Positions 1-64,000 of a stretch of 64,000 nt of DNA are shown here, in pieces. This stretch comes from an uncultured Candidatus Pelagibacter sp. GTDB taxonomy: Bacteria > Pseudomonadota > Alphaproteobacteria > Pelagibacterales > Pelagibacteraceae. The translations under genes were made by a program, and so were the position numbers. Location: NCBI GenBank assembly GCA_905616395.1, contig CAJQSQ010000002.1, positions 1-64,000 on the forward strand, given 5' to 3'. The notes under the pieces were generated by a model, which saw only the letters and a program-made list of their open reading frames with translations, ran no database searches and was not told the origin of the DNA. How positions within the stretch are numbered: position 1 is the stretch's first letter; the number at the start of each line of letters is the position of its first letter.

Positions 1-1
1 A

Positions 2-1105
2 TCTTTTTTAGAAAATAAAGAGTATAATTTTAATAAGGAAAATATACTCACTCAATTACCAGAAAAATTTATAGATGAAGCGATATTGGCCATATCTAGT
101 TGGGATAACTACGCTCCTACTCCACTAATTAGATTAAACAAATTAAACGATGAACTAAAATTCAAAAATATTTACTACAAGGATGAAGATAAAAGATTTG
201 AACTTAAGTCATTTAAGGCGTTAGGTGGAGCCTTTGCTGTTTACAAGATTGCAAGTGAAAAAAATAACATAACAGTTTCGACAGCTACAGCAGGGAACCA
301 TGGCCGATCTGTAGCTTGGGGAGCACAAAGACTAGGTTTAAAATGTAAAATATTTATAAGTGAATTTGTTAGCGAGTCTAGAGCTGAAGCTATGCGCGGT
401 CTGGATGCTGAGGTTATTAGAGTTAAAGGGAATTACGATAATTCATTAAAAGAATGTGTCAAACAATCTAATGCAAATAATTGGGAAATTGTACAAGATG
501 TGTCTTGGGAAGGTTACAAAGAAGTACCAAAATTGATTATGGCTGGGTACACAATAATGGTTAAAGAAATTTTAGATGAAATAAACTCAAATTCAATAAC
601 ACACGTATTTCTTCAAGCAGGTGTTGGGGGAATGGCAGCGGCAATGATTGCTGGCTTTGCAAAATTATCTAAAAATATCCCAAAGTTTATTACTGTTGAG
701 CCAGAAAATGCAGACTGTGTATTTCAAAGTATCAAAAATAATAAGCCTACAACTGTTGATATAAAAAAAGAAACAATAATGGGTGGAATGTCTTGTGGAG
801 ATGTTTCAAGTATTGCCTGGGAAATTTTAAAAAATTCAACTAACTACTGCTTAACTGTACCTGATGAAGCAATCTCAACTACTGTTGCACTGCTAGCAGA
901 AAAGCATTTATCTGATGAAAAAATAATAGCTGGTGAATGTGCTGTGCCAGGTATAATTGCGTTAATAGGCTCATTTAACAATAAAGAATACTTAGATAAG
1001 CTAGAGTTAAATGAACAATCAAATGTACTTTTATTTGGCTGTGAGGGTTTAACTGATAACGCAATGTACCAAAGGCTACTAAGCGATGGATTGCAAAAAA
1101 TTTAA
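2..1105 (+). CDS. Diaminopropionate ammonia-lyase-like PLP enzyme, 5'-truncated by the window edge
   Basis: This is a fold-type II PLP enzyme. The family eliminates ammonia from 2,3-diaminopropionate to give pyruvate. The segment FELKSFKALGGAF supplies the likely Schiff-base lysine, TATAGNHGRSVAWG is the substrate loop, and AGVGGMAAA is the phosphate-binding glycine loop. The frame is open from base 2, about 28 codons before the first usable start (TTG at 86), and those codons read like normal protein. The true start therefore lies outside the window, as expected for a family of about 400 residues. It ends 5 bp before the photolyase gene and is probably cotranscribed with it. A threonine dehydratase or EutB-like role cannot be excluded. 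Confidence 0.8.
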   Translation, partial: SFLENKEYNFNKENILTQLPEKFIDEAILAISSWDNYAPTPLIRLNKLNDELKFKNIYYKDEDKRFELKSFKALGGAFAVYKIASEKNNITVSTATAGNHGRSVAWGAQRLGLKCKIFISEFVSESRAEAMRGLDAEVIRVKGNYDNSLKECVKQSNANNWEIVQDVSWEGYKEVPKLIMAGYTIMVKEILDEINSNSITHVFLQAGVGGMAAAMIAGFAKLSKNIPKFITVEPENADCVFQSIKNNKPTTVDIKKETIMGGMSCGDVSSIAWEILKNSTNYCLTVPDEAISTTVALLAEKHLSDEKIIAGECAVPGIIALIGSFNNKEYLDKLELNEQSNVLLFGCEGLTDNAMYQRLLSDGLQKI

Positions 1106-1110
1106 GTAAT

Positions 1111-2532
1111 ATGACAAAAAAAGCCATTGTTTGGATAAGAGAAGATTTTAGAATTGAAGATAATGAAGCCTTAGCTATTGCAACTCAAAATCATGAGTTT
1201 GTAAGTGCTCTTTATATTTATAACCCAAAAAATTTTGATAAAAAAAGAGAGGCTCAAAAATGGTGGATCTCTAAAGCTTTAGAAAATTTTAACCTAGATC
1301 TAAAAAAATTAAATATCACATTGGAAGTTCAATTAGGTGATGAACTAGAGGTATTGTCAAATTTAAAGAAGAAAGATGATGTTACTGTTTATTGGAGTAA
1401 AGTATATGAACCAGATGTAATTAATAAAGGTAAAAAGATAAGAGATCAATTCATTAAAAATGAAATTCAATATAAATATTTTAAAGGAAATATTCTTGTA
1501 GAATTTCAAGAAATGACTAAAGACGATGGCACACCTTATAAAGTATTCACTCCTTTTTGGAAAAAAACTGAGCAACTTTATATCTCGAAAGTACCATCTA
1601 AATTTATAAAAGTTAAATCAAAAGTAAAAAAAATAAGCATATTTAAAAAATCAATTTCTATAAAAGAAATTTTACCTAAAAAAGATTGGCATAAAAAGTT
1701 TGAGAAATACTGGATACCATCTGAACAAGAAGCTAAAAAATATTTACAACAATTAATAAATAATAAAATCGAGGGCTATGGGGAAGCACGAGATATACCG
1801 GGTGTTAATGGAACCTCAAGATTATCTCCTTTCTTAAAATTTGGCCAAATACATGTGGAGGCAATTTGGAAGAAATGCCAAGACATTAAAATTAAAAAGA
1901 TGGGATATAGAAAATATATTAATGAATTGGGATGGAGAGAATTTTCTCATAGTTTAATTAATTACTTCCCACAAATGCTTAAAGGCAACCTTAGAAAAGA
2001 TTTTGATAATTTTCCCTGGGTTAAAAATGATAAATTTCTTAAAGCTTGGAAAAAAGGTATGACAGGATATCCCATTGTTGATGCAGGGATGAGAGAGCTT
2101 TATGAAACTGGATGGATGCACAATAGAGTTCGAATGATTGTTGCTTCTTTTCTTGTAAAGCATTTAAGAATTCATTGGAACGAGGGTGAAAAACATTTTA
2201 AAAATTGCTTGGTTGATTATAATGAAGCTAGTAACGTTGCTCAATGGCAATGGGTTGCAGGCTGTGGTGCCGATGCAGCTCCTTATTTTAGAATATTTAA
2301 CCCTATTCTTCAGGGTGAAAAATTTGACAAAGATGGAATTTATACAAAGAAATGGGTTCCAGAACTTAAAAACATGCCTAATAAATTTTTATATAAGCCA
2401 TGGGAACTAGAAAACAAATACCAAGAGCAGATTAAAGTTATTGTAGGTGTAGATTATCCAAAACCAATTGTAGACCACGCTGAAGCAAGAAATGCTGCAT
2501 TAGACGCTTTTAAAACAATTAAGAAAAGCTAA
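1111..2532 (+). CDS. phrB: Deoxyribodipyrimidine photolyase (cryptochrome/photolyase family)
   Basis: This 473-residue protein is a light-driven, FAD-dependent repair enzyme for cyclobutane pyrimidine dimers. Residues 1 to about 165 form the N-terminal antenna domain, opening with the typical IVWIREDFRIEDN. The C-terminal half is the FAD-binding domain, with GTSRLSPFLKFG, GWREF, GYPIVDAGMRELYETGWMHN and ASNVAQWQWVAG visible. The conserved tryptophans needed for electron transfer are present. Length is normal for class I enzymes. The stop codon overlaps the convergent yjbQ stop by 4 bp. A light-repair gene fits a surface-ocean organism. Confidence 0.95.
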   Translation: MTKKAIVWIREDFRIEDNEALAIATQNHEFVSALYIYNPKNFDKKREAQKWWISKALENFNLDLKKLNITLEVQLGDELEVLSNLKKKDDVTVYWSKVYEPDVINKGKKIRDQFIKNEIQYKYFKGNILVEFQEMTKDDGTPYKVFTPFWKKTEQLYISKVPSKFIKVKSKVKKISIFKKSISIKEILPKKDWHKKFEKYWIPSEQEAKKYLQQLINNKIEGYGEARDIPGVNGTSRLSPFLKFGQIHVEAIWKKCQDIKIKKMGYRKYINELGWREFSHSLINYFPQMLKGNLRKDFDNFPWVKNDKFLKAWKKGMTGYPIVDAGMRELYETGWMHNRVRMIVASFLVKHLRIHWNEGEKHFKNCLVDYNEASNVAQWQWVAGCGADAAPYFRIFNPILQGEKFDKDGIYTKKWVPELKNMPNKFLYKPWELENKYQEQIKVIVGVDYPKPIVDHAEARNAALDAFKTIKKS

Positions 2533-2948
2533 TCACCTAAATAATGAAGAACAATCAATCTTTTTTGTTTCTCTATTCTATGCTCAAAAAGATATAACCC
2601 CTGCCAAGTTCCAAGTAATAACTCATTGTTTTTAACACTCAAAGAGATTTGATTATTAGTTAACGCGGACTTAATGTGTGCAGGCATGTCATCTTTTCCT
2701 TCAGCTGTATGGATATAAAGGGAATTATCCATTGGCACGAGCTTATTAAAAAAATTTATTAAGTCAGATTGAACATCTGGGTCTGCATTCTCTTGTATTA
2801 TTAGTGAAGCACTAGTGTGTTGAATGCTTATATTGATAATTCCATTGTTAAATTCATTATCATTAACCCATTGATTTGTTTGGTTGGTAAATTCATAAAA
2901 ACTTTGACCATTTGTATCTAATTCTAAATTAAAAAATTTTTGTCTCAT
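2529..2948 (-). CDS. yjbQ: YjbQ/UPF0047 family protein
   Basis: This small 139-residue protein belongs to the YjbQ (UPF0047) family. The core ISIQHTSASLIIQENADPDV and the later HIKSAL and LLLGTWQGLYLFEHR motifs are diagnostic. The family is often labelled a secondary thiamine-phosphate synthase because the E. coli member has weak activity of that kind; the physiological role is unsettled. Its ATG overlaps the stop of the upstream zapE-like gene by 4 bp, which suggests translational coupling. It is the last gene of the run that begins at 9973. Confidence 0.9.
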   Translation of the reverse strand: MRQKFFNLELDTNGQSFYEFTNQTNQWVNDNEFNNGIINISIQHTSASLIIQENADPDVQSDLINFFNKLVPMDNSLYIHTAEGKDDMPAHIKSALTNNQISLSVKNNELLLGTWQGLYLFEHRIEKQKRLIVLHYLGD

Positions 2949-4003
2949 AGCTTGTTATATTTGATAGATGTTAATTCATATAATCGACTAATAGTTCTTT
3001 TAAATATTTTTTTTAAATCCTCCGAGGAACTTAATAAATCTAATTGTAATTGAGATGATATCATTAAAGGTATATTTTTTTCATAAAGAATATCAATTAG
3101 TGTAATAAATCTTTGTTGTTGATTAGAATTATCAATATTAAAAATAGGAATATTTTCTATAACAATAAAATTACACACTTCAGCTACTTTTATATAATCT
3201 TCTGCTCCAATGTTTTTAGAACATAGTTCTTTAAAATCGAAACGTGCTATTCCATTAAAATAATTCTTAATAATAAACTTTCTACTTTTAATAATTAAGG
3301 TCATTTCTTTGTTAGGAAGATTTTTTGTTATTTTTCTAAAAAACTTATTAAGTTTAAAATTTATTGTTTCATTTAATGGAAAAAAATATCTTTCATTTTT
3401 ATTTTTTGAGGATTTTCTATAGTCTTCTTCAATTATTAACTTTGCTTGAAAGCATCTTTCTTTCATTATTTTAATAAAGGGAAGAAATTGATCACGTTGC
3501 AATCCATCTTTGTAAAGATCTTTTAATTTAGCATTTGATGTAAATAAAACTTTTATATTCTCATCAAATATTTTTTTGAATAGGTTACCTAAAATCATAG
3601 CATCTACAATGTTGGTAACCTGAAACTCATCAAAATAAATTAACTTAGATTTACTTTTTAATTTTTTAACAAATTTATCTATGATATTTTCTTTATTATT
3701 TTCTTTATTTTTAAAAACAAAATCATGAAAACTAATCATAAACTCATTAAAGTGAAACCTTTGTTTAGTTTTATCAAAATTATTATAAAAAAAATTCAAT
3801 ATCATAGTTTTACCCACACCCACATCACCCTGTAAATAAAATCCTGTTTTAGAATTCTGTTTAGTAAATATTTTTTTTAAAAGTGATTTATTGAAGTTCT
3901 GATTGTAAAATAAATTCAACTCTTCTATTAGATCTTGTTGATTAGGATTAATTTCTAAATCATTTTTTTTACAATAATTTAGAAATAATTTATTTAAATT
4001 CAT
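2945..4003 (-). CDS. zapE: AFG1/ZapE-family AAA-type ATPase
   Basis: This 352-residue P-loop ATPase has a Walker A motif GDVGVGKT at residues 59-66 and a Walker B LIYFDEF at about 121-127, followed by the family's typical Q-V-T-N. ZapE is linked to Z-ring stability in E. coli, and mitochondrial AFG1 to respiratory-complex quality control. The length matches bacterial members. Its start overlaps the upstream cupin gene by 14 bp and its stop overlaps the yjbQ start. The protein is lysine- and asparagine-rich, as expected for this base composition. Confidence 0.88.
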   Translation of the reverse strand: MNLNKLFLNYCKKNDLEINPNQQDLIEELNLFYNQNFNKSLLKKIFTKQNSKTGFYLQGDVGVGKTMILNFFYNNFDKTKQRFHFNEFMISFHDFVFKNKENNKENIIDKFVKKLKSKSKLIYFDEFQVTNIVDAMILGNLFKKIFDENIKVLFTSNAKLKDLYKDGLQRDQFLPFIKIMKERCFQAKLIIEEDYRKSSKNKNERYFFPLNETINFKLNKFFRKITKNLPNKEMTLIIKSRKFIIKNYFNGIARFDFKELCSKNIGAEDYIKVAEVCNFIVIENIPIFNIDNSNQQQRFITLIDILYEKNIPLMISSQLQLDLLSSSEDLKKIFKRTISRLYELTSIKYNKL

Positions 4004-4427
4004 TTTTTTTTTTAAAATCTATACCATACTCTGACCTAGGCCCTTTTCTTAATCCAAAGGGTCCAGATATAAATAGTGTAAGAGGTTTTGTTCCTGGTTT
4101 AAGATCAACTCTATGCAAATTATTTGCTGACCTAAAACCAATATATCCAGCTGGTCTCCAAAATCTTCCAGTATTTAATGTTTCCCAATAACCTCCACTT
4201 AATATGATGGTTATATATGGAAATGTATGGTTATGGACACCTTCCCCATGATCATCAGCTAACATTTCATGTAATAGAATATTAAATGGAAACCATTTTG
4301 GTCTATGTCTTAATAAGACATAATATCTATTCATCCAAGGTTTGGCTTCATTGAATTTGGGGTGAGAAGGTCCTCGATCTAAAACAACTTTTTTTCTACC
4401 TAATTTATCAAGTAACTTAAGAAACAT
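3990..4427 (-). CDS. Cupin-like protein of unknown function
   Basis: This 145-residue protein has no signal peptide. A cupin-type metal-binding stretch is visible in the centre (DDHGEGVHNHTFPYITIILS), followed by a GGYWE turn and a second half containing NNLHRVDLKPG. This resembles one small beta-barrel with histidine ligands. No specific enzyme family is recognised. It lies in a tight operon between the bamB-like gene (2 bp upstream) and zapE (14 bp overlap), so it may have a housekeeping role. The cupin fold is inferred from the histidine pattern only. Confidence 0.65.
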   Translation of the reverse strand: MFLKLLDKLGRKKVVLDRGPSHPKFNEAKPWMNRYYVLLRHRPKWFPFNILLHEMLADDHGEGVHNHTFPYITIILSGGYWETLNTGRFWRPAGYIGFRSANNLHRVDLKPGTKPLTLFISGPFGLRKGPRSEYGIDFKKKNEFK

Positions 4428-4429
4428 TA

Positions 4430-5731
4430 CTAATTAAATTTAATAATAGAACCATTGCTTATTAAAAAAAGATTATTTTCATTGATAAAGGGCTGTAAAA
4501 TTTTGCCTCCTGAGATTTTTACTACATTCAAGATATTACCTTCGCTACTATTTACAATAATTAATTTTCCATCACTATTAGTTAAGTATATTTTATTCAA
4601 AGCTATAAAAAAACCTGTTGGTTTTATCTGTTTTCTTTTTTTATCTTTATAATCTTTAAATAAATCATTAATTCTAATTATATTTCCTGATTTTTTATCA
4701 ACTACATATAAATATCCTTTTTCAGATATAGTTATTACAAGGTTGCCAATAATAACGGGTTTAAGATCTGAACTAATTTCAGTTTTCCAATTAATTAATC
4801 CTGTCGCTGTATCAATAGAGTAAAATTCATTTTTATTATTAGAAAAAAATATTGTTTTTTCATTGATCACCAATTCTGAATTTGATAATTGAAATGCATT
4901 TTGACTAATATTATTATTTTGTGTGGGGAGCTGCCAAACAAGTTGGCCAGATTTTATATCTACGGCTGTGACATCACCAATAGAATTATTAAAATAAATA
5001 TTTTTTTCATCATGGGCAATTGATATCTTTGTATTTGATTTAGTTAAAGATTCTTCAGTTTTTAAATTCCATATTTCTGATCCATCTTGTATTGATATTG
5101 ATCTTAAAATATTTTTATAATCAACCACATAAAAAACATCATCTTTAATCTTAATGTTTGAGTTAAAAGGAACTATATTTGTTTTTGTCCATAATAGTTC
5201 GCCTGTATCAATATTAATCGCATAATATTTCGCCACATCATCTGTTACGATTAATATATTTTTTTTTACTGCAAAATTTAATCTTGGTTTAATTTTTTTT
5301 TCACTCTTATTGTAAAAATTATTTTCCCATAATATTTTTTGGTTTTCATCATAAAAAATTATTGCACCTTTGTTGTCATAGAAAATTAAATTTTTATTAT
5401 AAAATAAAAGATTAGGACTTATGAAATCAAAATCATTAAATTTAGAAAAATTATATTTTCCAATTTTTTCTAAGACACCCTCATAAGCTAACTCACCCAT
5501 GTCATTTTGATTATTCAAGCTATTTTGATTAAACTTTCCAGTAGATATTTTAACGTAAAGATTTGGATTAAACTCCTCTTCAAGTCTTACTTGTTTAGTT
5601 AAAATAGTTTTGGTATTTTTAATTTGTTTTTGATCTTTGTTATCTTTATCCCAAAAACCTAGTTTTTTACTTGCTGAACAGTTGTTTAAGATTAAGAGGA
5701 TTAAGAGTGATAATAGTACTTTATTCACCAA
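4430..5731 (-). CDS. bamB: BamB-like outer-membrane lipoprotein with PQQ-type beta-propeller
   Basis: This 433-residue protein starts with a lipoprotein signal (LLILNNCSAS, lipidated cysteine at residue 18). The remainder is a series of propeller blades with repeating units such as IDTGELLWTK, IQDGSEIWNL, IKSGQLVWQL and TATGLINWKT. BamB is the propeller lipoprotein of the BAM outer-membrane assembly complex. The neighbouring YfgM-like gene, which overlaps it by 11 bp, is the usual partner in proteobacteria and supports the call. Sequence divergence leaves open another PQQ-propeller lipoprotein. Confidence 0.8.
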   Translation of the reverse strand: MVNKVLLSLLILLILNNCSASKKLGFWDKDNKDQKQIKNTKTILTKQVRLEEEFNPNLYVKISTGKFNQNSLNNQNDMGELAYEGVLEKIGKYNFSKFNDFDFISPNLLFYNKNLIFYDNKGAIIFYDENQKILWENNFYNKSEKKIKPRLNFAVKKNILIVTDDVAKYYAINIDTGELLWTKTNIVPFNSNIKIKDDVFYVVDYKNILRSISIQDGSEIWNLKTEESLTKSNTKISIAHDEKNIYFNNSIGDVTAVDIKSGQLVWQLPTQNNNISQNAFQLSNSELVINEKTIFFSNNKNEFYSIDTATGLINWKTEISSDLKPVIIGNLVITISEKGYLYVVDKKSGNIIRINDLFKDYKDKKRKQIKPTGFFIALNKIYLTNSDGKLIIVNSSEGNILNVVKISGGKILQPFINENNLFLISNGSIIKFN

Positions 5732-6365
5732 GATCTCTATTTAGTCTCTTTTGTGACTCAGCTTTAATTGTGCTGCTAGCATTAGGTAAAACTAAAATCT
5801 GGTTAAAAAACTCTTTAGCTTTTTGTTTTTCACTCTTTGAGTAAAAAAATTCTGCTAGTAAATATAATGCATGGGATTTCCAAATACTTTCAGAATTAAT
5901 TACTGGATTAAGTATCTTTAATAATTCATTTTCACTTACAAAGTCTGAATTAAATAATGCTTTTTTATATATAATTAAATTCTTGATTTCATTTTCAAGG
6001 TTTGTTTTTTCAATTAACTCATTAAATAATATATTTATCTCATCATTGTTTTCTAATAAATTATTGTCTAACAAGTGGTATAAGGCTAGTGGAGAATAAG
6101 TTACATCATTGCTTTTAATAACATTAATCATTTCATCGATTTTTTTTTGTTTATTTTTAGGACTAAGATCTATTAAAGCTAAATTATATTGATTTGCTAA
6201 TTTAATTTTGGTTCTTTCTTTGGATTTTTCAAATGATAGATACCCAATTATAATTACTAATATTATTGAGAAAATTATTATAAGTTTTTTTTTATTATTT
6301 ATAAAAAAATTCTTAATTCTTTCATTTCTTGCGTTTGAATCTATGATTGTAATTTCTTCGTCCAT
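5721..6365 (-). CDS. YfgM-like membrane-anchored tetratricopeptide protein
   Basis: This 214-residue protein has a cytoplasmic N-terminal segment of about 25 residues, one transmembrane helix (about 29-45, KLIIIFSIILVIIIGYLSF) and a helical tail. A short TPR-like signature near the C terminus reads SEKQKAKEFFNQIL. YfgM proteins are periplasmic TPR chaperone-like partners of the Sec translocon and are typically encoded next to bamB, as here. The gene follows acnA by 2 bp. Confidence 0.72.
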   Translation of the reverse strand: MDEEITIIDSNARNERIKNFFINNKKKLIIIFSIILVIIIGYLSFEKSKERTKIKLANQYNLALIDLSPKNKQKKIDEMINVIKSNDVTYSPLALYHLLDNNLLENNDEINILFNELIEKTNLENEIKNLIIYKKALFNSDFVSENELLKILNPVINSESIWKSHALYLLAEFFYSKSEKQKAKEFFNQILVLPNASSTIKAESQKRLNRDLGE

Positions 6366-6367
6366 TT

Positions 6368-9037
6368 TTATATCATATTCCTTAATACATATTGAAGTAT
6401 TCCACCATTTTTATAATACTCTAATTCGTTTTTAGTGTCTATTCTACATAGAGTTTTGATCTTTTTAATATCTCCAGAGGCATATTTTATTTCAACCTGA
6501 ACTTGATCTAATGCATTTATACCCTCTTCTATTTGAAGAACGGTTATTAACTCTGATCCAATTAATTTTAAGTTTATCCTATCGTTTCCTTCGGTAAATT
6601 GTAGTGGTAAAACGCCCATGCCAATTAAATTAGATCTATGAATTCTTTCAAAGCTTTCTGCTATTACAACTTTTACACCTAATAACTTTGTTCCTTTAGC
6701 AGCCCAATCTCTTGACGATCCTGTTCCATATTCTTTTCCACCTATAACAGCAAGGTCTGTTCCTCTTTTTTTATATTCCTCTACAGCGTTATAAACTGGC
6801 ATTACTTTTTCTTCTGGATAAAGTTTTGTAAACCCACCCTCTGTTCCAGGCGCCATTTCATTTCTTATTCTAATATTTGCAAAAGTTCCTCTCATCATTA
6901 CCTCATGATTGCCTCTTCTTGATCCATAGGAGTTATAATCTGCTGGAAGTATTTGATGTTCCATAAAATACTCACCTGTTGGACTTTCTTTTTGAATATT
7001 CCCTGCTGGAGAAATATGATCAGTTGTAACCATGTCTCCTAAAATCAAAAGTGGTCTTGCGTCTTTAATAGGTTTAAACCCTTCTGGCAGATCAGATAAA
7101 TTTTCGAAGAAAGGTGGTTTCTTTATATAAGTTGATCCAGAATCCCAATTGTAAATACTTGTATTTTCAGTTTTAATTTCTTGCCATTGCTTGGGTCCTT
7201 CTGAAACATGTGAATATCTTTTAACAAACATCTCTGCATTAAGAGATGCACTTAATGTATCTTCAATTTCTTTATTTGATGGCCAAATATCTTTTAAAAA
7301 AATATCTTTACCCTCTTTACTTTTTCCTAAAGGTTCCTTGTATAAATCAAATTCCATATGACCGGCAAGTGCATAAGCTACCACAAGTGGTGGTGATGCT
7401 AAATAATTAGCTTTTATATGTGGTGATATTCTTCCTTCAAAATTTCTATTTCCAGATAAAACTGATACAGCGTAGATATTCTCTTTCTCAATCGCATTAA
7501 CAATTTCTTCCGGTAAGGGACCTGAGTTTCCTATGCAAGTCGTACAACCATAACCTACCAGATTAAAACCTAACTTATCTAAAAACACATTTAATCCTGC
7601 TTTTGCCAAATAATCAGTTACAACTTTTGATCCTGGTGCTAATGAAGTTTTTACCCATGGTTTAGTTTCTAAACCAAGTTCTACAGCTTTTTTAGCTAAC
7701 AAACCTGCACCGATTAAAACATTTGGATTTGATGTATTTGTGCATGATGTTATTGCAGCAATCAATATTGATCCATCCTTAATATCATAATCTGTCCCAG
7801 AAACTTTTGAGATACTTTTTTCTTTTCTTTCAGTTGCATCTTCAAGAACTTTTTTAAATCCTGTAGAGGCATCTGTTAATAAAACTTTGTCCTGAGGTCT
7901 TTTGGGTCCTGAAATTGTTGGTACAATTGTTGACATATCTAATGACAATGTATCAGTGAATTCAATTTCATCACTTGCCCACAACCCTTGTTCTTTTGCA
8001 TACTTTTCAACTATATTTACCGTATCTTCATCCCTTCCTGAAAATCTTAAATATTTTAATGTCTCGTCATCGATTGGAAAAAAGCCACATGTTGCACCAT
8101 ACTCTGGTGCCATATTCGCAATTGTTGCTCTATCAGCAAGAGTTAAATTCTTTAAACCTTCTCCATAAAATTCAACAAATTTTCCAACAACACCTTTATC
8201 TCTTAACATTTTTACAATAGTTAGGACTAAATCTGTTGCAGTAGTGCCTTCTGGCATTTTATTCTTAACTTCAAATCCAATTACTTCAGGAATTAACATG
8301 GAAATTGGCTGACCCAACATTCCAGCTTCAGCTTCAATTCCACCAACACCCCACCCAAGAACAGATAAGCCATTAACCATAGTGGTATGACTATCAGTAC
8401 CAACTAACGTGTCAGGAAATAAATAATCTTCATTATTAAATTTTTCAGACCAGACTACTTTTGATAAATATTCTAAATTAACTTGGTGACAAATACCTGT
8501 TCCAGGAGGAACAATTCTAAAGTTATTAAATGCTTGCTGACCCCATTTTAAAAAAGAGTACCTTTCTCCATTTCTTTTAAATTCAATATCCACATTTTTT
8601 TCAAAAGAGTCTGCACCAGCAGACTTGTCTACTTGCACTGAATGGTCAATAACAAGATCTACTGCTGATAGCGGATTAACAGTATTTGGATCTTTATTTT
8701 TTTCTTTGACAGCTTCTCTCATAGCTGCAAGATCAGCAACCGCTGGTATTCCCGTGTAATCCTGTAACAAAACTCTAGCAGGTCTATAAGCTATTTCAGT
8801 TAATGATTTTTTTGTCTTCAACCATTCCTTAATTGCTTCTATTTGGCTTTTAGTGACTGATAGGTCATCTTCGTATCTTAATAAATTTTCTAATAAGACT
8901 TTAAGGGATTTTGGAAGTTTTGAAATACCATCTAAACCATTTTTTTCTGCTTCAGATAAAGAGTAATATTTATATTTTCTATTGTTGATATCAATAGATT
9001 TTAAAGAATTATAAGAATTTTTATTACCCGGTTTCAT
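6368..9037 (-). CDS. acnA: Aconitate hydratase A
   Basis: This 889-residue enzyme is the TCA-cycle aconitase that interconverts citrate and isocitrate using a [4Fe-4S] cluster. Cluster cysteines occur in AAITSCTNTSNPNV and GYGCTTCIGNSGPLPEE. The swivel domain is at the C terminus with GKEYGTGSSRDWAAKG and a nearby arginine-rich substrate loop. The opening KYKYYSLSEAEKNGL matches the AcnA/IRP type rather than AcnB. Length is standard. It lies between the lysE-like and yfgM-like genes with 1-2 bp gaps. Confidence 0.97.
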   Translation of the reverse strand: MKPGNKNSYNSLKSIDINNRKYKYYSLSEAEKNGLDGISKLPKSLKVLLENLLRYEDDLSVTKSQIEAIKEWLKTKKSLTEIAYRPARVLLQDYTGIPAVADLAAMREAVKEKNKDPNTVNPLSAVDLVIDHSVQVDKSAGADSFEKNVDIEFKRNGERYSFLKWGQQAFNNFRIVPPGTGICHQVNLEYLSKVVWSEKFNNEDYLFPDTLVGTDSHTTMVNGLSVLGWGVGGIEAEAGMLGQPISMLIPEVIGFEVKNKMPEGTTATDLVLTIVKMLRDKGVVGKFVEFYGEGLKNLTLADRATIANMAPEYGATCGFFPIDDETLKYLRFSGRDEDTVNIVEKYAKEQGLWASDEIEFTDTLSLDMSTIVPTISGPKRPQDKVLLTDASTGFKKVLEDATERKEKSISKVSGTDYDIKDGSILIAAITSCTNTSNPNVLIGAGLLAKKAVELGLETKPWVKTSLAPGSKVVTDYLAKAGLNVFLDKLGFNLVGYGCTTCIGNSGPLPEEIVNAIEKENIYAVSVLSGNRNFEGRISPHIKANYLASPPLVVAYALAGHMEFDLYKEPLGKSKEGKDIFLKDIWPSNKEIEDTLSASLNAEMFVKRYSHVSEGPKQWQEIKTENTSIYNWDSGSTYIKKPPFFENLSDLPEGFKPIKDARPLLILGDMVTTDHISPAGNIQKESPTGEYFMEHQILPADYNSYGSRRGNHEVMMRGTFANIRIRNEMAPGTEGGFTKLYPEEKVMPVYNAVEEYKKRGTDLAVIGGKEYGTGSSRDWAAKGTKLLGVKVVIAESFERIHRSNLIGMGVLPLQFTEGNDRINLKLIGSELITVLQIEEGINALDQVQVEIKYASGDIKKIKTLCRIDTKNELEYYKNGGILQYVLRNMI

Positions 9038-9038
9038 A

Positions 9039-9629
9039 TTATAAATAAAAAGTTGTGATACAGCTTAATAGAAGCAGTGACATAGCATAATTAAACAACT
9101 TAATAAATTTATCATTTGTCGCGAATTTACTCATAAATTTACCTATAAGCACCCAAAAAATGATGCTAATTATTGCAAATACGAAAGCAACACCAATTAC
9201 CCATAAAGAATAGTTTAAAAAATTATTTCCTGCCTCTACATAAGTTGATACAGATATTATTGCTACGATTACACCTTTCGGATTTAAAAATTGATACATA
9301 AAAGTTTCAATAAAAGTTACAGGGTTGAGACTCCTTTCTTCGGTGTTAGTTTTAGAAAATGATATTTTATAAGCTAAGTAAATAAGAAATACAGTTCCTG
9401 TGAATATTAATGTTTTTTGAATTATTGGATAAAGCTTAAATAAATTTATTAATCCAAAATTCACAATAGTAATCATTGTAGTGAATCCAAAAATGACCCC
9501 CAACATAAGTGGTATAGTTTTTTTTATTCCATGGTTAAAACCTGAGTGTGAAGCAACAATATTATTTGGTCCAGGTGAACAACTGGTTACAAACATAAAC
9601 AAAGAAAGTGACAAAATTTCAGGATGCAT
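9039..9629 (-). CDS. LysE/RhtB-family amino-acid exporter
   Basis: This 196-residue integral membrane protein has five or six hydrophobic helices. The N-terminal SCSPGPNNIVASHSG is the signature of the LysE/RhtB family, and QFLNPKGVIVAI is the second family motif. Members export basic or neutral amino acids and related metabolites. The substrate cannot be read from sequence. It is 2 bp downstream of the csaA-like gene and 1 bp upstream of acnA, so it probably belongs to the same transcript. Confidence 0.85.
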   Translation of the reverse strand: MHPEILSLSLFMFVTSCSPGPNNIVASHSGFNHGIKKTIPLMLGVIFGFTTMITIVNFGLINLFKLYPIIQKTLIFTGTVFLIYLAYKISFSKTNTEERSLNPVTFIETFMYQFLNPKGVIVAIISVSTYVEAGNNFLNYSLWVIGVAFVFAIISIIFWVLIGKFMSKFATNDKFIKLFNYAMSLLLLSCITTFYL

Positions 9630-9631
9630 AT

Positions 9632-9973
9632 TTATGCAATAGGTAATCCATTTTCAGATTCTTGAGATGGATGAATTAATATAACTTTACCTTCTTTATC
9701 AATCGAACCTAAAATGAGAACTTGTGAAACAATACCTGCAATATTTTTCTCAGGAAAGTTACAAATACCTACAACTTGTTTTCCTTTTAAATTTTCTTCA
9801 TTATAATAATGGGTTATTTGTGCAGAAGATTGTTTAATTCCGATTTCTTTGCCAAAATCAACTTCAATAACTAAAGATGGTTTTCTTGCTTTTTCATTTT
9901 TTTTTACAGATATTACGGTTCCAACTCTAATATCTATTTTGTCAAAGTCATCATAGGCTATTTGTTCTTTCAT
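9632..9973 (-). CDS. csaA: CsaA-like tRNA-binding-domain protein
   Basis: This 113-residue protein is a single EMAP/OB-fold tRNA-binding domain. Motifs FDKIDIRVGTVISVK, VDFGKEIGIKQSSAQI and GKQVVGICNFPEKNIAG match CsaA and the C-terminal domain of methionyl-tRNA synthetase. CsaA is described as a secretion-related chaperone in Bacillus, but its role elsewhere is uncertain. It is the first gene of the minus-strand run and is divergent from the argE-like gene with only 18 bp between the starts. Confidence 0.88.
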   Translation of the reverse strand: MKEQIAYDDFDKIDIRVGTVISVKKNEKARKPSLVIEVDFGKEIGIKQSSAQITHYYNEENLKGKQVVGICNFPEKNIAGIVSQVLILGSIDKEGKVILIHPSQESENGLPIA

Positions 9974-9991
9974 ATATTTAATATATAATAG

Positions 9992-11191
9992 ATGTTATTT
10001 ATGAGTACAGAAAATAGTTCAGATCAATTATTTAATAATTCAGTTAAAATTTTAACTGATTTAATTGCATTTAAAACAATATCTGGAGAAGATAACAGCT
10101 CTTTGATTAACTATTGTGATAAAATTTTAAAAAAACTAGGTGCAACTTCATTTAAAACTTTTGATGATGAAAAAAAAAGAGTTAATCTTTTTGCAACCTT
10201 AAAAGCTAAACACCCTAGTGATAAAAAACCAATAATTTTATCTGGTCATACAGATGTAGTTCCAGTTTCAAAGGGATGGAGTACAGATCCATTTATAGCA
10301 ACCATAAAAAATGATAAACTTTTCGGTAGAGGTGCTTGTGATATGAAGGGTTTCATTGCTTGCACACTTGCATTTGCACCAATTTATTCAAAGGCAAATT
10401 TAGATAGAGACATTCATTTTTCTTACACGTTTGATGAAGAAACTGCATGCATAGGAGCTCCTATTCTAATTGAAGAATTAAAAAAAAGAGGAGTTAAAGA
10501 TGGAATTTGTATTATAGGTGAACCAACTAATATGAAGATCATAGATGCACATAAAGGATGTTATGAATACACAACTTATTTTGAGGGTTTAGCGGGACAC
10601 AGTTCTGCTCCTCACAAAGGTGTGAGTGCTGTTGAATATGCTTCTCGTTATGTAAATAAATTAATTGAATTAAGGGAAAAATTGAAGGAAAGAGCACCTG
10701 AAGATTCAATATTTGACCCCCCTCATTCAACTCTTTCAATAGGAGGAATTTTTGGTGGCATAGCGCATAATGTAATCGCTGATAAGTGTCATGTTAACTG
10801 GGAAACAAGACCAGTAGTTAAAGAAGATGGTGTTTTCTTAAATGCTGAATTAGATAAATATGCAAATGAAGTACTTTTACCTGATATGAAAAAAGTTTTT
10901 TCCAACTCTTCTATCACAAAAAAAATTATTGGTGAGGTTGCAGGATTTGATAGAGATGAAAAATCAAATGCTTGTGAATTAGTTTCAAGTTTGACTGGTG
11001 ACAATTCAAGAGAAGTTGTTTCTTTTGGAACTGAAGCTGGATTATTTCAAGAAATAGGAATAAGCACTGTTGTATGTGGTCCAGGTTCAATTGAACAAGC
11101 ACATAAAATTGATGAATTCATAATTCTTGATGAACTAAAAAAATGTTTAAATCTACTTGAGGGAATTAAAGATAACTCTATTGTAAATTAG
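9992..11191 (+). CDS. argE: Acetylornithine deacetylase (M20 metallopeptidase family)
   Basis: This 399-residue M20 enzyme has metal-binding motifs SGHTDVVPVSKGW, GRGACDMKGFIA and FDEETACIGA in order, and a lid-domain AHKGCYEYTTYFEGLAGHSS. ArgE removes the acetyl group from N-acetylornithine; related deacetylases act on other N-acyl amino acids. Two starts are possible, ATG at 9992 and ATG at 10001; neither has a strong Shine-Dalgarno sequence. Its TAG stop overlaps the convergent aldehyde dehydrogenase stop by 4 bp. An EutE/DoeB-like deacetylase role is an alternative, given the ectoine-type genes elsewhere in the window. Confidence 0.85.
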   Translation: MLFMSTENSSDQLFNNSVKILTDLIAFKTISGEDNSSLINYCDKILKKLGATSFKTFDDEKKRVNLFATLKAKHPSDKKPIILSGHTDVVPVSKGWSTDPFIATIKNDKLFGRGACDMKGFIACTLAFAPIYSKANLDRDIHFSYTFDEETACIGAPILIEELKKRGVKDGICIIGEPTNMKIIDAHKGCYEYTTYFEGLAGHSSAPHKGVSAVEYASRYVNKLIELREKLKERAPEDSIFDPPHSTLSIGGIFGGIAHNVIADKCHVNWETRPVVKEDGVFLNAELDKYANEVLLPDMKKVFSNSSITKKIIGEVAGFDRDEKSNACELVSSLTGDNSREVVSFGTEAGLFQEIGISTVVCGPGSIEQAHKIDEFIILDELKKCLNLLEGIKDNSIVN

Positions 11192-12624
11192 TCGTTCCAA
11201 CCACTTACTACTTTAACTTCTAAATATTCTTCTAGGCCCAATTTTCCAGCTTCACGGCCAATACCTGAGTGTTTGTAACCACCGAATGGAGCGTCTGGAG
11301 CTAAACCAGCACCATTAATATCAACCATTCCTGATCTTAATCTTCTAGCAACACGATTAGCTTTTTCTTGATCTTGAGTTTGAACAAAATTTAACAGTCC
11401 ATAAGGAGTATCGTTTGCAATTTCGATTGCTTCTTCCTCTGTTTCAAAGGGTATTATTGATAAAACAGGACCAAATATTTCAGTCCTAGCTATTTGCATC
11501 TGATTATTAACATCTGCAAATGCTGTAGGCTTTATAAAATAACCTTTGTCAAAACCATCTGGTTTACCAGTTCCACCAGCAACTAATTTAGCACCCTCGT
11601 CAATACCTACTTGGATTAATGTTTGAATTTTATCAAATTGTGCTTTTGAAACTACAGGTCCAATATGGTCACCTTCCTTTGTTGCAACATCAACTTTCAT
11701 TGAGTTTGCAAAATTCTTTACTCTTTCTACAGTTTCTTCATAAATTGATTTTTCAACCAGCATTCTTGTTGGGGCATTGCAAGATTGTCCAGAATTTCTA
11801 AAACATCTTAATGCACCTCTTTCGACTGCTTCAGCATCTGCATCTTTAAATATAATATTTGCTCCTTTTCCTCCAAGTTCAAGACTTACTCTTTTAAAGT
11901 CACTTGCTGCATTTTGAGAAATTAAAGCACCTGCCCTAGTTGATCCTGTAAATGAAATCATATTTACATCAGGGTGACTTGTTAATGCATTTCCAGTAAT
12001 GGCCCCATCTCCGTTAACTAAATTGAACACACCTTTTGGTAATTTAATTTCATCAATCATTTCCGCTAAAATCATAGATGACAAAGGTGCTATCTCAGAT
12101 GGTTTTAACACCATTGTACAACCAGCTGCTATTGCAGGAATTACTTTTAAACAAGTTTGATTCATTGGCCAATTCCATGGTGTAATTAAAGCACAAACTC
12201 CTTTTGGCTCACGTAGAATATTATTATTAAGAGCGTGCTCTCCTAATTTTGATTCAAACGTGTATTCTTTTAAAACTTTTATATAAGATTTTATATGACT
12301 TGCTCCAGTTCCCGCTTGTAACTGTGTTGAAAAATCAATAGGGGCTCCCATTTCTAGAGTGATAGCATTGGCCATATCTGCCCATCTTTTTTTATAAACT
12401 TCGTACAAAGCTTCTAGATATTTTAATCTTTCTTCTTTTGTAGAAAATGCCCAAGTTTCAAATGCTTTTGTGGCTGCATTTACAGCTGCATTTACATCTT
12501 CAACTCCACCCAAGGATATAACTGCACACTCTTCTTCTGTTGAGGGGTCTATTACTTTTAAATCGTTTGATTTTTTTGGAGAAACCCAATCACCATTAAT
12601 ATAAAATTTTCGTTTATCTAGCAT
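11188..12624 (-). CDS. NAD(P)-dependent aldehyde dehydrogenase, paired with an agmatinase-family gene
   Basis: This 478-residue aldehyde dehydrogenase shows the catalytic glutamate context SLELGGKGANI and the nucleophile context NSGQSCNAPTRM. The Rossmann segment TPWNWPMNQTCLKV and the C-terminal FGGYKHSGIGREAG are also present. Length is normal. It lies 14 bp downstream of a ureohydrolase gene. That pairing suggests oxidation of an amino- or guanidino-aldehyde, such as a step from polyamine or agmatine to GABA. The specific aldehyde is inference only. Confidence 0.9.
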   Translation of the reverse strand: MLDKRKFYINGDWVSPKKSNDLKVIDPSTEEECAVISLGGVEDVNAAVNAATKAFETWAFSTKEERLKYLEALYEVYKKRWADMANAITLEMGAPIDFSTQLQAGTGASHIKSYIKVLKEYTFESKLGEHALNNNILREPKGVCALITPWNWPMNQTCLKVIPAIAAGCTMVLKPSEIAPLSSMILAEMIDEIKLPKGVFNLVNGDGAITGNALTSHPDVNMISFTGSTRAGALISQNAASDFKRVSLELGGKGANIIFKDADAEAVERGALRCFRNSGQSCNAPTRMLVEKSIYEETVERVKNFANSMKVDVATKEGDHIGPVVSKAQFDKIQTLIQVGIDEGAKLVAGGTGKPDGFDKGYFIKPTAFADVNNQMQIARTEIFGPVLSIIPFETEEEAIEIANDTPYGLLNFVQTQDQEKANRVARRLRSGMVDINGAGLAPDAPFGGYKHSGIGREAGKLGLEEYLEVKVVSGWND

Positions 12625-12638
12625 TTTTGAAAAATATC

Positions 12639-13604
12639 TTATCTTTTAACTTTTGCAAACAAATTAGTTAACTCATAAACAATCGTTGCTGCTGCTAAAG
12701 ATGTAACTTCTGCATGATCGTATGCAGGGGAAACTTCCACAACATCTGCTGAAATTAAATTTAAACCTGATAAGCCTCTTATAACATTAACCATTTCTCT
12801 AGTGGTCATACCTGCAATTTCTGGTGTGCCAGTTCCTGGTGCAAAAGCAGGGTCTAGAACATCTATATCTATTGATAAGTAAAGTGGATTATTACCTACT
12901 CTTTTTCTTATTCTTTCTACTATTTTATCTATTCCTTGTGTTTGAAACTCATCACAGTGAATAATTTTAAAACCAAATTCTTCATCGTTTTTAATATCGT
13001 CCCTACTATAAAGTGGTCCTCTTATTCCAACATGCATCGAGGCATCATCTAAAAATAAATTTTCTTCTCTTGCTCTTCTAAAAGGTGTTCCATGTGTATA
13101 AGGAGCACCAAAATAAGTATCCCAGGTATCTAAATGCGCATCAAAATGCACTAAAGCAACTGGTCCATTATTCATTTTATTAACAGCTCTTAGTAATGGA
13201 AGTGCTATTGTATGGTCTCCACCTAAACTAATAATACCGCCAACTTTATTTAATAATTCATTGGCACCTTCTTCGATTTGTTTAATAGCCTCATCTATAT
13301 TAAATGGATTGCAGGTTATATCCCCTGCATCAGCAACTTGCTGGACTTTAAAAGGTTCCACATCGTAACTTGGATGATAATTAGTTCTCAAATGTCTAGA
13401 TGCTTGTCTGATACTCATTGGACCAAATCTTGCTCCAGGTCTATAACTAGTTCCTGCATCAAATGGTATTCCAACAATGGCAACATCACAACTTTCAACA
13501 TCTCTTAATTCTGGTAATCTAGCAAAAGTAGATGGTCCAGCAAATCTAGGAACTTTAGTTCCACTAACAGGTTGAACTGGGTTTTTATTTCTTTCTTTTT
13601 TCAT
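12639..13604 (-). CDS. speB: Agmatinase / ureohydrolase family enzyme
   Basis: This 321-residue member of the arginase superfamily carries the binuclear metal motifs LGGDHTIALP, VHFDAHLDTWD and SIDIDVLDPAFAPGTGTPE. The N-terminal GTSYRPGARFGP and IRQAS match agmatinase and guanidinobutyrase-type enzymes. These hydrolyse a guanidino group to urea and an amine. Exact substrate (agmatine, guanidinobutyrate, guanidinopropionate or guanidine) cannot be decided by eye. The downstream aldehyde dehydrogenase suggests a catabolic route for guanidino compounds. The start is 11 bp from the divergent gene at 13616. Confidence 0.9.
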   Translation of the reverse strand: MKKERNKNPVQPVSGTKVPRFAGPSTFARLPELRDVESCDVAIVGIPFDAGTSYRPGARFGPMSIRQASRHLRTNYHPSYDVEPFKVQQVADAGDITCNPFNIDEAIKQIEEGANELLNKVGGIISLGGDHTIALPLLRAVNKMNNGPVALVHFDAHLDTWDTYFGAPYTHGTPFRRAREENLFLDDASMHVGIRGPLYSRDDIKNDEEFGFKIIHCDEFQTQGIDKIVERIRKRVGNNPLYLSIDIDVLDPAFAPGTGTPEIAGMTTREMVNVIRGLSGLNLISADVVEVSPAYDHAEVTSLAAATIVYELTNLFAKVKR

Positions 13605-13615
13605 CTATAAATAAA

Positions 13616-14398
13616 ATGTACCATATTCTTTTAAATTTTATATATTCTATCTATAAAATTATGAGCATAATAAGAGCTATTTTACTGTCAATTATTCTAA
13701 TTATTCCTGTAAAAGCAAATACTATCTACAATCTAATAAAGATACCTAATTTAGAAATTTATGAAATTAACACTAAAAATAAATTAAAATATTTTTATGC
13801 AGCTAGGCCCTTTGGGTTGGGTACCCAAAAAAATATTGTTTGCTCAAATCCAAATAAGAAAGATTTAAAAATAAAATATAAAATTATTCATAAAAATCTT
13901 AATAGATATTCTTATGATTATTTAAAAAAAATTAACCTTAAATATATTGTTTTGTGTGAAAATTTGTCAATCTCAGAACTATATACAGCTGGTATTCCTG
14001 ACAATATAATGAAAACATTAATACTAGATATTAAATTTAATGAAGATTACTTTGAAAGAGTAATTCATCATGAGGTTTTTCATATAATACATCTTCAACA
14101 TAAAAGTATTTTTAACGATGAAGAGTGGATTAGATTTAATAATTCTAACTTTAAATATGCTGAATGTTCTACATGCACAAAAAAAATAAGCTTAGAGCAA
14201 TACCAAGAAACAAAAGGTTTTTTCACAGAATATTCTAAGTCAACAGCCTCAGAAGATATGGCAGAAGTTTACTCACATATGATCTACTTAAAGAAAACGG
14301 AAATTAACCAAATTCGTAAATCAGACCCTATTTTAAATAATAAAATTTCATATATTAAAAATAGAATAAAAGAAATAGATAATTCTTTTACATTTTAA
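13616..14398 (+). CDS. Secreted protein with HExxH zinc-peptidase motif
   Basis: This 260-residue protein carries HHEVFHIIH, an HExxH motif, in its middle and a downstream ASEDMAEVYSH that could supply a glutamate ligand. This is the layout of gluzincin-like putative metallopeptidases. A more likely start is ATG 13661 (codon 16), which begins MSIIRAILLSI and gives a clean signal peptide cleaved after PVKA. An ECSTC segment gives two cysteines. No named family is recognised. Its stop overlaps the following cyclophilin start by one base, so the two are cotranslated; both are predicted to act outside the cytoplasmic membrane. Confidence 0.7.
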   Translation: MYHILLNFIYSIYKIMSIIRAILLSIILIIPVKANTIYNLIKIPNLEIYEINTKNKLKYFYAARPFGLGTQKNIVCSNPNKKDLKIKYKIIHKNLNRYSYDYLKKINLKYIVLCENLSISELYTAGIPDNIMKTLILDIKFNEDYFERVIHHEVFHIIHLQHKSIFNDEEWIRFNNSNFKYAECSTCTKKISLEQYQETKGFFTEYSKSTASEDMAEVYSHMIYLKKTEINQIRKSDPILNNKISYIKNRIKEIDNSFTF

Positions 14399-15042
14399 TG
14401 GTAAAAAAAATTAGAGCTTCTAAATCAGAAAAATTTATTTTTGTTTTTTTAATTGTATTAGGTATCATAACTTTCTGTACATATTTTATAATTAAAAATA
14501 AATGTTTATTTGTCAAAAATATTAATCCGAAGAGTATTGCTTTTAAAAAACCAAATAATATTGCAATTTTAAATGCACCTTGTGGAAATGTAATTATAGA
14601 ACTTTACCCAAATATTTCACCTAATGCTGTTCAAAGATTTATTACTTTGATTAAATCCAATGCTTATGAAAATATTGCTTTTCATAGAGTGATTGAAAAT
14701 AAACTTATTCAGGCCGGAGACCTAGAGTTTGGAAAAAAAGGAAATTTAGATTATGGAAAAATTGGTACTGGAAAATCTGGTTTAGGAACGATTAAATCAG
14801 AAATCGATAATAATTTTAATTATACCAAAGGTAGTGTCGGATTAGCTCGAACATTTAGGAACGACACTGAAGATAGTCAATTTTTTATAATCTTACAGGA
14901 TGAACCATTATTCAAAGGTGAGTATACCCCTGTTGGCAAGGTCCTTTTTGGACTAGAAGTCCTAAAAAAGATAAAATATGAAAGACGCTCAGAATATATA
15001 TTGAGACCTGACTTCATTAATTCCTTTAAAATGCTTAATTAA
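14398..15042 (+). CDS. Membrane-anchored cyclophilin-type peptidyl-prolyl isomerase
   Basis: This 214-residue protein has one N-terminal transmembrane anchor (about residues 13-33) and then a cyclophilin domain. Recognisable elements are NVIIELYPNISPNAVQRF, FHRVIENKLIQAGD, GSVGLAR, DSQFFIIL and TPVGKVLFGLEVL. Such enzymes accelerate proline isomerisation during folding in the periplasm. The domain lacks some active-site residues of strong cyclophilins: FHRVI is kept but the usual MANAG box reads VGLARTF. It is coupled to the upstream HExxH gene by a one-base overlap. Confidence 0.85.
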   Translation: MVKKIRASKSEKFIFVFLIVLGIITFCTYFIIKNKCLFVKNINPKSIAFKKPNNIAILNAPCGNVIIELYPNISPNAVQRFITLIKSNAYENIAFHRVIENKLIQAGDLEFGKKGNLDYGKIGTGKSGLGTIKSEIDNNFNYTKGSVGLARTFRNDTEDSQFFIILQDEPLFKGEYTPVGKVLFGLEVLKKIKYERRSEYILRPDFINSFKMLN

Positions 15043-15061
15043 TAAGAGGTAAAATCTCAAG

Positions 15062-15091
15062 TTGAACCCATTTTAGACGGTCTATTACTAT
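15062..15091 (+). promoter_or_regulatory. Possible sigma-70-type promoter for the coiled-coil gene
   Basis: TTGAAC (15062-15067) and TACTAT (15086-15091) are separated by 18 bp and lie 33 bp before the GTG start at 15124. In such AT-rich DNA this match alone is weak evidence. It is offered because the 81-bp gap between the cyclophilin and coiled-coil genes is long for this genome. Confidence 0.3.
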
Positions 15092-15123
15092 TATTATTAG
15101 TTAAAATTTGATGAAATATCTTT

Positions 15124-16332
15124 GTGAAAAATGTCCTAAAAAATACAATTAGGAAAAAAATTAATCTAAGTAGAAAAAGATTAATTGAACAACCATTAAA
15201 AATTTTAAAAAAAATTAACATAGAAAAATTAACAAAGTTCACATCATCATCGCTAGCAGAAAAATATAAGAACTTCAAAGAAAGAGGTAAACAAAAAGAA
15301 CTTCATAGAATCAAATTATTAAAAGAAGAAAAAATTAAGGAATTAAAAAAAGAAAAGTTAGAACAAGAAAAACTAAAAAATGAAGAAATAAGGTTAATTA
15401 AACAAAATGAATTAAATCTAATAAAGGAAGAAAAACAGAAAATAGAGAAACAAGAAAAATTAAAAGTAAAAATTATAAAACAACAGCAGCAAATTAAAAG
15501 AAAAAAAATTAAACTTGAAGCTCAAAGAATTAAAGCTGAAGAACAAAAACTAAGAGATGAAGAAGAGGAAAAAACAAGACAAGATGATTTAAAATTAAAA
15601 GAAGAAAAACTAAGATTAGACTTTTTTGAAAAGCAAAGAATAAGACAAGAGCAACAAAAAGCCAAAGTTGAAAATGATAAATTAATGGCGCTTGAGAGAC
15701 TGAATGCCCGTGAAGCTAAACAAAAAATAAAAGATGAGGAAGAAAGATTAAAAAATATTGAGATTGATAAACAAAAAAAAGATGAGCAAAGATTAAATGA
15801 AGAGGAGCATAAATTAAATTATCAAAAACAAAAACTTGAAGAAATTGAACAAAATATCAAAAAAATTGAGGTCGAAAGATTAAGAGAAAAAGAAATAAAG
15901 ATATTAAAAGAAGCTGATGAGTTAAGAGAAAAAGAAAAACAACTTAAACTAAAAGAACAATTAGAAATAGAGGAACTTAAGGAATTGAGAGTAAATGATC
16001 TCCATCAAAGAAAAAATGAGGAAGAATTACAATTAAAAGAAGAAGAGATAAAATTAGAAAATCTAAGGGAACAAAGAATAATTCAAGCCAGAATTCTTGA
16101 AGAGAAAAGAGTCAAAGATGAAGAAGAGAGAATAAAAGAATGGGAAAGAAAATTTGATAAGGAACAAATAGTAAAAGAAGAAGAATTGATTAAAAAGTTT
16201 AATGACCAATTAATTAGAGAAAAAGAAGAAAGTGAAAAGATAATAGAATTTAAAAAAGAAGCAGTAATAGATGAAAAGAAAGAAGAAATATTAGAAAATG
16301 AGTTAAAGAAAGAAGAAGACGAAAGATATTAG
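15124..16332 (+). CDS. Long, highly charged coiled-coil protein
   Basis: The GTG-initiated 402-residue protein consists almost entirely of Lys, Glu, Gln, Arg, Leu and Ile. Residues about 60 to 400 form an uninterrupted heptad-like coiled coil (for example RLREKEIKILKEADELREKE). The first 55 residues are basic and less repetitive (NTIRKKINLSRKRLIEQP). There is no signal peptide or transmembrane helix. No family is recognised; the composition resembles structural or cytoskeletal linkers and the helical part of TolA, but similarity of composition does not show homology. Its TAG stop overlaps the convergent fadN-like stop by 4 bp. Confidence 0.75.
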   Translation: MKNVLKNTIRKKINLSRKRLIEQPLKILKKINIEKLTKFTSSSLAEKYKNFKERGKQKELHRIKLLKEEKIKELKKEKLEQEKLKNEEIRLIKQNELNLIKEEKQKIEKQEKLKVKIIKQQQQIKRKKIKLEAQRIKAEEQKLRDEEEEKTRQDDLKLKEEKLRLDFFEKQRIRQEQQKAKVENDKLMALERLNAREAKQKIKDEEERLKNIEIDKQKKDEQRLNEEEHKLNYQKQKLEEIEQNIKKIEVERLREKEIKILKEADELREKEKQLKLKEQLEIEELKELRVNDLHQRKNEEELQLKEEEIKLENLREQRIIQARILEEKRVKDEEERIKEWERKFDKEQIVKEEELIKKFNDQLIREKEESEKIIEFKKEAVIDEKKEEILENELKKEEDERY

Positions 16333-18551
16333 TTAATTAAAGGTTTTCCCGTTGCTAGTGTGTGTTTAATTCTATCTCGAGTTTCTTTTGTTTCGATTAA
16401 TCTCATAAATGCATCTAATTCTAATTTAAATAAATCATTTTCCGATAAAATTTTATCAATTGTTGTGTCTCCACCACTCAAGACATGGGCCAATTCTTTT
16501 GCAACAGTCACACCATGATCACGAATTATTTTTTCATTATAAAGCTTTTCTACAATTTTATTCATTTCTATTAAAACTTCTTTTCCAGGCAGTTTAAATT
16601 TTGTCTCAGATGGAGCTTTAAATTCTTTATTGTCATCTAAGATTTTTTTTGAAACTTCTAGTAAACTATTTCTATTCATTATTTTTTTATCCTCGGGTTT
16701 TAGATATTTTAATGGTTCTGCCTCAACTGGTGAAGTAGCAGTTTTTCCATAACCAATAATATCAAACACCTTAAGAGGTGCGTAATGAGGATCTTTTTTA
16801 GCTTCATCTGTATCAAGCCATCTTGACAGCATTTCCTTGCATCCACCACCAGCTGGTATCAATCCAACTATTGTTTCCACCAATCCAACTACAATGTTTG
16901 TATGTGAGGCTACAAAATTACTTTGAACCATAACCTCAAATCCTCCACCAAGTGTTAATCCAGATGGTGCAGATACAACTGGATGATCAGAGTATTTAAG
17001 GTGTTTGCAGGTTTCTTGAAAATATTTAATAAATTTTTCTATAGATTTAAAATCATTCTTATTTGCAAAATCCATCGTATAACTCAAGTTTACTCCAGCA
17101 GAAAATTGCATACTTTCATTTATTATAATCAAAGGTTTGTCTGTAGCTTTTTTTAAAGCATCCATTGAATTATAATCTAGAGCATTTGCTTTAGTGGTAA
17201 ACTCGACAATATTATAATCAGTAAATCTATATACCTTGGCTGAACTATTTCCATCTACACTTAATGCTTTCTTTTTAGCTTTTCCAAATGTTTCAATGTC
17301 GGTATATTTTTGTCTAGATCCATAAAAATTTTTATTTTTAGTTTGGGATAAGTTTTCTAAAAAAGCATTTCCTTTAAAGTCATCAATCTTACCAAAAAAA
17401 GTTTCAACTCCAATTTCTTCCAACATTTCAAAGGGGCCTTTAGTCCAATTAAAACCTAACCTCATTGCTTCATCAATATCATTAAAATCCTTTGTAATTG
17501 TTGGAACTAAAGATGAGGCATATTTAATAATCTTAGAAATAACAGACCAAGCATACTCACCATACTTATCATCTCTTGAGATTAATATTTTAAGGTCTAC
17601 TTTATCTGATTTAATATTAATCTTTTTACTTGCTGAATACTCTCCAGTTTCAAGATTAATTGCTTCCATAACTTTAACATCACCAGTTTTATTAATCCTG
17701 TAAAACCCACCCTTACCTTTTCGACCAGTATACCCAGTTTCAATTAACGTCTTTACTAAAGGAATTTCTTTTGCAACTGTTTGAAAAGGGTCATTTTCTG
17801 GTAATTCTTTAATAAAACTTTTTAAAACATCAGCCATTAAATCAATACCGATTAAATCATAAAGACCAAACACACCTGTCTTTGGTATACCCATGGGTCT
17901 TCCAAAAATTGCATCGGCTTCTTCTATACTAAGTTTCATTTTAAAAGCCTCAGTCATTGCAACTTGCATTGCAAAAACACCTATTCTATTTCCTAAAAAA
18001 CCTGGAGTGTCATTACAAATAATTGCACCTTTTCCAAGTTCTGTTTCACAAAAATCTTTTAAAGCATTTATTTTATCTAAATCATTATTTTCATTTTTAA
18101 CTATTTCTAGTAGTCCCATATATCTAACTGGATTAAAAAAATGAGTAATGCAAAAATCTTTTTTTTCTTCTTCTGATAAATGTTCAGATAAAACCTTAAT
18201 AGGTATAGATGATGTATTTGAAGATACAATTGCACCATCTTTTCTTTCTTTAAATATTTTTTTATAGATACCATGTTTGATATCTATTCTTTCAACCACA
18301 GCTTCTACCACCCAATCAGCTTCCTTAACTTCATCAAAATTATCTAAAATATTTCCTACTTTAATATTATTTATTTTTGACTTATCTAATAAAAGTGGCG
18401 GCCTTGATTTGTGAATTTTGTTTCGTGCTTGCTCACTTATTTCAGTTTTTAAATCTAACAAAGTTACTGGGATATTTGCATTGCATAAGTGTGCTGCAAT
18501 TCCACTACCCATTGTTCCTGAGCCAATAACTACTACTTTTTTAATTTCCAT
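16329..18551 (-). CDS. fadN: Bifunctional 3-hydroxyacyl-CoA dehydrogenase / enoyl-CoA hydratase, FadN-type order
   Basis: This 740-residue enzyme has the NAD-binding dehydrogenase domain first (GSGTMGSGIAAHL at about residues 10-22, then TPGFLGNRIGVFA and YDLIGIDLMADV). The crotonase/hydratase domain follows, with SAPSGLTLGGGFEVMVQSN and GLIPAGGG around residues 525-575. This is the reverse of the FadB/FadJ order and matches FadN-type proteins. It would carry out the hydration and oxidation steps of beta-oxidation. The 56-bp gap to the pot operon upstream includes TATAAT-like stretches, so it may have its own promoter. Confidence 0.9.
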   Translation of the reverse strand: MEIKKVVVIGSGTMGSGIAAHLCNANIPVTLLDLKTEISEQARNKIHKSRPPLLLDKSKINNIKVGNILDNFDEVKEADWVVEAVVERIDIKHGIYKKIFKERKDGAIVSSNTSSIPIKVLSEHLSEEEKKDFCITHFFNPVRYMGLLEIVKNENNDLDKINALKDFCETELGKGAIICNDTPGFLGNRIGVFAMQVAMTEAFKMKLSIEEADAIFGRPMGIPKTGVFGLYDLIGIDLMADVLKSFIKELPENDPFQTVAKEIPLVKTLIETGYTGRKGKGGFYRINKTGDVKVMEAINLETGEYSASKKINIKSDKVDLKILISRDDKYGEYAWSVISKIIKYASSLVPTITKDFNDIDEAMRLGFNWTKGPFEMLEEIGVETFFGKIDDFKGNAFLENLSQTKNKNFYGSRQKYTDIETFGKAKKKALSVDGNSSAKVYRFTDYNIVEFTTKANALDYNSMDALKKATDKPLIIINESMQFSAGVNLSYTMDFANKNDFKSIEKFIKYFQETCKHLKYSDHPVVSAPSGLTLGGGFEVMVQSNFVASHTNIVVGLVETIVGLIPAGGGCKEMLSRWLDTDEAKKDPHYAPLKVFDIIGYGKTATSPVEAEPLKYLKPEDKKIMNRNSLLEVSKKILDDNKEFKAPSETKFKLPGKEVLIEMNKIVEKLYNEKIIRDHGVTVAKELAHVLSGGDTTIDKILSENDLFKLELDAFMRLIETKETRDRIKHTLATGKPLIN

Positions 18552-18607
18552 AAGATCTAATAATTGAGAAGCTATTTATAATAAATAAAGCAAACTTAGT
18601 AAATAAA

Positions 18608-19462
18608 TTATCTGTTAATTCCTCTTAGTCTTTCAGATCTTCTTCTTAAAAGCTCTGCACTAACTAGGATTAAAGTAGACATTATAATTAAGCACGTTGC
18701 TACGGCCATGATTGTTGGACTTAATTGTTCCCTTAGCCCAACCCACATTTGAATTGGAATAGTAGTAGTTTCAAGTCCTGCTAGAAATAATACAACTACA
18801 ACTTCATCAAATGAAGTTACAAAAGCAAATAGTGCCCCAGAAATAACTCCCGGTAAAATTAAAGGCAATGTTATTTTCATAAAAGTATTAACTGGATTGC
18901 TACCTAAGCTAGCTGCAGCTCTTGTAACACTATGATCAAAACCAGTTAATGTTGCAGTAACTGTAATAACAACAAATGGTGTTCCTAAAATAATATGTGC
19001 TAAAACTATCCCTGTATGTGTTGCTGCCAAACCTACTTTTGCCATAAAGAAAAATATTGCTGTACCTGAAATAATTAATGGAACAATCATTGGTGAAATT
19101 AATAAAGCCATGAATGCTGCTTTGTAAGGCATGTGTCTACTGCTTAAACCTAATGCCGCAACTGTTCCAAGAATTGTTGAACCAATAGTTGCAAAGAAAG
19201 CAATAATAATACTATTTTTTGCTGCTAATCCCCATGGATTTTTAGTTCCATAAATCATATCTTCATACCATCTTAAAGAAAAACCTTCTGGATCAAGTGC
19301 TAACATTTTTGCTGAAAAGTGAATATATTGCTCAGCATTAAATGAAAGTGGAAGGATTATAAATAATGGAGCAATTAAAAAGAAAAATACTAATCCACAA
19401 ATAGTTAAATATGTGTAGTGCCATATTCTATAATTCCATGCTGTATAAGTTGGTAATGACAT
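18608..19462 (-). CDS. potC: ABC transporter permease, PotC-type
   Basis: This 284-residue inner-membrane permease has about six helices. The EAA loop AAASLGSNPVNTFMKITLPLILPGV lies around residues 185-210, where the ATPase docks. The C-terminal RRRSERLRG tail is usual for this group. Together with the upstream permease, binding protein and ATPase it forms a PotABCD-type importer for polyamines or related cationic or zwitterionic solutes. The gap to the upstream permease is 3 bp. Confidence 0.9.
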   Translation of the reverse strand: MSLPTYTAWNYRIWHYTYLTICGLVFFFLIAPLFIILPLSFNAEQYIHFSAKMLALDPEGFSLRWYEDMIYGTKNPWGLAAKNSIIIAFFATIGSTILGTVAALGLSSRHMPYKAAFMALLISPMIVPLIISGTAIFFFMAKVGLAATHTGIVLAHIILGTPFVVITVTATLTGFDHSVTRAAASLGSNPVNTFMKITLPLILPGVISGALFAFVTSFDEVVVVLFLAGLETTTIPIQMWVGLREQLSPTIMAVATCLIIMSTLILVSAELLRRRSERLRGINR

Positions 19463-19465
19463 AAT

Positions 19466-20713
19466 TTATCCTAGTTTAATATTATCTATTCCTACTAATT
19501 TATTATAAATCCAGTAAATAGTTAAGACACCAACTAACAACATTGTACCTAATGCAGCTGCAAATGACCAATCTAAAGAACTTTTCATATGATAAGCAAT
19601 CGTATTACTAATTAAAGATCCACTTGCTCCTCCAACTAATGCAGGAGTTATATAATAACCTATTGCTAAAATAAAAACCAACAATGACCCAGCACCAATG
19701 CCTGGAACTGTTAATGGAAAGTAAATTTTTCTAAATGCTACAAATGGTGTTCCACCTAAAGATTTTCCAGCTCTCATTAAGCTTGGAGATATTGTTTTCA
19801 TTACACTGTAAAGTGGCAATACCATAAAAGGTAGTAAGATTTGCGTCATCGCAACAAAAGTTCCAATTACATTGTACATTAGTTCTGGCCTATTATCATT
19901 GGCTGCAAGCCCAAGCATTACAATTAAATCATTAATTGGGCCTTGCTGTTGAAGTAAAACCATCCAACTTGACGTTCTAACTAACAGTGATGTCCAGAAT
20001 GGGAGTAATACACATATCATCAGTAAATTACTATATTTCATGGGTAATGTAGCTAATAAGTATGAAATTGGATAAGCAAGTATGAAACAGAATATAGTTA
20101 CCCAAAAAGCAACTTTGAGAGTTCTTAACCATAGTATCTTATGAATTCTTCTGTCCTCTGGTTGCTGTACTATATCTCCATTTTGGTCAAATTTTAAATC
20201 TACACCTTTTAGATATTTAGCATAAGTCCAATTTGGTGCAGCATTCTTTAAAGCAACCAAATATTCAGGTTGACCCCATCTTTTGTGAACATTTATAAAT
20301 TGTTCTTTATAATTTCCATCTTCAAATTTTCCAAGTTTTCTAACTGTTTTTTTTATTAAGCTACTAAATCCACCTTTTTCATAATTTAGTCTTGCTATGA
20401 TCTTGCCATAAGTTTTAGTCTTTTTTAAATATGCTAAATCCTCATAAAGGGCAGCATACACTGGTTCTCCTGGAAGATTTTGGCCATCCCATTTTTCAAT
20501 CGCTGTAAAGGTATTTGGTAACATTTTAGTGATCTTACGATCATCAATACTTCTGAATAACATGTCACCTATTGGAAAAACATATGTAATTATAAGAAAC
20601 AGAAATAATGGCCCTACAAGAAATAATGCTTTTAATTTATTTTTTCTCTCAGCTTTCCTTAAACTGACCTCTAGGGGTAATCCATCTGATGATAATATTT
20701 GTTCTGTGCTCAT
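19466..20713 (-). CDS. potB: ABC transporter permease, PotB-type, with a long insertion after helix 1
   Basis: This 415-residue permease is longer than classical PotB (about 280). Helix 1 is at about 29-50. A hydrophilic insertion follows (about 55-200, including KRWGQPEYLVAL and YAKYLKGVDLKFD), then the five remaining helices and the EAA loop GKSLGGTPFVAFRKIYFPL. The insertion is also familiar in other alphaproteobacterial homologues and would face the periplasm. Translation follows a terminator hairpin between the binding-protein gene and this gene, so permease expression is probably lower. Confidence 0.88.
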   Translation of the reverse strand: MSTEQILSSDGLPLEVSLRKAERKNKLKALFLVGPLFLFLIITYVFPIGDMLFRSIDDRKITKMLPNTFTAIEKWDGQNLPGEPVYAALYEDLAYLKKTKTYGKIIARLNYEKGGFSSLIKKTVRKLGKFEDGNYKEQFINVHKRWGQPEYLVALKNAAPNWTYAKYLKGVDLKFDQNGDIVQQPEDRRIHKILWLRTLKVAFWVTIFCFILAYPISYLLATLPMKYSNLLMICVLLPFWTSLLVRTSSWMVLLQQQGPINDLIVMLGLAANDNRPELMYNVIGTFVAMTQILLPFMVLPLYSVMKTISPSLMRAGKSLGGTPFVAFRKIYFPLTVPGIGAGSLLVFILAIGYYITPALVGGASGSLISNTIAYHMKSSLDWSFAAALGTMLLVGVLTIYWIYNKLVGIDNIKLG

Positions 20714-20736
20714 ATTTTAAAATTCTCAAAAAAAAA

Positions 20737-20759
20737 GGGCGGTTATTGTTTAACCGCCC
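20737..20759 (-). terminator. Intra-operonic terminator after the binding-protein gene
   Basis: A 9-bp perfect GC-rich stem GGGCGGTTA / TAACCGCCC with a 5-nt loop is followed, on the minus strand, by a run of eight or more T (complement of A at 20728-20736). It sits between the binding-protein stop and the potB start, where it would let most transcripts end after the binding protein and some continue into the permeases. Confidence 0.9.
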
Positions 20760-20796
20760 TAGTATTTTATAATAAAATCTAATCTATAATACTAAA

Positions 20797-21918
20797 TTAT
20801 AGTCCAGCTTTCATTGCTTCCCATTTCTCATTGATTTCATCTTGGTTATCTGCCCAGAAATCAGGATTCATTAGGATATATTTTTTAGTATTAGCGGGTG
20901 CTGTAGGCATGTGTTGTACCATGCTTGTCTTACCATCTTTATACCATGGCTCTCCAGCATCTATAATAGCGATTGAAGACTTTCTCCAAGGAGCGTAAGC
21001 AATATACTTAGCACTTCCAGCTAAACCTTCAGTACTTGTCATTTCTCTAAGTACTTTCATAGCTTCACCATTAGCATCGTTAGGTCCACCTTTAACCATT
21101 GCAAAATACTCATAGTCAAGAATTTGTCCATCCCATACTTGTACAAGAGGAGTTCCTTCCATTTGCGCATTAAAGAATCTACCGTTCCAACCAGTTGCCA
21201 TTACTACTTCACCATTAGCAAGTAATTCAGGCGGTTGAGCTCCAGCACTCCAGAATACACATCCACCATTTGGATCAGTACAAAGGTCTGTAATCATTTT
21301 CATTGCTCTGTCTACTCCACCATCAGCTTCAAGTTTTCTGTAAGTTAAATCAGAACCTTTACCAGGGTTTACACCATCTGCAGTGATAGCAATTTCTAAG
21401 TTAGACATTGCACCTTTGTAAATTGATCTTTTTCCAGGAAACTTCTTAGTGTCAAAAAAGTCTTTTAGTGTAGTAGGTTTTTTGTCACCAATTGTTGCGT
21501 CATTGTAAGCATAGTTCCATGAGTACAAGATATTTCCAACTGCACATTTAGAAGGCATGCCTGTGAAATAATCTTGACTTGCAGGAGTTCCATCTGGAGC
21601 AGGTGAAAAGTCTTTGTCGAAATCGAATTCAACAAAAATACCTTCATCACATCCAATGATAGTGTCTTTTGCATATACATCGATAATATCCCATGTAATT
21701 GCGCCAGCTTCTTTTTGAGCTTTAATCTCTGATAATCCACCTGTGTAATCTACCCAGTTTACAGCTATACCTAATTTAGCAGCCGTAGGATCACCATACC
21801 CTAATTTTTGACTTTCCGTATAAGCACCACCCCAAGAAGCTACAGTAACTGCAAAAGCTGAAGTTGTGATAGAAAGTACAAAAGATAGAGCAAGTAATAG
21901 TTTACTTAATTTTTTCAT
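20797..21918 (-). CDS. potD: Periplasmic substrate-binding protein of a Pot-type ABC transporter
   Basis: This 373-residue protein has a signal peptide cut after TSAFA. The mature protein is a PotD/PotF-like type II binding protein: VASWGGAYTESQ near the start, then YSWNYAYND, WSAGAQPPELLANGEV and a C-terminal PWYKDG region. Family substrates include polyamines and other small amines. The start has a strong Shine-Dalgarno sequence (AGGAGAG), rare in this window, and sits below a promoter and a palindrome. This suggests high expression. The operon also encodes EutA- and DoeA-like proteins, so an ectoine-type or other osmolyte ligand should be considered besides polyamines. Confidence 0.9.
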   Translation of the reverse strand: MKKLSKLLLALSFVLSITTSAFAVTVASWGGAYTESQKLGYGDPTAAKLGIAVNWVDYTGGLSEIKAQKEAGAITWDIIDVYAKDTIIGCDEGIFVEFDFDKDFSPAPDGTPASQDYFTGMPSKCAVGNILYSWNYAYNDATIGDKKPTTLKDFFDTKKFPGKRSIYKGAMSNLEIAITADGVNPGKGSDLTYRKLEADGGVDRAMKMITDLCTDPNGGCVFWSAGAQPPELLANGEVVMATGWNGRFFNAQMEGTPLVQVWDGQILDYEYFAMVKGGPNDANGEAMKVLREMTSTEGLAGSAKYIAYAPWRKSSIAIIDAGEPWYKDGKTSMVQHMPTAPANTKKYILMNPDFWADNQDEINEKWEAMKAGL

Positions 21919-21932
21919 TTTCTCTCCTATTT

Positions 21933-21944
21933 AACGTTAACGTT
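21933..21944 (-). promoter_or_regulatory. 12-bp palindrome AACGTTAACGTT in the binding-protein leader
   Basis: A perfect 12-bp palindrome lies 14 nt upstream of the ATG at 21918 and 13 nt downstream of the predicted -10 box. It is centred on GTTAAC, like the site at 30203-30214, with the same spacings. It may be an operator or an initial-transcribed-region element. Its function is not known. Confidence 0.55.
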
Positions 21945-21957
21945 TTATTTAAGTGAC

Positions 21958-21986
21958 ACTAAAACAATATAGCTACGTTTAGTCAA
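21958..21986 (-). promoter_or_regulatory. Predicted promoter of the Pot-type binding-protein gene
   Basis: Read on the minus strand, TTGACT (21986-21981) and TTTAGT (21963-21958) are separated by exactly 17 bp, giving a start near 21951 and a leader of about 33 nt. It falls in the 118-bp gap after the ATPase gene, the longest gap in this operon, so the binding protein can be transcribed separately. Confidence 0.55.
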
Positions 21987-22036
21987 CAGCCAATTATGTC
22001 TAATTTGCCTTTATTTTATATAGAATTTTATAATAT

Positions 22037-23125
22037 TTACTTTGGATCTAAAGCTCTGCAGTCAATACTGTTCCAGCCTATATTAAGTACATTGCCCTTT
22101 TTAAGGTCTAATCTTGCAGTACTATTTGGTACTTTAAGGATAAAATCTTTATTGCCGAGTAAATCAACTCTAAGTCTTGTGTGATCACCATGATAAATTA
22201 TTTCTTCAATTTTACCTTTATGATTATTATCCATTTTATCTGTAGGATCTATAATTGCTCTTTCAGGTCTTAGTGAAACTTTAGTTTTATCCCCTTTTGC
22301 TTTTACGGCAACTGGATTTGCTAAAATTTCAGTACCATCTTCTAATTTTACTTTACATTTGTCACCTGAAATATCTGAAACCTGACCTAAAAATTTATTA
22401 TTCTCTCCAATGAATTCGGCAACAAAAGAATTAACAGGTTTTTCATACAACTCATCAGGACTTGATAACTGCTGAACTTTACCATCATTGAAAACTGCAA
22501 TTCGGTTTGACATTGTTAATGCCTCAGTTTGATCGTGTGTTACATAAACAACTGTTACGCCAATACTTTCATGAATATGTTTAATTTCATACTGCATACT
22601 TTCTCTTAAATTTTTATCTAAAGCTCCAAGTGGCTCATCCATAAGTACTACCTGTGGATCAAAAACTAAAGATCTAGCCACAGCAACACGTTGTTGTTGA
22701 CCACCGGACAATTGCATTGGCATTCTTGCTTCAAAACCATGAAGGGATACCATTGATAAAGCCTTATCAATTTTTTTATCTGCTTCATCTTTTGGAATTT
22801 TTCTAACTCTTAATGGAAAAGCTAAATTTTCATAAACAGTCATATGAGGGAACAAAGCGTAGTTTTGGAATACCATTCCAATTCCTCTTTTGTGAGGTGG
22901 AATGTTTGAAATTACCTTACCATCTAAATAAATTTCTCCATGAGTCGGAGTTTCAAAACCAGCCAGCATCATTAAACAAGTTGTTTTACCAGAACCAGAG
23001 GGTCCCAACATAGTTACAAACTCACCTTCTTCGATATCTAAATTTAATCCTTTAACGACTAATATTTTGCCATCATAACTTTTGTCAACGTTGTCAAATT
23101 TTACAAATTCTTTATTTTTTGCCAT
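22037..23125 (-). CDS. potA: ABC transporter ATPase, PotA-type
   Basis: This 362-residue protein has Walker A GPSGSGKTT (about residues 40-48), the Q-loop region GMVFQNYALFPHM, the ABC signature LSGGQQQRVAVARSL and Walker B VVLMDEPLGALD. A C-terminal TOBE-type regulatory domain starts near residue 240. It energises the PotBC permeases. A GGAG Shine-Dalgarno sequence precedes the ATG. The gene lies 59 bp after the DoeA-like gene, in the same direction. Confidence 0.93.
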   Translation of the reverse strand: MAKNKEFVKFDNVDKSYDGKILVVKGLNLDIEEGEFVTMLGPSGSGKTTCLMMLAGFETPTHGEIYLDGKVISNIPPHKRGIGMVFQNYALFPHMTVYENLAFPLRVRKIPKDEADKKIDKALSMVSLHGFEARMPMQLSGGQQQRVAVARSLVFDPQVVLMDEPLGALDKNLRESMQYEIKHIHESIGVTVVYVTHDQTEALTMSNRIAVFNDGKVQQLSSPDELYEKPVNSFVAEFIGENNKFLGQVSDISGDKCKVKLEDGTEILANPVAVKAKGDKTKVSLRPERAIIDPTDKMDNNHKGKIEEIIYHGDHTRLRVDLLGNKDFILKVPNSTARLDLKKGNVLNIGWNSIDCRALDPK

Positions 23126-23184
23126 ATTTTCTCCAGGGGATTTAAAACATTTGTTGAGTTACTTATCAAGTTTTTTTATTTCAA

Positions 23185-24351
23185 CTACTTGATATGTAGA
23201 TCTTTTGAAAAGTTGCAAAATAACTCACACCCTTTGTCAGTTATTCGTATTGCTTCTGAAGCTTCAACTCCCCACTCTCCAAATTGCATTACAGCAATCA
23301 TGTGAAAAGTAACATTTGGTTCTAAAATGGTCATATCACCTTTTGATATATTTAAGGTATGCTCACCCCAATCAGGTGGGTAGCCAATTCCTATTGAATA
23401 ACCAGTTCTTGAGGTTTTTTCTATTCCATATTTATCTAGAATTTTCCAAAAAGCTTGAGCAACATCGTCTGCAGTTTGTCCAGGTTTTGCAGCATCTATT
23501 CCAGCTTGAAGTGCTTCATTTGTTTTATTCATAGTATCAACTTTCAATTGATCAGGTTTTCCAAGTAAAACTGTTCTGGCCATTGGACAATGGTACCTTT
23601 GATATACCCCCGAAAGTTCAATAATTGTAGCCTCACCCTCGACAAACTTATCTTGAGTTGCTGTTAAATGTGATGCTGAGGTACCTTTTCCTGTTGGAAG
23701 TAATGTTGCAATACTTGAATACTCACCTCCAAATTCTGGAGTTCCATAAAATAATGCTTTTTGAATTTCTCCTACAGCATCACACTGCCTGACACCTGGA
23801 TTTATCACATCAATTGCTGTTTGCATTCCTTTTTGGGAAATTATTGCTGCAGATTTCATAAGTTCTATCTCCGCATTAGACTTAACAACACGAACCCAAT
23901 TAACTAATCTTTCAGAATCTTTTAACTTAACATTTGGCAGTCCTTGTTTCATTTTTTCATAACAATAAGCTGTAAAATAATGACTATCCATTTCTAGACC
24001 TACTGTAAGTTTATCCCATTTTCTCTCTTTTATAATTTCTACTAAATTATCGTAAGGGTGCACTGGCCAAGTATGAATATATTTTTCATCATAAACTAAA
24101 ATATTTTCATTTTTTAAATAAGTTTTTATATAAGCTCCACCTGAGTCTTGCTTTCTAACCCAACATAATGGCTCATCAGCATTTACATGAACAATTACAG
24201 CTTGAGCATAATAAAACGACCAAGCATCATAGCCAGTTAAATAGTTCATATTGGCTGTATCACTAGAGATTAATAGTTCTATGCCTTTTTTCTGCATTGC
24301 ACTTTGAACTTTTTTTAACCTTGCTTTGTATTCTTCTTTGCTAAAATTCAT
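23185..24351 (-). CDS. M24-family hydrolase, ectoine hydrolase (DoeA/EutD)-like
   Basis: This 388-residue protein has the creatinase/prolidase N-terminal domain (MNYLTGYDAWSFYYAQ) and a pita-bread C-terminal domain. The usual metal ligands are altered: IIELSGVYQRYHCPMART and EPNVTFHM replace the canonical Asp/His/Glu set, as in the metal-independent creatinase-like branch. The YDAWSFY and CWVRKQDSGGA features recall DoeA/EutD, which opens the ectoine ring. The adjacent EutA-like gene 5 bp upstream strengthens this. An Xaa-Pro peptidase or creatinase role is the alternative. The ectoine assignment is inference. Confidence 0.65.
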   Translation of the reverse strand: MNFSKEEYKARLKKVQSAMQKKGIELLISSDTANMNYLTGYDAWSFYYAQAVIVHVNADEPLCWVRKQDSGGAYIKTYLKNENILVYDEKYIHTWPVHPYDNLVEIIKERKWDKLTVGLEMDSHYFTAYCYEKMKQGLPNVKLKDSERLVNWVRVVKSNAEIELMKSAAIISQKGMQTAIDVINPGVRQCDAVGEIQKALFYGTPEFGGEYSSIATLLPTGKGTSASHLTATQDKFVEGEATIIELSGVYQRYHCPMARTVLLGKPDQLKVDTMNKTNEALQAGIDAAKPGQTADDVAQAFWKILDKYGIEKTSRTGYSIGIGYPPDWGEHTLNISKGDMTILEPNVTFHMIAVMQFGEWGVEASEAIRITDKGCELFCNFSKDLHIK

Positions 24352-24356
24352 ATAGT

Positions 24357-25100
24357 TTAACTATTAAATAATTTTCCAAAACCCTCAATCTTTTCTTTAT
24401 AATCAATTGCATTGAGAGAATCCCAGATTAAAGTTTGATTACTTGATAGAACAACTTTATTTATTTTTTTTTCTAATTTATTAATTATAGATAGCACTGG
24501 TAAAGCCGTACACGAAACAAATAACGCCTCACTATCTGCAAGATCTATTTTTGACAAGACATCAAATAAATGATCTTCATCAACTTTTCCAATATCAAGG
24601 TCAGAATCAATATCAAAATAAGTTAAAGAATTAATAATAATATTTTCTTTTTCAAAATAGTTAACCACAGAGTCATTTATTGTTTTTGTATAAGGTGTAA
24701 AAATAGATATCTTATTAATGCCTAATACTTTTAAAGCTTTAATTGCAGAAGTTATTGGGGTTGTAACTTTTGCTTCTGGTTTAGCTGAGTGTACTTTTTC
24801 TTTTATCACGTCATATCCTGCTGCAACTGTTCCAGATGTGCAACCATACGCTACACAATCTATTTTTTGATCTGGAAGAATATCTTTAGTAACCTCCGTA
24901 ATATCTTCAGCCATCTTAGCCAGAGTTTCGTTGGTCAGTGGGTTGTAGCAATGAATTCTATTTACATAGAGATCAATATCTCTTCCATAAATTATATTAT
25001 TAAAATCTTTTTCAATTCTAAAATCACTACCTAATGTGATTAAGCCAATTCTTGGGTTAGATTTAGAGATATATTTCGGTTCAATTTTATTTAATTTCAT
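24357..25100 (-). CDS. Asp/Glu racemase-superfamily protein, EutA / maleate isomerase-like
   Basis: This 247-residue protein has the two catalytic cysteines of the Asp/Glu racemase superfamily, in YGCTSGTVAAG and FVSCTALPVL. The N-terminal RIGLITLGSDFRIEKDF and the segment VNRIHCYNPLTNETL match the maleate isomerase / arylmalonate decarboxylase / EutA branch. EutA occurs in ectoine-utilisation loci of alphaproteobacteria next to the hydrolase, as here. The reaction catalysed is not settled. It is the first gene of the minus-strand operon that leads into the Pot-type transporter. Confidence 0.75.
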   Translation of the reverse strand: MKLNKIEPKYISKSNPRIGLITLGSDFRIEKDFNNIIYGRDIDLYVNRIHCYNPLTNETLAKMAEDITEVTKDILPDQKIDCVAYGCTSGTVAAGYDVIKEKVHSAKPEAKVTTPITSAIKALKVLGINKISIFTPYTKTINDSVVNYFEKENIIINSLTYFDIDSDLDIGKVDEDHLFDVLSKIDLADSEALFVSCTALPVLSIINKLEKKINKVVLSSNQTLIWDSLNAIDYKEKIEGFGKLFNS

Positions 25101-25267
25101 AAATTAGCAGTAATATCTGGATTAAATATATATTGAATAAGGAGTCTAGTTAAAATAGAGTTTAATAAAAGCGTACATAACTCGTCGTTACTTAAGGTTT
25201 AAACGGTACTAAAGAATACGAAAGTGGGATCAGTCGTCTTTAAATTTAATTATTTAAGGAGGTTTGA
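25101..25267. other. 167-bp divergent intergenic region and possible structured leader
   Basis: This region separates the EutA-like gene (-) and the monooxygenase gene (+). It carries a strong plus-strand Shine-Dalgarno sequence (AAGGAGG) before the ATG at 25268. The part 25170-25235 is visibly richer in G and C than other gaps and contains short dyads (TAAC-TCGTC-GTTA, GTTTAAAC). No known riboswitch could be matched by eye. It probably contains both divergent promoters. Confidence 0.5.
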
Positions 25268-26434
25268 ATGAAGTTTGGATATTTTTGTAACACTACTAAC
25301 TGGGATCATAAACCATACAATCAATTACTAGATGAAACCAAAGAAATCACCACTTACTGTGATGAAAATAATTGGGACTCAATTTGGTATACAGAGCATC
25401 ACTTCAATCACGAAGGAATGGAATCTTGCACCAACCCATTGATGATGGGAGTTGATGCTGCGGCCAGAACAAAACAAATTAGAATAGGTCAAGCTTGCAA
25501 TGTAATTACATTTCATAATCCTATCCGTCTAGCTGAAGACATAGCTTTATTGGATCAACTATCAGGTGGGAGAGTTGACGTTGGTATTGGAAGAGGAATA
25601 TATGGCAGAGAAGCTATCAACATGAACAAAGAGGCTGACTTAAAAGATCAAGCAAAAAATTTTAGATTATTTGATGAAACTTTAACAGTGATGAAAAAAG
25701 CATGGACTGAAGAATTTTTTAGTCATCAAGGTGAATTTTATACCTACCCTACTCCTGGTTTTACTTGGCAACATGATATGAGTCCACCTAGTGATAAATT
25801 TTTAGATACAAAAACAAGTGAAATAAAAAAAATTAGTGTTGTTCCAAAACCAATGCAACAACCACACCCTCCTATATGGCAAGTAGTTGATGGAGCGAGA
25901 TCGATTGAATGGGCAGCACAAAATGGATTAAACACTATAATGTGGATACCTACTGTTAAAGCTTTAAAGAAAAGATTTGAGATTTATAGAGATGCAAAAT
26001 CTAAAGCAGAAAATAGAGATGTACCATTAGGAGAAGGTGTATCTTTAGTTAGAGATATGTTTGTAGCAGAAACTATGGAAGAAGCAGAAAAAATGGCTGG
26101 TGAACATATTATTAATTATATGAAATGGGTTTGTCACTGGAGAGGATTAGGAAATCATATGAATCCAGATGAGGAGTTACCAGAAACAAAACATAAATTA
26201 GATCTATTGAACTATGACTTCTTACATAAAAGAAATTTATTATTTGGAACACCTGAATATGTGGTTAATAAAATAAATGAATTAAAATCTGAATTAAATT
26301 TACAAAACTTGCAAGTATGGTCTAACTTTCCTGGTATAGAGCATGATGCTTGCATGAGAAGTATAAAACTGTTTAATGATGAAGTAATACCAAAAATTAA
26401 TATAGATAATTCAAATATAGAAATGGCTAGTTAA
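25268..26434 (+). CDS. Luciferase-like (LLM class) flavin-dependent monooxygenase
   Basis: This 388-residue TIM-barrel monooxygenase shows WYTEHHF (about 40-46), RIGQACNVITFHNPIRLAED (71-90) and LSGGRVDVGIGRG (98-110), all typical of the bacterial luciferase family using reduced FMN. A flavin reductase is not encoded nearby, so reduced flavin must come from elsewhere. It heads a five-gene operon with an AA_synth protein (shared base at 26434), a hydrolase, an aldehyde dehydrogenase and a carrier. This order suggests oxygen-dependent ring opening or C-N/C-S cleavage, then hydrolysis and aldehyde oxidation. The substrate is unknown. Confidence 0.9.
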   Translation: MKFGYFCNTTNWDHKPYNQLLDETKEITTYCDENNWDSIWYTEHHFNHEGMESCTNPLMMGVDAAARTKQIRIGQACNVITFHNPIRLAEDIALLDQLSGGRVDVGIGRGIYGREAINMNKEADLKDQAKNFRLFDETLTVMKKAWTEEFFSHQGEFYTYPTPGFTWQHDMSPPSDKFLDTKTSEIKKISVVPKPMQQPHPPIWQVVDGARSIEWAAQNGLNTIMWIPTVKALKKRFEIYRDAKSKAENRDVPLGEGVSLVRDMFVAETMEEAEKMAGEHIINYMKWVCHWRGLGNHMNPDEELPETKHKLDLLNYDFLHKRNLLFGTPEYVVNKINELKSELNLQNLQVWSNFPGIEHDACMRSIKLFNDEVIPKINIDNSNIEMAS

Positions 26435-27021
26435 TGAAACTTGAATTGAGAAAATTTGCAAAATTTGTTGATAAAACTTTTATTGAAGGTGGTAAGGAAG
26501 CCAAAGAACCTGTTTTACTAGTTTCAGTTGCTGCTGTATTTAAAAATCCATGGCATGGAAAAGGTTTTGTTGAAGACTTAAAACCAATCATTTTAGATTT
26601 AGCTCCCAAATTAGGTACTATTCTAGTCTCTGAATTAATAAAAGAAATGGGCTCTCCTGAAAAAATTTTAGCTTATGGTAAGGCTGGAACTGTTGGACTT
26701 AATGGTGAAATTGAACATGCATCTGCATTTATCCATACTTTAAGATTTGGTAATAAATTTAGAGATGCTGTTGGTGGAACATCTTATTTAAGTTTCACAA
26801 ACACAAGAGGTCCCGCTGGTTCTAAAATTTCAATTCCAATGATGCATAAAACAGATTCTGGTCTAAGGCCTTATTATCTTACACATGAATTTACTATACA
26901 CGACGCCCCTTTTGATGATGAAATAGTAATAGCAATAGGTGGCGCATCAAGTGGTAGAGCTCATGCTAGAACTGGCGATAGATATCAAGATATGAAGGAA
27001 ATGGGACTGGATACTAAATAA
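26434..27021 (+). CDS. AA_synth (DUF1185) family protein
   Basis: This 195-residue protein matches the 'amino acid synthesis' family, named from annotation tradition and without a proven function. Recognisable segments are NPWHGKGFVEDL, AYGKAGTVGLNGEIEHAS and AVGGTSYLSFTNTRGPAGSK. The family often accompanies luciferase-like monooxygenases, as here, where the stop and start share one base. A role in processing the monooxygenase product is plausible but unproven. Confidence 0.85.
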   Translation: MKLELRKFAKFVDKTFIEGGKEAKEPVLLVSVAAVFKNPWHGKGFVEDLKPIILDLAPKLGTILVSELIKEMGSPEKILAYGKAGTVGLNGEIEHASAFIHTLRFGNKFRDAVGGTSYLSFTNTRGPAGSKISIPMMHKTDSGLRPYYLTHEFTIHDAPFDDEIVIAIGGASSGRAHARTGDRYQDMKEMGLDTK

Positions 27022-27025
27022 ATTA

Positions 27026-27808
27026 ATGCCTCACAATTTTGATCCTAATCAAAATTATCATTCATTCATTGATAATAAAACTGAGCCATTAGTTTTCGTT
27101 CATGGTGTTGGTCTAGATCAAAAAATGTGGGACTCTCAAGTTAATTCCTTAAGTGATCATTCAATAATTACCTATGATTTATTAGGGCACGGAAAAACTC
27201 CTTACAATAAAGAAGAGATCACATTAAATGATTTTACAGATCAACTAGACTATTTATTAAAGTTTTTAAAAATTGATAAAATTAATCTTGTTGGTTTCTC
27301 TTTAGGATCATTAATTGCATTAGACTTTGCGTCAAAATTTAAAGATAAATTAAAAAGCCTTACATTAATTGGAACAACATATAAAAGAACTGAAGAACAA
27401 AGAGCTTTAGTCATAGAAAGATTTGAACAGGCTAAATTGAACAAACCTATTTCAAAGCAGGCATTAAAAAGATGGTTCACAGATAAATATTTAGATAACC
27501 ATCCAGAAATTTATGATCAATTTATTAAAATTTTAACAAAAGATGGTGGCGATCATTTAAATTTTTTAAAAGCTTACAAGCTATTTGCAAATCACCAAGA
27601 TGATATTGATATAATTAAAAATATTAAGACTAAAACTCTTATCATGACAGGGTCAGGTGATACAGGTTCCACAGTGCAAATGTCAAAATCCTTATCCAAT
27701 GATTTAACAAATTCAAGTTTTATCGAGATAAAAAATGGAAAACATCTTTGTAGTATAGAGTGCGCAGATGATGTTAATATAAATCTTAAAAATTTTATTA
27801 ATAATTAA
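27026..27808 (+). CDS. Alpha/beta-hydrolase fold protein
   Basis: This 260-residue hydrolase has the oxyanion loop FVHGVGLDQKMW (about 24-35), the nucleophile elbow GFSLGS (serine at about 92) and a C-terminal histidine in NGKHLCSIE. The strand-turn DLLGHGKTPY is typical of the RutD/PcaD-like branch. It probably hydrolyses an ester, lactone or amide intermediate made by the upstream monooxygenase. It begins 4 bp after the AA_synth gene and stops directly before the next ATG. Confidence 0.88.
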   Translation: MPHNFDPNQNYHSFIDNKTEPLVFVHGVGLDQKMWDSQVNSLSDHSIITYDLLGHGKTPYNKEEITLNDFTDQLDYLLKFLKIDKINLVGFSLGSLIALDFASKFKDKLKSLTLIGTTYKRTEEQRALVIERFEQAKLNKPISKQALKRWFTDKYLDNHPEIYDQFIKILTKDGGDHLNFLKAYKLFANHQDDIDIIKNIKTKTLIMTGSGDTGSTVQMSKSLSNDLTNSSFIEIKNGKHLCSIECADDVNINLKNFINN

Positions 27809-29290
27809 ATGACAAAAATTCAAAACTTTAAAATGTACATAGACGGTCAATGGGTTGATTCTGAATCAGGTAAAACAATTGAAACTTTAAACCCAGAGAA
27901 TAATGAGGTTTGGGCAACCGTACCTGAGGCAAGCACAAAAGATGTTGATAAAGCAGTTAAGGCTGCACAAAAGGCTTTTGAAAACTCGTGGGCTAATTTA
28001 CATCCAAGAGTAAGGGCTAAGTATTTAAGATCTCTAGCAGATCAATTAAGAGAAAATGCAGAACACCTTGGTACCATTGAAACTATTGATACAGGTAAAA
28101 TTTTCAGAGAAACTAAAACTCAAGCTAATTATATAGCAGAGTATTATGATTATTTTGCGGGTCTTGCAGATAAAGTTGAAGGTACCGTTGTACCAATAGA
28201 TAAACCAGACATGCAAGTAACAACAACTAGAATACCTATCGGTGTAGTAGCTGCAATCATTCCATGGAATTCTCAAATGTTATTAACTGCTGTAAAACTT
28301 GCACCCGCATTAGCAATGGGAAATACCGTTGTAATAAAAGCATCTGAGCTTGCACCAGTAACTTTGTTAGAATTTGCAAAATTAGTTGAAAAGTCAGGAA
28401 TACCAAAAGGAGTAGTTAATATAATCACAGGTTTAGGTGAGCCTTGTGGTAAGGCTCTAACTACACATGATCTTGTGGAGCGAATTGCATTCACTGGTGG
28501 GCCTGAGACAGCAAAACATATTATAAAAAACTCTGCTGAAAACTTGTCACAAGTGAGCTTAGAGCTTGGTGGTAAAAGCCCAGTCGTTGTATTTAACGAT
28601 GCTGAGCAAGAAAATGCTCTTAATGGAATTACTGCTGGAATTTTTGGTGCAAGTGGCCAAAGTTGCATTGCAGGATCAAGGCTCTATATCCAGTCTGAAA
28701 TATACAATGAATTTTTAGATAAATTAGTGGCACAAGCAGAAAAGATAAAATTGGGCGCACCAATGGATAAAGATACTCAAATGGGGCCTTTAAATAGTTT
28801 TAAACAATTAAAAAATATAGAAAAAAATATTAAAGCTACCGTTGAGCAAGGTGGAATTATTAGATGTGGAGGCAAAAGATCCAATATATCTAATAAAGGT
28901 TATTATTTTCCAGCTACTATAATTGAATGTAAAAATCATAACTTACCTACTGCTGAAAATGAATTATTTGGCCCAGTATTGTCTGTAATGAAATTTGATA
29001 CAGAAGAGCAGGCTATTAAATTAATGAATGATAATAAGTATGGATTATCCTCTGGAGTTTATTCATCAAACCTTGGAAGGGGTATGCGGGTTTCTAAAGC
29101 TGTTAGAGCTGGAATAGTTTTTGTTAACACATATAGATTAATTTCACCTATGGCACCATTTGGAGGAATTAAAGATAGTGGTTATGGCAAAGAGGCAGGC
29201 ATTGAGTCTATTAAAGAATATACAAGAATAAAAACGACATGGTATAATTCTTCGGATAAACCGATGACCGACCCATTCACAATGGGATAG
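27809..29290 (+). CDS. Aldehyde dehydrogenase
   Basis: This 493-residue aldehyde dehydrogenase has catalytic glutamate context SLELGGKSPVV, nucleophile context GASGQSCIAGSRL and C-terminal PFGGIKDSGYGKEAG. It resembles the betaine-aldehyde / hydroxymuconic-semialdehyde type. Its ATG directly follows the hydrolase stop, so it is cotranscribed. In context it would oxidise an aldehyde released from the monooxygenase-hydrolase steps. Substrate specificity cannot be read from sequence. Confidence 0.92.
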   Translation: MTKIQNFKMYIDGQWVDSESGKTIETLNPENNEVWATVPEASTKDVDKAVKAAQKAFENSWANLHPRVRAKYLRSLADQLRENAEHLGTIETIDTGKIFRETKTQANYIAEYYDYFAGLADKVEGTVVPIDKPDMQVTTTRIPIGVVAAIIPWNSQMLLTAVKLAPALAMGNTVVIKASELAPVTLLEFAKLVEKSGIPKGVVNIITGLGEPCGKALTTHDLVERIAFTGGPETAKHIIKNSAENLSQVSLELGGKSPVVVFNDAEQENALNGITAGIFGASGQSCIAGSRLYIQSEIYNEFLDKLVAQAEKIKLGAPMDKDTQMGPLNSFKQLKNIEKNIKATVEQGGIIRCGGKRSNISNKGYYFPATIIECKNHNLPTAENELFGPVLSVMKFDTEEQAIKLMNDNKYGLSSGVYSSNLGRGMRVSKAVRAGIVFVNTYRLISPMAPFGGIKDSGYGKEAGIESIKEYTRIKTTWYNSSDKPMTDPFTMG

Positions 29291-29294
29291 TTAA

Positions 29295-30152
29295 TTGCCA
29301 TTAAAACATTTATTAATTTTGCTTTTTATAGCAGTGGTTCATGGGAGTGCCTTTCCTTTTACTAAATTAGTATTAAATGATTCAGTACCTCCAATTCTTA
29401 TGGCATCTCTTAGAATGGGAATAGTATTGATCTTACTAATACCCTTTTGGAGATTTAAAATACCAGAAAAAAAATATTTCCCTTCTTTGATAGCATTCTC
29501 TATTTCAATGGGAGTTATGGTTTATGTATTTATGACTCTAGCTCTTTATCATTCAACAGTTATATCTCCAGTAATTGTAGGATCCCAGTTAGCAATACCA
29601 TTTGGAATTCTTGCAAGTGCAGTTATGCTTGGTGAGAATATAAGTACAAAAAAATGGATATTAATCTTTAGTGCTTTTGCTGGAATTATGATTATATTTT
29701 TTGATCCAAAACTGGTTGATAACTTTCTAGGATTATTTTTTGCAAGTTTGATGGCTTTATCTTTTGCTTTAGCTCAAGTCTACTCAAGACGATTAAGAGA
29801 ATTAGATATCAGTTTAACAAATGCATTTACTGGCTTATTTGGTTTTATAATATTATTTGTTGTTTCATATTTTATTGAAGGAGATACAATTTTAAATATT
29901 ACATCAATAAATCTAAGCTCTTGGTTATTAATTTCATACCAGGCTATAGTGGTTTCCTTAGGCGCCCACTTGCTAATGTTTTACTTGTATAAATTCTACA
30001 CAGTGGGGCAAATCTTTCCCTCCTACTCTTTATTTCCAATTTTTGGCATAGGGCTAACTTTTTTAATATTTGATGAGGTTCCAACGATTTTATTTCTTGT
30101 TGGGGGTATAATTGTTATAAGTTCGGTGCTTTTACTTCATAAAATAAGGTAA
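29295..30152 (+). CDS. EamA/DMT-family carrier
   Basis: This 285-residue membrane protein has about ten helices arranged as two EamA repeats; repeat 1 begins HGSAFPFTKLVLND and repeat 2 near LSFALAQVYSRRLREL. The start is a TTG at 29295, 4 bp after the dehydrogenase stop, and no in-frame ATG lies nearby. DMT carriers move amino acids, nucleosides or other metabolites. Its place at the end of the catabolic operon suggests it moves the substrate or a product. Confidence 0.85.
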   Translation: MPLKHLLILLFIAVVHGSAFPFTKLVLNDSVPPILMASLRMGIVLILLIPFWRFKIPEKKYFPSLIAFSISMGVMVYVFMTLALYHSTVISPVIVGSQLAIPFGILASAVMLGENISTKKWILIFSAFAGIMIIFFDPKLVDNFLGLFFASLMALSFALAQVYSRRLRELDISLTNAFTGLFGFIILFVVSYFIEGDTILNITSINLSSWLLISYQAIVVSLGAHLLMFYLYKFYTVGQIFPSYSLFPIFGIGLTFLIFDEVPTILFLVGGIIVISSVLLLHKIR

Positions 30153-30160
30153 TTTACCCA

Positions 30161-30189
30161 TTGAAATACTAGATTAATCATAATTTAAT
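30161..30189 (+). promoter_or_regulatory. Predicted promoter of the LivK-like binding-protein gene
   Basis: TTGAAA (30161-30166) and TTTAAT (30184-30189) are separated by exactly 17 bp, with a predicted start near 30196 and a leader of about 33 nt. Box spacing and leader length match the promoter predicted for the other binding protein at 21958-21986. Confidence 0.55.
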
Positions 30190-30202
30190 CAGTTTTTTAT
30201 AA

Positions 30203-30214
30203 ATTGTTAACAAT
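30203..30214 (+). promoter_or_regulatory. 12-bp palindrome ATTGTTAACAAT in the binding-protein leader
   Basis: A perfect 12-bp palindrome centred on GTTAAC starts 13 nt after the predicted -10 box and ends 14 nt before the ATG at 30229. The same two distances are found at 21933-21944. A strong Shine-Dalgarno sequence (AGAGGA) follows it. Confidence 0.55.
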
Positions 30215-30228
30215 CAAAGAGGAAAATA

Positions 30229-31413
30229 ATGAAAAAACTATTTATTGCTGCATTTATATTCGTTTCAACGTTTACAACGAGTACATTCGCAGAAGTTAAG
30301 ATGGGAATTATATTAGGATTTACTGGTCCTATTGAATCTCTAACACCAGCTATGGCTGCATCTGCAGAGCTTGCTTTTAAAGAAGCTTCTGATTCAGGTT
30401 CGCTATTAGGTGGAGAAACTATTTCAGTAGTAAGAGCAGACTCAACTTGTGTTGATTCAGCAGCAGCAACAGCAGCAGCAGAAGGTGTTATCGCACAAGG
30501 TGTTGCAGCAATTATGGGTGCTGACTGTTCAGGTGTAACTGGTGCTATCGCATCTAATGTTGCTGTACCAAATGGTGTAGTAATGATTTCACCATCAGCA
30601 ACTTCGCCAGGACTTACAACTTTAGATGATAAGGGTTTCTTTTTTAGAACAGCCCCATCTGATGCTAGAGGTGGTCAAGTTTTAGCTGATATTACTAAAG
30701 ATAGAAGAATCAAAAGTGTAGCAATTACTTACACTAACAATGACTATGGAAAAGGTTTAGCTGATGTTTATGCAGCAGCGGTAAAAGCTCATGGTATTAA
30801 AGTAACAATTGTATCTGCACATGAAGATGGGAAAGCTGATTACTCATCTGAAGTAGCTACTTTAGCGTCAGCAGGTGGTGATGCAGTAGCAGTAATTGGT
30901 TACCTAGACCAAGGTGGAAAAGGAATTATTCAAGGTTCTTTAGACTCTGGTGCATTTGATAAATTTATTTTATCCGATGGTATGATCGGTGACTCGTTAA
31001 CTGATGCTTTTGGAAAAGATTTAAATAAATCTTTTGGTTCAATGCCTGGTTCAATGAATGAAAAAACAGCAGGTACTTTTGCGTCTGTTGCTAAAGCAGC
31101 TGGTATCGACTCGTCTGGACCTTACACTGGTGAATCTTATGATGCAGCAGCTTTAATCGTTCTTGCGATGCAGGCAGGTGGATCAGCTGATAGAGCTTCT
31201 ATTGCTAAGAATGTAATGGATGTTGCTAACGGTCCTGGAACTAAAATTTATCCAGGTGAACTTAAAAAAGGTTTAGATTTATTAGCTAAAGGTAAAAAAG
31301 TTGACTACGAAGGTGCAACTGGAGTTTCTTTTACTAGCGTTGGTGAAGCTGAGGGTTCTTTCTTAGAGAAAGAAATCAAAGGTGGAAAATTTAAAAATAA
31401 AAAACAAAGATAA
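30229..31413 (+). CDS. Branched-chain-type ABC transporter substrate-binding protein
   Basis: This 394-residue protein has a signal peptide cut after TSTFA and a type I periplasmic-binding fold of the Leu/Ile/Val (peripla_BP_6) class: ILGFTGPIESLTPAMAASAE, then SVVRADSTCVDSAAA, SATSPGLTT and YTNNDYGKGLADVY. The gene is more GC-rich than its neighbours, with Ala/Gly-rich stretches, as expected for a very abundant protein. The permeases and ATPases that fit it are probably those at 33470-37350 on the opposite strand. The ligand is not known. Confidence 0.9.
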   Translation: MKKLFIAAFIFVSTFTTSTFAEVKMGIILGFTGPIESLTPAMAASAELAFKEASDSGSLLGGETISVVRADSTCVDSAAATAAAEGVIAQGVAAIMGADCSGVTGAIASNVAVPNGVVMISPSATSPGLTTLDDKGFFFRTAPSDARGGQVLADITKDRRIKSVAITYTNNDYGKGLADVYAAAVKAHGIKVTIVSAHEDGKADYSSEVATLASAGGDAVAVIGYLDQGGKGIIQGSLDSGAFDKFILSDGMIGDSLTDAFGKDLNKSFGSMPGSMNEKTAGTFASVAKAAGIDSSGPYTGESYDAAALIVLAMQAGGSADRASIAKNVMDVANGPGTKIYPGELKKGLDLLAKGKKVDYEGATGVSFTSVGEAEGSFLEKEIKGGKFKNKKQR

Positions 31414-31429
31414 TTAAAATTTTAGTTTT

Positions 31430-31463
31430 AAAACCCTCTGCAGTGAAAATTGTTGGGGGTTTT
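31430..31463 (+). terminator. Rho-independent terminator after the binding-protein gene
   Basis: A stem AAAACCCTC / GGGGGTTTT (nine pairs, one of them G-U) with a 16-nt loop is followed by further T residues. It lies between convergent genes and may also act weakly on the opposite strand. Confidence 0.75.
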
Positions 31464-31467
31464 TTAT

Positions 31468-32229
31468 CTAAAAATTACTGATAATCCTAAAAAACCCAAA
31501 TATTGAGATGAATATAAGAAAGTAAAAAACGACTTTTCTATAAGTCTCCTCTTTACTTTTAATAAAAAATTTATCACCAATATAAACACCTATTGGTAAA
31601 ATAATAATCAATGGAACGGTCCTATAAATAGTTGTGACATCTACAATTCCAGCAAAAAAACTAAGAGTAAAAGCATAAATATCTGTTAAGAAAAATAATG
31701 CTGCTAATGAACCTCTGATTATCGCAGGTTGAATGCTTGTAACCAATAAGAATAGTGCAACAGGCATTCCTCCTAAAGTAGTTAATCCATTTAATGTTCC
31801 AGAAATTATTCCTGTAAAGAATTTTCCATAATTGTTATTAATCTTTTGATTCACGTAGCCTCTCATTAATAAAAATGAAAAAATTATAATTAGTACACAA
31901 ACAGATAGATGTGTGACGTCAGGGGTTAAATATTTCAATAGATAGATACCAACAGGAGAACCAATAATTATTCCAAATAATAGTTTTACAACAAAATTCC
32001 AATCTATTTTGTTCCATATATATGGAACCATAAAAATACTAATAATTACCTCAAGTATTAGAATAATTGGAACTATTTCTATCGCTGGAAGAATAAAAGA
32101 AAAACCTGAGATACATGTTGCTGAAAAGCCAAAGCCATTAAATCCTCTTATAATAGATGCAATAAATACGGTAAATATTACAAAATAAATTTCAACTAAG
32201 CTGAGTTGAAAATAAGCTAGTAAATCCAT
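31468..32229 (-). CDS. TauE/SafE-family membrane transporter
   Basis: This 253-residue protein has about eight hydrophobic helices. The motif RGFNGFGFSATCISG near the N terminus and the mid-protein TGIISGTLNGLTTLGGMPVALFL match the TauE/SafE (sulfite exporter-like) family. Members move sulfur- or carbon-containing organic anions. It lies 1 bp after the MFS gene. It ends just 2 bp from the terminator of the convergent binding-protein gene. Confidence 0.88.
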   Translation of the reverse strand: MDLLAYFQLSLVEIYFVIFTVFIASIIRGFNGFGFSATCISGFSFILPAIEIVPIILILEVIISIFMVPYIWNKIDWNFVVKLLFGIIIGSPVGIYLLKYLTPDVTHLSVCVLIIIFSFLLMRGYVNQKINNNYGKFFTGIISGTLNGLTTLGGMPVALFLLVTSIQPAIIRGSLAALFFLTDIYAFTLSFFAGIVDVTTIYRTVPLIIILPIGVYIGDKFFIKSKEETYRKVVFYFLIFISIFGFFRIISNF

Positions 32230-32230
32230 C

Positions 32231-33394
32231 TTACTTTCTCTCTTTAAAATCAGCTCTTAATGTTGACAAAATAATTAAAACTAAAAATATTATACAAATT
32301 AAATTCATTGTTTTCCAACTTGTTAAGGTTAAGAAAACTCCCGCAGATAAACTTGCAGTTGCTTGAATTGAATAAACTATTAAATCATTAAAACCTTGTG
32401 CTTTAAATTTTTCATTTTCTCTATACGATAGAACTAACAAACTTGTTCCTGATATAAATAAAAAGTTCCAACCAAATCCTAAAAATATTAATGCAATTAG
32501 GTAATTAGTAAAATTTTGATCAAAGAAACTAGTTAAAACTGTTATTAAAAATAAAAATACACCAGCATACATTATTTTACTATGTCCAAATTTTCTTATC
32601 AAATTACCAGTAACTAATGATGGTAAAAACATAGCTGCAATATGAAGTTGAATTACCAATCCTGTTTTAGTTAAACTTATTTTTTCCATTACATGCATAC
32701 TTATTGGTGTAGCTGTCATTAAAAATGCCATTACCGCGTAAGCAAATGCAGAAGCAATTAATGCTTGTAAAAATCTTGGTTGAGAAATTAATTCTAAATA
32801 GCTTCGTGAATTTTCTTTGTTAACATTATTTGGTTTGTGTCCATCTTTATAAAAATATAGAAAAATTGTTGATGTAAGTGTTAAAGCTGCAAGTACGATG
32901 TACGATCCAGCATATAAATGTTCAGAAATAATTTCTTTTGAAAAATTGGCCGCATTTGGTCCTATAAAAGCTGATCCTATTCCTGCTAATAATATTATTG
33001 ATATAGCTTTAGGTGCCATATCTTTTTTTACTGTTTCAACAGCTGCAAAACGGTATTGATGGCTAAAAGCTACTCCTGCCCCAAGTAAAAAACATGCAAA
33101 GTTAAATAAAATAAAACTTTCACTGATTATTGAGTAAGCAGCAAGCAGTGATGACAATGAGCTTCCAATTGAAGAAAAAATAAAGCCTGCTCTTCGACCA
33201 ATTATACTCATAATTTTTGCAGCAAAGATTGCAAAAATTGCAACACCTACAATTGATAAAGCCATTGGTAATGTTGCTAAAGATTTTATTGGGCTAAACT
33301 GAGAGCCAATTATGCCACTTAAGAAAACTGTAACTGGTGCTGCGGTAAAAGCAAAGATCTGACTTAAAATCAACAACCATAAATTCTTATTCAT
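32231..33394 (-). CDS. Major facilitator superfamily transporter
   Basis: This 387-residue protein has about twelve helices. Between helices 2 and 3 the loop KIMSIIGRRAGFIFS is the MFS motif-A equivalent, and the matching loop in the second half is GNLIRKFGHSKIMY. No substrate-specific family is recognised. Its ATG overlaps the stop of a 22-codon open frame upstream (TAATG). The gene precedes a TauE/SafE carrier, so both may be part of the extended transporter operon. Confidence 0.85.
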   Translation of the reverse strand: MNKNLWLLILSQIFAFTAAPVTVFLSGIIGSQFSPIKSLATLPMALSIVGVAIFAIFAAKIMSIIGRRAGFIFSSIGSSLSSLLAAYSIISESFILFNFACFLLGAGVAFSHQYRFAAVETVKKDMAPKAISIILLAGIGSAFIGPNAANFSKEIISEHLYAGSYIVLAALTLTSTIFLYFYKDGHKPNNVNKENSRSYLELISQPRFLQALIASAFAYAVMAFLMTATPISMHVMEKISLTKTGLVIQLHIAAMFLPSLVTGNLIRKFGHSKIMYAGVFLFLITVLTSFFDQNFTNYLIALIFLGFGWNFLFISGTSLLVLSYRENEKFKAQGFNDLIVYSIQATASLSAGVFLTLTSWKTMNLICIIFLVLIILSTLRADFKERK

Positions 33395-33462
33395 TAAAAA
33401 AAATATTTATCACCGATGTACATAGCCCATGCTACTGCAGCACCAAGTATAATATATTTCAT
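33394..33462 (-). CDS. Putative 22-residue membrane peptide in the livM-MFS gap
   Basis: A short open frame starts at ATG 33462, 7 bp after the livM-like stop, and ends in TAA whose last base is the A of the MFS ATG (TAATG). The peptide begins MKYIILGAAVAWAMYIGD and ends in aromatic residues, as a single short membrane helix would. Evidence is its exact fit in the gap and the one-base overlap, which this genome uses repeatedly between real genes. No Shine-Dalgarno sequence is evident. It could also be chance. Confidence 0.4.
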   Translation of the reverse strand: MKYIILGAAVAWAMYIGDKYFF

Positions 33463-33469
33463 AATAATT

Positions 33470-34840
33470 TTATTTTATTTCTATTTTCTCAGGAAGTATA
33501 CCTTTAGGGCGATACCTCATAATTAACAATAAACCCATTCCCATCATTAAATACCTAAAGTAAGGAACGCTTTCTGTTAAATGCACTTTTAGCTCATGAG
33601 TCTCTGGAAGACCCATAGTAAACAGGTTAATCAAGAACAAGGATATCGGTGCAGCCTCAATCCATAGAAACCATACTGCAAATCCACCTAAAATAGCCCC
33701 AAAATTATTTCCACTACCACCAACAATTACCATTACCCAAATTAAAAAAGTATATCTCATTGGCCTGTAACTACCAGGTGTGAATAAACCATCTTGAGTG
33801 ACTAACATTGCACCTGCAATACCAACAATTGCTGAACCTAAAATAAATATCAACAAATGTTGTTTGACAACATTTTTACCCATTGCATTCGCTGCTTCTT
33901 CGTTGTCTCTAATAGCTCTCATCATTCTTCCCCATGGAGAATAAAGTGCTTTTTGCGTAACTATTAATAAAACAATAACTACAATTAAGAATAAACCTGA
34001 ATAACAAAGTTTTACAAAAACTGAAGATCCTTCAATGACCAACTGATTAAGTGCAGCTTGTTTATCTGCAATATTGGAAATTAATTCTAATTTTCCTGAA
34101 TTAAATTTTGCAACTAAATTTATAAACCATTCAGTTGTCTGAAGGTTAACCTCATAAGGTACTGGTCGATCTAATCCAATTACGTTCTTAACACCTCTTG
34201 CCAACCAATCTTCATGTTTGATTATAGCAATAACAATTTCTGAAATAAGTAATGTAGCAATAGCTAGGTAGTCAGCACGTAAACCAAGAGCAACCTTACC
34301 TACAATAAATGCCAATCCAGCTGCAAAGAAAGCTCCAACTATCCATGAAAATACTATTGGTAAACCTAAGCCTCCAAGAAATCCTGTTGTTGCTGGGTTT
34401 ACTGCTTCGATTGCTTCAATGCCTGACTCAGAAGTAATTCTTATAATTACAATTCCAGCAATTATAATTCCGGCTATTCCATATGTTCTTATTTTTGATT
34501 TCTCAAAATTTTTTAAAATAAACCGAATAAGAAAAACTATTGCAATTATTAGACATAGACATATTAGAATATCAAATCCACCTGCACTCCATGCTTCTGG
34601 AACAGGATCAACTGATATTAAAACTGCAGCCAACCCTCCTAAGGCTGCATAACCCATAAGACCAAAATTAATTAAACCAGCATAGCCCCATTGCACATTT
34701 GCTCCCATAGTCATAACTGCTGAAATTAGACACATATTAAAAATTGAAAGAGCAACATTCCATGATTGAAATATTCCAACTAAAATAATTAAACCCATCA
34801 TTATTGCGTAAGCTGCAATTATATTTAGATTCTTTCTCAC
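33470..34840 (-). CDS. livM: Branched-chain-type ABC permease, LivM-like (long form)
   Basis: This 456-residue permease is longer than usual for LivM (about 300-430). The family core MGANVQWGYAGLINFG, RADYLAIATLLISE and AIRDNEEAANAMGKNV is present. The extra length comes from an extended helix pair near residues 95-145 and a loop around 215-275 (for example LVAKFNSGKLELISN). It overlaps the livH-like gene by 4 bp. It works with that protein and the two ATPases upstream. Confidence 0.9.
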   Translation of the reverse strand: MRKNLNIIAAYAIMMGLIILVGIFQSWNVALSIFNMCLISAVMTMGANVQWGYAGLINFGLMGYAALGGLAAVLISVDPVPEAWSAGGFDILICLCLIIAIVFLIRFILKNFEKSKIRTYGIAGIIIAGIVIIRITSESGIEAIEAVNPATTGFLGGLGLPIVFSWIVGAFFAAGLAFIVGKVALGLRADYLAIATLLISEIVIAIIKHEDWLARGVKNVIGLDRPVPYEVNLQTTEWFINLVAKFNSGKLELISNIADKQAALNQLVIEGSSVFVKLCYSGLFLIVVIVLLIVTQKALYSPWGRMMRAIRDNEEAANAMGKNVVKQHLLIFILGSAIVGIAGAMLVTQDGLFTPGSYRPMRYTFLIWVMVIVGGSGNNFGAILGGFAVWFLWIEAAPISLFLINLFTMGLPETHELKVHLTESVPYFRYLMMGMGLLLIMRYRPKGILPEKIEIK

Positions 34841-35847
34841 AGTACTTTCCCTTTAAATATGCCATTGGGTCTGTAGAGCAAAACAATCACCAGTATAGAA
34901 AATGATACAGCGAATTTATAATCAGTTGATAATAATTGCACTAATGTTTCTGGCTCCATACTTTCTGGTAAAATATACATAAAAAATTTCTTATATGCGT
35001 AAGTAATAAATATCTCTGAAAAAGCTATGACATATCCCCCTAAAAATGCTCCAAATGGGTTTCCTATACCACCAACAATTGCTGCAGCAAAAATTGGTAA
35101 CATGTTGTTAAAGTAAGTAAAAGGCTTGAAACTTTTATCCAAACCATACAAAGCACCACCAATAGTTGCTAAAATACCAGCAATAATCCATGTAATCATA
35201 ACTACTCTTTTAGGGTCAATTCCTGATAATAGAGCCAAATCTTCATTGTCTGAATAAGCACGCATACTTTTTCCTGTTTTAGTTTTGTTTAAAAACCAAA
35301 ATAAAATTGAAACTAATATTAATGTTATGAATATTGTTAATACTTGACTGGATTTAATTGCTAAGCCTTCATTAAGTCCTGTCATTTCTTTAAACTCACC
35401 TGCTTTGATAATAAATTTTTCTCCATCAAAGAATCTTCTGTCAGCAGGACCAATTATTATTCTTACAACAGCTTGTGTTACGAACATTACACCTATACTT
35501 ACCATTGCAAGTTGAACTGGTGGACTTTTACTTACCCTGTAATACCTAAATACAAATTTATCTATAAAGAGCATGTAACCAATCATAAAAATTATTGCAA
35601 AAGGTATCGCAAGCAGGGCTGTTGGTAAAACTCCTAGAGAAATACCAATCGATTGAAAATACCAAGTAATTAAAATGGTCACCATTGCTCCAAATGCCAT
35701 CATGTCTCCAGTTGCAAAATTTGCAAATCTTAAAATCCCATAAATTAAAGTTACAAATATTGCACCAAGTGCTAATTGTGAACCATAAGTTAAAGCTGGA
35801 ACAAAAATATAATTTAACAGTAGTATTATTGCATTTAAAAAATCCAT
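34837..35847 (-). CDS. livH: Branched-chain-type ABC permease, LivH-like
   Basis: This 336-residue permease shows the LivH core: GAIFVTLIYGILRFANFATGD near the N terminus and YSDNEDLALLSGIDPKRVV, GGIGNPFGAFLGGYVIAFSE in the second half. It pairs with the LivM-like subunit; the genes overlap by 4 bp. It starts 1 bp after the LivF-like ATPase stop. Confidence 0.9.
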   Translation of the reverse strand: MDFLNAIILLLNYIFVPALTYGSQLALGAIFVTLIYGILRFANFATGDMMAFGAMVTILITWYFQSIGISLGVLPTALLAIPFAIIFMIGYMLFIDKFVFRYYRVSKSPPVQLAMVSIGVMFVTQAVVRIIIGPADRRFFDGEKFIIKAGEFKEMTGLNEGLAIKSSQVLTIFITLILVSILFWFLNKTKTGKSMRAYSDNEDLALLSGIDPKRVVMITWIIAGILATIGGALYGLDKSFKPFTYFNNMLPIFAAAIVGGIGNPFGAFLGGYVIAFSEIFITYAYKKFFMYILPESMEPETLVQLLSTDYKFAVSFSILVIVLLYRPNGIFKGKVL

Positions 35848-35848
35848 T

Positions 35849-36556
35849 CTATCCTCCCAAAAAAGAGCTTCTTACTCTTGGATCATTTAATAATTCTTTA
35901 CCAGTGCCTGCATATTTATTTTCTCCAGTAACCAGTACATATCCACGATCAGAAATATTCAATGCTTGCTTAGCATTTTGTTCAACCATTAAAATAGCAA
36001 CATTTGTTCTTTTAACTTTAATGATATGATCAAATAATTCATCCATCACTATTGGAGATACACCTGCAGTAGGTTCGTCTAACATTAATACTGATGGTTT
36101 AATCATTAACGCTCGTCCAAGAGCAACTTGTTGTCTTTGACCGCCAGATAATTCACCAACTAACTGATTTCTTTTTTCTCTTAATATTGGAAAGAGTTCA
36201 TAAATTTCCTCTATAACGTTTTGATAATTATCATCTCTTAAATAAGCACCCATTTCTAAGTTTTCTTCAACTGTCATTCCTGCAAAAACATTTTTTGTTT
36301 GTGGCACAAATGAAATACCTTGTCTAACTCTATCTTGCGGTGAAAGTTTTGAAATATCTTTTCCATCAATAACAACAGCACCTGATTTTAAATTTATAAG
36401 ACCAAGTAATGCTTTCATTGCAGTAGATTTACCAGCACCATTAGGTCCTAGAATTGATACTATCTCCCCTCTATTTACATCAACAGAACAAGAGTTAATA
36501 ATATCTGGGCCAGTGCCATAGCCACCTGTCATTTTTACACCTTCAAAAAAAGCCAT
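35849..36556 (-). CDS. livF: Branched-chain-type ABC ATPase, LivF-like
   Basis: This 235-residue ATPase has Walker A GPNGAGKST, signature LSGGQRQQVALGRAL and Walker B VLMLDEPTAGVSP. It is the shorter LivF-type subunit, ending in the typical NDPRVRSSFLGG. Its first base is also the last base of the LivG-like gene. Confidence 0.93.
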   Translation of the reverse strand: MAFFEGVKMTGGYGTGPDIINSCSVDVNRGEIVSILGPNGAGKSTAMKALLGLINLKSGAVVIDGKDISKLSPQDRVRQGISFVPQTKNVFAGMTVEENLEMGAYLRDDNYQNVIEEIYELFPILREKRNQLVGELSGGQRQQVALGRALMIKPSVLMLDEPTAGVSPIVMDELFDHIIKVKRTNVAILMVEQNAKQALNISDRGYVLVTGENKYAGTGKELLNDPRVRSSFLGG

Positions 36557-37350
36557 TAATTTTCATCCTTAATTTTAGATCCTCTACCCAAATAGCTATC
36601 TATAACCTTCTCATCTTTCTTAGCTTCTTCAGCAGTTCCTTGAAATAAAACTGAACCTTCTGCCATAACAATAACAGGGTCACATAATCTACTTATAAAT
36701 TCCATATCATGTTCAATCATACAAAATGTATACCCTTCTTCTTTATTTAGCTTGATTATTGCAGTTCCAAGATCTTTAAGTAATGTTCTGTTAACACCGG
36801 CGCCTACTTCATCAAGTAAGACAAGTTTAGCATCAACCATCATGGTTCGTCCAAGTTCTAATAGTTTTTTCTGCCCACCTGATAAATTTCCAGCTAATTC
36901 ATTAGATAAGTGTGTGAGATTTAAAAAATCTACAACATCTTGAGCTTTTTGTTTAACTACAAGTTCTTCAGTTCTGACCAAACTTGGTTTTAATAATGCT
37001 GTCATCAACTTTTCACCAGATTGGTTTGCTGGCACCATCATTAAATTTTCTAAAACAGATAAATTTGTAAACTCATGAGCAATTTGAAAAGTTCTTAATA
37101 TTCCTTTTGAAAATAATTCATATGAAGGGACATCTGTTACATCTTCACCATAAAATAAAACTTTTCCACTTGATGCTTTTAGATTCCCAGCAATTAAATT
37201 AAATAGGGTTGTTTTGCCAGATCCATTTGGTCCTATAATTCCAGTAATGGATCCTTCTTTAATTTTTAAGGAACAATCTGAAACTGCTGCTAATCCACCA
37301 AAATACTTGGATAGGTTTTGAATTTGTAAAATATTTTGTTTTGGGTTCAT
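36556..37350 (-). CDS. livG: Branched-chain-type ABC ATPase, LivG-like
   Basis: This 264-residue ATPase has Walker A GPNGSGKTTLF, signature LSGGQKKLLELGRTM and Walker B LVLLDEVGAGVN; the proline of the usual DEP is replaced by valine. The C-terminal helices (KVIDSYLGRG) are those of LivG. It starts 6 bp after the proC-like gene. Confidence 0.92.
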   Translation of the reverse strand: MNPKQNILQIQNLSKYFGGLAAVSDCSLKIKEGSITGIIGPNGSGKTTLFNLIAGNLKASSGKVLFYGEDVTDVPSYELFSKGILRTFQIAHEFTNLSVLENLMMVPANQSGEKLMTALLKPSLVRTEELVVKQKAQDVVDFLNLTHLSNELAGNLSGGQKKLLELGRTMMVDAKLVLLDEVGAGVNRTLLKDLGTAIIKLNKEEGYTFCMIEHDMEFISRLCDPVIVMAEGSVLFQGTAEEAKKDEKVIDSYLGRGSKIKDEN

Positions 37351-37356
37351 TGAATT

Positions 37357-38124
37357 TTATTTGTTTAGTCTTTTATGTATACTGTTGAGAGTCTTTTCTA
37401 AAGATTTATAGAAACCAGCTTTTGTTAACTCTTTAACCCCTTGTTCATTTAATCCTTTGGGAGTTTGAGATTCTTTTACTAATTGTTTTAAATCTTTTTT
37501 AGAATTTACAACAGCATCTTCTGATAATGCTAAAAATAAAGATGTTATATATTTTTGTGCATTATCTCGTTTAACTCCTCTTTTTACTAACCAATCAGTC
37601 ATTACTCTTAGTAATTCATAAAATGGTGCCATCATACCTGAGGTAGCCCAAAAGTTAATTGAAGATTTTTCATTCTTAATTTCAACAGTTGTGCCAATTT
37701 TATTAAAAAAATCTTTTACTTTTTTATTTGGAGGACAGATAGGTACTGGTCCTTTTTTTAGTGAAATTGGAGGCAAAGGTATAGCTCTTATTATTTTTGC
37801 TTTTACTTTAATTGCTTTTTTAAGTTGAGCTAAGGTAATTGTTGATATGAAACTTATTATAATTTGATTTGATCTAAACTTTAAGTTTTTAATAATCTTT
37901 TCACCAACAGTTGGTGTTACAGATAAAAAGATCCAATCACATGTGTTAACTATTTCCTGGTTATCTTTACTAATAGTTATTTTTTTAAACTTCTTCTTTA
38001 AACTCTGAGATATAGATTTGTTTCTATGTGATATAACAATTCTTTTATAAGGTATATTTGAAGTGCAGATACCTGTGATTACAGCAGATGTAATTTTACC
38101 CGTTCCTATAAAGCCTAATTTCAT
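37357..38124 (-). CDS. Pyrroline-5-carboxylate reductase-like protein
   Basis: This 255-residue protein has an N-terminal Rossmann motif GFIGTGKITSAVITG and the P5C reductase elements LSVTPTVGEKI and RAIPLPPISLKKGP. The C-terminal dimerisation part carries SQTPKGLNEQGVKEL, close to the canonical TxPGGT-containing helix. ProC reduces pyrroline-5-carboxylate to proline. Substitution in the classical AMPN/GGT positions suggests a diverged substrate, perhaps a related cyclic imine. It is 32 bp downstream of glaH. Confidence 0.75.
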   Translation of the reverse strand: MKLGFIGTGKITSAVITGICTSNIPYKRIVISHRNKSISQSLKKKFKKITISKDNQEIVNTCDWIFLSVTPTVGEKIIKNLKFRSNQIIISFISTITLAQLKKAIKVKAKIIRAIPLPPISLKKGPVPICPPNKKVKDFFNKIGTTVEIKNEKSSINFWATSGMMAPFYELLRVMTDWLVKRGVKRDNAQKYITSLFLALSEDAVVNSKKDLKQLVKESQTPKGLNEQGVKELTKAGFYKSLEKTLNSIHKRLNK

Positions 38125-38156
38125 AAATATAGTTACTTTATAGTGATATTGCTGAA

Positions 38157-39068
38157 TTAATTAATAAAAAAAGAGCCTCTAATTCTTAACAGTTCTCTAC
38201 TTAAATCTTTGTTTTCTTTGAAAGGTTTTCTTCCATGTAGCCAAAAATAATTATTAGCTACAATGCTTGACCCAGGTGCTAGTTTAGTGATTACTTTATT
38301 CTTACTCTCCTCCAAACCATCTGATAATTTTTGTAAGAAAATTCCTTGATCCATATTTTTTGGCTCAGGGAATTGATCAATATAAGAAATTTTTGGCTTA
38401 CCCTTATCATCTGTTGTGAAAACTGGATGTTCAACTTTATATTCTATATTTTTACTTTTAGGGGAACCCCAAACAAAATCTTTTCTTCCAACTGGATCAT
38501 TAAATAAATCCTCACAATGTTCCCAGTCATCAAGATGAAGCATTGCTGTTTCTCCACCCTGCACATTTTGTTCTTCAATTTTAGTCATAAGTAACCAATC
38601 TGTGGTCTCCTTGACATATGTGCCGTCTGTATGGAGATCCATATTTGTGTAGGCTTTTCTCAAATACGAGTCACTTTTATCCTCATGCTTTACAAAAAAT
38701 CTTGCATAATATTTTCCAGCCATTGCATCATGGTTTGGATTACCAATTAAATAAGCAATTGCTGTTGATAGTTTAACTAAAAACGTATCATTAATTTTTG
38801 AACTCATATTTTTTGGACCGATTATAAAACAGCCTGTGTTTCTGTCTCTTACTATTGAGTTGAGTAATTTGCTTAATTTATTAGAAGTTAAATCGTCTAA
38901 ACTTTTAGCAATAGTAAATCTAGTAAATGGTTTATACTCTAAAGCAGTGATATCAAATTTATTGAATGGAAATATCAATTTATCTAAAATTTCATCTTCA
39001 ATTCTAATATCAATTATTCTTTTTGAATCCTGATGTTCTGTTATTGTTATTCCAGAGATGTTTTCCAT
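38157..39068 (-). CDS. glaH: Glutarate 2-hydroxylase-like Fe(II)/2-oxoglutarate dioxygenase
   Basis: This 303-residue protein matches GlaH/CsiD. The Fe-binding HxD occurs in NMDLHTDGTYVKE, and the distal histidine and 2-oxoglutarate arginine occur in NNYFWLHGRKPF and LSRELLRIRGSFF. GlaH hydroxylates glutarate to 2-hydroxyglutarate in lysine breakdown. Here it is embedded in an amino-acid-type transporter operon, sharing its start base with the azlD-like stop. A related C5 dicarboxylate or amino-acid substrate is possible. Confidence 0.82.
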   Translation of the reverse strand: MENISGITITEHQDSKRIIDIRIEDEILDKLIFPFNKFDITALEYKPFTRFTIAKSLDDLTSNKLSKLLNSIVRDRNTGCFIIGPKNMSSKINDTFLVKLSTAIAYLIGNPNHDAMAGKYYARFFVKHEDKSDSYLRKAYTNMDLHTDGTYVKETTDWLLMTKIEEQNVQGGETAMLHLDDWEHCEDLFNDPVGRKDFVWGSPKSKNIEYKVEHPVFTTDDKGKPKISYIDQFPEPKNMDQGIFLQKLSDGLEESKNKVITKLAPGSSIVANNYFWLHGRKPFKENKDLSRELLRIRGSFFIN

Positions 39069-39391
39069 TAAAGATAATTACTTAGTACTGTCATCATAAT
39101 AGCAGAAATCACAGTTGGATAAACAAAATTTCTTTTTGAAATAAAAAATATGAATAAACAAAATAAAACCACAATAATTCTACTTAGATAACTAGCATCA
39201 GACAAAACACCTACTGGAAATATGATTGTTCTAGCTATTAATGCAGCTAGTGTTGAGTAAGCAAGGCAATTAAACCATCTAAATAACTTTGATGTTTCTT
39301 TTATTCCTTCGGATGAAATTACACCCAATAATCTAGATGAAAAAGTTGCTAATGATGTAACTAAAATTGCAAGAACTACACTAGTTGACAT
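39068..39391 (-). CDS. azlD: AzlD-family branched-chain amino acid transport subunit
   Basis: This 107-residue protein has three or four helices and the AzlD-type FSSRLLGVISS and FRWFNCLAYSTLAALIAR elements. AzlCD pairs export branched-chain amino acids or related compounds. It overlaps azlC by 11 bp. Confidence 0.85.
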   Translation of the reverse strand: MSTSVVLAILVTSLATFSSRLLGVISSEGIKETSKLFRWFNCLAYSTLAALIARTIIFPVGVLSDASYLSRIIVVLFCLFIFFISKRNFVYPTVISAIMMTVLSNYL

Positions 39392-40085
39392 TTAACTCTC
39401 CAATAAAATATGCAATGGTCCCACCAATAAGACCACCAAGTAAAATTGACCATTCAGGAGATAAAAAATAAAATATTGGCCCTAATAATAAACCCAAAAC
39501 CACTGAAGCTGTAATTTGAATAGTCTTCATAGCACCAACCATCATGCATAAAAAATAAATTGGATTTAAGATCGCTAGACCCATCATCATATTTTTATCC
39601 AAATAATCTGATGCATAAAACCCTATGAAAGTGCCTATTACCGCAGTAGTCCACGTAGCACATCCAATTCCAATCCAAAAATCAATTCTGTATTTTTTTT
39701 CAATACTTTTGTAATTACTCTTCATTATCAACCATGCAGACACAGCAATAAAATGACAGGAAAAATAATATTTCCACTTAGGTTGGCTTTTGTGCATCAT
39801 TAATGGGAATAATGAAACTGCCATTGGATACAATCTTGCATTAACAAACCAAACAGCTAGAAAAATATTCAATAATGACGCTCCAACCAGTAACGATTCA
39901 GCCATTACCAATGAACCTGGCAAGGCATAAGTAAGCATGGTTGAAAAAATACTTTCCAGAATATTAAAACCTAAATTTTTAAGAAGTGCACCGATAGCAA
40001 TAAAGCAACATCCAAGTGCAAGGGCTGGACTGTCTGGCGCTAGAATTGATTTAAAACCTTTAAAAAAAAATTCTTTATTAATCAT
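39381..40085 (-). CDS. azlC: AzlC-family amino acid exporter
   Basis: This 234-residue membrane protein shows AzlC-family features: FCLAPDSPALALGCCFIAIGAL-type N-terminal region, ESIFSTMLTYALPGSLVMAE and FVNARLYPMAVSLFPLM. With AzlD it forms an exporter of branched-chain amino acids or analogues. Its placement inside an import operon is unusual and may balance uptake. Its start base is shared with the LivF-like stop. Confidence 0.88.
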   Translation of the reverse strand: MINKEFFFKGFKSILAPDSPALALGCCFIAIGALLKNLGFNILESIFSTMLTYALPGSLVMAESLLVGASLLNIFLAVWFVNARLYPMAVSLFPLMMHKSQPKWKYYFSCHFIAVSAWLIMKSNYKSIEKKYRIDFWIGIGCATWTTAVIGTFIGFYASDYLDKNMMMGLAILNPIYFLCMMVGAMKTIQITASVVLGLLLGPIFYFLSPEWSILLGGLIGGTIAYFIGELNVN

Positions 40086-40870
40086 TAGCCACCTAGGAAT
40101 AATCTACCAACATCAGGGTTTTTTAATAAGTCATCCCCTTTGCCAGCAATAGCAGTTTGTCCTGATACTAAAACGTAACCTATATCTGCAAACTCTAATC
40201 CCTTTTTGGCATTTTGCTCTACTAAAATGATTGTTTTCTTTTCTGTAATCTGAAGATCTCTTAAAATTTCAAATACCATATCAATATATCTTGGTTCTAG
40301 TCCAATTGATGGCTCATCAACCAGTAGTACTGATGGCTTCATAACTAATGCTCTAGAAATTTCTAATAATCTTCTTTCACCACCTGATAAAACTTTAGCA
40401 GGCTGATTTCTTCTGTTTCTTAACCTCTCGTATTTTTCAAAAATTCTTTCTGCTTCTTGATAAGACTCATCTGTATTTTCTTTAGCATAGCCACCCATCA
40501 ATAAATTTTCTTCAACTGTCATATCTGGAAAAACAGAATTATCTTGTAGAATATATGCAATACCACATGATGTAAGTTTTTGAGCTGGTGTTAAATGTGT
40601 AATTTCTTTTCCATCAATTTCAATTTGTCCTGAAAAAATATTTGTAAAACCATAAATTGAATGAAGTATTGTAGATTTTCCTGCACCATTAGGACCAATC
40701 AAACATAAGGATTGTGCCTTACTTGCATACAAATCAAAATCATGAAGTATTTCCATTTTACCATAACCAGCTGATAATTTTTTTATTGTTACATGATTAT
40801 TCTCAGGAGCTAATTTTTTTAGCTCTTCTGGCCCTGGTGCTTTACCTAATACATCGTATTGATTTGACAT
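40085..40870 (-). CDS. Second branched-chain-type ABC ATPase, LivF-like
   Basis: This 261-residue ATPase has Walker A GPNGAGKSTI, signature LSGGERRLLEISRAL and Walker B VLLVDEPSIGLEP. About 25 extra residues precede the usual LivF start. It shares single-base overlaps with both neighbours and serves the second LivHM permease pair (41610-45446). Confidence 0.93.
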   Translation of the reverse strand: MSNQYDVLGKAPGPEELKKLAPENNHVTIKKLSAGYGKMEILHDFDLYASKAQSLCLIGPNGAGKSTILHSIYGFTNIFSGQIEIDGKEITHLTPAQKLTSCGIAYILQDNSVFPDMTVEENLLMGGYAKENTDESYQEAERIFEKYERLRNRRNQPAKVLSGGERRLLEISRALVMKPSVLLVDEPSIGLEPRYIDMVFEILRDLQITEKKTIILVEQNAKKGLEFADIGYVLVSGQTAIAGKGDDLLKNPDVGRLFLGG

Positions 40871-41610
40871 TATTGTGCTCCCAAGTAAGCGTCTAGTACA
40901 CGCTTATCATTTTTAATTTCATCTGGAGTTCCATTAGCTAACATTTGACCATGTGCTAAACAAAAAACTCTTTGTGCTAAATTCATAATTACCTTCATAT
41001 TGTGTTCTATAACGAGCAAAGTAATTCCATAATCCTTATTAACAGTAATCAACCGATCAATAATTCCATTAATTAATGTCGGGTTAATTCCAGCTGTTGG
41101 CTCATCTAATAAAAGCATTTTAGGCTCATTCATTAATGCCATAGCAAGTTCTAGTAATTTTTGCTGTCCAAAAGAAAGATCTCCCGCTCTAAGTTTTCTT
41201 TTTTGATGAAGTCCTACAAATTTTAATAACGTTTCTGCTTTATCTGTTAAGTCTGATGGTATCTTTTGAAATACTGTTAATATTCCATCATTTTCTGGCT
41301 TATTACTAATTAACATATTTTGAATACAGTTTAATTTTCCATAAATTCTAGTTTGTTGGAATGTTCTAAGTAGTCCAAGTTTTGCAACAACAGGGACTGG
41401 TAGTTCTGAAACTTCTGTGCCATCAAATTTAATTGAACCATTATCGATTGGGTAAGTCCCTACAATTGAATTAAATAAAGTAGTTTTACCAGATCCATTT
41501 GGACCAATTAATCCAACAATTTCACCTTGTTCAACTGACATTGAAATATCAACATTAGCTTTAACACCACCAAAAGACTTACTTACATTTGATATATCTA
41601 ATATAGCCAT
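40870..41610 (-). CDS. Second branched-chain-type ABC ATPase, LivG-like
   Basis: This 246-residue ATPase has Walker A GPNGSGKTTLF, signature LSFGQQKLLELAMAL (F in place of the usual second G) and Walker B MLLLDEPTAGINP. Single-base overlaps join it to the LivM-like gene upstream and the LivF-like gene downstream. Confidence 0.93.
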   Translation of the reverse strand: MAILDISNVSKSFGGVKANVDISMSVEQGEIVGLIGPNGSGKTTLFNSIVGTYPIDNGSIKFDGTEVSELPVPVVAKLGLLRTFQQTRIYGKLNCIQNMLISNKPENDGILTVFQKIPSDLTDKAETLLKFVGLHQKRKLRAGDLSFGQQKLLELAMALMNEPKMLLLDEPTAGINPTLINGIIDRLITVNKDYGITLLVIEHNMKVIMNLAQRVFCLAHGQMLANGTPDEIKNDKRVLDAYLGAQ

Positions 41611-42662
41611 TACTTTAATTCCACCTGTGCTTTTAGGTCAGCTTCATCTACAACTTCACCAAATCTTTCAGGATATTTTTCTCTTAACCATCCCATTACC
41701 CCTTCAGGAAAATAAACAACAATTACGATAATTAAAACTCCAAGAGCAACATACTGCCAGCCCAAAAAGTAAGTCCAAAAACCTTCTTTAAATAAGTGAA
41801 ATATAGTTGCACCAACAAGTGGTCCCCATAAAGTTCCCTTACCACCAAGGATTGCCATTAAAACCATGAACACACCAAATGTTGGTCCAGCAAATGCAAT
41901 TTCAGTTGGTTCAATGTAACCATTAATATGACCCATTAATCCTCCAGCAATTCCAACAAAGAATGCTGATACCATCCAGCCAATAATTTTATATCTCATT
42001 GTATGAATTCCCATTGCTTCCGCTTTATCTTCATTGTCTCTTATTGCATTTAAAACTAATCCAAATCTTGTGCTATATGCCCACTTCAAAGTAATAAAAG
42101 TTACAATTGCAAGAGCAAGACACAAATAATATAAAAATTGAGATGAAGACTCGTTAGACCCAAATCCCTTTGGCCAAACTGGAACCGTCATGCCTTGACC
42201 TGCCCCAATTATTTCAATTCCTCCCGCAAGTTCACCTGCAGCAATTCCTAATGCTAAAGTACAAATTGCAAAGTAATGTCCTCTTAAACCTAAAATTCCG
42301 TAACCAATTACTCCTGCAATTATTGTCGGAATAATTCCTGCTAATAATATACCAACTCCAAAGCCTTGAAAAAATTGAGGGATAGTATGAACAAAAGTTT
42401 TCTCTCCACCAGCATCTGTCCATTCAGCAAGTGAAAAGAACATTGCTATTTGTGTACTTGAAGCAACATACATTCCAATACCAAAAAATAATATATTTCC
42501 AAATGTATTGTAACCCATCTGTCCACCTTGAACGTCCCAAGTCATAGCTAAAACAATTAAAATATATAGAAAAGATAACTGAAGTTTATAAGCTGGAAAT
42601 ATAAATGCCCCAGCTAAGCCAAAGATTATTAAACCAGCATATAATAAAGTATTTTTATTCAT
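41610..42662 (-). CDS. Second branched-chain-type ABC permease, LivM-like
   Basis: This 350-residue permease has the LivM features WDVQGGQMGYNTFGN, LRGHYFAICTLALGI and NAIRDNEDKAEAMGIHT, and the terminal GKGTLWGPLVGATIF. It is separated from its LivH-like partner by two inserted hydrolase genes. Single-base overlaps join it to both neighbours. Confidence 0.92.
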   Translation of the reverse strand: MNKNTLLYAGLIIFGLAGAFIFPAYKLQLSFLYILIVLAMTWDVQGGQMGYNTFGNILFFGIGMYVASSTQIAMFFSLAEWTDAGGEKTFVHTIPQFFQGFGVGILLAGIIPTIIAGVIGYGILGLRGHYFAICTLALGIAAGELAGGIEIIGAGQGMTVPVWPKGFGSNESSSQFLYYLCLALAIVTFITLKWAYSTRFGLVLNAIRDNEDKAEAMGIHTMRYKIIGWMVSAFFVGIAGGLMGHINGYIEPTEIAFAGPTFGVFMVLMAILGGKGTLWGPLVGATIFHLFKEGFWTYFLGWQYVALGVLIIVIVVYFPEGVMGWLREKYPERFGEVVDEADLKAQVELK

Positions 42663-43624
42663 TAGATTCTAGACTCTATATATTTCAATATTGTTGGATT
42701 GTAGAACTGAAAGCAGTCTGTGAATGCAAGATCATGTGCACTTCTTGGTTTGAGTTTTGTAATTTTACCGTCTTGTCTGTCATGAACTCTACATTTTTGT
42801 TTATTAAGTTTGTAATTTCCTTTTTTACCTTTTGTCTCAATAATAATTCTTTTAACTCCAGGAATATCATCCATCCAATCTGATAATAATCCATCAAAAG
42901 GATCTTCTGGATGTGTAAAAACTAGAATTGGTAAATTTTTACTTTTTTTAATCTCATTAATTTGATTTTGTCTTAAATTTGCTGGACCATCTCCATCTTC
43001 TTTTTTAAATTTTTCTAGCCCTTTTTTTATACCTACTTTTTTTACCTTGGCATTTTTAGTTATCATTCCATAACAACCTGGCATTGTTACAATTCCACCA
43101 GCTACTTTATTTGGATGTTTTGCCATAAGCATAAAAGTCATCCATGCACCACAAGAATGCCCTGTAAGAAAAATTTGATTAGTAGGTATTCCTTTTTTTA
43201 CAAAATTATCAATTAGTTTCAAATTTAAGTTGGCTGCTTTATCTAGTTTTGTTGTTCCTTTGTAAGGCTCTTTAAACTTTTTTTTATTCCACAAATATTC
43301 GTCATCTCCTGCTAGCTTTTGAGTGCACAGAATATAAAGCATAATTTCTTTATTGTTAATTTTAGTATTAACTAATGTAGCTAAAGCAGAAATGTCTATT
43401 GTATTTGCGCAATCTTTTAAATTTGATTTTGGAATATCATGATAATCTTGACCAGTGTTATAGATAAGAATTATCTTATTTTCTGGATCATCAATATTAT
43501 CCTTTGTTTGATCTTTTTGAAGCTTCATATTCTTGTTATAGAAACCACTTTTTGAAATCATTTCTGAAAAACTACTTGTAGTTAAAGTTAATAGTAACGT
43601 AAGAATTAAAATAATTTTATTCAT
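42662..43624 (-). CDS. Secreted alpha/beta hydrolase, paralogue 1, inside the transporter operon
   Basis: This 320-residue protein has a signal peptide (about residues 1-20, ending TSSFS). The nucleophile elbow is TGHSCGAWMTF; the catalytic acid is probably in THPEDPFDGL, and the final histidine in SAHDLAFTDC. It is clearly paralogous to the next gene upstream (for example AGDDEYLWNKKKF, KKSKNLPILVFTHP and the shared C terminus YNPTILKYIESRI). The substrate is unknown. The signal peptide means it acts outside the cytoplasm. Single-base overlaps join it to both neighbours. Confidence 0.8.
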   Translation of the reverse strand: MNKIILILTLLLTLTTSSFSEMISKSGFYNKNMKLQKDQTKDNIDDPENKIILIYNTGQDYHDIPKSNLKDCANTIDISALATLVNTKINNKEIMLYILCTQKLAGDDEYLWNKKKFKEPYKGTTKLDKAANLNLKLIDNFVKKGIPTNQIFLTGHSCGAWMTFMLMAKHPNKVAGGIVTMPGCYGMITKNAKVKKVGIKKGLEKFKKEDGDGPANLRQNQINEIKKSKNLPILVFTHPEDPFDGLLSDWMDDIPGVKRIIIETKGKKGNYKLNKQKCRVHDRQDGKITKLKPRSAHDLAFTDCFQFYNPTILKYIESRI

Positions 43625-44553
43625 TAAATTCTAGACTCTATATATTTTAATATTGTTGGATTGTAGTATTGAAAACAATCTGCCCCATCCATGTCATGAT
43701 ATTTCTTGACAGGTTCTTTCCATTTTTGACCATTATTTACTCCAATTCTATAACATCTTTTTCCATTAATTTTTTTATCTTCTGAAATAACAATTCTTTG
43801 AACACCCGGAATTTCTTCTACCCAATCAGACAATAATCCATCATAAGGATCTTTTGGATGAGTAAAAACTAAAACTGACAAATTTTTACTTTTTTTAATC
43901 TCATTTATTTGATCTTGTCTTAAGTCAGCAGGTCCATCACCTGCTTTTTCTCTAAATTTCTCTAATGCTTTATCAACACCAACTTTTTTAACTTTTGCTC
44001 TTTTGCTTAACTTTCCATAACATGCTTGCATTAAAGAAATTCCCCCTCCTACTTTATCAGGGTATTTTGCCATTAACATCATTGTTAACCAACCACCACA
44101 CGAGTGACCAGTTAGGATAATTTGATTTTTTGGAACACCTTTTTCTAAAAAATTATCAATAAGTTTTAAATTTGCATTAACTCTTTTATCTAATTTAGTT
44201 ATTCCTTTATAAGGAGGTTGAAATTTTTTTTTTTTCCACAAATTTTTATAATCATCTCCTGCTAAATGATCTGTACATAAAAGATAAACCATTATTTCTT
44301 TTCCGTTAATTTTTTCTCCAACTAACGAAGAGAAGTTTCTTATTCCATTTTTCCAAACACAATTTTTAGAAGAGCGGTCAAGATCTTGTTGTCCGTGGTT
44401 AAAAATAAGGATTATCTTATTTTTTGGATCTAAAATATTTTGCTCTTTTGCATAACCCATTTTGCTATTAAGAAAACTATCTTTACGAAGCTTGTCTGCA
44501 TAAACAGGGGTTATTAGAGTTATGATTATTAAAAATGAAAATATTTTTTTCAT
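43624..44553 (-). CDS. Secreted alpha/beta hydrolase, paralogue 2, inside the transporter operon
   Basis: This 309-residue protein has a signal peptide ending TPVYA (residue about 19). The nucleophile serine is at about 151 in TGHSCGGWLTM; a likely acid lies in THPKDPYDGLLSD and a likely histidine in YHDMDGADCFQ. It shares long blocks and the same C terminus with the next gene, so the pair arose by tandem duplication. Placed between the LivH-like and LivM-like permease genes, it probably releases a substrate taken up by the transporter. Confidence 0.8.
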   Translation of the reverse strand: MKKIFSFLIIITLITPVYADKLRKDSFLNSKMGYAKEQNILDPKNKIILIFNHGQQDLDRSSKNCVWKNGIRNFSSLVGEKINGKEIMVYLLCTDHLAGDDYKNLWKKKKFQPPYKGITKLDKRVNANLKLIDNFLEKGVPKNQIILTGHSCGGWLTMMLMAKYPDKVGGGISLMQACYGKLSKRAKVKKVGVDKALEKFREKAGDGPADLRQDQINEIKKSKNLSVLVFTHPKDPYDGLLSDWVEEIPGVQRIVISEDKKINGKRCYRIGVNNGQKWKEPVKKYHDMDGADCFQYYNPTILKYIESRI

Positions 44554-45446
44554 TATTTTAAATACTCTCTTTTTCTCGCTAATTTGAATCTTCTGTAGAC
44601 TAGTATTATGACTAGTAATGAGAATACTGCCGCAATTCTAAACTCAGTTCCAAGTAAATAGTCAGACCACTCCTCAAATACCCCAAGACCCATACCGGAT
44701 ATTGCAACAGCTGGTAAATTTCCAAGTCCTGCAATAATTACAATCATGAAAGATCTAACTGTGTAAGGTAATCCCGTATAAGGGTGAAGTGTAAATGTGA
44801 TTGCAATACATGCTCCTGCTATTCCACATAATGCTGCATTAATCCCAAAAGTTGCTGCATATACTTTCTCGGTATCAACACCCAAAATTTTTGCTGCTCT
44901 TGCATTTTGAGCTGTTGCTCTAATTGCTCTACCTAATTTCGATTTCTTCATGTAGATGACAAGAATAATTGCAGATATTACACAAACTGCTCCTGAAAAT
45001 ATTTTAGCATTTGGCAGTGTAACTGAGTTATTAAATAACATTGTGGTTCCAAAATTTGATTGAGCGACCACTACATCTGCACCAAATGCAAAATTCATTA
45101 ATTGTTGTGCTAAAATACTAATTCCAAATGTTGCAAGTATTGAAGTAAACAAATCTTTATCTACTACTTTATTAATAACAAGCTTGTACATTCCCCAACC
45201 CACACAATACATAATAATTGGTGATACAATCACTCCAAAGGCTGGGTGAATTCCTGATAGATACATAAAGTATGCAATGTATCCACCCATGATTACTAAC
45301 TCTCCTTGAGCAATATTTATTATATTCATTACTCCCCACTGCAATGCCATTCCATAAGCAATTAATGCAAACAAAATACCAAGAAGTATTCCGTCCATTG
45401 ACGCTTGAACCATTAAAATAGGAGCTTGGAAAATTAATAAATCCAT
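44553..45446 (-). CDS. Second branched-chain-type ABC permease, LivH-like
   Basis: This 297-residue permease has QWGVMNIINIAQGELVIMG near the N terminus and ATAQNARAAKILGVDTEKV, GLGNLPAVAISGMGLGVFEE in the second half, the LivH pattern. It is the first gene after the terminator that follows the binding-protein gene. Its stop overlaps the hydrolase start by one base. Confidence 0.92.
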   Translation of the reverse strand: MDLLIFQAPILMVQASMDGILLGILFALIAYGMALQWGVMNIINIAQGELVIMGGYIAYFMYLSGIHPAFGVIVSPIIMYCVGWGMYKLVINKVVDKDLFTSILATFGISILAQQLMNFAFGADVVVAQSNFGTTMLFNNSVTLPNAKIFSGAVCVISAIILVIYMKKSKLGRAIRATAQNARAAKILGVDTEKVYAATFGINAALCGIAGACIAITFTLHPYTGLPYTVRSFMIVIIAGLGNLPAVAISGMGLGVFEEWSDYLLGTEFRIAAVFSLLVIILVYRRFKLARKREYLK

Positions 45447-45470
45447 AAATTCTTTAGATGTTTATAAAAA

Positions 45471-45496
45471 AATGCCCCCTATTACTAGGGAGCATT
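45471..45496 (-). terminator. Intra-operonic terminator after the second branched-chain-type binding protein
   Basis: An 11-bp stem AATGCCCCCTA / TAGGGAGCATT with one mismatch and a 4-nt loop is followed on the minus strand by a T-rich run (complement of A at 45464-45470). It lies between the binding-protein stop and the LivH-like start, as the terminator at 20737 does in the Pot operon. Confidence 0.85.
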
Positions 45497-45510
45497 TTAC
45501 ATATTAGGTA

Positions 45511-46752
45511 TTATCTTTTTGACCAAGATGGAATTGGGTGTACCAACTCAGCAGATGCCCATTTTGTTGGAGCAACAACTTTGTTTTCACACTTACTACC
45601 ATCATCGTTACATGATACTTGGAAAAGTACCATTGGCTTAGATACATTCTGTCCACCTTCAGCAAATTTTATGTTTCCATAAAAAGTTTGCATGTCAGTT
45701 GCAGCTAAAGCATCTCTAACTTTTTTAGTATCAAATGATTGTGCTCTTTCGAACGCATCTTTATAAACTAATAAAGCAGCTGATGATTCTGCAGCTTGGT
45801 AAGGCGGCGCATATCCAAAAGCTTTTGTAAAGTCAGCATCATATTTCATACCACCACCAAAGAACTTATCTTTGTATGATAGAGATTTATGCCACTGAGA
45901 AGCACAAAGTGCATACTCGGAAGCTTTACCATGTTGCTTAGATAATTTAGCAGCATCACAGTGAGTCATTGCTAACATTTTCACGTCAACTTTCATCTCT
46001 GAGATTTGTCTAACAGCTGTTAAGGCACCTTTAGTATGACCTGAAACCACAAGAACATCTGGATTAGTAGCTTTTACTTTAGATAAAGTAGCAGCCATAT
46101 CGTTAAGCTCTTTTGGTAATTTGTCATCTATAATGATTTTAGAACCTGTTCTTTTAGCAGCTTCAACAATACCCAATCTCACATCTTGTGAGAAAGCATC
46201 TTGTTCAAATGCCATTGCAATTTTAACTGGCTTTCCACCATTTTTTTCAACTGCAAGATCAATTGCTACATCAAGATATAAGTTAGCTGGCGCTAGTACT
46301 GCAAACAAATATTTGTAGCCTTTAGTGAATAACGATCTAGACGCACCGTTTGCTTCAACCATAGGAACTTCATATTTTTCAGTTACAGGTGCCATAGCCT
46401 TTGTAAGTCCTGAGCTATATGGCCCAAGCATGAACTGAACACCATCTTGTTTGATTAATCTTTCTGCAAGTTGAGCTGCTCTTCCTGAGTTTGATTCATC
46501 ATCGTAATAAATAATGTCAAACTTGTAAGTTTTTCCACCAACTTTAACACCACCCATGCTGTTAATTCTCTCAACTGCTAAGTTATAGCCGTTTTGAGTA
46601 TGAACACCATTAGATGAATATTTTCCAGTCAATGAAACAGCTGCACCTAAAATAATTTTATCACCAACAACTTTTGCAAAAGATATTGTTGAAGCTGAAA
46701 TTAAAAGTGCAATAGCAGAAACTAAAGTAATAAGTATATTTCTGATTTTCAT
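45511..46752 (-). CDS. Branched-chain/amide-type ABC substrate-binding protein
   Basis: This 413-residue protein has a signal peptide cut near TISFA. The mature protein is a Leu/Ile/Val-type (peripla_BP_6) binding protein: LGAAVSLTGKYSSNGVHTQ, YYDDESNSGRAAQLAERLI, LGPYSSGLTKAMAPV and AFEQDAFSQDV. It heads the operon with permeases and ATPases at 40085-45446. The ligand may be a product of the two secreted hydrolases. A GAGGA Shine-Dalgarno sequence precedes the ATG. Confidence 0.92.
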   Translation of the reverse strand: MKIRNILITLVSAIALLISASTISFAKVVGDKIILGAAVSLTGKYSSNGVHTQNGYNLAVERINSMGGVKVGGKTYKFDIIYYDDESNSGRAAQLAERLIKQDGVQFMLGPYSSGLTKAMAPVTEKYEVPMVEANGASRSLFTKGYKYLFAVLAPANLYLDVAIDLAVEKNGGKPVKIAMAFEQDAFSQDVRLGIVEAAKRTGSKIIIDDKLPKELNDMAATLSKVKATNPDVLVVSGHTKGALTAVRQISEMKVDVKMLAMTHCDAAKLSKQHGKASEYALCASQWHKSLSYKDKFFGGGMKYDADFTKAFGYAPPYQAAESSAALLVYKDAFERAQSFDTKKVRDALAATDMQTFYGNIKFAEGGQNVSKPMVLFQVSCNDDGSKCENKVVAPTKWASAELVHPIPSWSKR

Positions 46753-46767
46753 TTTATTTTTCCTCTA

Positions 46768-46790
46768 TTAGTTTTAAATTTAAAAACTAA
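46768..46790 (-). promoter_or_regulatory. Inverted repeat in the binding-protein leader
   Basis: TTAGTTTT and AAAACTAA form an 8-bp inverted repeat around an AT-only centre. It ends 15 nt before the ATG at 46752. A TAAAAT -10-like box (46808-46803) ends 12 nt upstream of it. The layout is like the palindromes at 21933 and 30203, but the GTTAAC core is missing. Confidence 0.4.
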
Positions 46791-46839
46791 TTTAACTCTT
46801 AAATTTTAAAACAAACAAGTCTGTAATAAAGATTGCGAC

Positions 46840-47454
46840 TTAATACTTTTGAATTAAAGCTATGATTAGAGCAATTAATATTAATACACACGCTGAAATT
46901 GTATTTATAACTTTTGGATTTGCTTTTATCCAAACAATTAATTTTCTAGCGAGTACTGCATAAGCAATTAAAGATAAAAAATCTAAAACCACATAGGTTA
47001 TGATCAAAATTAAAAATTGAACAATATAATTTCCATTGAAATCAATAAACTGTGGAAAGATTAATGGAAAGAACATCCAAGCCTTAGGACTTGTACCTGC
47101 AACTAAAAAACCATCTTTAAAGAATGAAAAAAAACTTTTGGATGAAATATTTTTTGAACTTATGTCTTTTGGTCTTGAATTATAGATATCGTAAGCAAGA
47201 TAGAGCAAATACGCTATCCCTACCCACTTAAAAATATTTAAAAAATTTGGGTTATCGACAAAAAAAGATCCTAAAACAAAAATTACTAAAGTTGCCTGAA
47301 TAATATTTGCTGTTATATCTCCTAGTGCTGTCCAAATACATTTTTGAACTCCATAATTCATCGAATATGAAATGATCACAATTCTAGGTGTGCCAGGAGT
47401 GATAAATAAAAATAAGATTATTTGAAGAAAAAGAAAATAATTTAAGGGGAGCAT
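46840..47454 (-). CDS. LysE/RhtB-family exporter
   Basis: This 204-residue membrane protein has about six helices with the family motif FITPGTPRIVIISYSMNYG, where SPGPN is altered to TPGTP, and AGTSPKAWMFFPLIFPQ later. It probably exports an amino acid or small metabolite. Its 5' region contains a 10-bp inverted repeat. It is divergent from the TIGR03643 gene. Confidence 0.82.
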   Translation of the reverse strand: MLPLNYFLFLQIILFLFITPGTPRIVIISYSMNYGVQKCIWTALGDITANIIQATLVIFVLGSFFVDNPNFLNIFKWVGIAYLLYLAYDIYNSRPKDISSKNISSKSFFSFFKDGFLVAGTSPKAWMFFPLIFPQFIDFNGNYIVQFLILIITYVVLDFLSLIAYAVLARKLIVWIKANPKVINTISACVLILIALIIALIQKY

Positions 47455-47466
47455 TTTAATCGTTTG

Positions 47467-47514
47467 GATAGTCCTAAAAAAACCGGGAGCTAAAGATGGC
47501 TAAATAGGACTATC
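47467..47514. repeat. 10-bp perfect inverted repeat in a divergent leader
   Basis: GATAGTCCTA (47467-47476) and TAGGACTATC (47505-47514) are exact inverted copies around 28 nt that contain GGGAGCTAAAG and a second GCTAAA. The element ends 12 nt upstream of the LysE-family ATG on the minus strand and 66 nt upstream of the TIGR03643 ATG on the plus strand. It may fold in RNA or bind protein. No known riboswitch was matched. Confidence 0.6.
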
Positions 47515-47580
47515 GTAGTATCATATTACCACGCTCATATAATAAATGCATTAATCATTTTTTTGAAATATAAGGAATCC

Positions 47581-47874
47581 ATGAAAAAAAAAGGTCACAC
47601 CCCTACAACTAGGGTTAAAAACCCAGAACCCCATATATCAGATCCTGACTGGATCATCTGGGCAGCTTGGGCAGACCGTATTACTTTTGAAGAAATTAAG
47701 GAAAAGACTGGAAAGACAGAAGCTGAAGTAATCAAGATTATGAGGCATTCTATAAAGCCAGTTTCTTTTAGATTGTGGAGGAAGAGAGTTAATCAAAAAA
47801 GTATAAAACACAGAAAAAAATTTGAATACTCTAGAAAAGAAATTACTAGTAAAATTAAAAAAGAGGATTATTAA
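47581..47874 (+). CDS. TIGR03643-family small protein
   Basis: This 97-residue basic protein matches the TIGR03643/DUF2805 family by SDPDWIIWAAWADRITFEEI and EVIKIMRHSIKPVSFRLWRKR. The central helix-turn-helix-like part suggests nucleic-acid binding, but the role is unknown. The frame is open to a TTG at 47563. ATG 47581 is preferred because AAGGA lies 5 nt upstream. It is followed by the glutaredoxin gene after 6 bp. Confidence 0.85.
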   Translation: MKKKGHTPTTRVKNPEPHISDPDWIIWAAWADRITFEEIKEKTGKTEAEVIKIMRHSIKPVSFRLWRKRVNQKSIKHRKKFEYSRKEITSKIKKEDY

Positions 47875-47880
47875 TAATTT

Positions 47881-48135
47881 ATGAAAAATATAATAATATA
47901 TACAGGACCACTTTGTGGTTTTTGTGATGCAGCAAAGAAATTATTAGCAAGAAACAATGCTGAATATAAAGAGATTAGTGTTGCAACGGTTGATGGTGCT
48001 ATGGATGAAATGATTACAAAAGCTAACGGAAAAAGAACAGTCCCTCAAATATTTTTTGATGATCAGCACATTGGTGGTTACGATGATATTAGAGCTTTAG
48101 AAAAAGAAAATAAACTTCAAGATCTTTTAAAATAA
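47881..48135 (+). CDS. grxC: Glutaredoxin (GrxC type)
   Basis: This 84-residue dithiol glutaredoxin has the active site CGFC (Cys12 and Cys15), TVPQIFF with the cis-proline near 55, and the glutathione-binding GGYDDI near 65-70. It reduces disulfides and mixed disulfides using glutathione. The last 85 bp, from codon 58 to the stop, recur at 53557-53641. Its stop codon directly abuts the stop of the convergent surface-protein gene, so the region after the stop is a junction between core and variable DNA. Confidence 0.95.
   Translation: MKNIIIYTGPLCGFCDAAKKLLARNNAEYKEISVATVDGAMDEMITKANGKRTVPQIFFDDQHIGGYDDIRALEKENKLQDLLK
48051..48135 (+). repeat. Direct repeat copy 1: 3' end of grxC
   Basis: This 85-bp segment matches 53557-53641 at 76 of 85 positions without gaps. 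Of the 27 codons before the stop, 21 are identical, 4 differ synonymously and 2 change conservatively (D/E and K/R). The two copies bracket 48136-53556. Confidence 0.9.
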
Positions 48136-49206
48136 TTACTCTCCAGTTCCGGTCTCAACTTCAATAATAAAAGGATCACCACCAACTTTCGCTCCCCAAA
48201 TAACAACACTATCATCTACACTCATATCTATTGATACTGAAGCGTATGTTGTAACTTTAAGTTTAAAACTGTTTGTATTTTCTGCTATAATAATTGGAGT
48301 GTCATATTTATATATTTGAGAAATTCTTCTCGATTCACCTACAGTAGTTGCTAATGTATTAGTTGTAGTTAACATGTTTGCTGCAATCTCAATGTCAGTA
48401 ATACCTGTGTCTGCTTCAACAGTTATTGAACCATAATCAGCAAAACCAACAAAATCATCTTCTTCTTCACCAAATTGATCAATAATTTCAGTTGCAAAGT
48501 ATGTAGCATCGGTACTTGCATCAAAACCAGAAGGTACAGCTGAACCACACACTAATCTTGCTGCTGCAGGATCTTCTTCAGTTGCCGCTGCACTAGTTCC
48601 ACTTAAGACAGGAGTTATACCTTGTGCTGTTGCATAAGCACCATCATAAATAAAACCTGTATATGTTGTAATACCAGCTGCTACTGTCCAACAAAAAGTT
48701 CCACCGGCACCACCATTTCCTTTTATTGTGGCCGCATTTCCATTAGCTAAAACATATTTTTGTTTATGTTTTATTTTCAAGTGATTATCTATGATTATTG
48801 CAAGATGAGTATAAGAACCTAAGGGCAGATTAATTTCTCCATCTAATAAATTTACATCTACACCGGGTTTAAGATTAACTTCTTTTGTCGTGTCTAATAT
48901 AGTTGTACAGCTAGAAAAGTCTGGGGCATTATCTCCTGCATTATAAGGTTCCGTTAAACATAATGCCACGCTAAAAAATTTAACTTTATATTCATCAGGC
49001 TCTTCGGCGCATTGATCAATAGCAGTAGTTGTTCCCTTTAATATAAAAGGATTAGCTACACCAGTGGTCACTATAATAGCCTCTAATGCAGCATCTTTTT
49101 TACATGAACGCGGGCCATCAAAAGCTTCACTAGAAACTAAAAATAATATTAATGAACTGAATAAAAATGTAATCAAAAATAAGGGGGTAAAAAATCTATT
49201 TTTCAT
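48136..49206 (-). CDS. Secreted cysteine-containing surface protein, cassette A
   Basis: This 356-residue protein has an N-terminal signal (about 1-29, ending SSEA). The mature part is rich in Thr, Ala, Gly and Asp, with few lysines after residue 160. Its first 130 residues share a pattern with the protein at 53672: C-x-P-x-VxF-xLC, a fourth cysteine, then LPLGSYTHLAIIIDNHLKIK. It starts after the upstream barrel gene, whose end supplies the AGGAGG Shine-Dalgarno sequence. It probably sits on or beyond the outer membrane together with that barrel. No family name is known to me. Confidence 0.72.
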   Translation of the reverse strand: MKNRFFTPLFLITFLFSSLILFLVSSEAFDGPRSCKKDAALEAIIVTTGVANPFILKGTTTAIDQCAEEPDEYKVKFFSVALCLTEPYNAGDNAPDFSSCTTILDTTKEVNLKPGVDVNLLDGEINLPLGSYTHLAIIIDNHLKIKHKQKYVLANGNAATIKGNGGAGGTFCWTVAAGITTYTGFIYDGAYATAQGITPVLSGTSAAATEEDPAAARLVCGSAVPSGFDASTDATYFATEIIDQFGEEEDDFVGFADYGSITVEADTGITDIEIAANMLTTTNTLATTVGESRRISQIYKYDTPIIIAENTNSFKLKVTTYASVSIDMSVDDSVVIWGAKVGGDPFIIEVETGTGE

Positions 49207-49207
49207 A

Positions 49208-50119
49208 TTAAAATCCTCCTACTTTCACACCAGATTTAGAAATCTTAACTACTCTTATTTTATTTTCTCTTTTTACTGGCTGATAAAGTTTGTCACTAAC
49301 ATCTGTATATTCTAAATAGTTACGTGTTTTTTTAGCTTGTTTTAATTTATATGAGTCAGAATCAAATTTACCTAATTTTACTACAAATTTAATACTACCA
49401 AAAAAGGCATCATTATTTTGATCATCATCTAGATATCCACCCTCTATAATAAAATTCCCTAAAGAAGCATTGGCTCCAAACTTTGTGCCTTTCTCTTTGT
49501 ACGTACTTGCTTTATCTGGATTCTCAAATTTGAATAAATTTGCAAAAATGTTTACATCTCTTTCACCAGGTAAGTGATAATCTAATTGAGTATCCCATCC
49601 ATCTAATGCTCTTTCCGATCCATCGGTTATAGTTTTTGATCCACTAATAGCATTGTAATAATTTCCTCTGATATCAAAAACACTTGATATGGCTTCAACC
49701 CCAGCTCCTGTTCTTTTGTGATTTTTATCAAACTGGTGATCATAAAAAATATTAGATCCTATCAAAATTTTATTGTCATTAAGAAGCTTTCTAACTCCAA
49801 AACCAATATTGATAGTTTCGTCGTCATCATGTGTATTTAAACTGGTTTGATTAAAAATTGTTCCAGAGTCTATCTTTAAAAGCTCTGAAACGCTCATGAT
49901 ACTAAAGGTTGGCTTTAATTTTTCTCTTACCTGAATATCAAAATCTAAATATTTCATATTTTTAAAATTATTTTCTGCAAAATTAGCAATAGCCTCTGCA
50001 GTTTTGTTTGAAAGCTCATTAATTTTTTGATTAATTTTATTATCGATTACGTCTGCAGAGTTAGCAGAAGTCAAAAAGAGACTTAATAAAAGTGAATATA
50101 TAATTTTTTTATTTAACAA
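49208..50119 (-). CDS. Passenger-free inverse-autotransporter-type outer-membrane barrel, cassette A
   Basis: This 303-residue protein has a signal peptide ending TSANSA and a beta-barrel resembling the intimin/invasin translocation domain: ETINIGFGVRKLLNDNKILI, NIFYDHQFDKNHKRTGAGVE and VFDIRGNYYNAISG. Unlike true inverse autotransporters it stops at a terminal phenylalanine (KVGGF), with no passenger. The next gene, 1 bp away, may be the partner. The start is a TTG without a clear Shine-Dalgarno sequence. The barrel call rests on motif similarity. Confidence 0.75.
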   Translation of the reverse strand: MLNKKIIYSLLLSLFLTSANSADVIDNKINQKINELSNKTAEAIANFAENNFKNMKYLDFDIQVREKLKPTFSIMSVSELLKIDSGTIFNQTSLNTHDDDETINIGFGVRKLLNDNKILIGSNIFYDHQFDKNHKRTGAGVEAISSVFDIRGNYYNAISGSKTITDGSERALDGWDTQLDYHLPGERDVNIFANLFKFENPDKASTYKEKGTKFGANASLGNFIIEGGYLDDDQNNDAFFGSIKFVVKLGKFDSDSYKLKQAKKTRNYLEYTDVSDKLYQPVKRENKIRVVKISKSGVKVGGF

Positions 50120-50198
50120 AAGTATTTAATTAATAGTTTTTAAAATATAATTAACGTTACTTTAGTTAAGGGTCTTTTGATAATTAAAAATTGAGTAA

Positions 50199-50217
50199 AA
50201 AACCTATTTTAGGTTTT
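50199..50217 (-). terminator. Terminator downstream of the metalloprotease operon
   Basis: An 8-bp stem AAAACCTA / TAGGTTTT with a 3-nt loop extends into a T-run on the minus strand (complement of A at 50197-50202). It would end transcripts arriving from 50355. Confidence 0.6.
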
Positions 50218-50240
50218 ATATCTATTCCCATTTTAGTTTA

Positions 50241-50268
50241 TCCTATAAAATCCTATAAAATCCTATAA
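50241..50268. repeat. 10-bp tandem repeat
   Basis: The unit TCCTATAAAA occurs 2.8 times in tandem. It is short and exact. AATCCTA words also occur near the starts of neighbouring cassette genes, so it may reflect slippage or past recombination. Confidence 0.7.
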
Positions 50269-50354
50269 TCCAGAGCCATAACTGCAAATATTTTTATTAT
50301 AAAAAAATTTTGTCAAAATCCTAGAATTTATAATTTGATTAGTCTTATCTGATT

Positions 50355-51602
50355 TTACTGTGTAGGTTTGATAACTTGACAGTCCGTAGGATGTAAACTG
50401 CTGTTTATATATTTTGTGAAATTACCTGTTTTTTTAAGACAATATACCGAATAAGGATCCCAAGAATCTTCTGCTGTTGGAGTTAAGTAAACACTCTTTG
50501 ATAAATCAGGGCAATCTTTTATACCATGAAGATAGTAAGTATCATTTTTGCTATCAATTATTGGGTATAGTGTATTTACCGCTAAGACATCTGGTTGCTT
50601 AACATGACCACCTTGATCTGTTCTTTTTCCACAACTATAAGATGCACCTTGAGTATGAAATAACTCATGAAGAGTTACTTGATCCTTTTCTGTAACACCA
50701 TAAGACAACCCTGCAGGAGTAAAAATTGTTGTTATAGGTGGTGATCCAGAACCTCCATGTGAATCTCCTGCTTTAGCTTTAAAACCAGTAAATAATGCAT
50801 AAGTTTTTTTTGGATTATTAAAATAATTATATGGAGACAACAATCCGTAAATCCTACGTTCTGGATATTTTGGAAGCTCTGCTTCGGTCAAATCCATTCG
50901 AACAAAAGTAATATCTATCTTTCCATCTTTTCTATAATCAAATTTAAATTTTTGACCAACGCCATTAGATTTTTTATTTTTTTTTGACCATTTCTCAAAT
51001 TTATTATTAACAGTTGTTAATCTTTTTTCCAGCCAGCCATTAACATCAATTTCTTTATCTTTAGAATCTTTAGCTAGTACATAAAAAAAATGAACTTGAT
51101 AATCATCATTAACATCAGGTTGATCTTCAAAAAATCTTCCTGGTTTTTTATCAATTTGTGCTTGCTTTTCTTGTTCTACTTTTCTTTCTGCTATTTTAGT
51201 TTTTGCTAAGATTGATGCTTTAGCCTCGTCGTATTTCCAAACAATTTCTTCATTAACTGCATACAAATAACATTCTTTACCCGTATGTTTCTTGGCATAT
51301 TTCGTACATTCTTTATATGTTTTCTTATGAAGTTTTTCTAAATCTTTACCTTTATGAGCTGACCAGGAATAGATATCATAATCACAACTAGCATAGAGCA
51401 CACTATTTATATTTTTTTTTGATAATTTTTTTAAATGTTTTTTTATAAATTTTTTATTTATCGATTTAAGATCTATATCACACCCTGCAATAGATGTTAC
51501 TCCAGGCTCATTAACACCTGCATAAGCGTTCCCACTCAACAACAAACCCAGAACCGCGATCCCTAAAAATTTTTTGATAAAATTATTTCTGAAATATTCC
51601 AA
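50355..51602 (-). CDS. Secreted putative zinc metalloprotease, tandem paralogue 3
   Basis: The proposed protein of about 415 residues starts at TTG 51602, giving an n-region with Lys and a hydrophobic core ending GNAYA. The open frame runs on to 51869, but that part overlaps the upstream gene's coding sequence. The two paralogues start MKK(L/I)L; here the aligned codon is ATC (51578), not ATG. A unique domain of about 110 residues precedes the shared KPGRFFEDQPDV block. The catalytic motif is HELFH, with Cys at +8 and His at +17 from the second motif His. The C terminus repeats SVYLTPTAEDSWDPYSVYC. Confidence 0.7.
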   Translation of the reverse strand: MEYFRNNFIKKFLGIAVLGLLLSGNAYAGVNEPGVTSIAGCDIDLKSINKKFIKKHLKKLSKKNINSVLYASCDYDIYSWSAHKGKDLEKLHKKTYKECTKYAKKHTGKECYLYAVNEEIVWKYDEAKASILAKTKIAERKVEQEKQAQIDKKPGRFFEDQPDVNDDYQVHFFYVLAKDSKDKEIDVNGWLEKRLTTVNNKFEKWSKKNKKSNGVGQKFKFDYRKDGKIDITFVRMDLTEAELPKYPERRIYGLLSPYNYFNNPKKTYALFTGFKAKAGDSHGGSGSPPITTIFTPAGLSYGVTEKDQVTLHELFHTQGASYSCGKRTDQGGHVKQPDVLAVNTLYPIIDSKNDTYYLHGIKDCPDLSKSVYLTPTAEDSWDPYSVYCLKKTGNFTKYINSSLHPTDCQVIKPTQ

Positions 51603-52578
51603 GTTCTTCTTTCCATGAAACTTTAACATCATTCCGTGAATAAAAACACATTCCTCCCTCACCTCTTCTGTCTTTAATATTTTTATAATCATGTTTTGTA
51701 AATTTCCATTTTTCTTTTGGCAAACATGTGACTTCAAATGGATCGAAAGGAGTGTCTGATGTTGGTGTAAAGTAAACACTGTCTTGCATATCCGGACAAC
51801 TTTTATTATTATGACCCCAATAGTCATCATTCTTTGGGTCCAATGTATTGTTTTTACCATCACCTTCAATACTCATCAAATCACTAGTTTTTTTTGTATT
51901 ATGTACATATTTAGTATATTTTGGGGAACAGGTAAAAATTCCTCCCATTGCATGAATAACCTCATGTAAAACAAAATATCCGAATTCACTTTTTTTAAGA
52001 GGGTATTTTTTTTGATGCCTATTGAATATACTAAATATTGGAAAACCACCAGAGTAAGGCCATTCTTTAAAAGAATAATCTCCAAAATTAAAATACATCT
52101 TTTTAGGATTATTAAACCCAGAATTAATTATTGTTCTGCCAAAAACATTGCCACAAGTTCCTGACGGGGATTTTTTTAATTCTTTTTTAGTCTTATTTAT
52201 TCTAATAAAGCTAATATCTAATTTTCCATCCTTTCTTCTATCCCATTTTATGTTTTGAGCTATACCATTTTTAAAATCAGATTTTTCATTTGCTTTTTTT
52301 GTAGTTTTTAAAATATATTTATCAGATGCTTCTATCCATTTTTCTATAGCTCCATTAATGTCTCCCTCTTTATCTTTAGAGTCTTTTAAAAGTGAGTAAA
52401 CAATATGAATTTGATAATCATCGTTGACATCTGGCTGATCTTCAAAAAATCTTCCTGGTTTTTTATCTGACTCAAGAATTACAGGTGTTGTGTCTAAAGA
52501 TGAAGTATAACATTTATCTGCAAGAGCACCCCCACTTAACAACAAACCCAGAACTATGATCGATAAAAGTTTTTTCAT
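51583..52578 (-). CDS. Secreted putative zinc metalloprotease, tandem paralogue 2
   Basis: This 331-residue protein has a signal peptide ending SGGALA, then the shared KPGRFFEDQPDVNDDYQ block at about residue 40. The zinc motif HEVIHAMGG comes with the family-conserved Cys and third His (HAMGGIFTC, then YVH). The C-terminal block reads DSVYFTPTSDTPFDPFEVTC. The order and cysteines match both neighbours. It starts 3 bp after paralogue 1's stop. No named peptidase family is recognised; the proteolytic role rests on HExxH. Confidence 0.75.
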   Translation of the reverse strand: MKKLLSIIVLGLLLSGGALADKCYTSSLDTTPVILESDKKPGRFFEDQPDVNDDYQIHIVYSLLKDSKDKEGDINGAIEKWIEASDKYILKTTKKANEKSDFKNGIAQNIKWDRRKDGKLDISFIRINKTKKELKKSPSGTCGNVFGRTIINSGFNNPKKMYFNFGDYSFKEWPYSGGFPIFSIFNRHQKKYPLKKSEFGYFVLHEVIHAMGGIFTCSPKYTKYVHNTKKTSDLMSIEGDGKNNTLDPKNDDYWGHNNKSCPDMQDSVYFTPTSDTPFDPFEVTCLPKEKWKFTKHDYKNIKDRRGEGGMCFYSRNDVKVSWKEELGIFQK

Positions 52579-52581
52579 TAT

Positions 52582-53514
52582 TTAATTTCTTTGATAAATA
52601 GATTTTGCTATTTGATCGTTAAAAATTTTCATTTTTCCTGATTTTTGATCCAAGTAAGAAAATTTACAGCCTGAACCACCAGATCTGTTATTCCAATTGC
52701 CGTTTTTTAAATCTTTAGCTTGCTGTTCTCTAGCTTTAACTAATTTTGGATGATTGTATTTCCCCCATTCATTTTGACATATAAGTTTAAAAGGGTCGTA
52801 TGGATTTTTGGATGTAGGTGTTAAATAGACTGAATCTTCCCCTTTGGGGCATCCTTCAATATCATGAGCATAAGCTTTACCAAAAAACATTTGTTTTGAA
52901 GGCGTGTCTTGAGATCCAGACCAGTGAGCATTTTTACCCATACCTTTCACACAATTAAATCCACCGCCTTTAGCATGATGCATTTCATGAACTGCAGTAC
53001 GGATCATATTGTTTATTTTTTTATTGTATTTGCTTTTTAAAAACATTGTAGCCATACCAACTCCCCCTTCACCCCCATCTCGACTTTTTACATCAGCAAA
53101 GGTAAAATAAATCTTTTTTGGATTGTTAAATCCATTAGCCCATAACCAGCCTCTATAATTATTATTGATATGTTTGTGAAGCTCTTTACGTTTTCTGTCT
53201 AATCGAATGAAAGAAATATCAAGTTTGCCATCTTTCCTATAATCATATTTATATTTTTTAGCACCAGATGAGCCTTTTGTTTTTTTACTAAAACTTTCAT
53301 GAAGTTTATTCATTTTATCTGCATATTTTTCAATTTTTCCATTAATGTCTAATTCACGATCTTTATCATTTGCTGTAAGCATATAAATAAAATGAATTTG
53401 ATAATTATCTGTTACATCGGGCTGATCTTCAAAAAATCTTCCTGGTTTTTCATCAGTAAGACTAATGTTACACCACAACAAACCCAGAACCATGATCCCT
53501 AAAATTTTTTTCAT
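52582..53514 (-). CDS. Secreted putative zinc metalloprotease, tandem paralogue 1
   Basis: This 310-residue protein begins MKKILGIMVLGLL, with a likely signal peptide. KPGRFFEDQPDVTDNYQIH starts at about residue 23. The motif AVHEMHHAKGGGFNC is followed by a third His in GKNAHW, and the C-terminal block DSVYLTPTSKNPYDPFKLIC is present. It is first in the three-gene run. Its leader holds TATAAA-like and AGGAT elements. The island boundary is 43 bp upstream. Confidence 0.75.
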   Translation of the reverse strand: MKKILGIMVLGLLWCNISLTDEKPGRFFEDQPDVTDNYQIHFIYMLTANDKDRELDINGKIEKYADKMNKLHESFSKKTKGSSGAKKYKYDYRKDGKLDISFIRLDRKRKELHKHINNNYRGWLWANGFNNPKKIYFTFADVKSRDGGEGGVGMATMFLKSKYNKKINNMIRTAVHEMHHAKGGGFNCVKGMGKNAHWSGSQDTPSKQMFFGKAYAHDIEGCPKGEDSVYLTPTSKNPYDPFKLICQNEWGKYNHPKLVKAREQQAKDLKNGNWNNRSGGSGCKFSYLDQKSGKMKIFNDQIAKSIYQRN

Positions 53515-53556
53515 ATATAAAATCCTACACGGAATTTATACAAGATACATTCTTAA

Positions 53557-53641
53557 ATTTTTTGAAGATCAGCACATTGGTGGTTACGATGATATTAGAG
53601 CCCTTGAGAAAGAAAATAAATTACAAGATCTTTTAAGGTAA
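53557..53641 (+). pseudogene. Detached 3' end of a glutaredoxin gene (direct repeat copy 2)
   Basis: The segment reads in one frame FFEDQHIGGYDDIRALEKEN onward to a TAA and corresponds to codons 58-84 of grxC. It has no start codon, active site or N-terminal half. Nine of 85 positions differ from 48051-48135, and six codons change: four silently, plus D to E and K to R. That pattern suggests it came from a functional glutaredoxin of a related strain, or separated recently, and has not decayed. Confidence 0.92.
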
Positions 53642-53671
53642 TTTAAATTTTTATATAATTTGATCTAAAAA

Positions 53672-54637
53672 TTATAATGCTGACAAATCAAAGTCAAAGA
53701 ATGCACTATCAAATTTTTCCATTTCATTTGAAGATTCCATAGCTAACGTCACACCTCTAGTATTATTATATTTAATTTGAATACCGGTTGTATCAGGGGT
53801 AATTTTTAAATCTAATGCCATAATTCCTTGAATACGACTAATTCCATTATCAGTTCCCTCTTTACAGCCCGTTACAGTATTTTTTATTTGATCTGGATCT
53901 GTACCTCCAACACCATTTACTAATGTACCGTCAGATTCTAGCAAATATGTGGCTACGTTTGCTGTTGTACCCTGAAAAGTTAGTAAATGATTGCAATCAT
54001 TATCACTATCGTTTGTTAGTGTGTTAACGCCAATGGTTATTTCTGCTGCAGTTGCACCAGACGCACAACTAACATTTCCTTTAGCAAAAGTATTAATCTC
54101 TGTATGATATCCGTAAACAATGCCTTCGGTTGAAACTTTTGTTACACAAGTTGTTGTATTGTTAGTTCTATCACTTACGTTTCCATTAAAAGTTACACTT
54201 GTAGTAAATTTAAACGTAGAGCCCAATGTTATGATGCCATAAGAATAATTTCCATATGGTACAGCAGTGTAATCTGAAGCTGAACCTATTTGAGTACCAA
54301 CCCCTTGAACAATTGATACTTCAGACCCAGTATCTTTTTGATAAAAAGTAAAACAATCTGATCTATCAACAGTCGCTGATGTTGTTGGTCCTGTTGGTTT
54401 AGATGTGCAAAACTCTACTCTATACCAAGTAATTTTTTGACTATCAGGAGTAACTTCACAATGAGTAGTTCCTGGTTGTGTTATTACACCTCCAGCATTT
54501 CCAGTGCACTCAGGATTATTTCTAGAAACACTTCCTGATGGATCAAGAGCATTTGCAATATTAAAATTAAAAACTGATGCTAAAAAAGTTAAAAATAGTA
54601 AAATAAAAAATACTTTTATATTAAATACTGCTTTCAT
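53672..54637 (-). CDS. Secreted cysteine-containing surface protein, cassette B
   Basis: This 321-residue protein has a signal peptide ending NIANA and a Thr/Ser/Gly-rich mature part with about ten cysteines. The N-terminal third aligns with the cassette A protein: C, then YRVEFC, DCFTF, and VPYGNYSYGIITLGS. The C terminus (ESSNEMEKFDSAFFDFDLSAL, final 21 residues shortened here to FDSAFFDFDLSAL) is acidic and aromatic. The start follows the barrel gene's stop by 1 bp, and the junction GGATTTTAATATGAA is almost the same in cassette A. The function is unknown, probably cell-surface. Confidence 0.72.
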   Translation of the reverse strand: MKAVFNIKVFFILLFLTFLASVFNFNIANALDPSGSVSRNNPECTGNAGGVITQPGTTHCEVTPDSQKITWYRVEFCTSKPTGPTTSATVDRSDCFTFYQKDTGSEVSIVQGVGTQIGSASDYTAVPYGNYSYGIITLGSTFKFTTSVTFNGNVSDRTNNTTTCVTKVSTEGIVYGYHTEINTFAKGNVSCASGATAAEITIGVNTLTNDSDNDCNHLLTFQGTTANVATYLLESDGTLVNGVGGTDPDQIKNTVTGCKEGTDNGISRIQGIMALDLKITPDTTGIQIKYNNTRGVTLAMESSNEMEKFDSAFFDFDLSAL

Positions 54638-54638
54638 A

Positions 54639-55493
54639 TTAAAATCCTATCACGGTTAAGCTCATTTCTTTTTGTTTAACTATTAAATTTTGTCTTCTAA
54701 CTTTAACAAATCTTTGATCAGCAACTGAAGTCAAATTGTAAGCTTTGTCACTTATACCAATTTTCTCTTGCTTATTATTACAACACGTCCAAGTTAATCT
54801 TAAAAATTCATTGTCTTCAGTAGTTCCATCGTTACTTCTTTTACCAACCTCAATATTAAAACCTGAAAATTTTGCCTCTAAAGACATTTCATCTCCTTTT
54901 AGGTCAGTTGCACCACTCGCACCTTCCCAGTTAAAAGATCTTAAATAAAAATTTGCCCATGGTAGGTATGGTAAAGGTGCTCCCAACTCAACATCATTAC
55001 CATTTAAAGCTTTTTCTTTTATGCTATCTAATCCTGATTGCCATCCTGATAAACCATAATATTGATTTGCTCTAAATGAACCAACACTAGATATAGCCTC
55101 AATTCCAATACTTGCTCTTTGGTGGTCATAATCAAGTTCATGATCATAAAATAAATTAGCACCTAGTAATAGAGTATCGTCATTAACTAATTTTCTTTTA
55201 CCAATTCCTAAATTAATTGTTTCTCTACTATCATCTGATAAAAAAATGCTACCCTGGGTAAATAAAGTATTTTTTTCATCATTTATGTCTGACAGAGGTT
55301 TTACAACTAAAATACTACCAACAACTGCATTAGAAGTTCCAGAGCTTAACTGAACCTCAACAGTCTCAAAATTTTGTCCCAAGGCACCACTAAGATACTC
55401 ACTAAAATTATTTATAAGATTATTTTTTACATCAGCAATTGAAGCTGAAAAGTAAAATGTTGATAACATTAAAACTAATATTTTTGGATACAT
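54639..55493 (-). CDS. Passenger-free inverse-autotransporter-type outer-membrane barrel, cassette B
   Basis: This 284-residue protein has a signal peptide ending SASIA. Barrel strands match the cassette A protein and the intimin/invasin translocator: RETINLGIGKRKLVNDDTLL, NLFYDHELDYDHQRASIGIE and SFRANQYYGLSGWQ. It stops at a terminal phenylalanine (LTVIGF), the usual C-terminal outer-membrane signal, and no passenger follows. The gene lies 76 bp downstream of msrB and pairs with the secreted protein 1 bp further on. Confidence 0.77.
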   Translation of the reverse strand: MYPKILVLMLSTFYFSASIADVKNNLINNFSEYLSGALGQNFETVEVQLSSGTSNAVVGSILVVKPLSDINDEKNTLFTQGSIFLSDDSRETINLGIGKRKLVNDDTLLLGANLFYDHELDYDHQRASIGIEAISSVGSFRANQYYGLSGWQSGLDSIKEKALNGNDVELGAPLPYLPWANFYLRSFNWEGASGATDLKGDEMSLEAKFSGFNIEVGKRSNDGTTEDNEFLRLTWTCCNNKQEKIGISDKAYNLTSVADQRFVKVRRQNLIVKQKEMSLTVIGF

Positions 55494-55569
55494 TATTTAA
55501 AATGTACTTAATGAAGTGTATTTTAACAACTAAAAAAAGGTAAAAAACTCAATTTGGGTTAATAAAATT

Positions 55570-55944
55570 TTAATTTTTAGGCTTAAAAGTTAAACAAACA
55601 CCGTTATTACAGTATCTTTTGCCAGTTGGCTTTGGTCCGTCTTCAAAAATATGCCCATGATGACCACCACATTTTTTGCAATGATATTCTACTCTCTCAT
55701 ACCCTAATAAAGTATCTGTTTTTGTTTCGAAAGCTTCAGGTAGTGACTGATAAAATGATGGCCAACCTGAACCACTTTCATATTTAGCAGTTGAGTCAAA
55801 TAACTTTTCACCACAATTAGTACAGTGATAGCTCCCCTCTCTTTTTTCATGGTTTAGCTCACTAGTACCTGGTGCTTCAGTTCCATCTTCAAATAAAACT
55901 AATTTTTGCTCAGCAGTAAGATCTTGATTAATTTTTTTTGTCAT
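55570..55944 (-). CDS. msrB: Peptide methionine-R-sulfoxide reductase
   Basis: This 124-residue enzyme has zinc-binding cysteine pairs at 41/44 and 89/92, the GWPSF box near 60 and the catalytic cysteine near 112 in KRYCNNG. A second cysteine in the same stretch (about 117) may resolve the sulfenate. It repairs R-sulfoxides of methionine in proteins. No signal peptide is visible, so it is cytoplasmic. It is 5 bp from the hydroxyacid dehydrogenase gene. Confidence 0.95.
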   Translation of the reverse strand: MTKKINQDLTAEQKLVLFEDGTEAPGTSELNHEKREGSYHCTNCGEKLFDSTAKYESGSGWPSFYQSLPEAFETKTDTLLGYERVEYHCKKCGGHHGHIFEDGPKPTGKRYCNNGVCLTFKPKN

Positions 55945-55949
55945 AAATT

Positions 55950-56900
55950 TTATTCTAATACTCTTAATGGTTTACCAGCAACACAAGCCTCTAAGCCTTC
56001 GATCATTTGTGTATAAAACATACTATAATTTTCTGCAGTAACATAGCCTACATGTGGCATTAATAATGCATTTGGTAAAAATCTTAACTTATTACCTTCT
56101 GGTAAAGGCTCTTTTTCATAAACATCAAGACCGGCACCAGCAATAACATTGGTTGATAATGCAATGATTAAATCGTCCTCATTAATAATATTTCCTCTAG
56201 AAGTATTAATTAAAAAAGCAGTTTTCTTCATCGTGTCTAGTTCTTTTAGTTTTATTAATTCTTTATATCTTTCTCCACCTTGAACGTGGATAGAAATAAA
56301 ATCAGAATTTTGTAATATATCTTCTTTGCTACATGGCAAAACACCTAGTTCTTTACAGGTGTCTAAGTTTAAATTTTCACTCCAAGCCATAACTTCCATG
56401 CCAAAAGCTTTACCAATTTTTGCAACTTGGGAACCAACTCTTCCAAGACCTATTAAGCCTAAAATTTTTCCCTTAAGTTCAAAACCAATAGATGACTGCC
56501 AATAACCTTGGTACATATTATCAATTTCTTCCTTAAAGTTTCTAGCTAAACCTAAAATTAATCCCCACGTTAATTCAGATGTGCCTGAAAAACCAATCTC
56601 AGTTCCACATACTATAATTTTTCTTTTTTTAGCCGCAGCTAAGTCTATCGCTTTATTTCTTGAGCCACTTGTAATGATATATTTAAGATCGTTAAGATTA
56701 TCGATTAAATTTTTTGTAATAGGAGTTCGCTCTCTCATTATTAATAATGCTTCAAAATCTGATAATTGTTCTATTGCATCAACTTCATCAGTAAAAGGCT
56801 CACTGAATATTTTAAATTCATATTTTCCTGATAGTTTTTTTAAATCAACAAACTCGTGTGATACGTTTTGGTAGTCATCTAAGATGGCAACTTTAAGCAT
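55950..56900 (-). CDS. D-isomer-specific 2-hydroxyacid dehydrogenase family protein
   Basis: This 316-residue oxidoreductase has the nucleotide-binding GLIGLGRVGSQVAKIGKAFG, the catalytic arginine in NTSRGNIINEDDL, the glutamate in GLDVYEKEPLPE and the histidine in MPHVGYVT. It reduces a 2-oxo acid or oxidises a 2-hydroxy acid with NAD(P). Substrate is not readable. It overlaps the DMT carrier gene by 8 bp. Confidence 0.9.
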   Translation of the reverse strand: MLKVAILDDYQNVSHEFVDLKKLSGKYEFKIFSEPFTDEVDAIEQLSDFEALLIMRERTPITKNLIDNLNDLKYIITSGSRNKAIDLAAAKKRKIIVCGTEIGFSGTSELTWGLILGLARNFKEEIDNMYQGYWQSSIGFELKGKILGLIGLGRVGSQVAKIGKAFGMEVMAWSENLNLDTCKELGVLPCSKEDILQNSDFISIHVQGGERYKELIKLKELDTMKKTAFLINTSRGNIINEDDLIIALSTNVIAGAGLDVYEKEPLPEGNKLRFLPNALLMPHVGYVTAENYSMFYTQMIEGLEACVAGKPLRVLE

Positions 56901-57792
56901 TTTTGGTCTTTCTATTTGATAAAAGAATTCCTGTTAAAATAAATATTGCGCCCAACATATGGTAAAACATAAATTTTTCATTAAAAATAATTATTGCCAT
57001 AATTGCACTTAATATAGGCATCATATGAAGAAATACCCCCGCTCTATTTGCTCCAATTAAAGAAACTCCTTTGATCCAGAAAATAAAAGAGGCAAGACCT
57101 GGAAACAGTACAACATAAAATAAAATCATAAAAAAATTTTGATCAAGAACCATTCTAAAACCCATTTGATATTCTATAAAGTAAATTGGAATTAAAAAAA
57201 TGAAACCAAATGAAATTACCACTTCTAATAATGTTAATTGAGATAGCTCATGTTTTTTTTTCTTTAGTAATGCAGAATAAGTTGCCCACGACAACATTCC
57301 AAAAACCATTGTAATATCACCTTTATTAAAATCTAAATTTATTAATATTCCAAGGTTTGCTTTAGTTATAATTAAGACCACCCCAATAAAAGAGCATGTA
57401 ACTCCCAATATTTGAAAAGTATTAGTCTTTTCGATTTTTAAAATTGATGAAATGAAGATGATCATCACTGGTATTGTTGATATCATTAACACTCCGCTGA
57501 TTACTTGAGTAAAGTTTAAGGAATAATAGACAATTGAATTAAATATAGTGACACTCGTTATTCCAAGAACTGTGTAATATTTGTAATTTTTTAAAATATA
57601 ATTTCTTTTTCTTATTATTTCTTGAATTGTAAATGGTGCTAAGATTAACCAAGCAAAAAACCATCTGTAAAAGTTTAATGAAAAAGGTGGTATTTGGTAT
57701 TGACTGGCAAATTTTCCAACTAAGAAGTTTCCAGACCAAAACAAAGTTGCAAAAAATAAGAAAATGTAAGCAATATTATTTTTATTTATCAC
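56893..57792 (-). CDS. EamA/DMT-family carrier
   Basis: This 299-residue membrane protein has ten helices in two EamA repeats, with LFWSGNFLVGKFASQ near the N terminus and GMLSWATYSALLKKKK at the start of the second repeat. It probably exports or imports small organic solutes. It directly follows the dadA-like gene with no gap, so a link to amino-acid or hydroxyacid metabolism is likely. Confidence 0.88.
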   Translation of the reverse strand: MINKNNIAYIFLFFATLFWSGNFLVGKFASQYQIPPFSLNFYRWFFAWLILAPFTIQEIIRKRNYILKNYKYYTVLGITSVTIFNSIVYYSLNFTQVISGVLMISTIPVMIIFISSILKIEKTNTFQILGVTCSFIGVVLIITKANLGILINLDFNKGDITMVFGMLSWATYSALLKKKKHELSQLTLLEVVISFGFIFLIPIYFIEYQMGFRMVLDQNFFMILFYVVLFPGLASFIFWIKGVSLIGANRAGVFLHMMPILSAIMAIIIFNEKFMFYHMLGAIFILTGILLSNRKTKNA

Positions 57793-59037
57793 TTAGTTAA
57801 ATCTAAGAGAGCTATATGGCTTTAAATCTAAGTTTGTGTTTTCTTCAGCAATCATACTTGAAATTATTTTTCCAGAAATTGGTCCTAATGTCCATCCTAA
57901 ATGATGATGGCCAAAACAATAAAAAACATTTTTATATTTTTTTGAAGGTCCTATTACTGGCAAATAATCTGGTAATGTTGGCCTAAAACCAAGCCACTCA
58001 TCTTCATGCTCAGGTAAATCACCCATCATATATTTTGCATTATTAATTAAATTTTTAACTCTTGATTTAGATACTGGATTATCTAATCCTCCAAATTCAA
58101 CAGTACCTACCACTCTAAGTCCTTGTTCCATGGGCGTAATACCAAATCCTCTATTTTGGAAAATTACCGGTCTACTTAAAAGATGATCACAATCTTTAAA
58201 ATGAACATGATAACCTCTCTCAGTATCAAGAGGTATTTTTTCATCTAAATTATCTGTCAGCTTTTTTGAAAATGATCCACAAGCAATAACAATTTTATCA
58301 AACAGAAAGCTTTGTGTTTCAGCTTTTATAACTGGTTTTTCATCATCAAAATTTATGTCTTTAATATTCATTTTTAAAAACTTGCCACCCTTTTTTAAAA
58401 AAAGATCATAAAGTTTTAAAAGAATTTTTTTAGGATTTCTAGCGTGTCTACCATATTGATAATAAACACCTCCATGATAGATCGGTTTTATATTTGGTTC
58501 TAAATCATGAATTTCTTTTGGTGTTACTTCTCGTTGGTCAACACCAAGTTCATTTCTAATATTGATTTCAAGCACTCTACTTTTTAGATTTTGATCATTC
58601 CAAATATATAAAATACCTTTTTTTTCAACTAACCCACCAAGTTCTATTTCATCAAATAATTCATCATAAGCAGGTAGTGCTAAATCCAAAATTTGATGCA
58701 TATTTTTAGCTGTGTGCATCATTTTTTTTGTTGTGCAGTTTCTTATAAATTTTAAAAACCAGGGTACCATTTTTGGAACATAGTTCCATTTAAGTGCAAG
58801 TGGACCTGTTGAGCTTAAAAGCATTGCAGGAACGTCACTTAAAACATCGGGTCTATTTATTGGAACAGATGCATATGGAGAAAAATGACCGGCATTACCA
58901 TAAGATGCAGCGGGACTTCCCGGCTCATCTCTGTCAAAAATTGTTATATTAAAACCTTTTTTTTGTAAAAATAACGCGTTAGAAATACCTTGTATTCCAG
59001 CACCTACGATTCCAATTTTTAAATTTTTTTCCATCAC
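57793..59037 (-). CDS. dadA: D-amino-acid dehydrogenase-like FAD oxidoreductase
   Basis: This 414-residue DAO-family flavoprotein has a dinucleotide motif GIVGAGIQGIS near residues 8-18 and the DadA-like EPGSPAASYGNAGHFSPY. The C-terminal GFRPTLPDYLPVIGPS and HHLGWTLGPISGKI are FAD and substrate elements. DadA oxidises D-amino acids (chiefly D-alanine) to 2-oxo acids. The hydroxyacid dehydrogenase two genes downstream could process 2-oxo acids. It starts 65 bp after rodA's stop, so it may have its own promoter. Confidence 0.88.
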   Translation of the reverse strand: MMEKNLKIGIVGAGIQGISNALFLQKKGFNITIFDRDEPGSPAASYGNAGHFSPYASVPINRPDVLSDVPAMLLSSTGPLALKWNYVPKMVPWFLKFIRNCTTKKMMHTAKNMHQILDLALPAYDELFDEIELGGLVEKKGILYIWNDQNLKSRVLEINIRNELGVDQREVTPKEIHDLEPNIKPIYHGGVYYQYGRHARNPKKILLKLYDLFLKKGGKFLKMNIKDINFDDEKPVIKAETQSFLFDKIVIACGSFSKKLTDNLDEKIPLDTERGYHVHFKDCDHLLSRPVIFQNRGFGITPMEQGLRVVGTVEFGGLDNPVSKSRVKNLINNAKYMMGDLPEHEDEWLGFRPTLPDYLPVIGPSKKYKNVFYCFGHHHLGWTLGPISGKIISSMIAEENTNLDLKPYSSLRFN

Positions 59038-59102
59038 ACTTTATATAATTCTTAATTTTGAATATTCTCGCGACAAATTCGACAAGTAAAACCTTAAAAA
59101 AC

Positions 59103-60224
59103 TTAAGCTATTAGCTGTTTATGATTAATTTTTGCACTCATAACGATTGCAAATCCAATCATTGTTGCAAGCATTGAAGATCCTCCATATGACATAATTG
59201 GTAGTGGTGATCCTACTATAGGCAATAAACCCAAAACCATAGACATATTTACTGTTACGTAAAAGAATATTGCAGACCCATAGCCATAGCAAAAAAGTTT
59301 AGCAAAATAACTTCTCGAGATCGCACCAATTCTTAGTACTCTGTAAATAATGATTATATAAATTAGCAATAAAACTAGAGATCCTAAAAAACCATGCTCC
59401 TCAGCAAATAAAGTGAAAATAAAATCTGTATGCTTTTCTGGTAAAAATTCTAAATAACTTTGAGTTCCCTTTAAAAAGCCTTTACCACTTAAACCTCCTG
59501 ATCCAACTGCTATTTTAGATTGAATAATTTGATAACCCGCACCTAAAGGATCCCTATCTGGATTAAGAAATGTTAAAATTCTCAGTTTTTGATAAGGTTG
59601 TAAAAAAGCAATAGCAAAAGGCATTGAAATTAATAAAGCTACAAACGAATATACAAAATATTTGATATTAATTCCAGCAAGCCAAATAACTACTAATCCA
59701 CTTAATGCGATTAAAATTGAAGTTCCCAAATCAGGTTGGGTAATAACAAGCATAATTGGTAAAATTAAAATTACTAAAGCAACAAACATAACTTGAAAAC
59801 TATTAACTTTATTGAGTTGTATACGGTGATAATATTTAGCAAGACATGCTATGATTGCAATTTTCATTAATTCAGATGGTTGCAAGTTAATAAAATATAG
59901 ATTTATCCATCTTTGTGACCCTGAAGCTTTAATGCCATACAAAGAGGCCCAAATTAGAAGAAATAAAATCACAACATAAAACAAATAAGCAAAGTAATGC
60001 CAAAATTTAATATTCAAAAATGACATAAAAATCATCACTGTAAAAAATATTAAAAATTTTGAAATATGACTTTTGCTATGAAACAAAATTTCACCTCCGT
60101 CAGTTGAGTACATTGATAAGACGCTAATCAATCCAAGTAATAAAATACAAATTAGCAAAACATAATCAAAATTTTTTAACTTTTGAAAAAAAGTGGGTTG
60201 TGTATTGAATGAGTTGTATTGCAT
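59103..60224 (-). CDS. rodA: Rod shape-determining peptidoglycan glycosyltransferase RodA
   Basis: This 373-residue SEDS-family protein has about ten helices. Diagnostic pieces are LQPSELMKIAIIACLAKYYH, QPDLGTSILIALSG, GAGYQIIQSKIAVGSGGLSG and LPEKHTDFIFTLFAEEHGF, with the catalytic-site aspartate region. It polymerises glycan strands for cell elongation, working with PBP2, whose gene adjoins it. Confidence 0.95.
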   Translation of the reverse strand: MQYNSFNTQPTFFQKLKNFDYVLLICILLLGLISVLSMYSTDGGEILFHSKSHISKFLIFFTVMIFMSFLNIKFWHYFAYLFYVVILFLLIWASLYGIKASGSQRWINLYFINLQPSELMKIAIIACLAKYYHRIQLNKVNSFQVMFVALVILILPIMLVITQPDLGTSILIALSGLVVIWLAGINIKYFVYSFVALLISMPFAIAFLQPYQKLRILTFLNPDRDPLGAGYQIIQSKIAVGSGGLSGKGFLKGTQSYLEFLPEKHTDFIFTLFAEEHGFLGSLVLLLIYIIIIYRVLRIGAISRSYFAKLFCYGYGSAIFFYVTVNMSMVLGLLPIVGSPLPIMSYGGSSMLATMIGFAIVMSAKINHKQLIA

Positions 60225-62189
60225 TTATATTTCTAAATCATTTTGTTTGCTGCGTGTTTCTCTTAATTCGTGTCTATCTATAATTAATTTAAAGAGTTTT
60301 TTTGCAATTGGTGCTGCAGTTGAGCTTCCTGATCCACCATGCTCAATTACTATGCTTAATGCATATCTTGGATTTTTGTATGGTCCAAACGCTATGTATA
60401 GCGCATGATCTCTTTCATTATAAGGAATTTCAAATGTTTTTAAGTCAAGCTCTCTATCTAATTTTGTAATCCGTCTAACTTGTGATGTTCCTGTTTTTCC
60501 AGCAAATTGATATTTAGGATTATCAATTCTTGACTTATAAGAAGTTCCTCTAATTTCATTTGTAGATGCAAACATCGCATCACGAACTAGGTTTATATTT
60601 TTAGAACTTTTAAACAAGGTTTCATGTTTTTCTTTATTTAAAAGATCCAAAGGGCTTTTTGCATCTTTCAATCTTCTGTCTTTTTTATTTAATTTTTTTC
60701 TATTTTCATTCATTATGAATTTAATTTCTTCTGCTGTTTTACTATCGTCTTCTGCTATTATTTTTGGATAAATCTTAAACCCTCCATTTGCCAGTTGAGC
60801 TGTCATAAGACATAATTGTAGTGGCGTTGTTTGAGTATAGCCTTGTCCAATACCTGTAATTAATGTTTCACCTATAACCCAACCTTTTCCCAAATTATTT
60901 TTTTTCCATTTAGTGTCAGGAATTAATCCTTTTTTCTCTATACTAAATGTTTCATTTAAAACTTTTTCGCCAAGTCCAAATTTTATAGATGTTTCTTTTA
61001 ATCGATCTACGCCAAGCTTTCTTGCAATCTCATAAAAATATGTATCACATGACTGCTTCATCGCACTTTTTAAATCTACAATACCATGTCCTTTTTTTTT
61101 CCAACAATGGTAAGTTTGTCCGTACATTTCAATTTTTCCTTTACAATTAACTTTAAAATTTTCATCGATAATTTTATTTTCTAATGCTGATAAAGCTACT
61201 ATTGGTTTAAATGTTGAGCCTGGCGAATATAAGCCTGATAAAGTTTTATTAACCAATGGCTTTAATGGATTGTTTCTAATTAATTGCCAATCATCTTGAT
61301 TAATCCCAAAAAGAAATAAATTAGCATCAAATGATGGTGATGATTGCATGGCAACTATTTCACCTGTATAAATATCCATCACACTTATTGAGCCAGCCAC
61401 ATCTTTTAAAAGCTCACTACATAGTTTTTGAATTTCTGTATCAATTGTAAGTTGGATTGATTTGCCGTTTAAACCATCTGTATGATCAACTTGTCTAATT
61501 CTTTTACCATAAGCATTAACCTCATATCTTTGTATGCCATTAGTGCCAATTAACTCATTTTCAAAAGTTTTTTCTAAACCAGTTTTTCCCACTTTAAGTC
61601 CAGGTACATGTGTATCTTTTATAGTTTTGTTATTTAAAATGTCTTTTTCACTAGCTTCACTTACATAACCCAAAACATGTGTATAATTTTCATTGAACGG
61701 ATAATTACGTGAGACAGACAGGACTGGTTTAGCTCCTGCTAAATCGTGCAAAAAATAATTAACCTTTGTAAACTGTTCCCATGTTAAATTTTTAGAAATA
61801 ATTATATTTTCCCATGGTTTTTGGCTATTTTTCTGTTTTATTATTTTTTTAAAATCATTATTACTGATTGATAGAATATTTTTTAATCTCACCATCAAAT
61901 ACTTAAAGTCTTCTACTTCCTCGGGAATTACATGTAGTTGATATACTTTTAAATTACCGGCAATAATATTTCCAAAATAGTCTAAAAACTCACCTCTAAT
62001 TGGAGGCAATCTCCATTCTCGTAATCTGTTTTTATCAGACAGTGTTAAATATTTTTTGTTCTCTGTAATTTGTAATGAAAATAATCGAGCTATTATTCCA
62101 GTAAACACAACAAACTTAGCTGCGCCAATAATAAACATTCTTCTATTGATGGTTTGAACTTTTTTTACACCAAAATCTTCACCCAGCAT
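60225..62189 (-). CDS. mrdA: Penicillin-binding protein 2, elongation transpeptidase
   Basis: This 654-residue class B PBP has one N-terminal membrane helix (about 20-40), a pedestal domain, then the transpeptidase domain. SxxK is S-T-F-K at about 325-328; SxN appears as SCD near 380; KTG occurs in AGKTGTSQV. It cross-links peptidoglycan during elongation and pairs with RodA, whose gene starts immediately after the stop. Its start overlaps mreD by 11 bp. Confidence 0.95.
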   Translation of the reverse strand: MLGEDFGVKKVQTINRRMFIIGAAKFVVFTGIIARLFSLQITENKKYLTLSDKNRLREWRLPPIRGEFLDYFGNIIAGNLKVYQLHVIPEEVEDFKYLMVRLKNILSISNNDFKKIIKQKNSQKPWENIIISKNLTWEQFTKVNYFLHDLAGAKPVLSVSRNYPFNENYTHVLGYVSEASEKDILNNKTIKDTHVPGLKVGKTGLEKTFENELIGTNGIQRYEVNAYGKRIRQVDHTDGLNGKSIQLTIDTEIQKLCSELLKDVAGSISVMDIYTGEIVAMQSSPSFDANLFLFGINQDDWQLIRNNPLKPLVNKTLSGLYSPGSTFKPIVALSALENKIIDENFKVNCKGKIEMYGQTYHCWKKKGHGIVDLKSAMKQSCDTYFYEIARKLGVDRLKETSIKFGLGEKVLNETFSIEKKGLIPDTKWKKNNLGKGWVIGETLITGIGQGYTQTTPLQLCLMTAQLANGGFKIYPKIIAEDDSKTAEEIKFIMNENRKKLNKKDRRLKDAKSPLDLLNKEKHETLFKSSKNINLVRDAMFASTNEIRGTSYKSRIDNPKYQFAGKTGTSQVRRITKLDRELDLKTFEIPYNERDHALYIAFGPYKNPRYALSIVIEHGGSGSSTAAPIAKKLFKLIIDRHELRETRSKQNDLEI

Positions 62190-62700
62190 TATTGTTTCTC
62201 ACAAAATGGCTTTCAAAAAAATCAAATAAATTTGAAAATAAAAAATAAAATAAAAAAGTGAATGTAATATTTATTATTTGATCAAAATAACTCAATTCAT
62301 AATTAAAAATAAAATTTAAGGATAAAAACAATAATGAGTTTATAATTAAAATTGTTACAAGAAAAAATATACAATCTTTTAATAAACTTGGTCTTAAAGT
62401 GATATTTCTAAGATAGGAAGCTGCTACACAAAGTATTAGATAAATTAAACTACTTAATCCTATTGGAGTTCCTGTCACAACATCATTAAATAAGCCTGCA
62501 ATAAAAATATAAGTATATCCTAAACTTTCACTTTTTTTGAGGCTGTAATAAAAAATTAAAATATATGAAAAATTAAATGAAAAATATTTCAAACTTAAAT
62601 AATTAAAATCGTAATCATTTAAAACAGATATAAAAAGTAGAATTACTGGTGCTTTACTTAGTATTATTTTAATAAAATTTTTATTTCTTAACCCTGTCAT
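62179..62700 (-). CDS. mreD: Rod shape-determining protein MreD
   Basis: This 173-residue membrane protein has five or six helices and sits in the canonical place between mreC and mrdA. A family-like GLFNDVVTGTPIGLSSLIYL lies near residues 65-85. It scaffolds the elongasome in the membrane. Sequence is poorly conserved in general, so context carries much of the call. Confidence 0.85.
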   Translation of the reverse strand: MTGLRNKNFIKIILSKAPVILLFISVLNDYDFNYLSLKYFSFNFSYILIFYYSLKKSESLGYTYIFIAGLFNDVVTGTPIGLSSLIYLILCVAASYLRNITLRPSLLKDCIFFLVTILIINSLLFLSLNFIFNYELSYFDQIINITFTFLFYFLFSNLFDFFESHFVRNNNAG

Positions 62701-63548
62701 TTGATATCACTTTTTTTAAATGAAACAACTTTTACAAATTTTAATTGAGAAAAATCCGAAAAAAATTCTACTTTTTTTTCATCACTCAAGTTATTAATAT
62801 TCATTCTTCCTATAGGTATTCCAGCCTTGAATAAATTGCCTGCTCCAGAAGTGTAAATAACAGACTCATTTTTGATGTCTTCATATTTTTTACTATATTG
62901 AATAATCCCATAATCTTTACCTGTACCTGAAAGTATAGAAAATATTGTGTTCGGTTCTACTATAACTGGAATTTTACTGTTCAAATCTGAAAGTAATAAT
63001 ACCCTTGATGATAAATAATTAACCTCAACAACTTTTCCAACAAGATATTCTCCATCCATTACAACCATTCCAAGGTTGATTTTATGTTTACTACCTTTGT
63101 TAATGATGACTGATCTTAAAAATGGACTGCCTTTATCAGTTAAAACTTTAGCAATTATAGTGTCTGATTTAACCAGATAATCATCAACTATATTTTTTAA
63201 TCTTTGGTTTTCTAAAATTATAAATTCATTCAATAAGTCTTTAGCTTTTAAAATTTCTAGTTCAGATTTAATTTTTTCATTTTCATTATAAAGTTTCTTG
63301 TGATTTTGGATTGTAAGATAGCTATCTTTTAATAAGTTCTCTGGTATAGAAACTATAAAAGAAGATCTATAAACTATTTCTTTAATACCTATCTTTACAT
63401 AGTTTATAATTTTAAAGTTAAAACTGCCTAAAATTAAAAAAATTATAGAAAAAAATATTAAACTTAATAATGAGAACCTTTGCTGTATTCCTTTTTTTAA
63501 GAAAGCAGACCTTAATGCAATTACAAAATCATCTCTGCTGGTTTCCAT
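62697..63548 (-). CDS. mreC: Rod shape-determining protein MreC
   Basis: This 283-residue protein has a short cytoplasmic end, one membrane helix (about 25-43), a coiled coil (about 80-115) and a beta-rich periplasmic domain with SPFLRSVIINKGSKHKINLG and YLVGKVVEVNYLSSRVLLLS. It links MreB to PBP2. It overlaps mreD by 4 bp and follows mreB by 5 bp. Confidence 0.92.
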   Translation of the reverse strand: METSRDDFVIALRSAFLKKGIQQRFSLLSLIFFSIIFLILGSFNFKIINYVKIGIKEIVYRSSFIVSIPENLLKDSYLTIQNHKKLYNENEKIKSELEILKAKDLLNEFIILENQRLKNIVDDYLVKSDTIIAKVLTDKGSPFLRSVIINKGSKHKINLGMVVMDGEYLVGKVVEVNYLSSRVLLLSDLNSKIPVIVEPNTIFSILSGTGKDYGIIQYSKKYEDIKNESVIYTSGAGNLFKAGIPIGRMNINNLSDEKKVEFFSDFSQLKFVKVVSFKKSDIK

Positions 63549-63553
63549 TATTT

Positions 63554-64000
63554 CTAATATTCAGATAGCATAGTAGAGAATATTTCTTCTTGCTCTAAGG
63601 CTTTTCCAGTACCAATTGCAACACATGCTAGTGGATCATCTGCTATAAAAACTGGCAATCCAGTTTCTTTAGAGAATCTTTTATCAATATTTTTTAATAA
63701 AGCTCCACCACCTGTTAACGTTAAACCCATATCTACTAAATCAGCTGATAATTCAGGAGGAGTGTTTTCAAGTGCATCTTTTATCCCATTCACCATTTCT
63801 TTTAAAATATCATTTAAAGCTTCAGCTGTATCTTCTTCAGTAATATTTACTTCTTTAGGTGTTCCTGATCTTAAATCCCTGCCTTTAACAGCATAAGTAT
63901 TGCTATTGGATGGTATAGCTGTACCAATTTCTTTTTTTATTTTTTCAGCAGTACTGTCTCCAATCATTAGATTATATTCTTTTCTCATATAATTTACTAA
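63554..64000 (-). CDS. mreB: MreB actin-like protein, 3' part only (truncated by the window edge)
   Basis: The visible 148 or so residues are the C-terminal part of MreB. EYNLMIGDSTAEKIKKEIG, VKGRDLRSGTPKEV, LTGGGALLKNID and DDPLACVAIGTGKAL are the actin-like ATPase elements of subdomain II. The frame continues upstream of the ATG at 63988 to the window edge (L-V-N-Y before that Met), and MreB is about 340 residues, so the true start lies outside. It heads the mreBCD-mrdA-rodA elongasome operon. Confidence 0.95.
   Translation of the reverse strand, partial: LVNYMRKEYNLMIGDSTAEKIKKEIGTAIPSNSNTYAVKGRDLRSGTPKEVNITEEDTAEALNDILKEMVNGIKDALENTPPELSADLVDMGLTLTGGGALLKNIDKRFSKETGLPVFIADDPLACVAIGTGKALEQEEIFSTMLSEY

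Follow-up and report, generated by a model that had tools for sequence, protein, structure and literature searches.

Three tandem HExxH genes of Pelagibacterales probably encode exported, metzincin-type peptidases with a displaced third histidine

Introduction

On the minus strand of the 64,000-nucleotide stretch analysed here (the window), positions 50355-53514 hold a run of three adjacent genes, each of which encodes an HExxH protein. The locus raises the question of what these proteins might do and which residue would complete their zinc site. A first-pass annotation had pointed to a third histidine beyond the motif and had set the motif apart from that of the metzincins. From the genes, their relatives, their predicted fold and their neighbourhood, we propose, at a probability of roughly 70%, that all three products are exported zinc endopeptidases and form an unnamed family in which the catalytic domain is that of a metzincin and the third ligand is displaced past an invariant cysteine. 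Export, zinc binding, the identity of the third ligand, a disulfide and proteolysis are what we infer within this proposal.

Results

Layout of the three genes

All three genes were confirmed at this place. Gene 1 (P0003; 52582-53514, minus strand) encodes 310 aa with a leader, the KPGRFFEDQPDV block and HEMHHAKG, and gene 2 (P0002; 51583-52578, minus strand) encodes 331 aa with an H-x8-M step (DLMS, Met-turn-like) and LDPKNDDYWGH. Gene 3 (P0001; 50355 to 51578 or 51602, minus strand) encodes 407-415 aa, its start being uncertain, and carries an extra N-terminal domain. The codons of HEMHH in gene 1 (52975-52989), HEVIH in gene 2 (51952-51966) and HELFH in gene 3 (50655-50669), all on the minus strand, were checked in the window; the signal peptides were called by eye, without a predictor.

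The three products were aligned with a fourth paralogue from contig C6 (84369-85682) to give alignment A1. The leader, KPGRFFEDQPDV block, HExxH and C-terminal TPT...DP block described earlier as common to the three adjacent genes were all seen there. Invariant in A1 are KPGRFFEDQPD, H-E-x-x-H, a Gly, a Cys, the third His, a further His, CP and T-P-T ... D-P. The step from the second motif His to the third His is 17 residues in the three window genes and 16 in the C6 copy. By A1 and a codon check, this putative zinc ligand lies at 52924-52926 in gene 1, 51901-51903 in gene 2 and 50604-50606 in gene 3, each on the minus strand.

Gene 3 has no ATG at its start; ATC (51578) stands where other copies align their ATG, and an in-frame TTG is found at 51602. 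Its open reading frame runs to 504 aa, of which the first 89-97 residues are a mere out-of-frame overlap with gene 2. The roughly 110 extra N-terminal residues reported earlier for one member are nevertheless real in the form of a 105-122-residue stretch between leader and KPGRFF, whereas the beginning of the reading frame is not part of them. This extra domain (51156-51515, minus strand) has a predicted helix-strand-strand-helix-strand order, and the C6 paralogue likewise carries an extra N-terminal stretch. No Pfam family matched the domain over cut-off; weak matches were DUF4189 in one relative (E 0.018) and C5-epim_C (E 0.0099, below cut-off).

Distribution of the family

The family was found in 75 of 297 sampled Pelagibacterales genomes, and a single scan gave 173 related loci, so the pattern seen in the three genes is not a chance one. 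The best 80 of these 173 are labelled as Pelagibacteraceae, Pelagibacter, Pelagibacterales or unspecified Alphaproteobacteria. An earlier count of 32 out of 61 genomes was not relied on, as three of them (G002, G016 and G025) matched only profile positions 1-47, the leader. In one genome (G028), the relative of gene 2 (locus L012, 1489-2486) is split into two overlapping frames, which may reflect either gene breakage or faulty assembly.

A class sample of 385 genomes, the source genome and some others of the order included, added one genome beyond the order (G861, E 2.5e-17). The phylum sample (398 genomes, E<=1e-3) returned the source genome only; loosened to E<=5 and run with a richer profile, it gave four more matches (L140-L143), none with a related protein in open reading frame lists of minimum lengths 80, 80, 100 and 150 aa, respectively. 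Plasmids and phages yielded no family member when searched, and among viral contigs 12 stretches matched and none was confirmed.

Conservation of the motif

Conservation was counted in alignment A2, which consists of 50 members gathered by profile, independently of the motif. Both motif histidines are present in 50/50, the Glu in 49/50 and the Gly in 48/50, and two cysteines, C197 and C241 of mature P0002, are invariant (50/50 each). A displaced His at +16 to +25 occurs in every member, 48 having it in the same column and the other two one column earlier. The His-to-His step is 16 in 19 members (two of which are shifted by one column in A2), 17 in 22, 18 in three and 22, 23 or 25 in six; a count by eye gives about 28 for the L018/L020 type, from another family of Pelagibacterales. 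The histidine is conserved and its exact distance is not: the identical spacing claimed earlier holds for the three window genes and gives way to 16 to 25 residues across A2. Two further histidines, H38 (50/50) and H236 (48/50), come close to the displaced one in conservation.

At +6, the position of the canonical third ligand, neither His nor Asp was found in any of 133 distinct sequences, the residues there being F, M, Y, P, T, W, I, Q, A and N. This set was drawn with a pattern demanding H-[EGDQ]-x-x-H and a nearby Cys, which dropped three of 136 sequences, all fragments, and it includes some cut copies of one gene.

In 7/50 members of A2 a D[ILMV]M triplet follows the displaced His at 8-12 residues, in a search that covered 20 residues. 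The aligned Met-turn column holds Met in these proportions too (7/50, absent in 43/50), with Leu as the commonest residue (27/50), and genes 1 and 3 are without Met. D(I/L)M is found 8-9 residues past the displaced His in gene 2 and in three divergent relatives. Two of these (L018 and L110) have their Met eight residues after the His; the third (L147), a remote homologue (25-30% identity) that belongs to a different alphaproteobacterial family, reads HEMIHSLG-x4-C-x7-H and has its Met nine residues past the His. A His-to-Met step of 8 holds in matrix metalloproteinases too.

Predicted fold

AlphaFold models were obtained for P0002 (m7b38c772d8e3; pLDDT 80.5, pTM 0.85) and P0001 (ma8d104579813; pLDDT 81.1, pTM 0.75). 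The Foldseek search of the PDB with P0002 gave 15 matches at E<=1e-3, namely ADAM10, OgpA, Amuc_1438 and snake-venom enzymes, with low query-normalised TM-scores of 0.29-0.41. In VIA, the top match of P0002 was Amuc_1438 (Z 12.0 over 188 residues, rmsd 3.8), and OgpA (Z 11.0) and TACE (Z 9.8) were also matched. Amuc_1438 came first for P0001 as well (Z 13.5 over 185 residues, rmsd 3.2), the next match standing at 12.8 and ADAM17/TACE at 11.0. Models without a clear match are stated to peak typically at Z 7-8, a level that both models exceed. Metzincins occupy all 50 VIA rows listed for each model and also head the Foldseek lists. The match spans the catalytic domain and leaves out the extra N-terminal domain of gene 3.

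In the P0002 model a helix at residues 176-190 bears HExxH at 185-189, and residues 191-240, which include the third His, are of low confidence (block means 56-69). The catalytic domain is thus predicted by both models to adopt the fold of the metzincins, clan MA(M). The earlier verdict of not metzincin stands for the motif, which differs from HExxHxxGxxH, and would not extend to the fold, which matches metzincins in the two models.

Family assignment

The first-pass annotation had recognised no named family, and the searches agreed with it: Pfam, NCBIfam and PDB sequences gave no assignment. This leaves it unlikely that the three genes belong to an established, named peptidase family which the searches overlooked. 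Weak matches speak for such membership. P0003 resembled the DUF5700 putative peptidase (PF18958) at E 0.015, with 15.2 bits against a cut-off of 25, as did one of 50 members at E 0.016, and the outgroup L147 resembled Astacin (PF01400) at E 0.0029, with 17.8 bits against a cut-off of 22.5. A comparable HExxHxxG...GH...DxM arrangement occurs in some secreted proteins of actinobacteria, a likeness that may point the same way. Against it, 12 family proteins with reported cut-offs had no Pfam match over cut-off, and at E<=0.02 the 50 members matched just five families, scattered over one or two members apiece. Four proteins searched against NCBIfam came nowhere near a cut-off, and PDB sequences gave no match at E<=10, profiles included. 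Astacin matched neither the window proteins nor, at E<=0.02, the 50 members, and the M8 profile is missing from the five Pfam families that the 50 members matched at that level.

In the open-access literature no SAR11 family of this sort appeared by title or abstract start among the matches listed. The excerpts available of PMC8889253 and PMC12636525 contain nothing on such a family, the words 'peptidase' and 'protease' not occurring in that of the latter.

Barrel neighbours and gene context

The three genes lie between two barrel-only inverse autotransporter beta-domain genes identified by Pfam (PF11924), one at 49208-50119 (minus strand, E 2.8e-32) and one at 54639-55493 (minus strand, E 3.6e-36), and constant co-occurrence of the family with such barrel cassettes had been raised as a point to check. 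It did not hold up. IAT_beta (PF11924) is present in 49 of the 75 family-bearing genomes and absent in 26; some genomes are incomplete, yet three that are 96-97% complete (G477, G489 and G495) are among the 26. It also occurs without the family in 55 genomes. An IAT-like frame was found within the fetched stretch at three of 80 genome-contig loci (L080, L089 and L113), in a scan that used our own two-sequence profile and included some short loci. Around the C6 copy (L005) no IAT barrel was recognised within the surrounding 16 kb, the IAT_beta of that contig lying about 15 kb off; the source genome has five IAT_beta matches. Over the 297 genomes the two are strongly associated (Fisher p 5.5e-10, kinship ignored), with IAT_beta in 28 of 32 family-bearing genomes of one Pelagibacterales family versus 21 of 43 in the other. 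Co-occurrence with the barrel is not obligatory, and these neighbours are dispensable for the family.

After each window barrel there is a secreted-looking protein without Pfam family (48136-49206 and 53672-54637), and a similar barrel-then-secreted-protein order was seen in L080, L089 and L113. Barrel and follower could conceivably make up an inverse autotransporter divided over two genes. The SAR11 autotransporter adhesin gene described in the available part of PMC12636525 is far larger than the window barrels.

At five of eight loci inspected gene by gene, the copies occupied one slot with the same flanking genes, alone or with secreted-looking neighbours (by eye). This variable slot, seen in L042, L054, L089, L107 and L111, has flanks that start MFYDL(K/E)DKK and MLT(D/N)AV or similar, and it holds one to several genes for mostly secreted-looking proteins that differ between genomes, again by eye.

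Elsewhere in the window, 13616-14398 encodes another HExxH protein (HHEVFHIIH) that matches PF15890, Peptidase_Mx1, over cut-off (E 2.4e-11) and shows no sign of kinship to the three genes. Two tandem genes at 42662-44553 encode leader-bearing, alpha/beta-hydrolase-like proteins (PF02230 over cut-off) and sit among what appear by eye to be branched-chain amino-acid transporter genes.

Evolution of the family and of gene 3

The window copies are 68-76% identical to their own type elsewhere and 38-42% identical to their neighbours; they are therefore not recent duplicates. The family is under purifying selection, with a median dN/dS of 0.09 over 643 pairs with 0.05<dS<0.7.

Gene 3 evolves unusually fast. 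It is a mosaic, its N-terminal domain being 86% identical to one paralogue at locus L066 and its catalytic part 80% identical to the next one. Between the catalytic parts of gene 3 and this second L066 paralogue, dN/dS is 1.01 (bootstrap 0.62-1.87); for the same pair the 61 codons immediately preceding HExxH give 3.49 (lower bound 1.33) and the 96 codons upstream of those give 0.26, the pair and the codon stretches having been picked after the fact. In another pair (L072/L075) it reaches 0.85. The lack of an ATG, and a dN/dS of about 1 in the catalytic half against the nearest relative, make decay a possibility for gene 3, if for no other copy; the fast change may reflect either decay or diversification, on either branch. 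Against decay, its frame is open for 407 codons, and it deviates at five of the 57 columns conserved at >=90%, none of them catalytic.

Discussion

The zinc site and its third ligand

The family is probably exported and of the metzincin type, and by its predicted fold it should work as a metzincin. The active-site helix would present both HExxH histidines, which would bind zinc, and the Glu, which would activate the water. In HExxHxxGxxH the third ligand comes three residues after the conserved Gly; here the chain would instead make an excursion, usually 10-12 residues longer, which bears the invariant Cys and then supplies the displaced His. In gene 2 and a number of divergent relatives the Met-turn-like D(I/L)M comes next.

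The earlier suggestion that either the third His or the Cys completes the zinc site is here narrowed to the His as the most plausible third ligand. The Cys was dropped as first choice. It is invariant together with a second Cys, the one preceding DSVY (the C197 and C241 pair), and a disulfide between the two is therefore likelier than a zinc-binding role, as far as sequence conservation can tell.

Another conserved residue might complete the site, for example H236 of mature P0002, which stands before CPD, and the +17 His would then be structural. Besides its conservation in A2, H236 is invariant in an eight-sequence alignment with the outgroup included. It comes after the Met-turn-like D(I/L)M, however, and we know of no metzincin with its third His after the Met-turn. 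H236 is also truly lost in two of the 50 members, being Asp in L043 and Leu in L087, and both retain HExxH and the displaced His. We consider this arrangement doubtful and keep the displaced His as the preferred ligand. That the proteins are exported binding or inhibitory proteins which retain the metzincin fold without catalysis, as HGLIH in place of HExxH in L083 and the missing Met-turn Met of most members might suggest, seems quite improbable given that 49/50 members of A2 retain the catalytic Glu.

Comparison with known metzincins

Adamalysins and ADAMs (TACE, ADAM10 and snake-venom enzymes) share the fold (Z 8.6-9.8 for P0002 and 9.2-11.0 for P0001), carry the canonical HExxHxxGxxH and are only 6-14% identical. 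Astacins (M12A) are touched by the sub-threshold match of L147 over HExxHxxG; they have the standard third His, which is absent from the 133 sequences of the SAR11 family. The best structural matches are Amuc_1438 and OgpA, metzincin-like O-glycopeptidases of Akkermansia, with which the family shares HExxH on a long helix and a signal peptide. It differs from them in that +6 is never His, and identity is 10-18%. In the excerpts available, the zinc ligands of OgpA are H205, H209 and H215 (third His at +6) with M231 in the Met-turn (PMC7518263), and in Amuc_1438 H233 completes the site and a Met-turn is present (PMC9513282).

The usual metzincin motif is HExxHxxG/NxxH/D, with IgAse having one extra residue in it, according to the accessible portion of PMC12237041. 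The arrangement proposed for the SAR11 family would be that of leishmanolysin (M8) with a shorter insert: in leishmanolysin, too, an insertion separates the motif's Gly from its third His, whose counterpart here is a putative ligand. As the section of PMC9321319 at hand gives it, 62 residues separate the Gly from the last His in leishmanolysin, versus an insertion of usually 10-12 in the SAR11 family and about 22 in the L018 type. A metzincin can carry a Gly-to-last-His insert, because leishmanolysin does. Judged by its sequences, the family does not have the standard third-ligand spacing and is filed in no named family.

Possible role and significance

The proteins might be fast-diversifying, domain-swapping exported metzincins for conflict with other organisms or for surface processing. 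In such a picture the ligand would be displaced, the Met mostly lost, the catalytic halves under diversifying selection and the N-terminal domains swapped between neighbouring paralogues. We regard this role as speculative and rather unlikely.

If the three genes do encode exported zinc endopeptidases with a displaced third ligand, they would add an unnamed metzincin family whose non-standard zinc motif would be overlooked by motif scans. Streamlined SAR11 cells could then keep up to four such exported proteases, and the Met-less paralogues beside the Met-containing gene 2 in one gene row would offer a natural test of the role of the Met-turn methionine.
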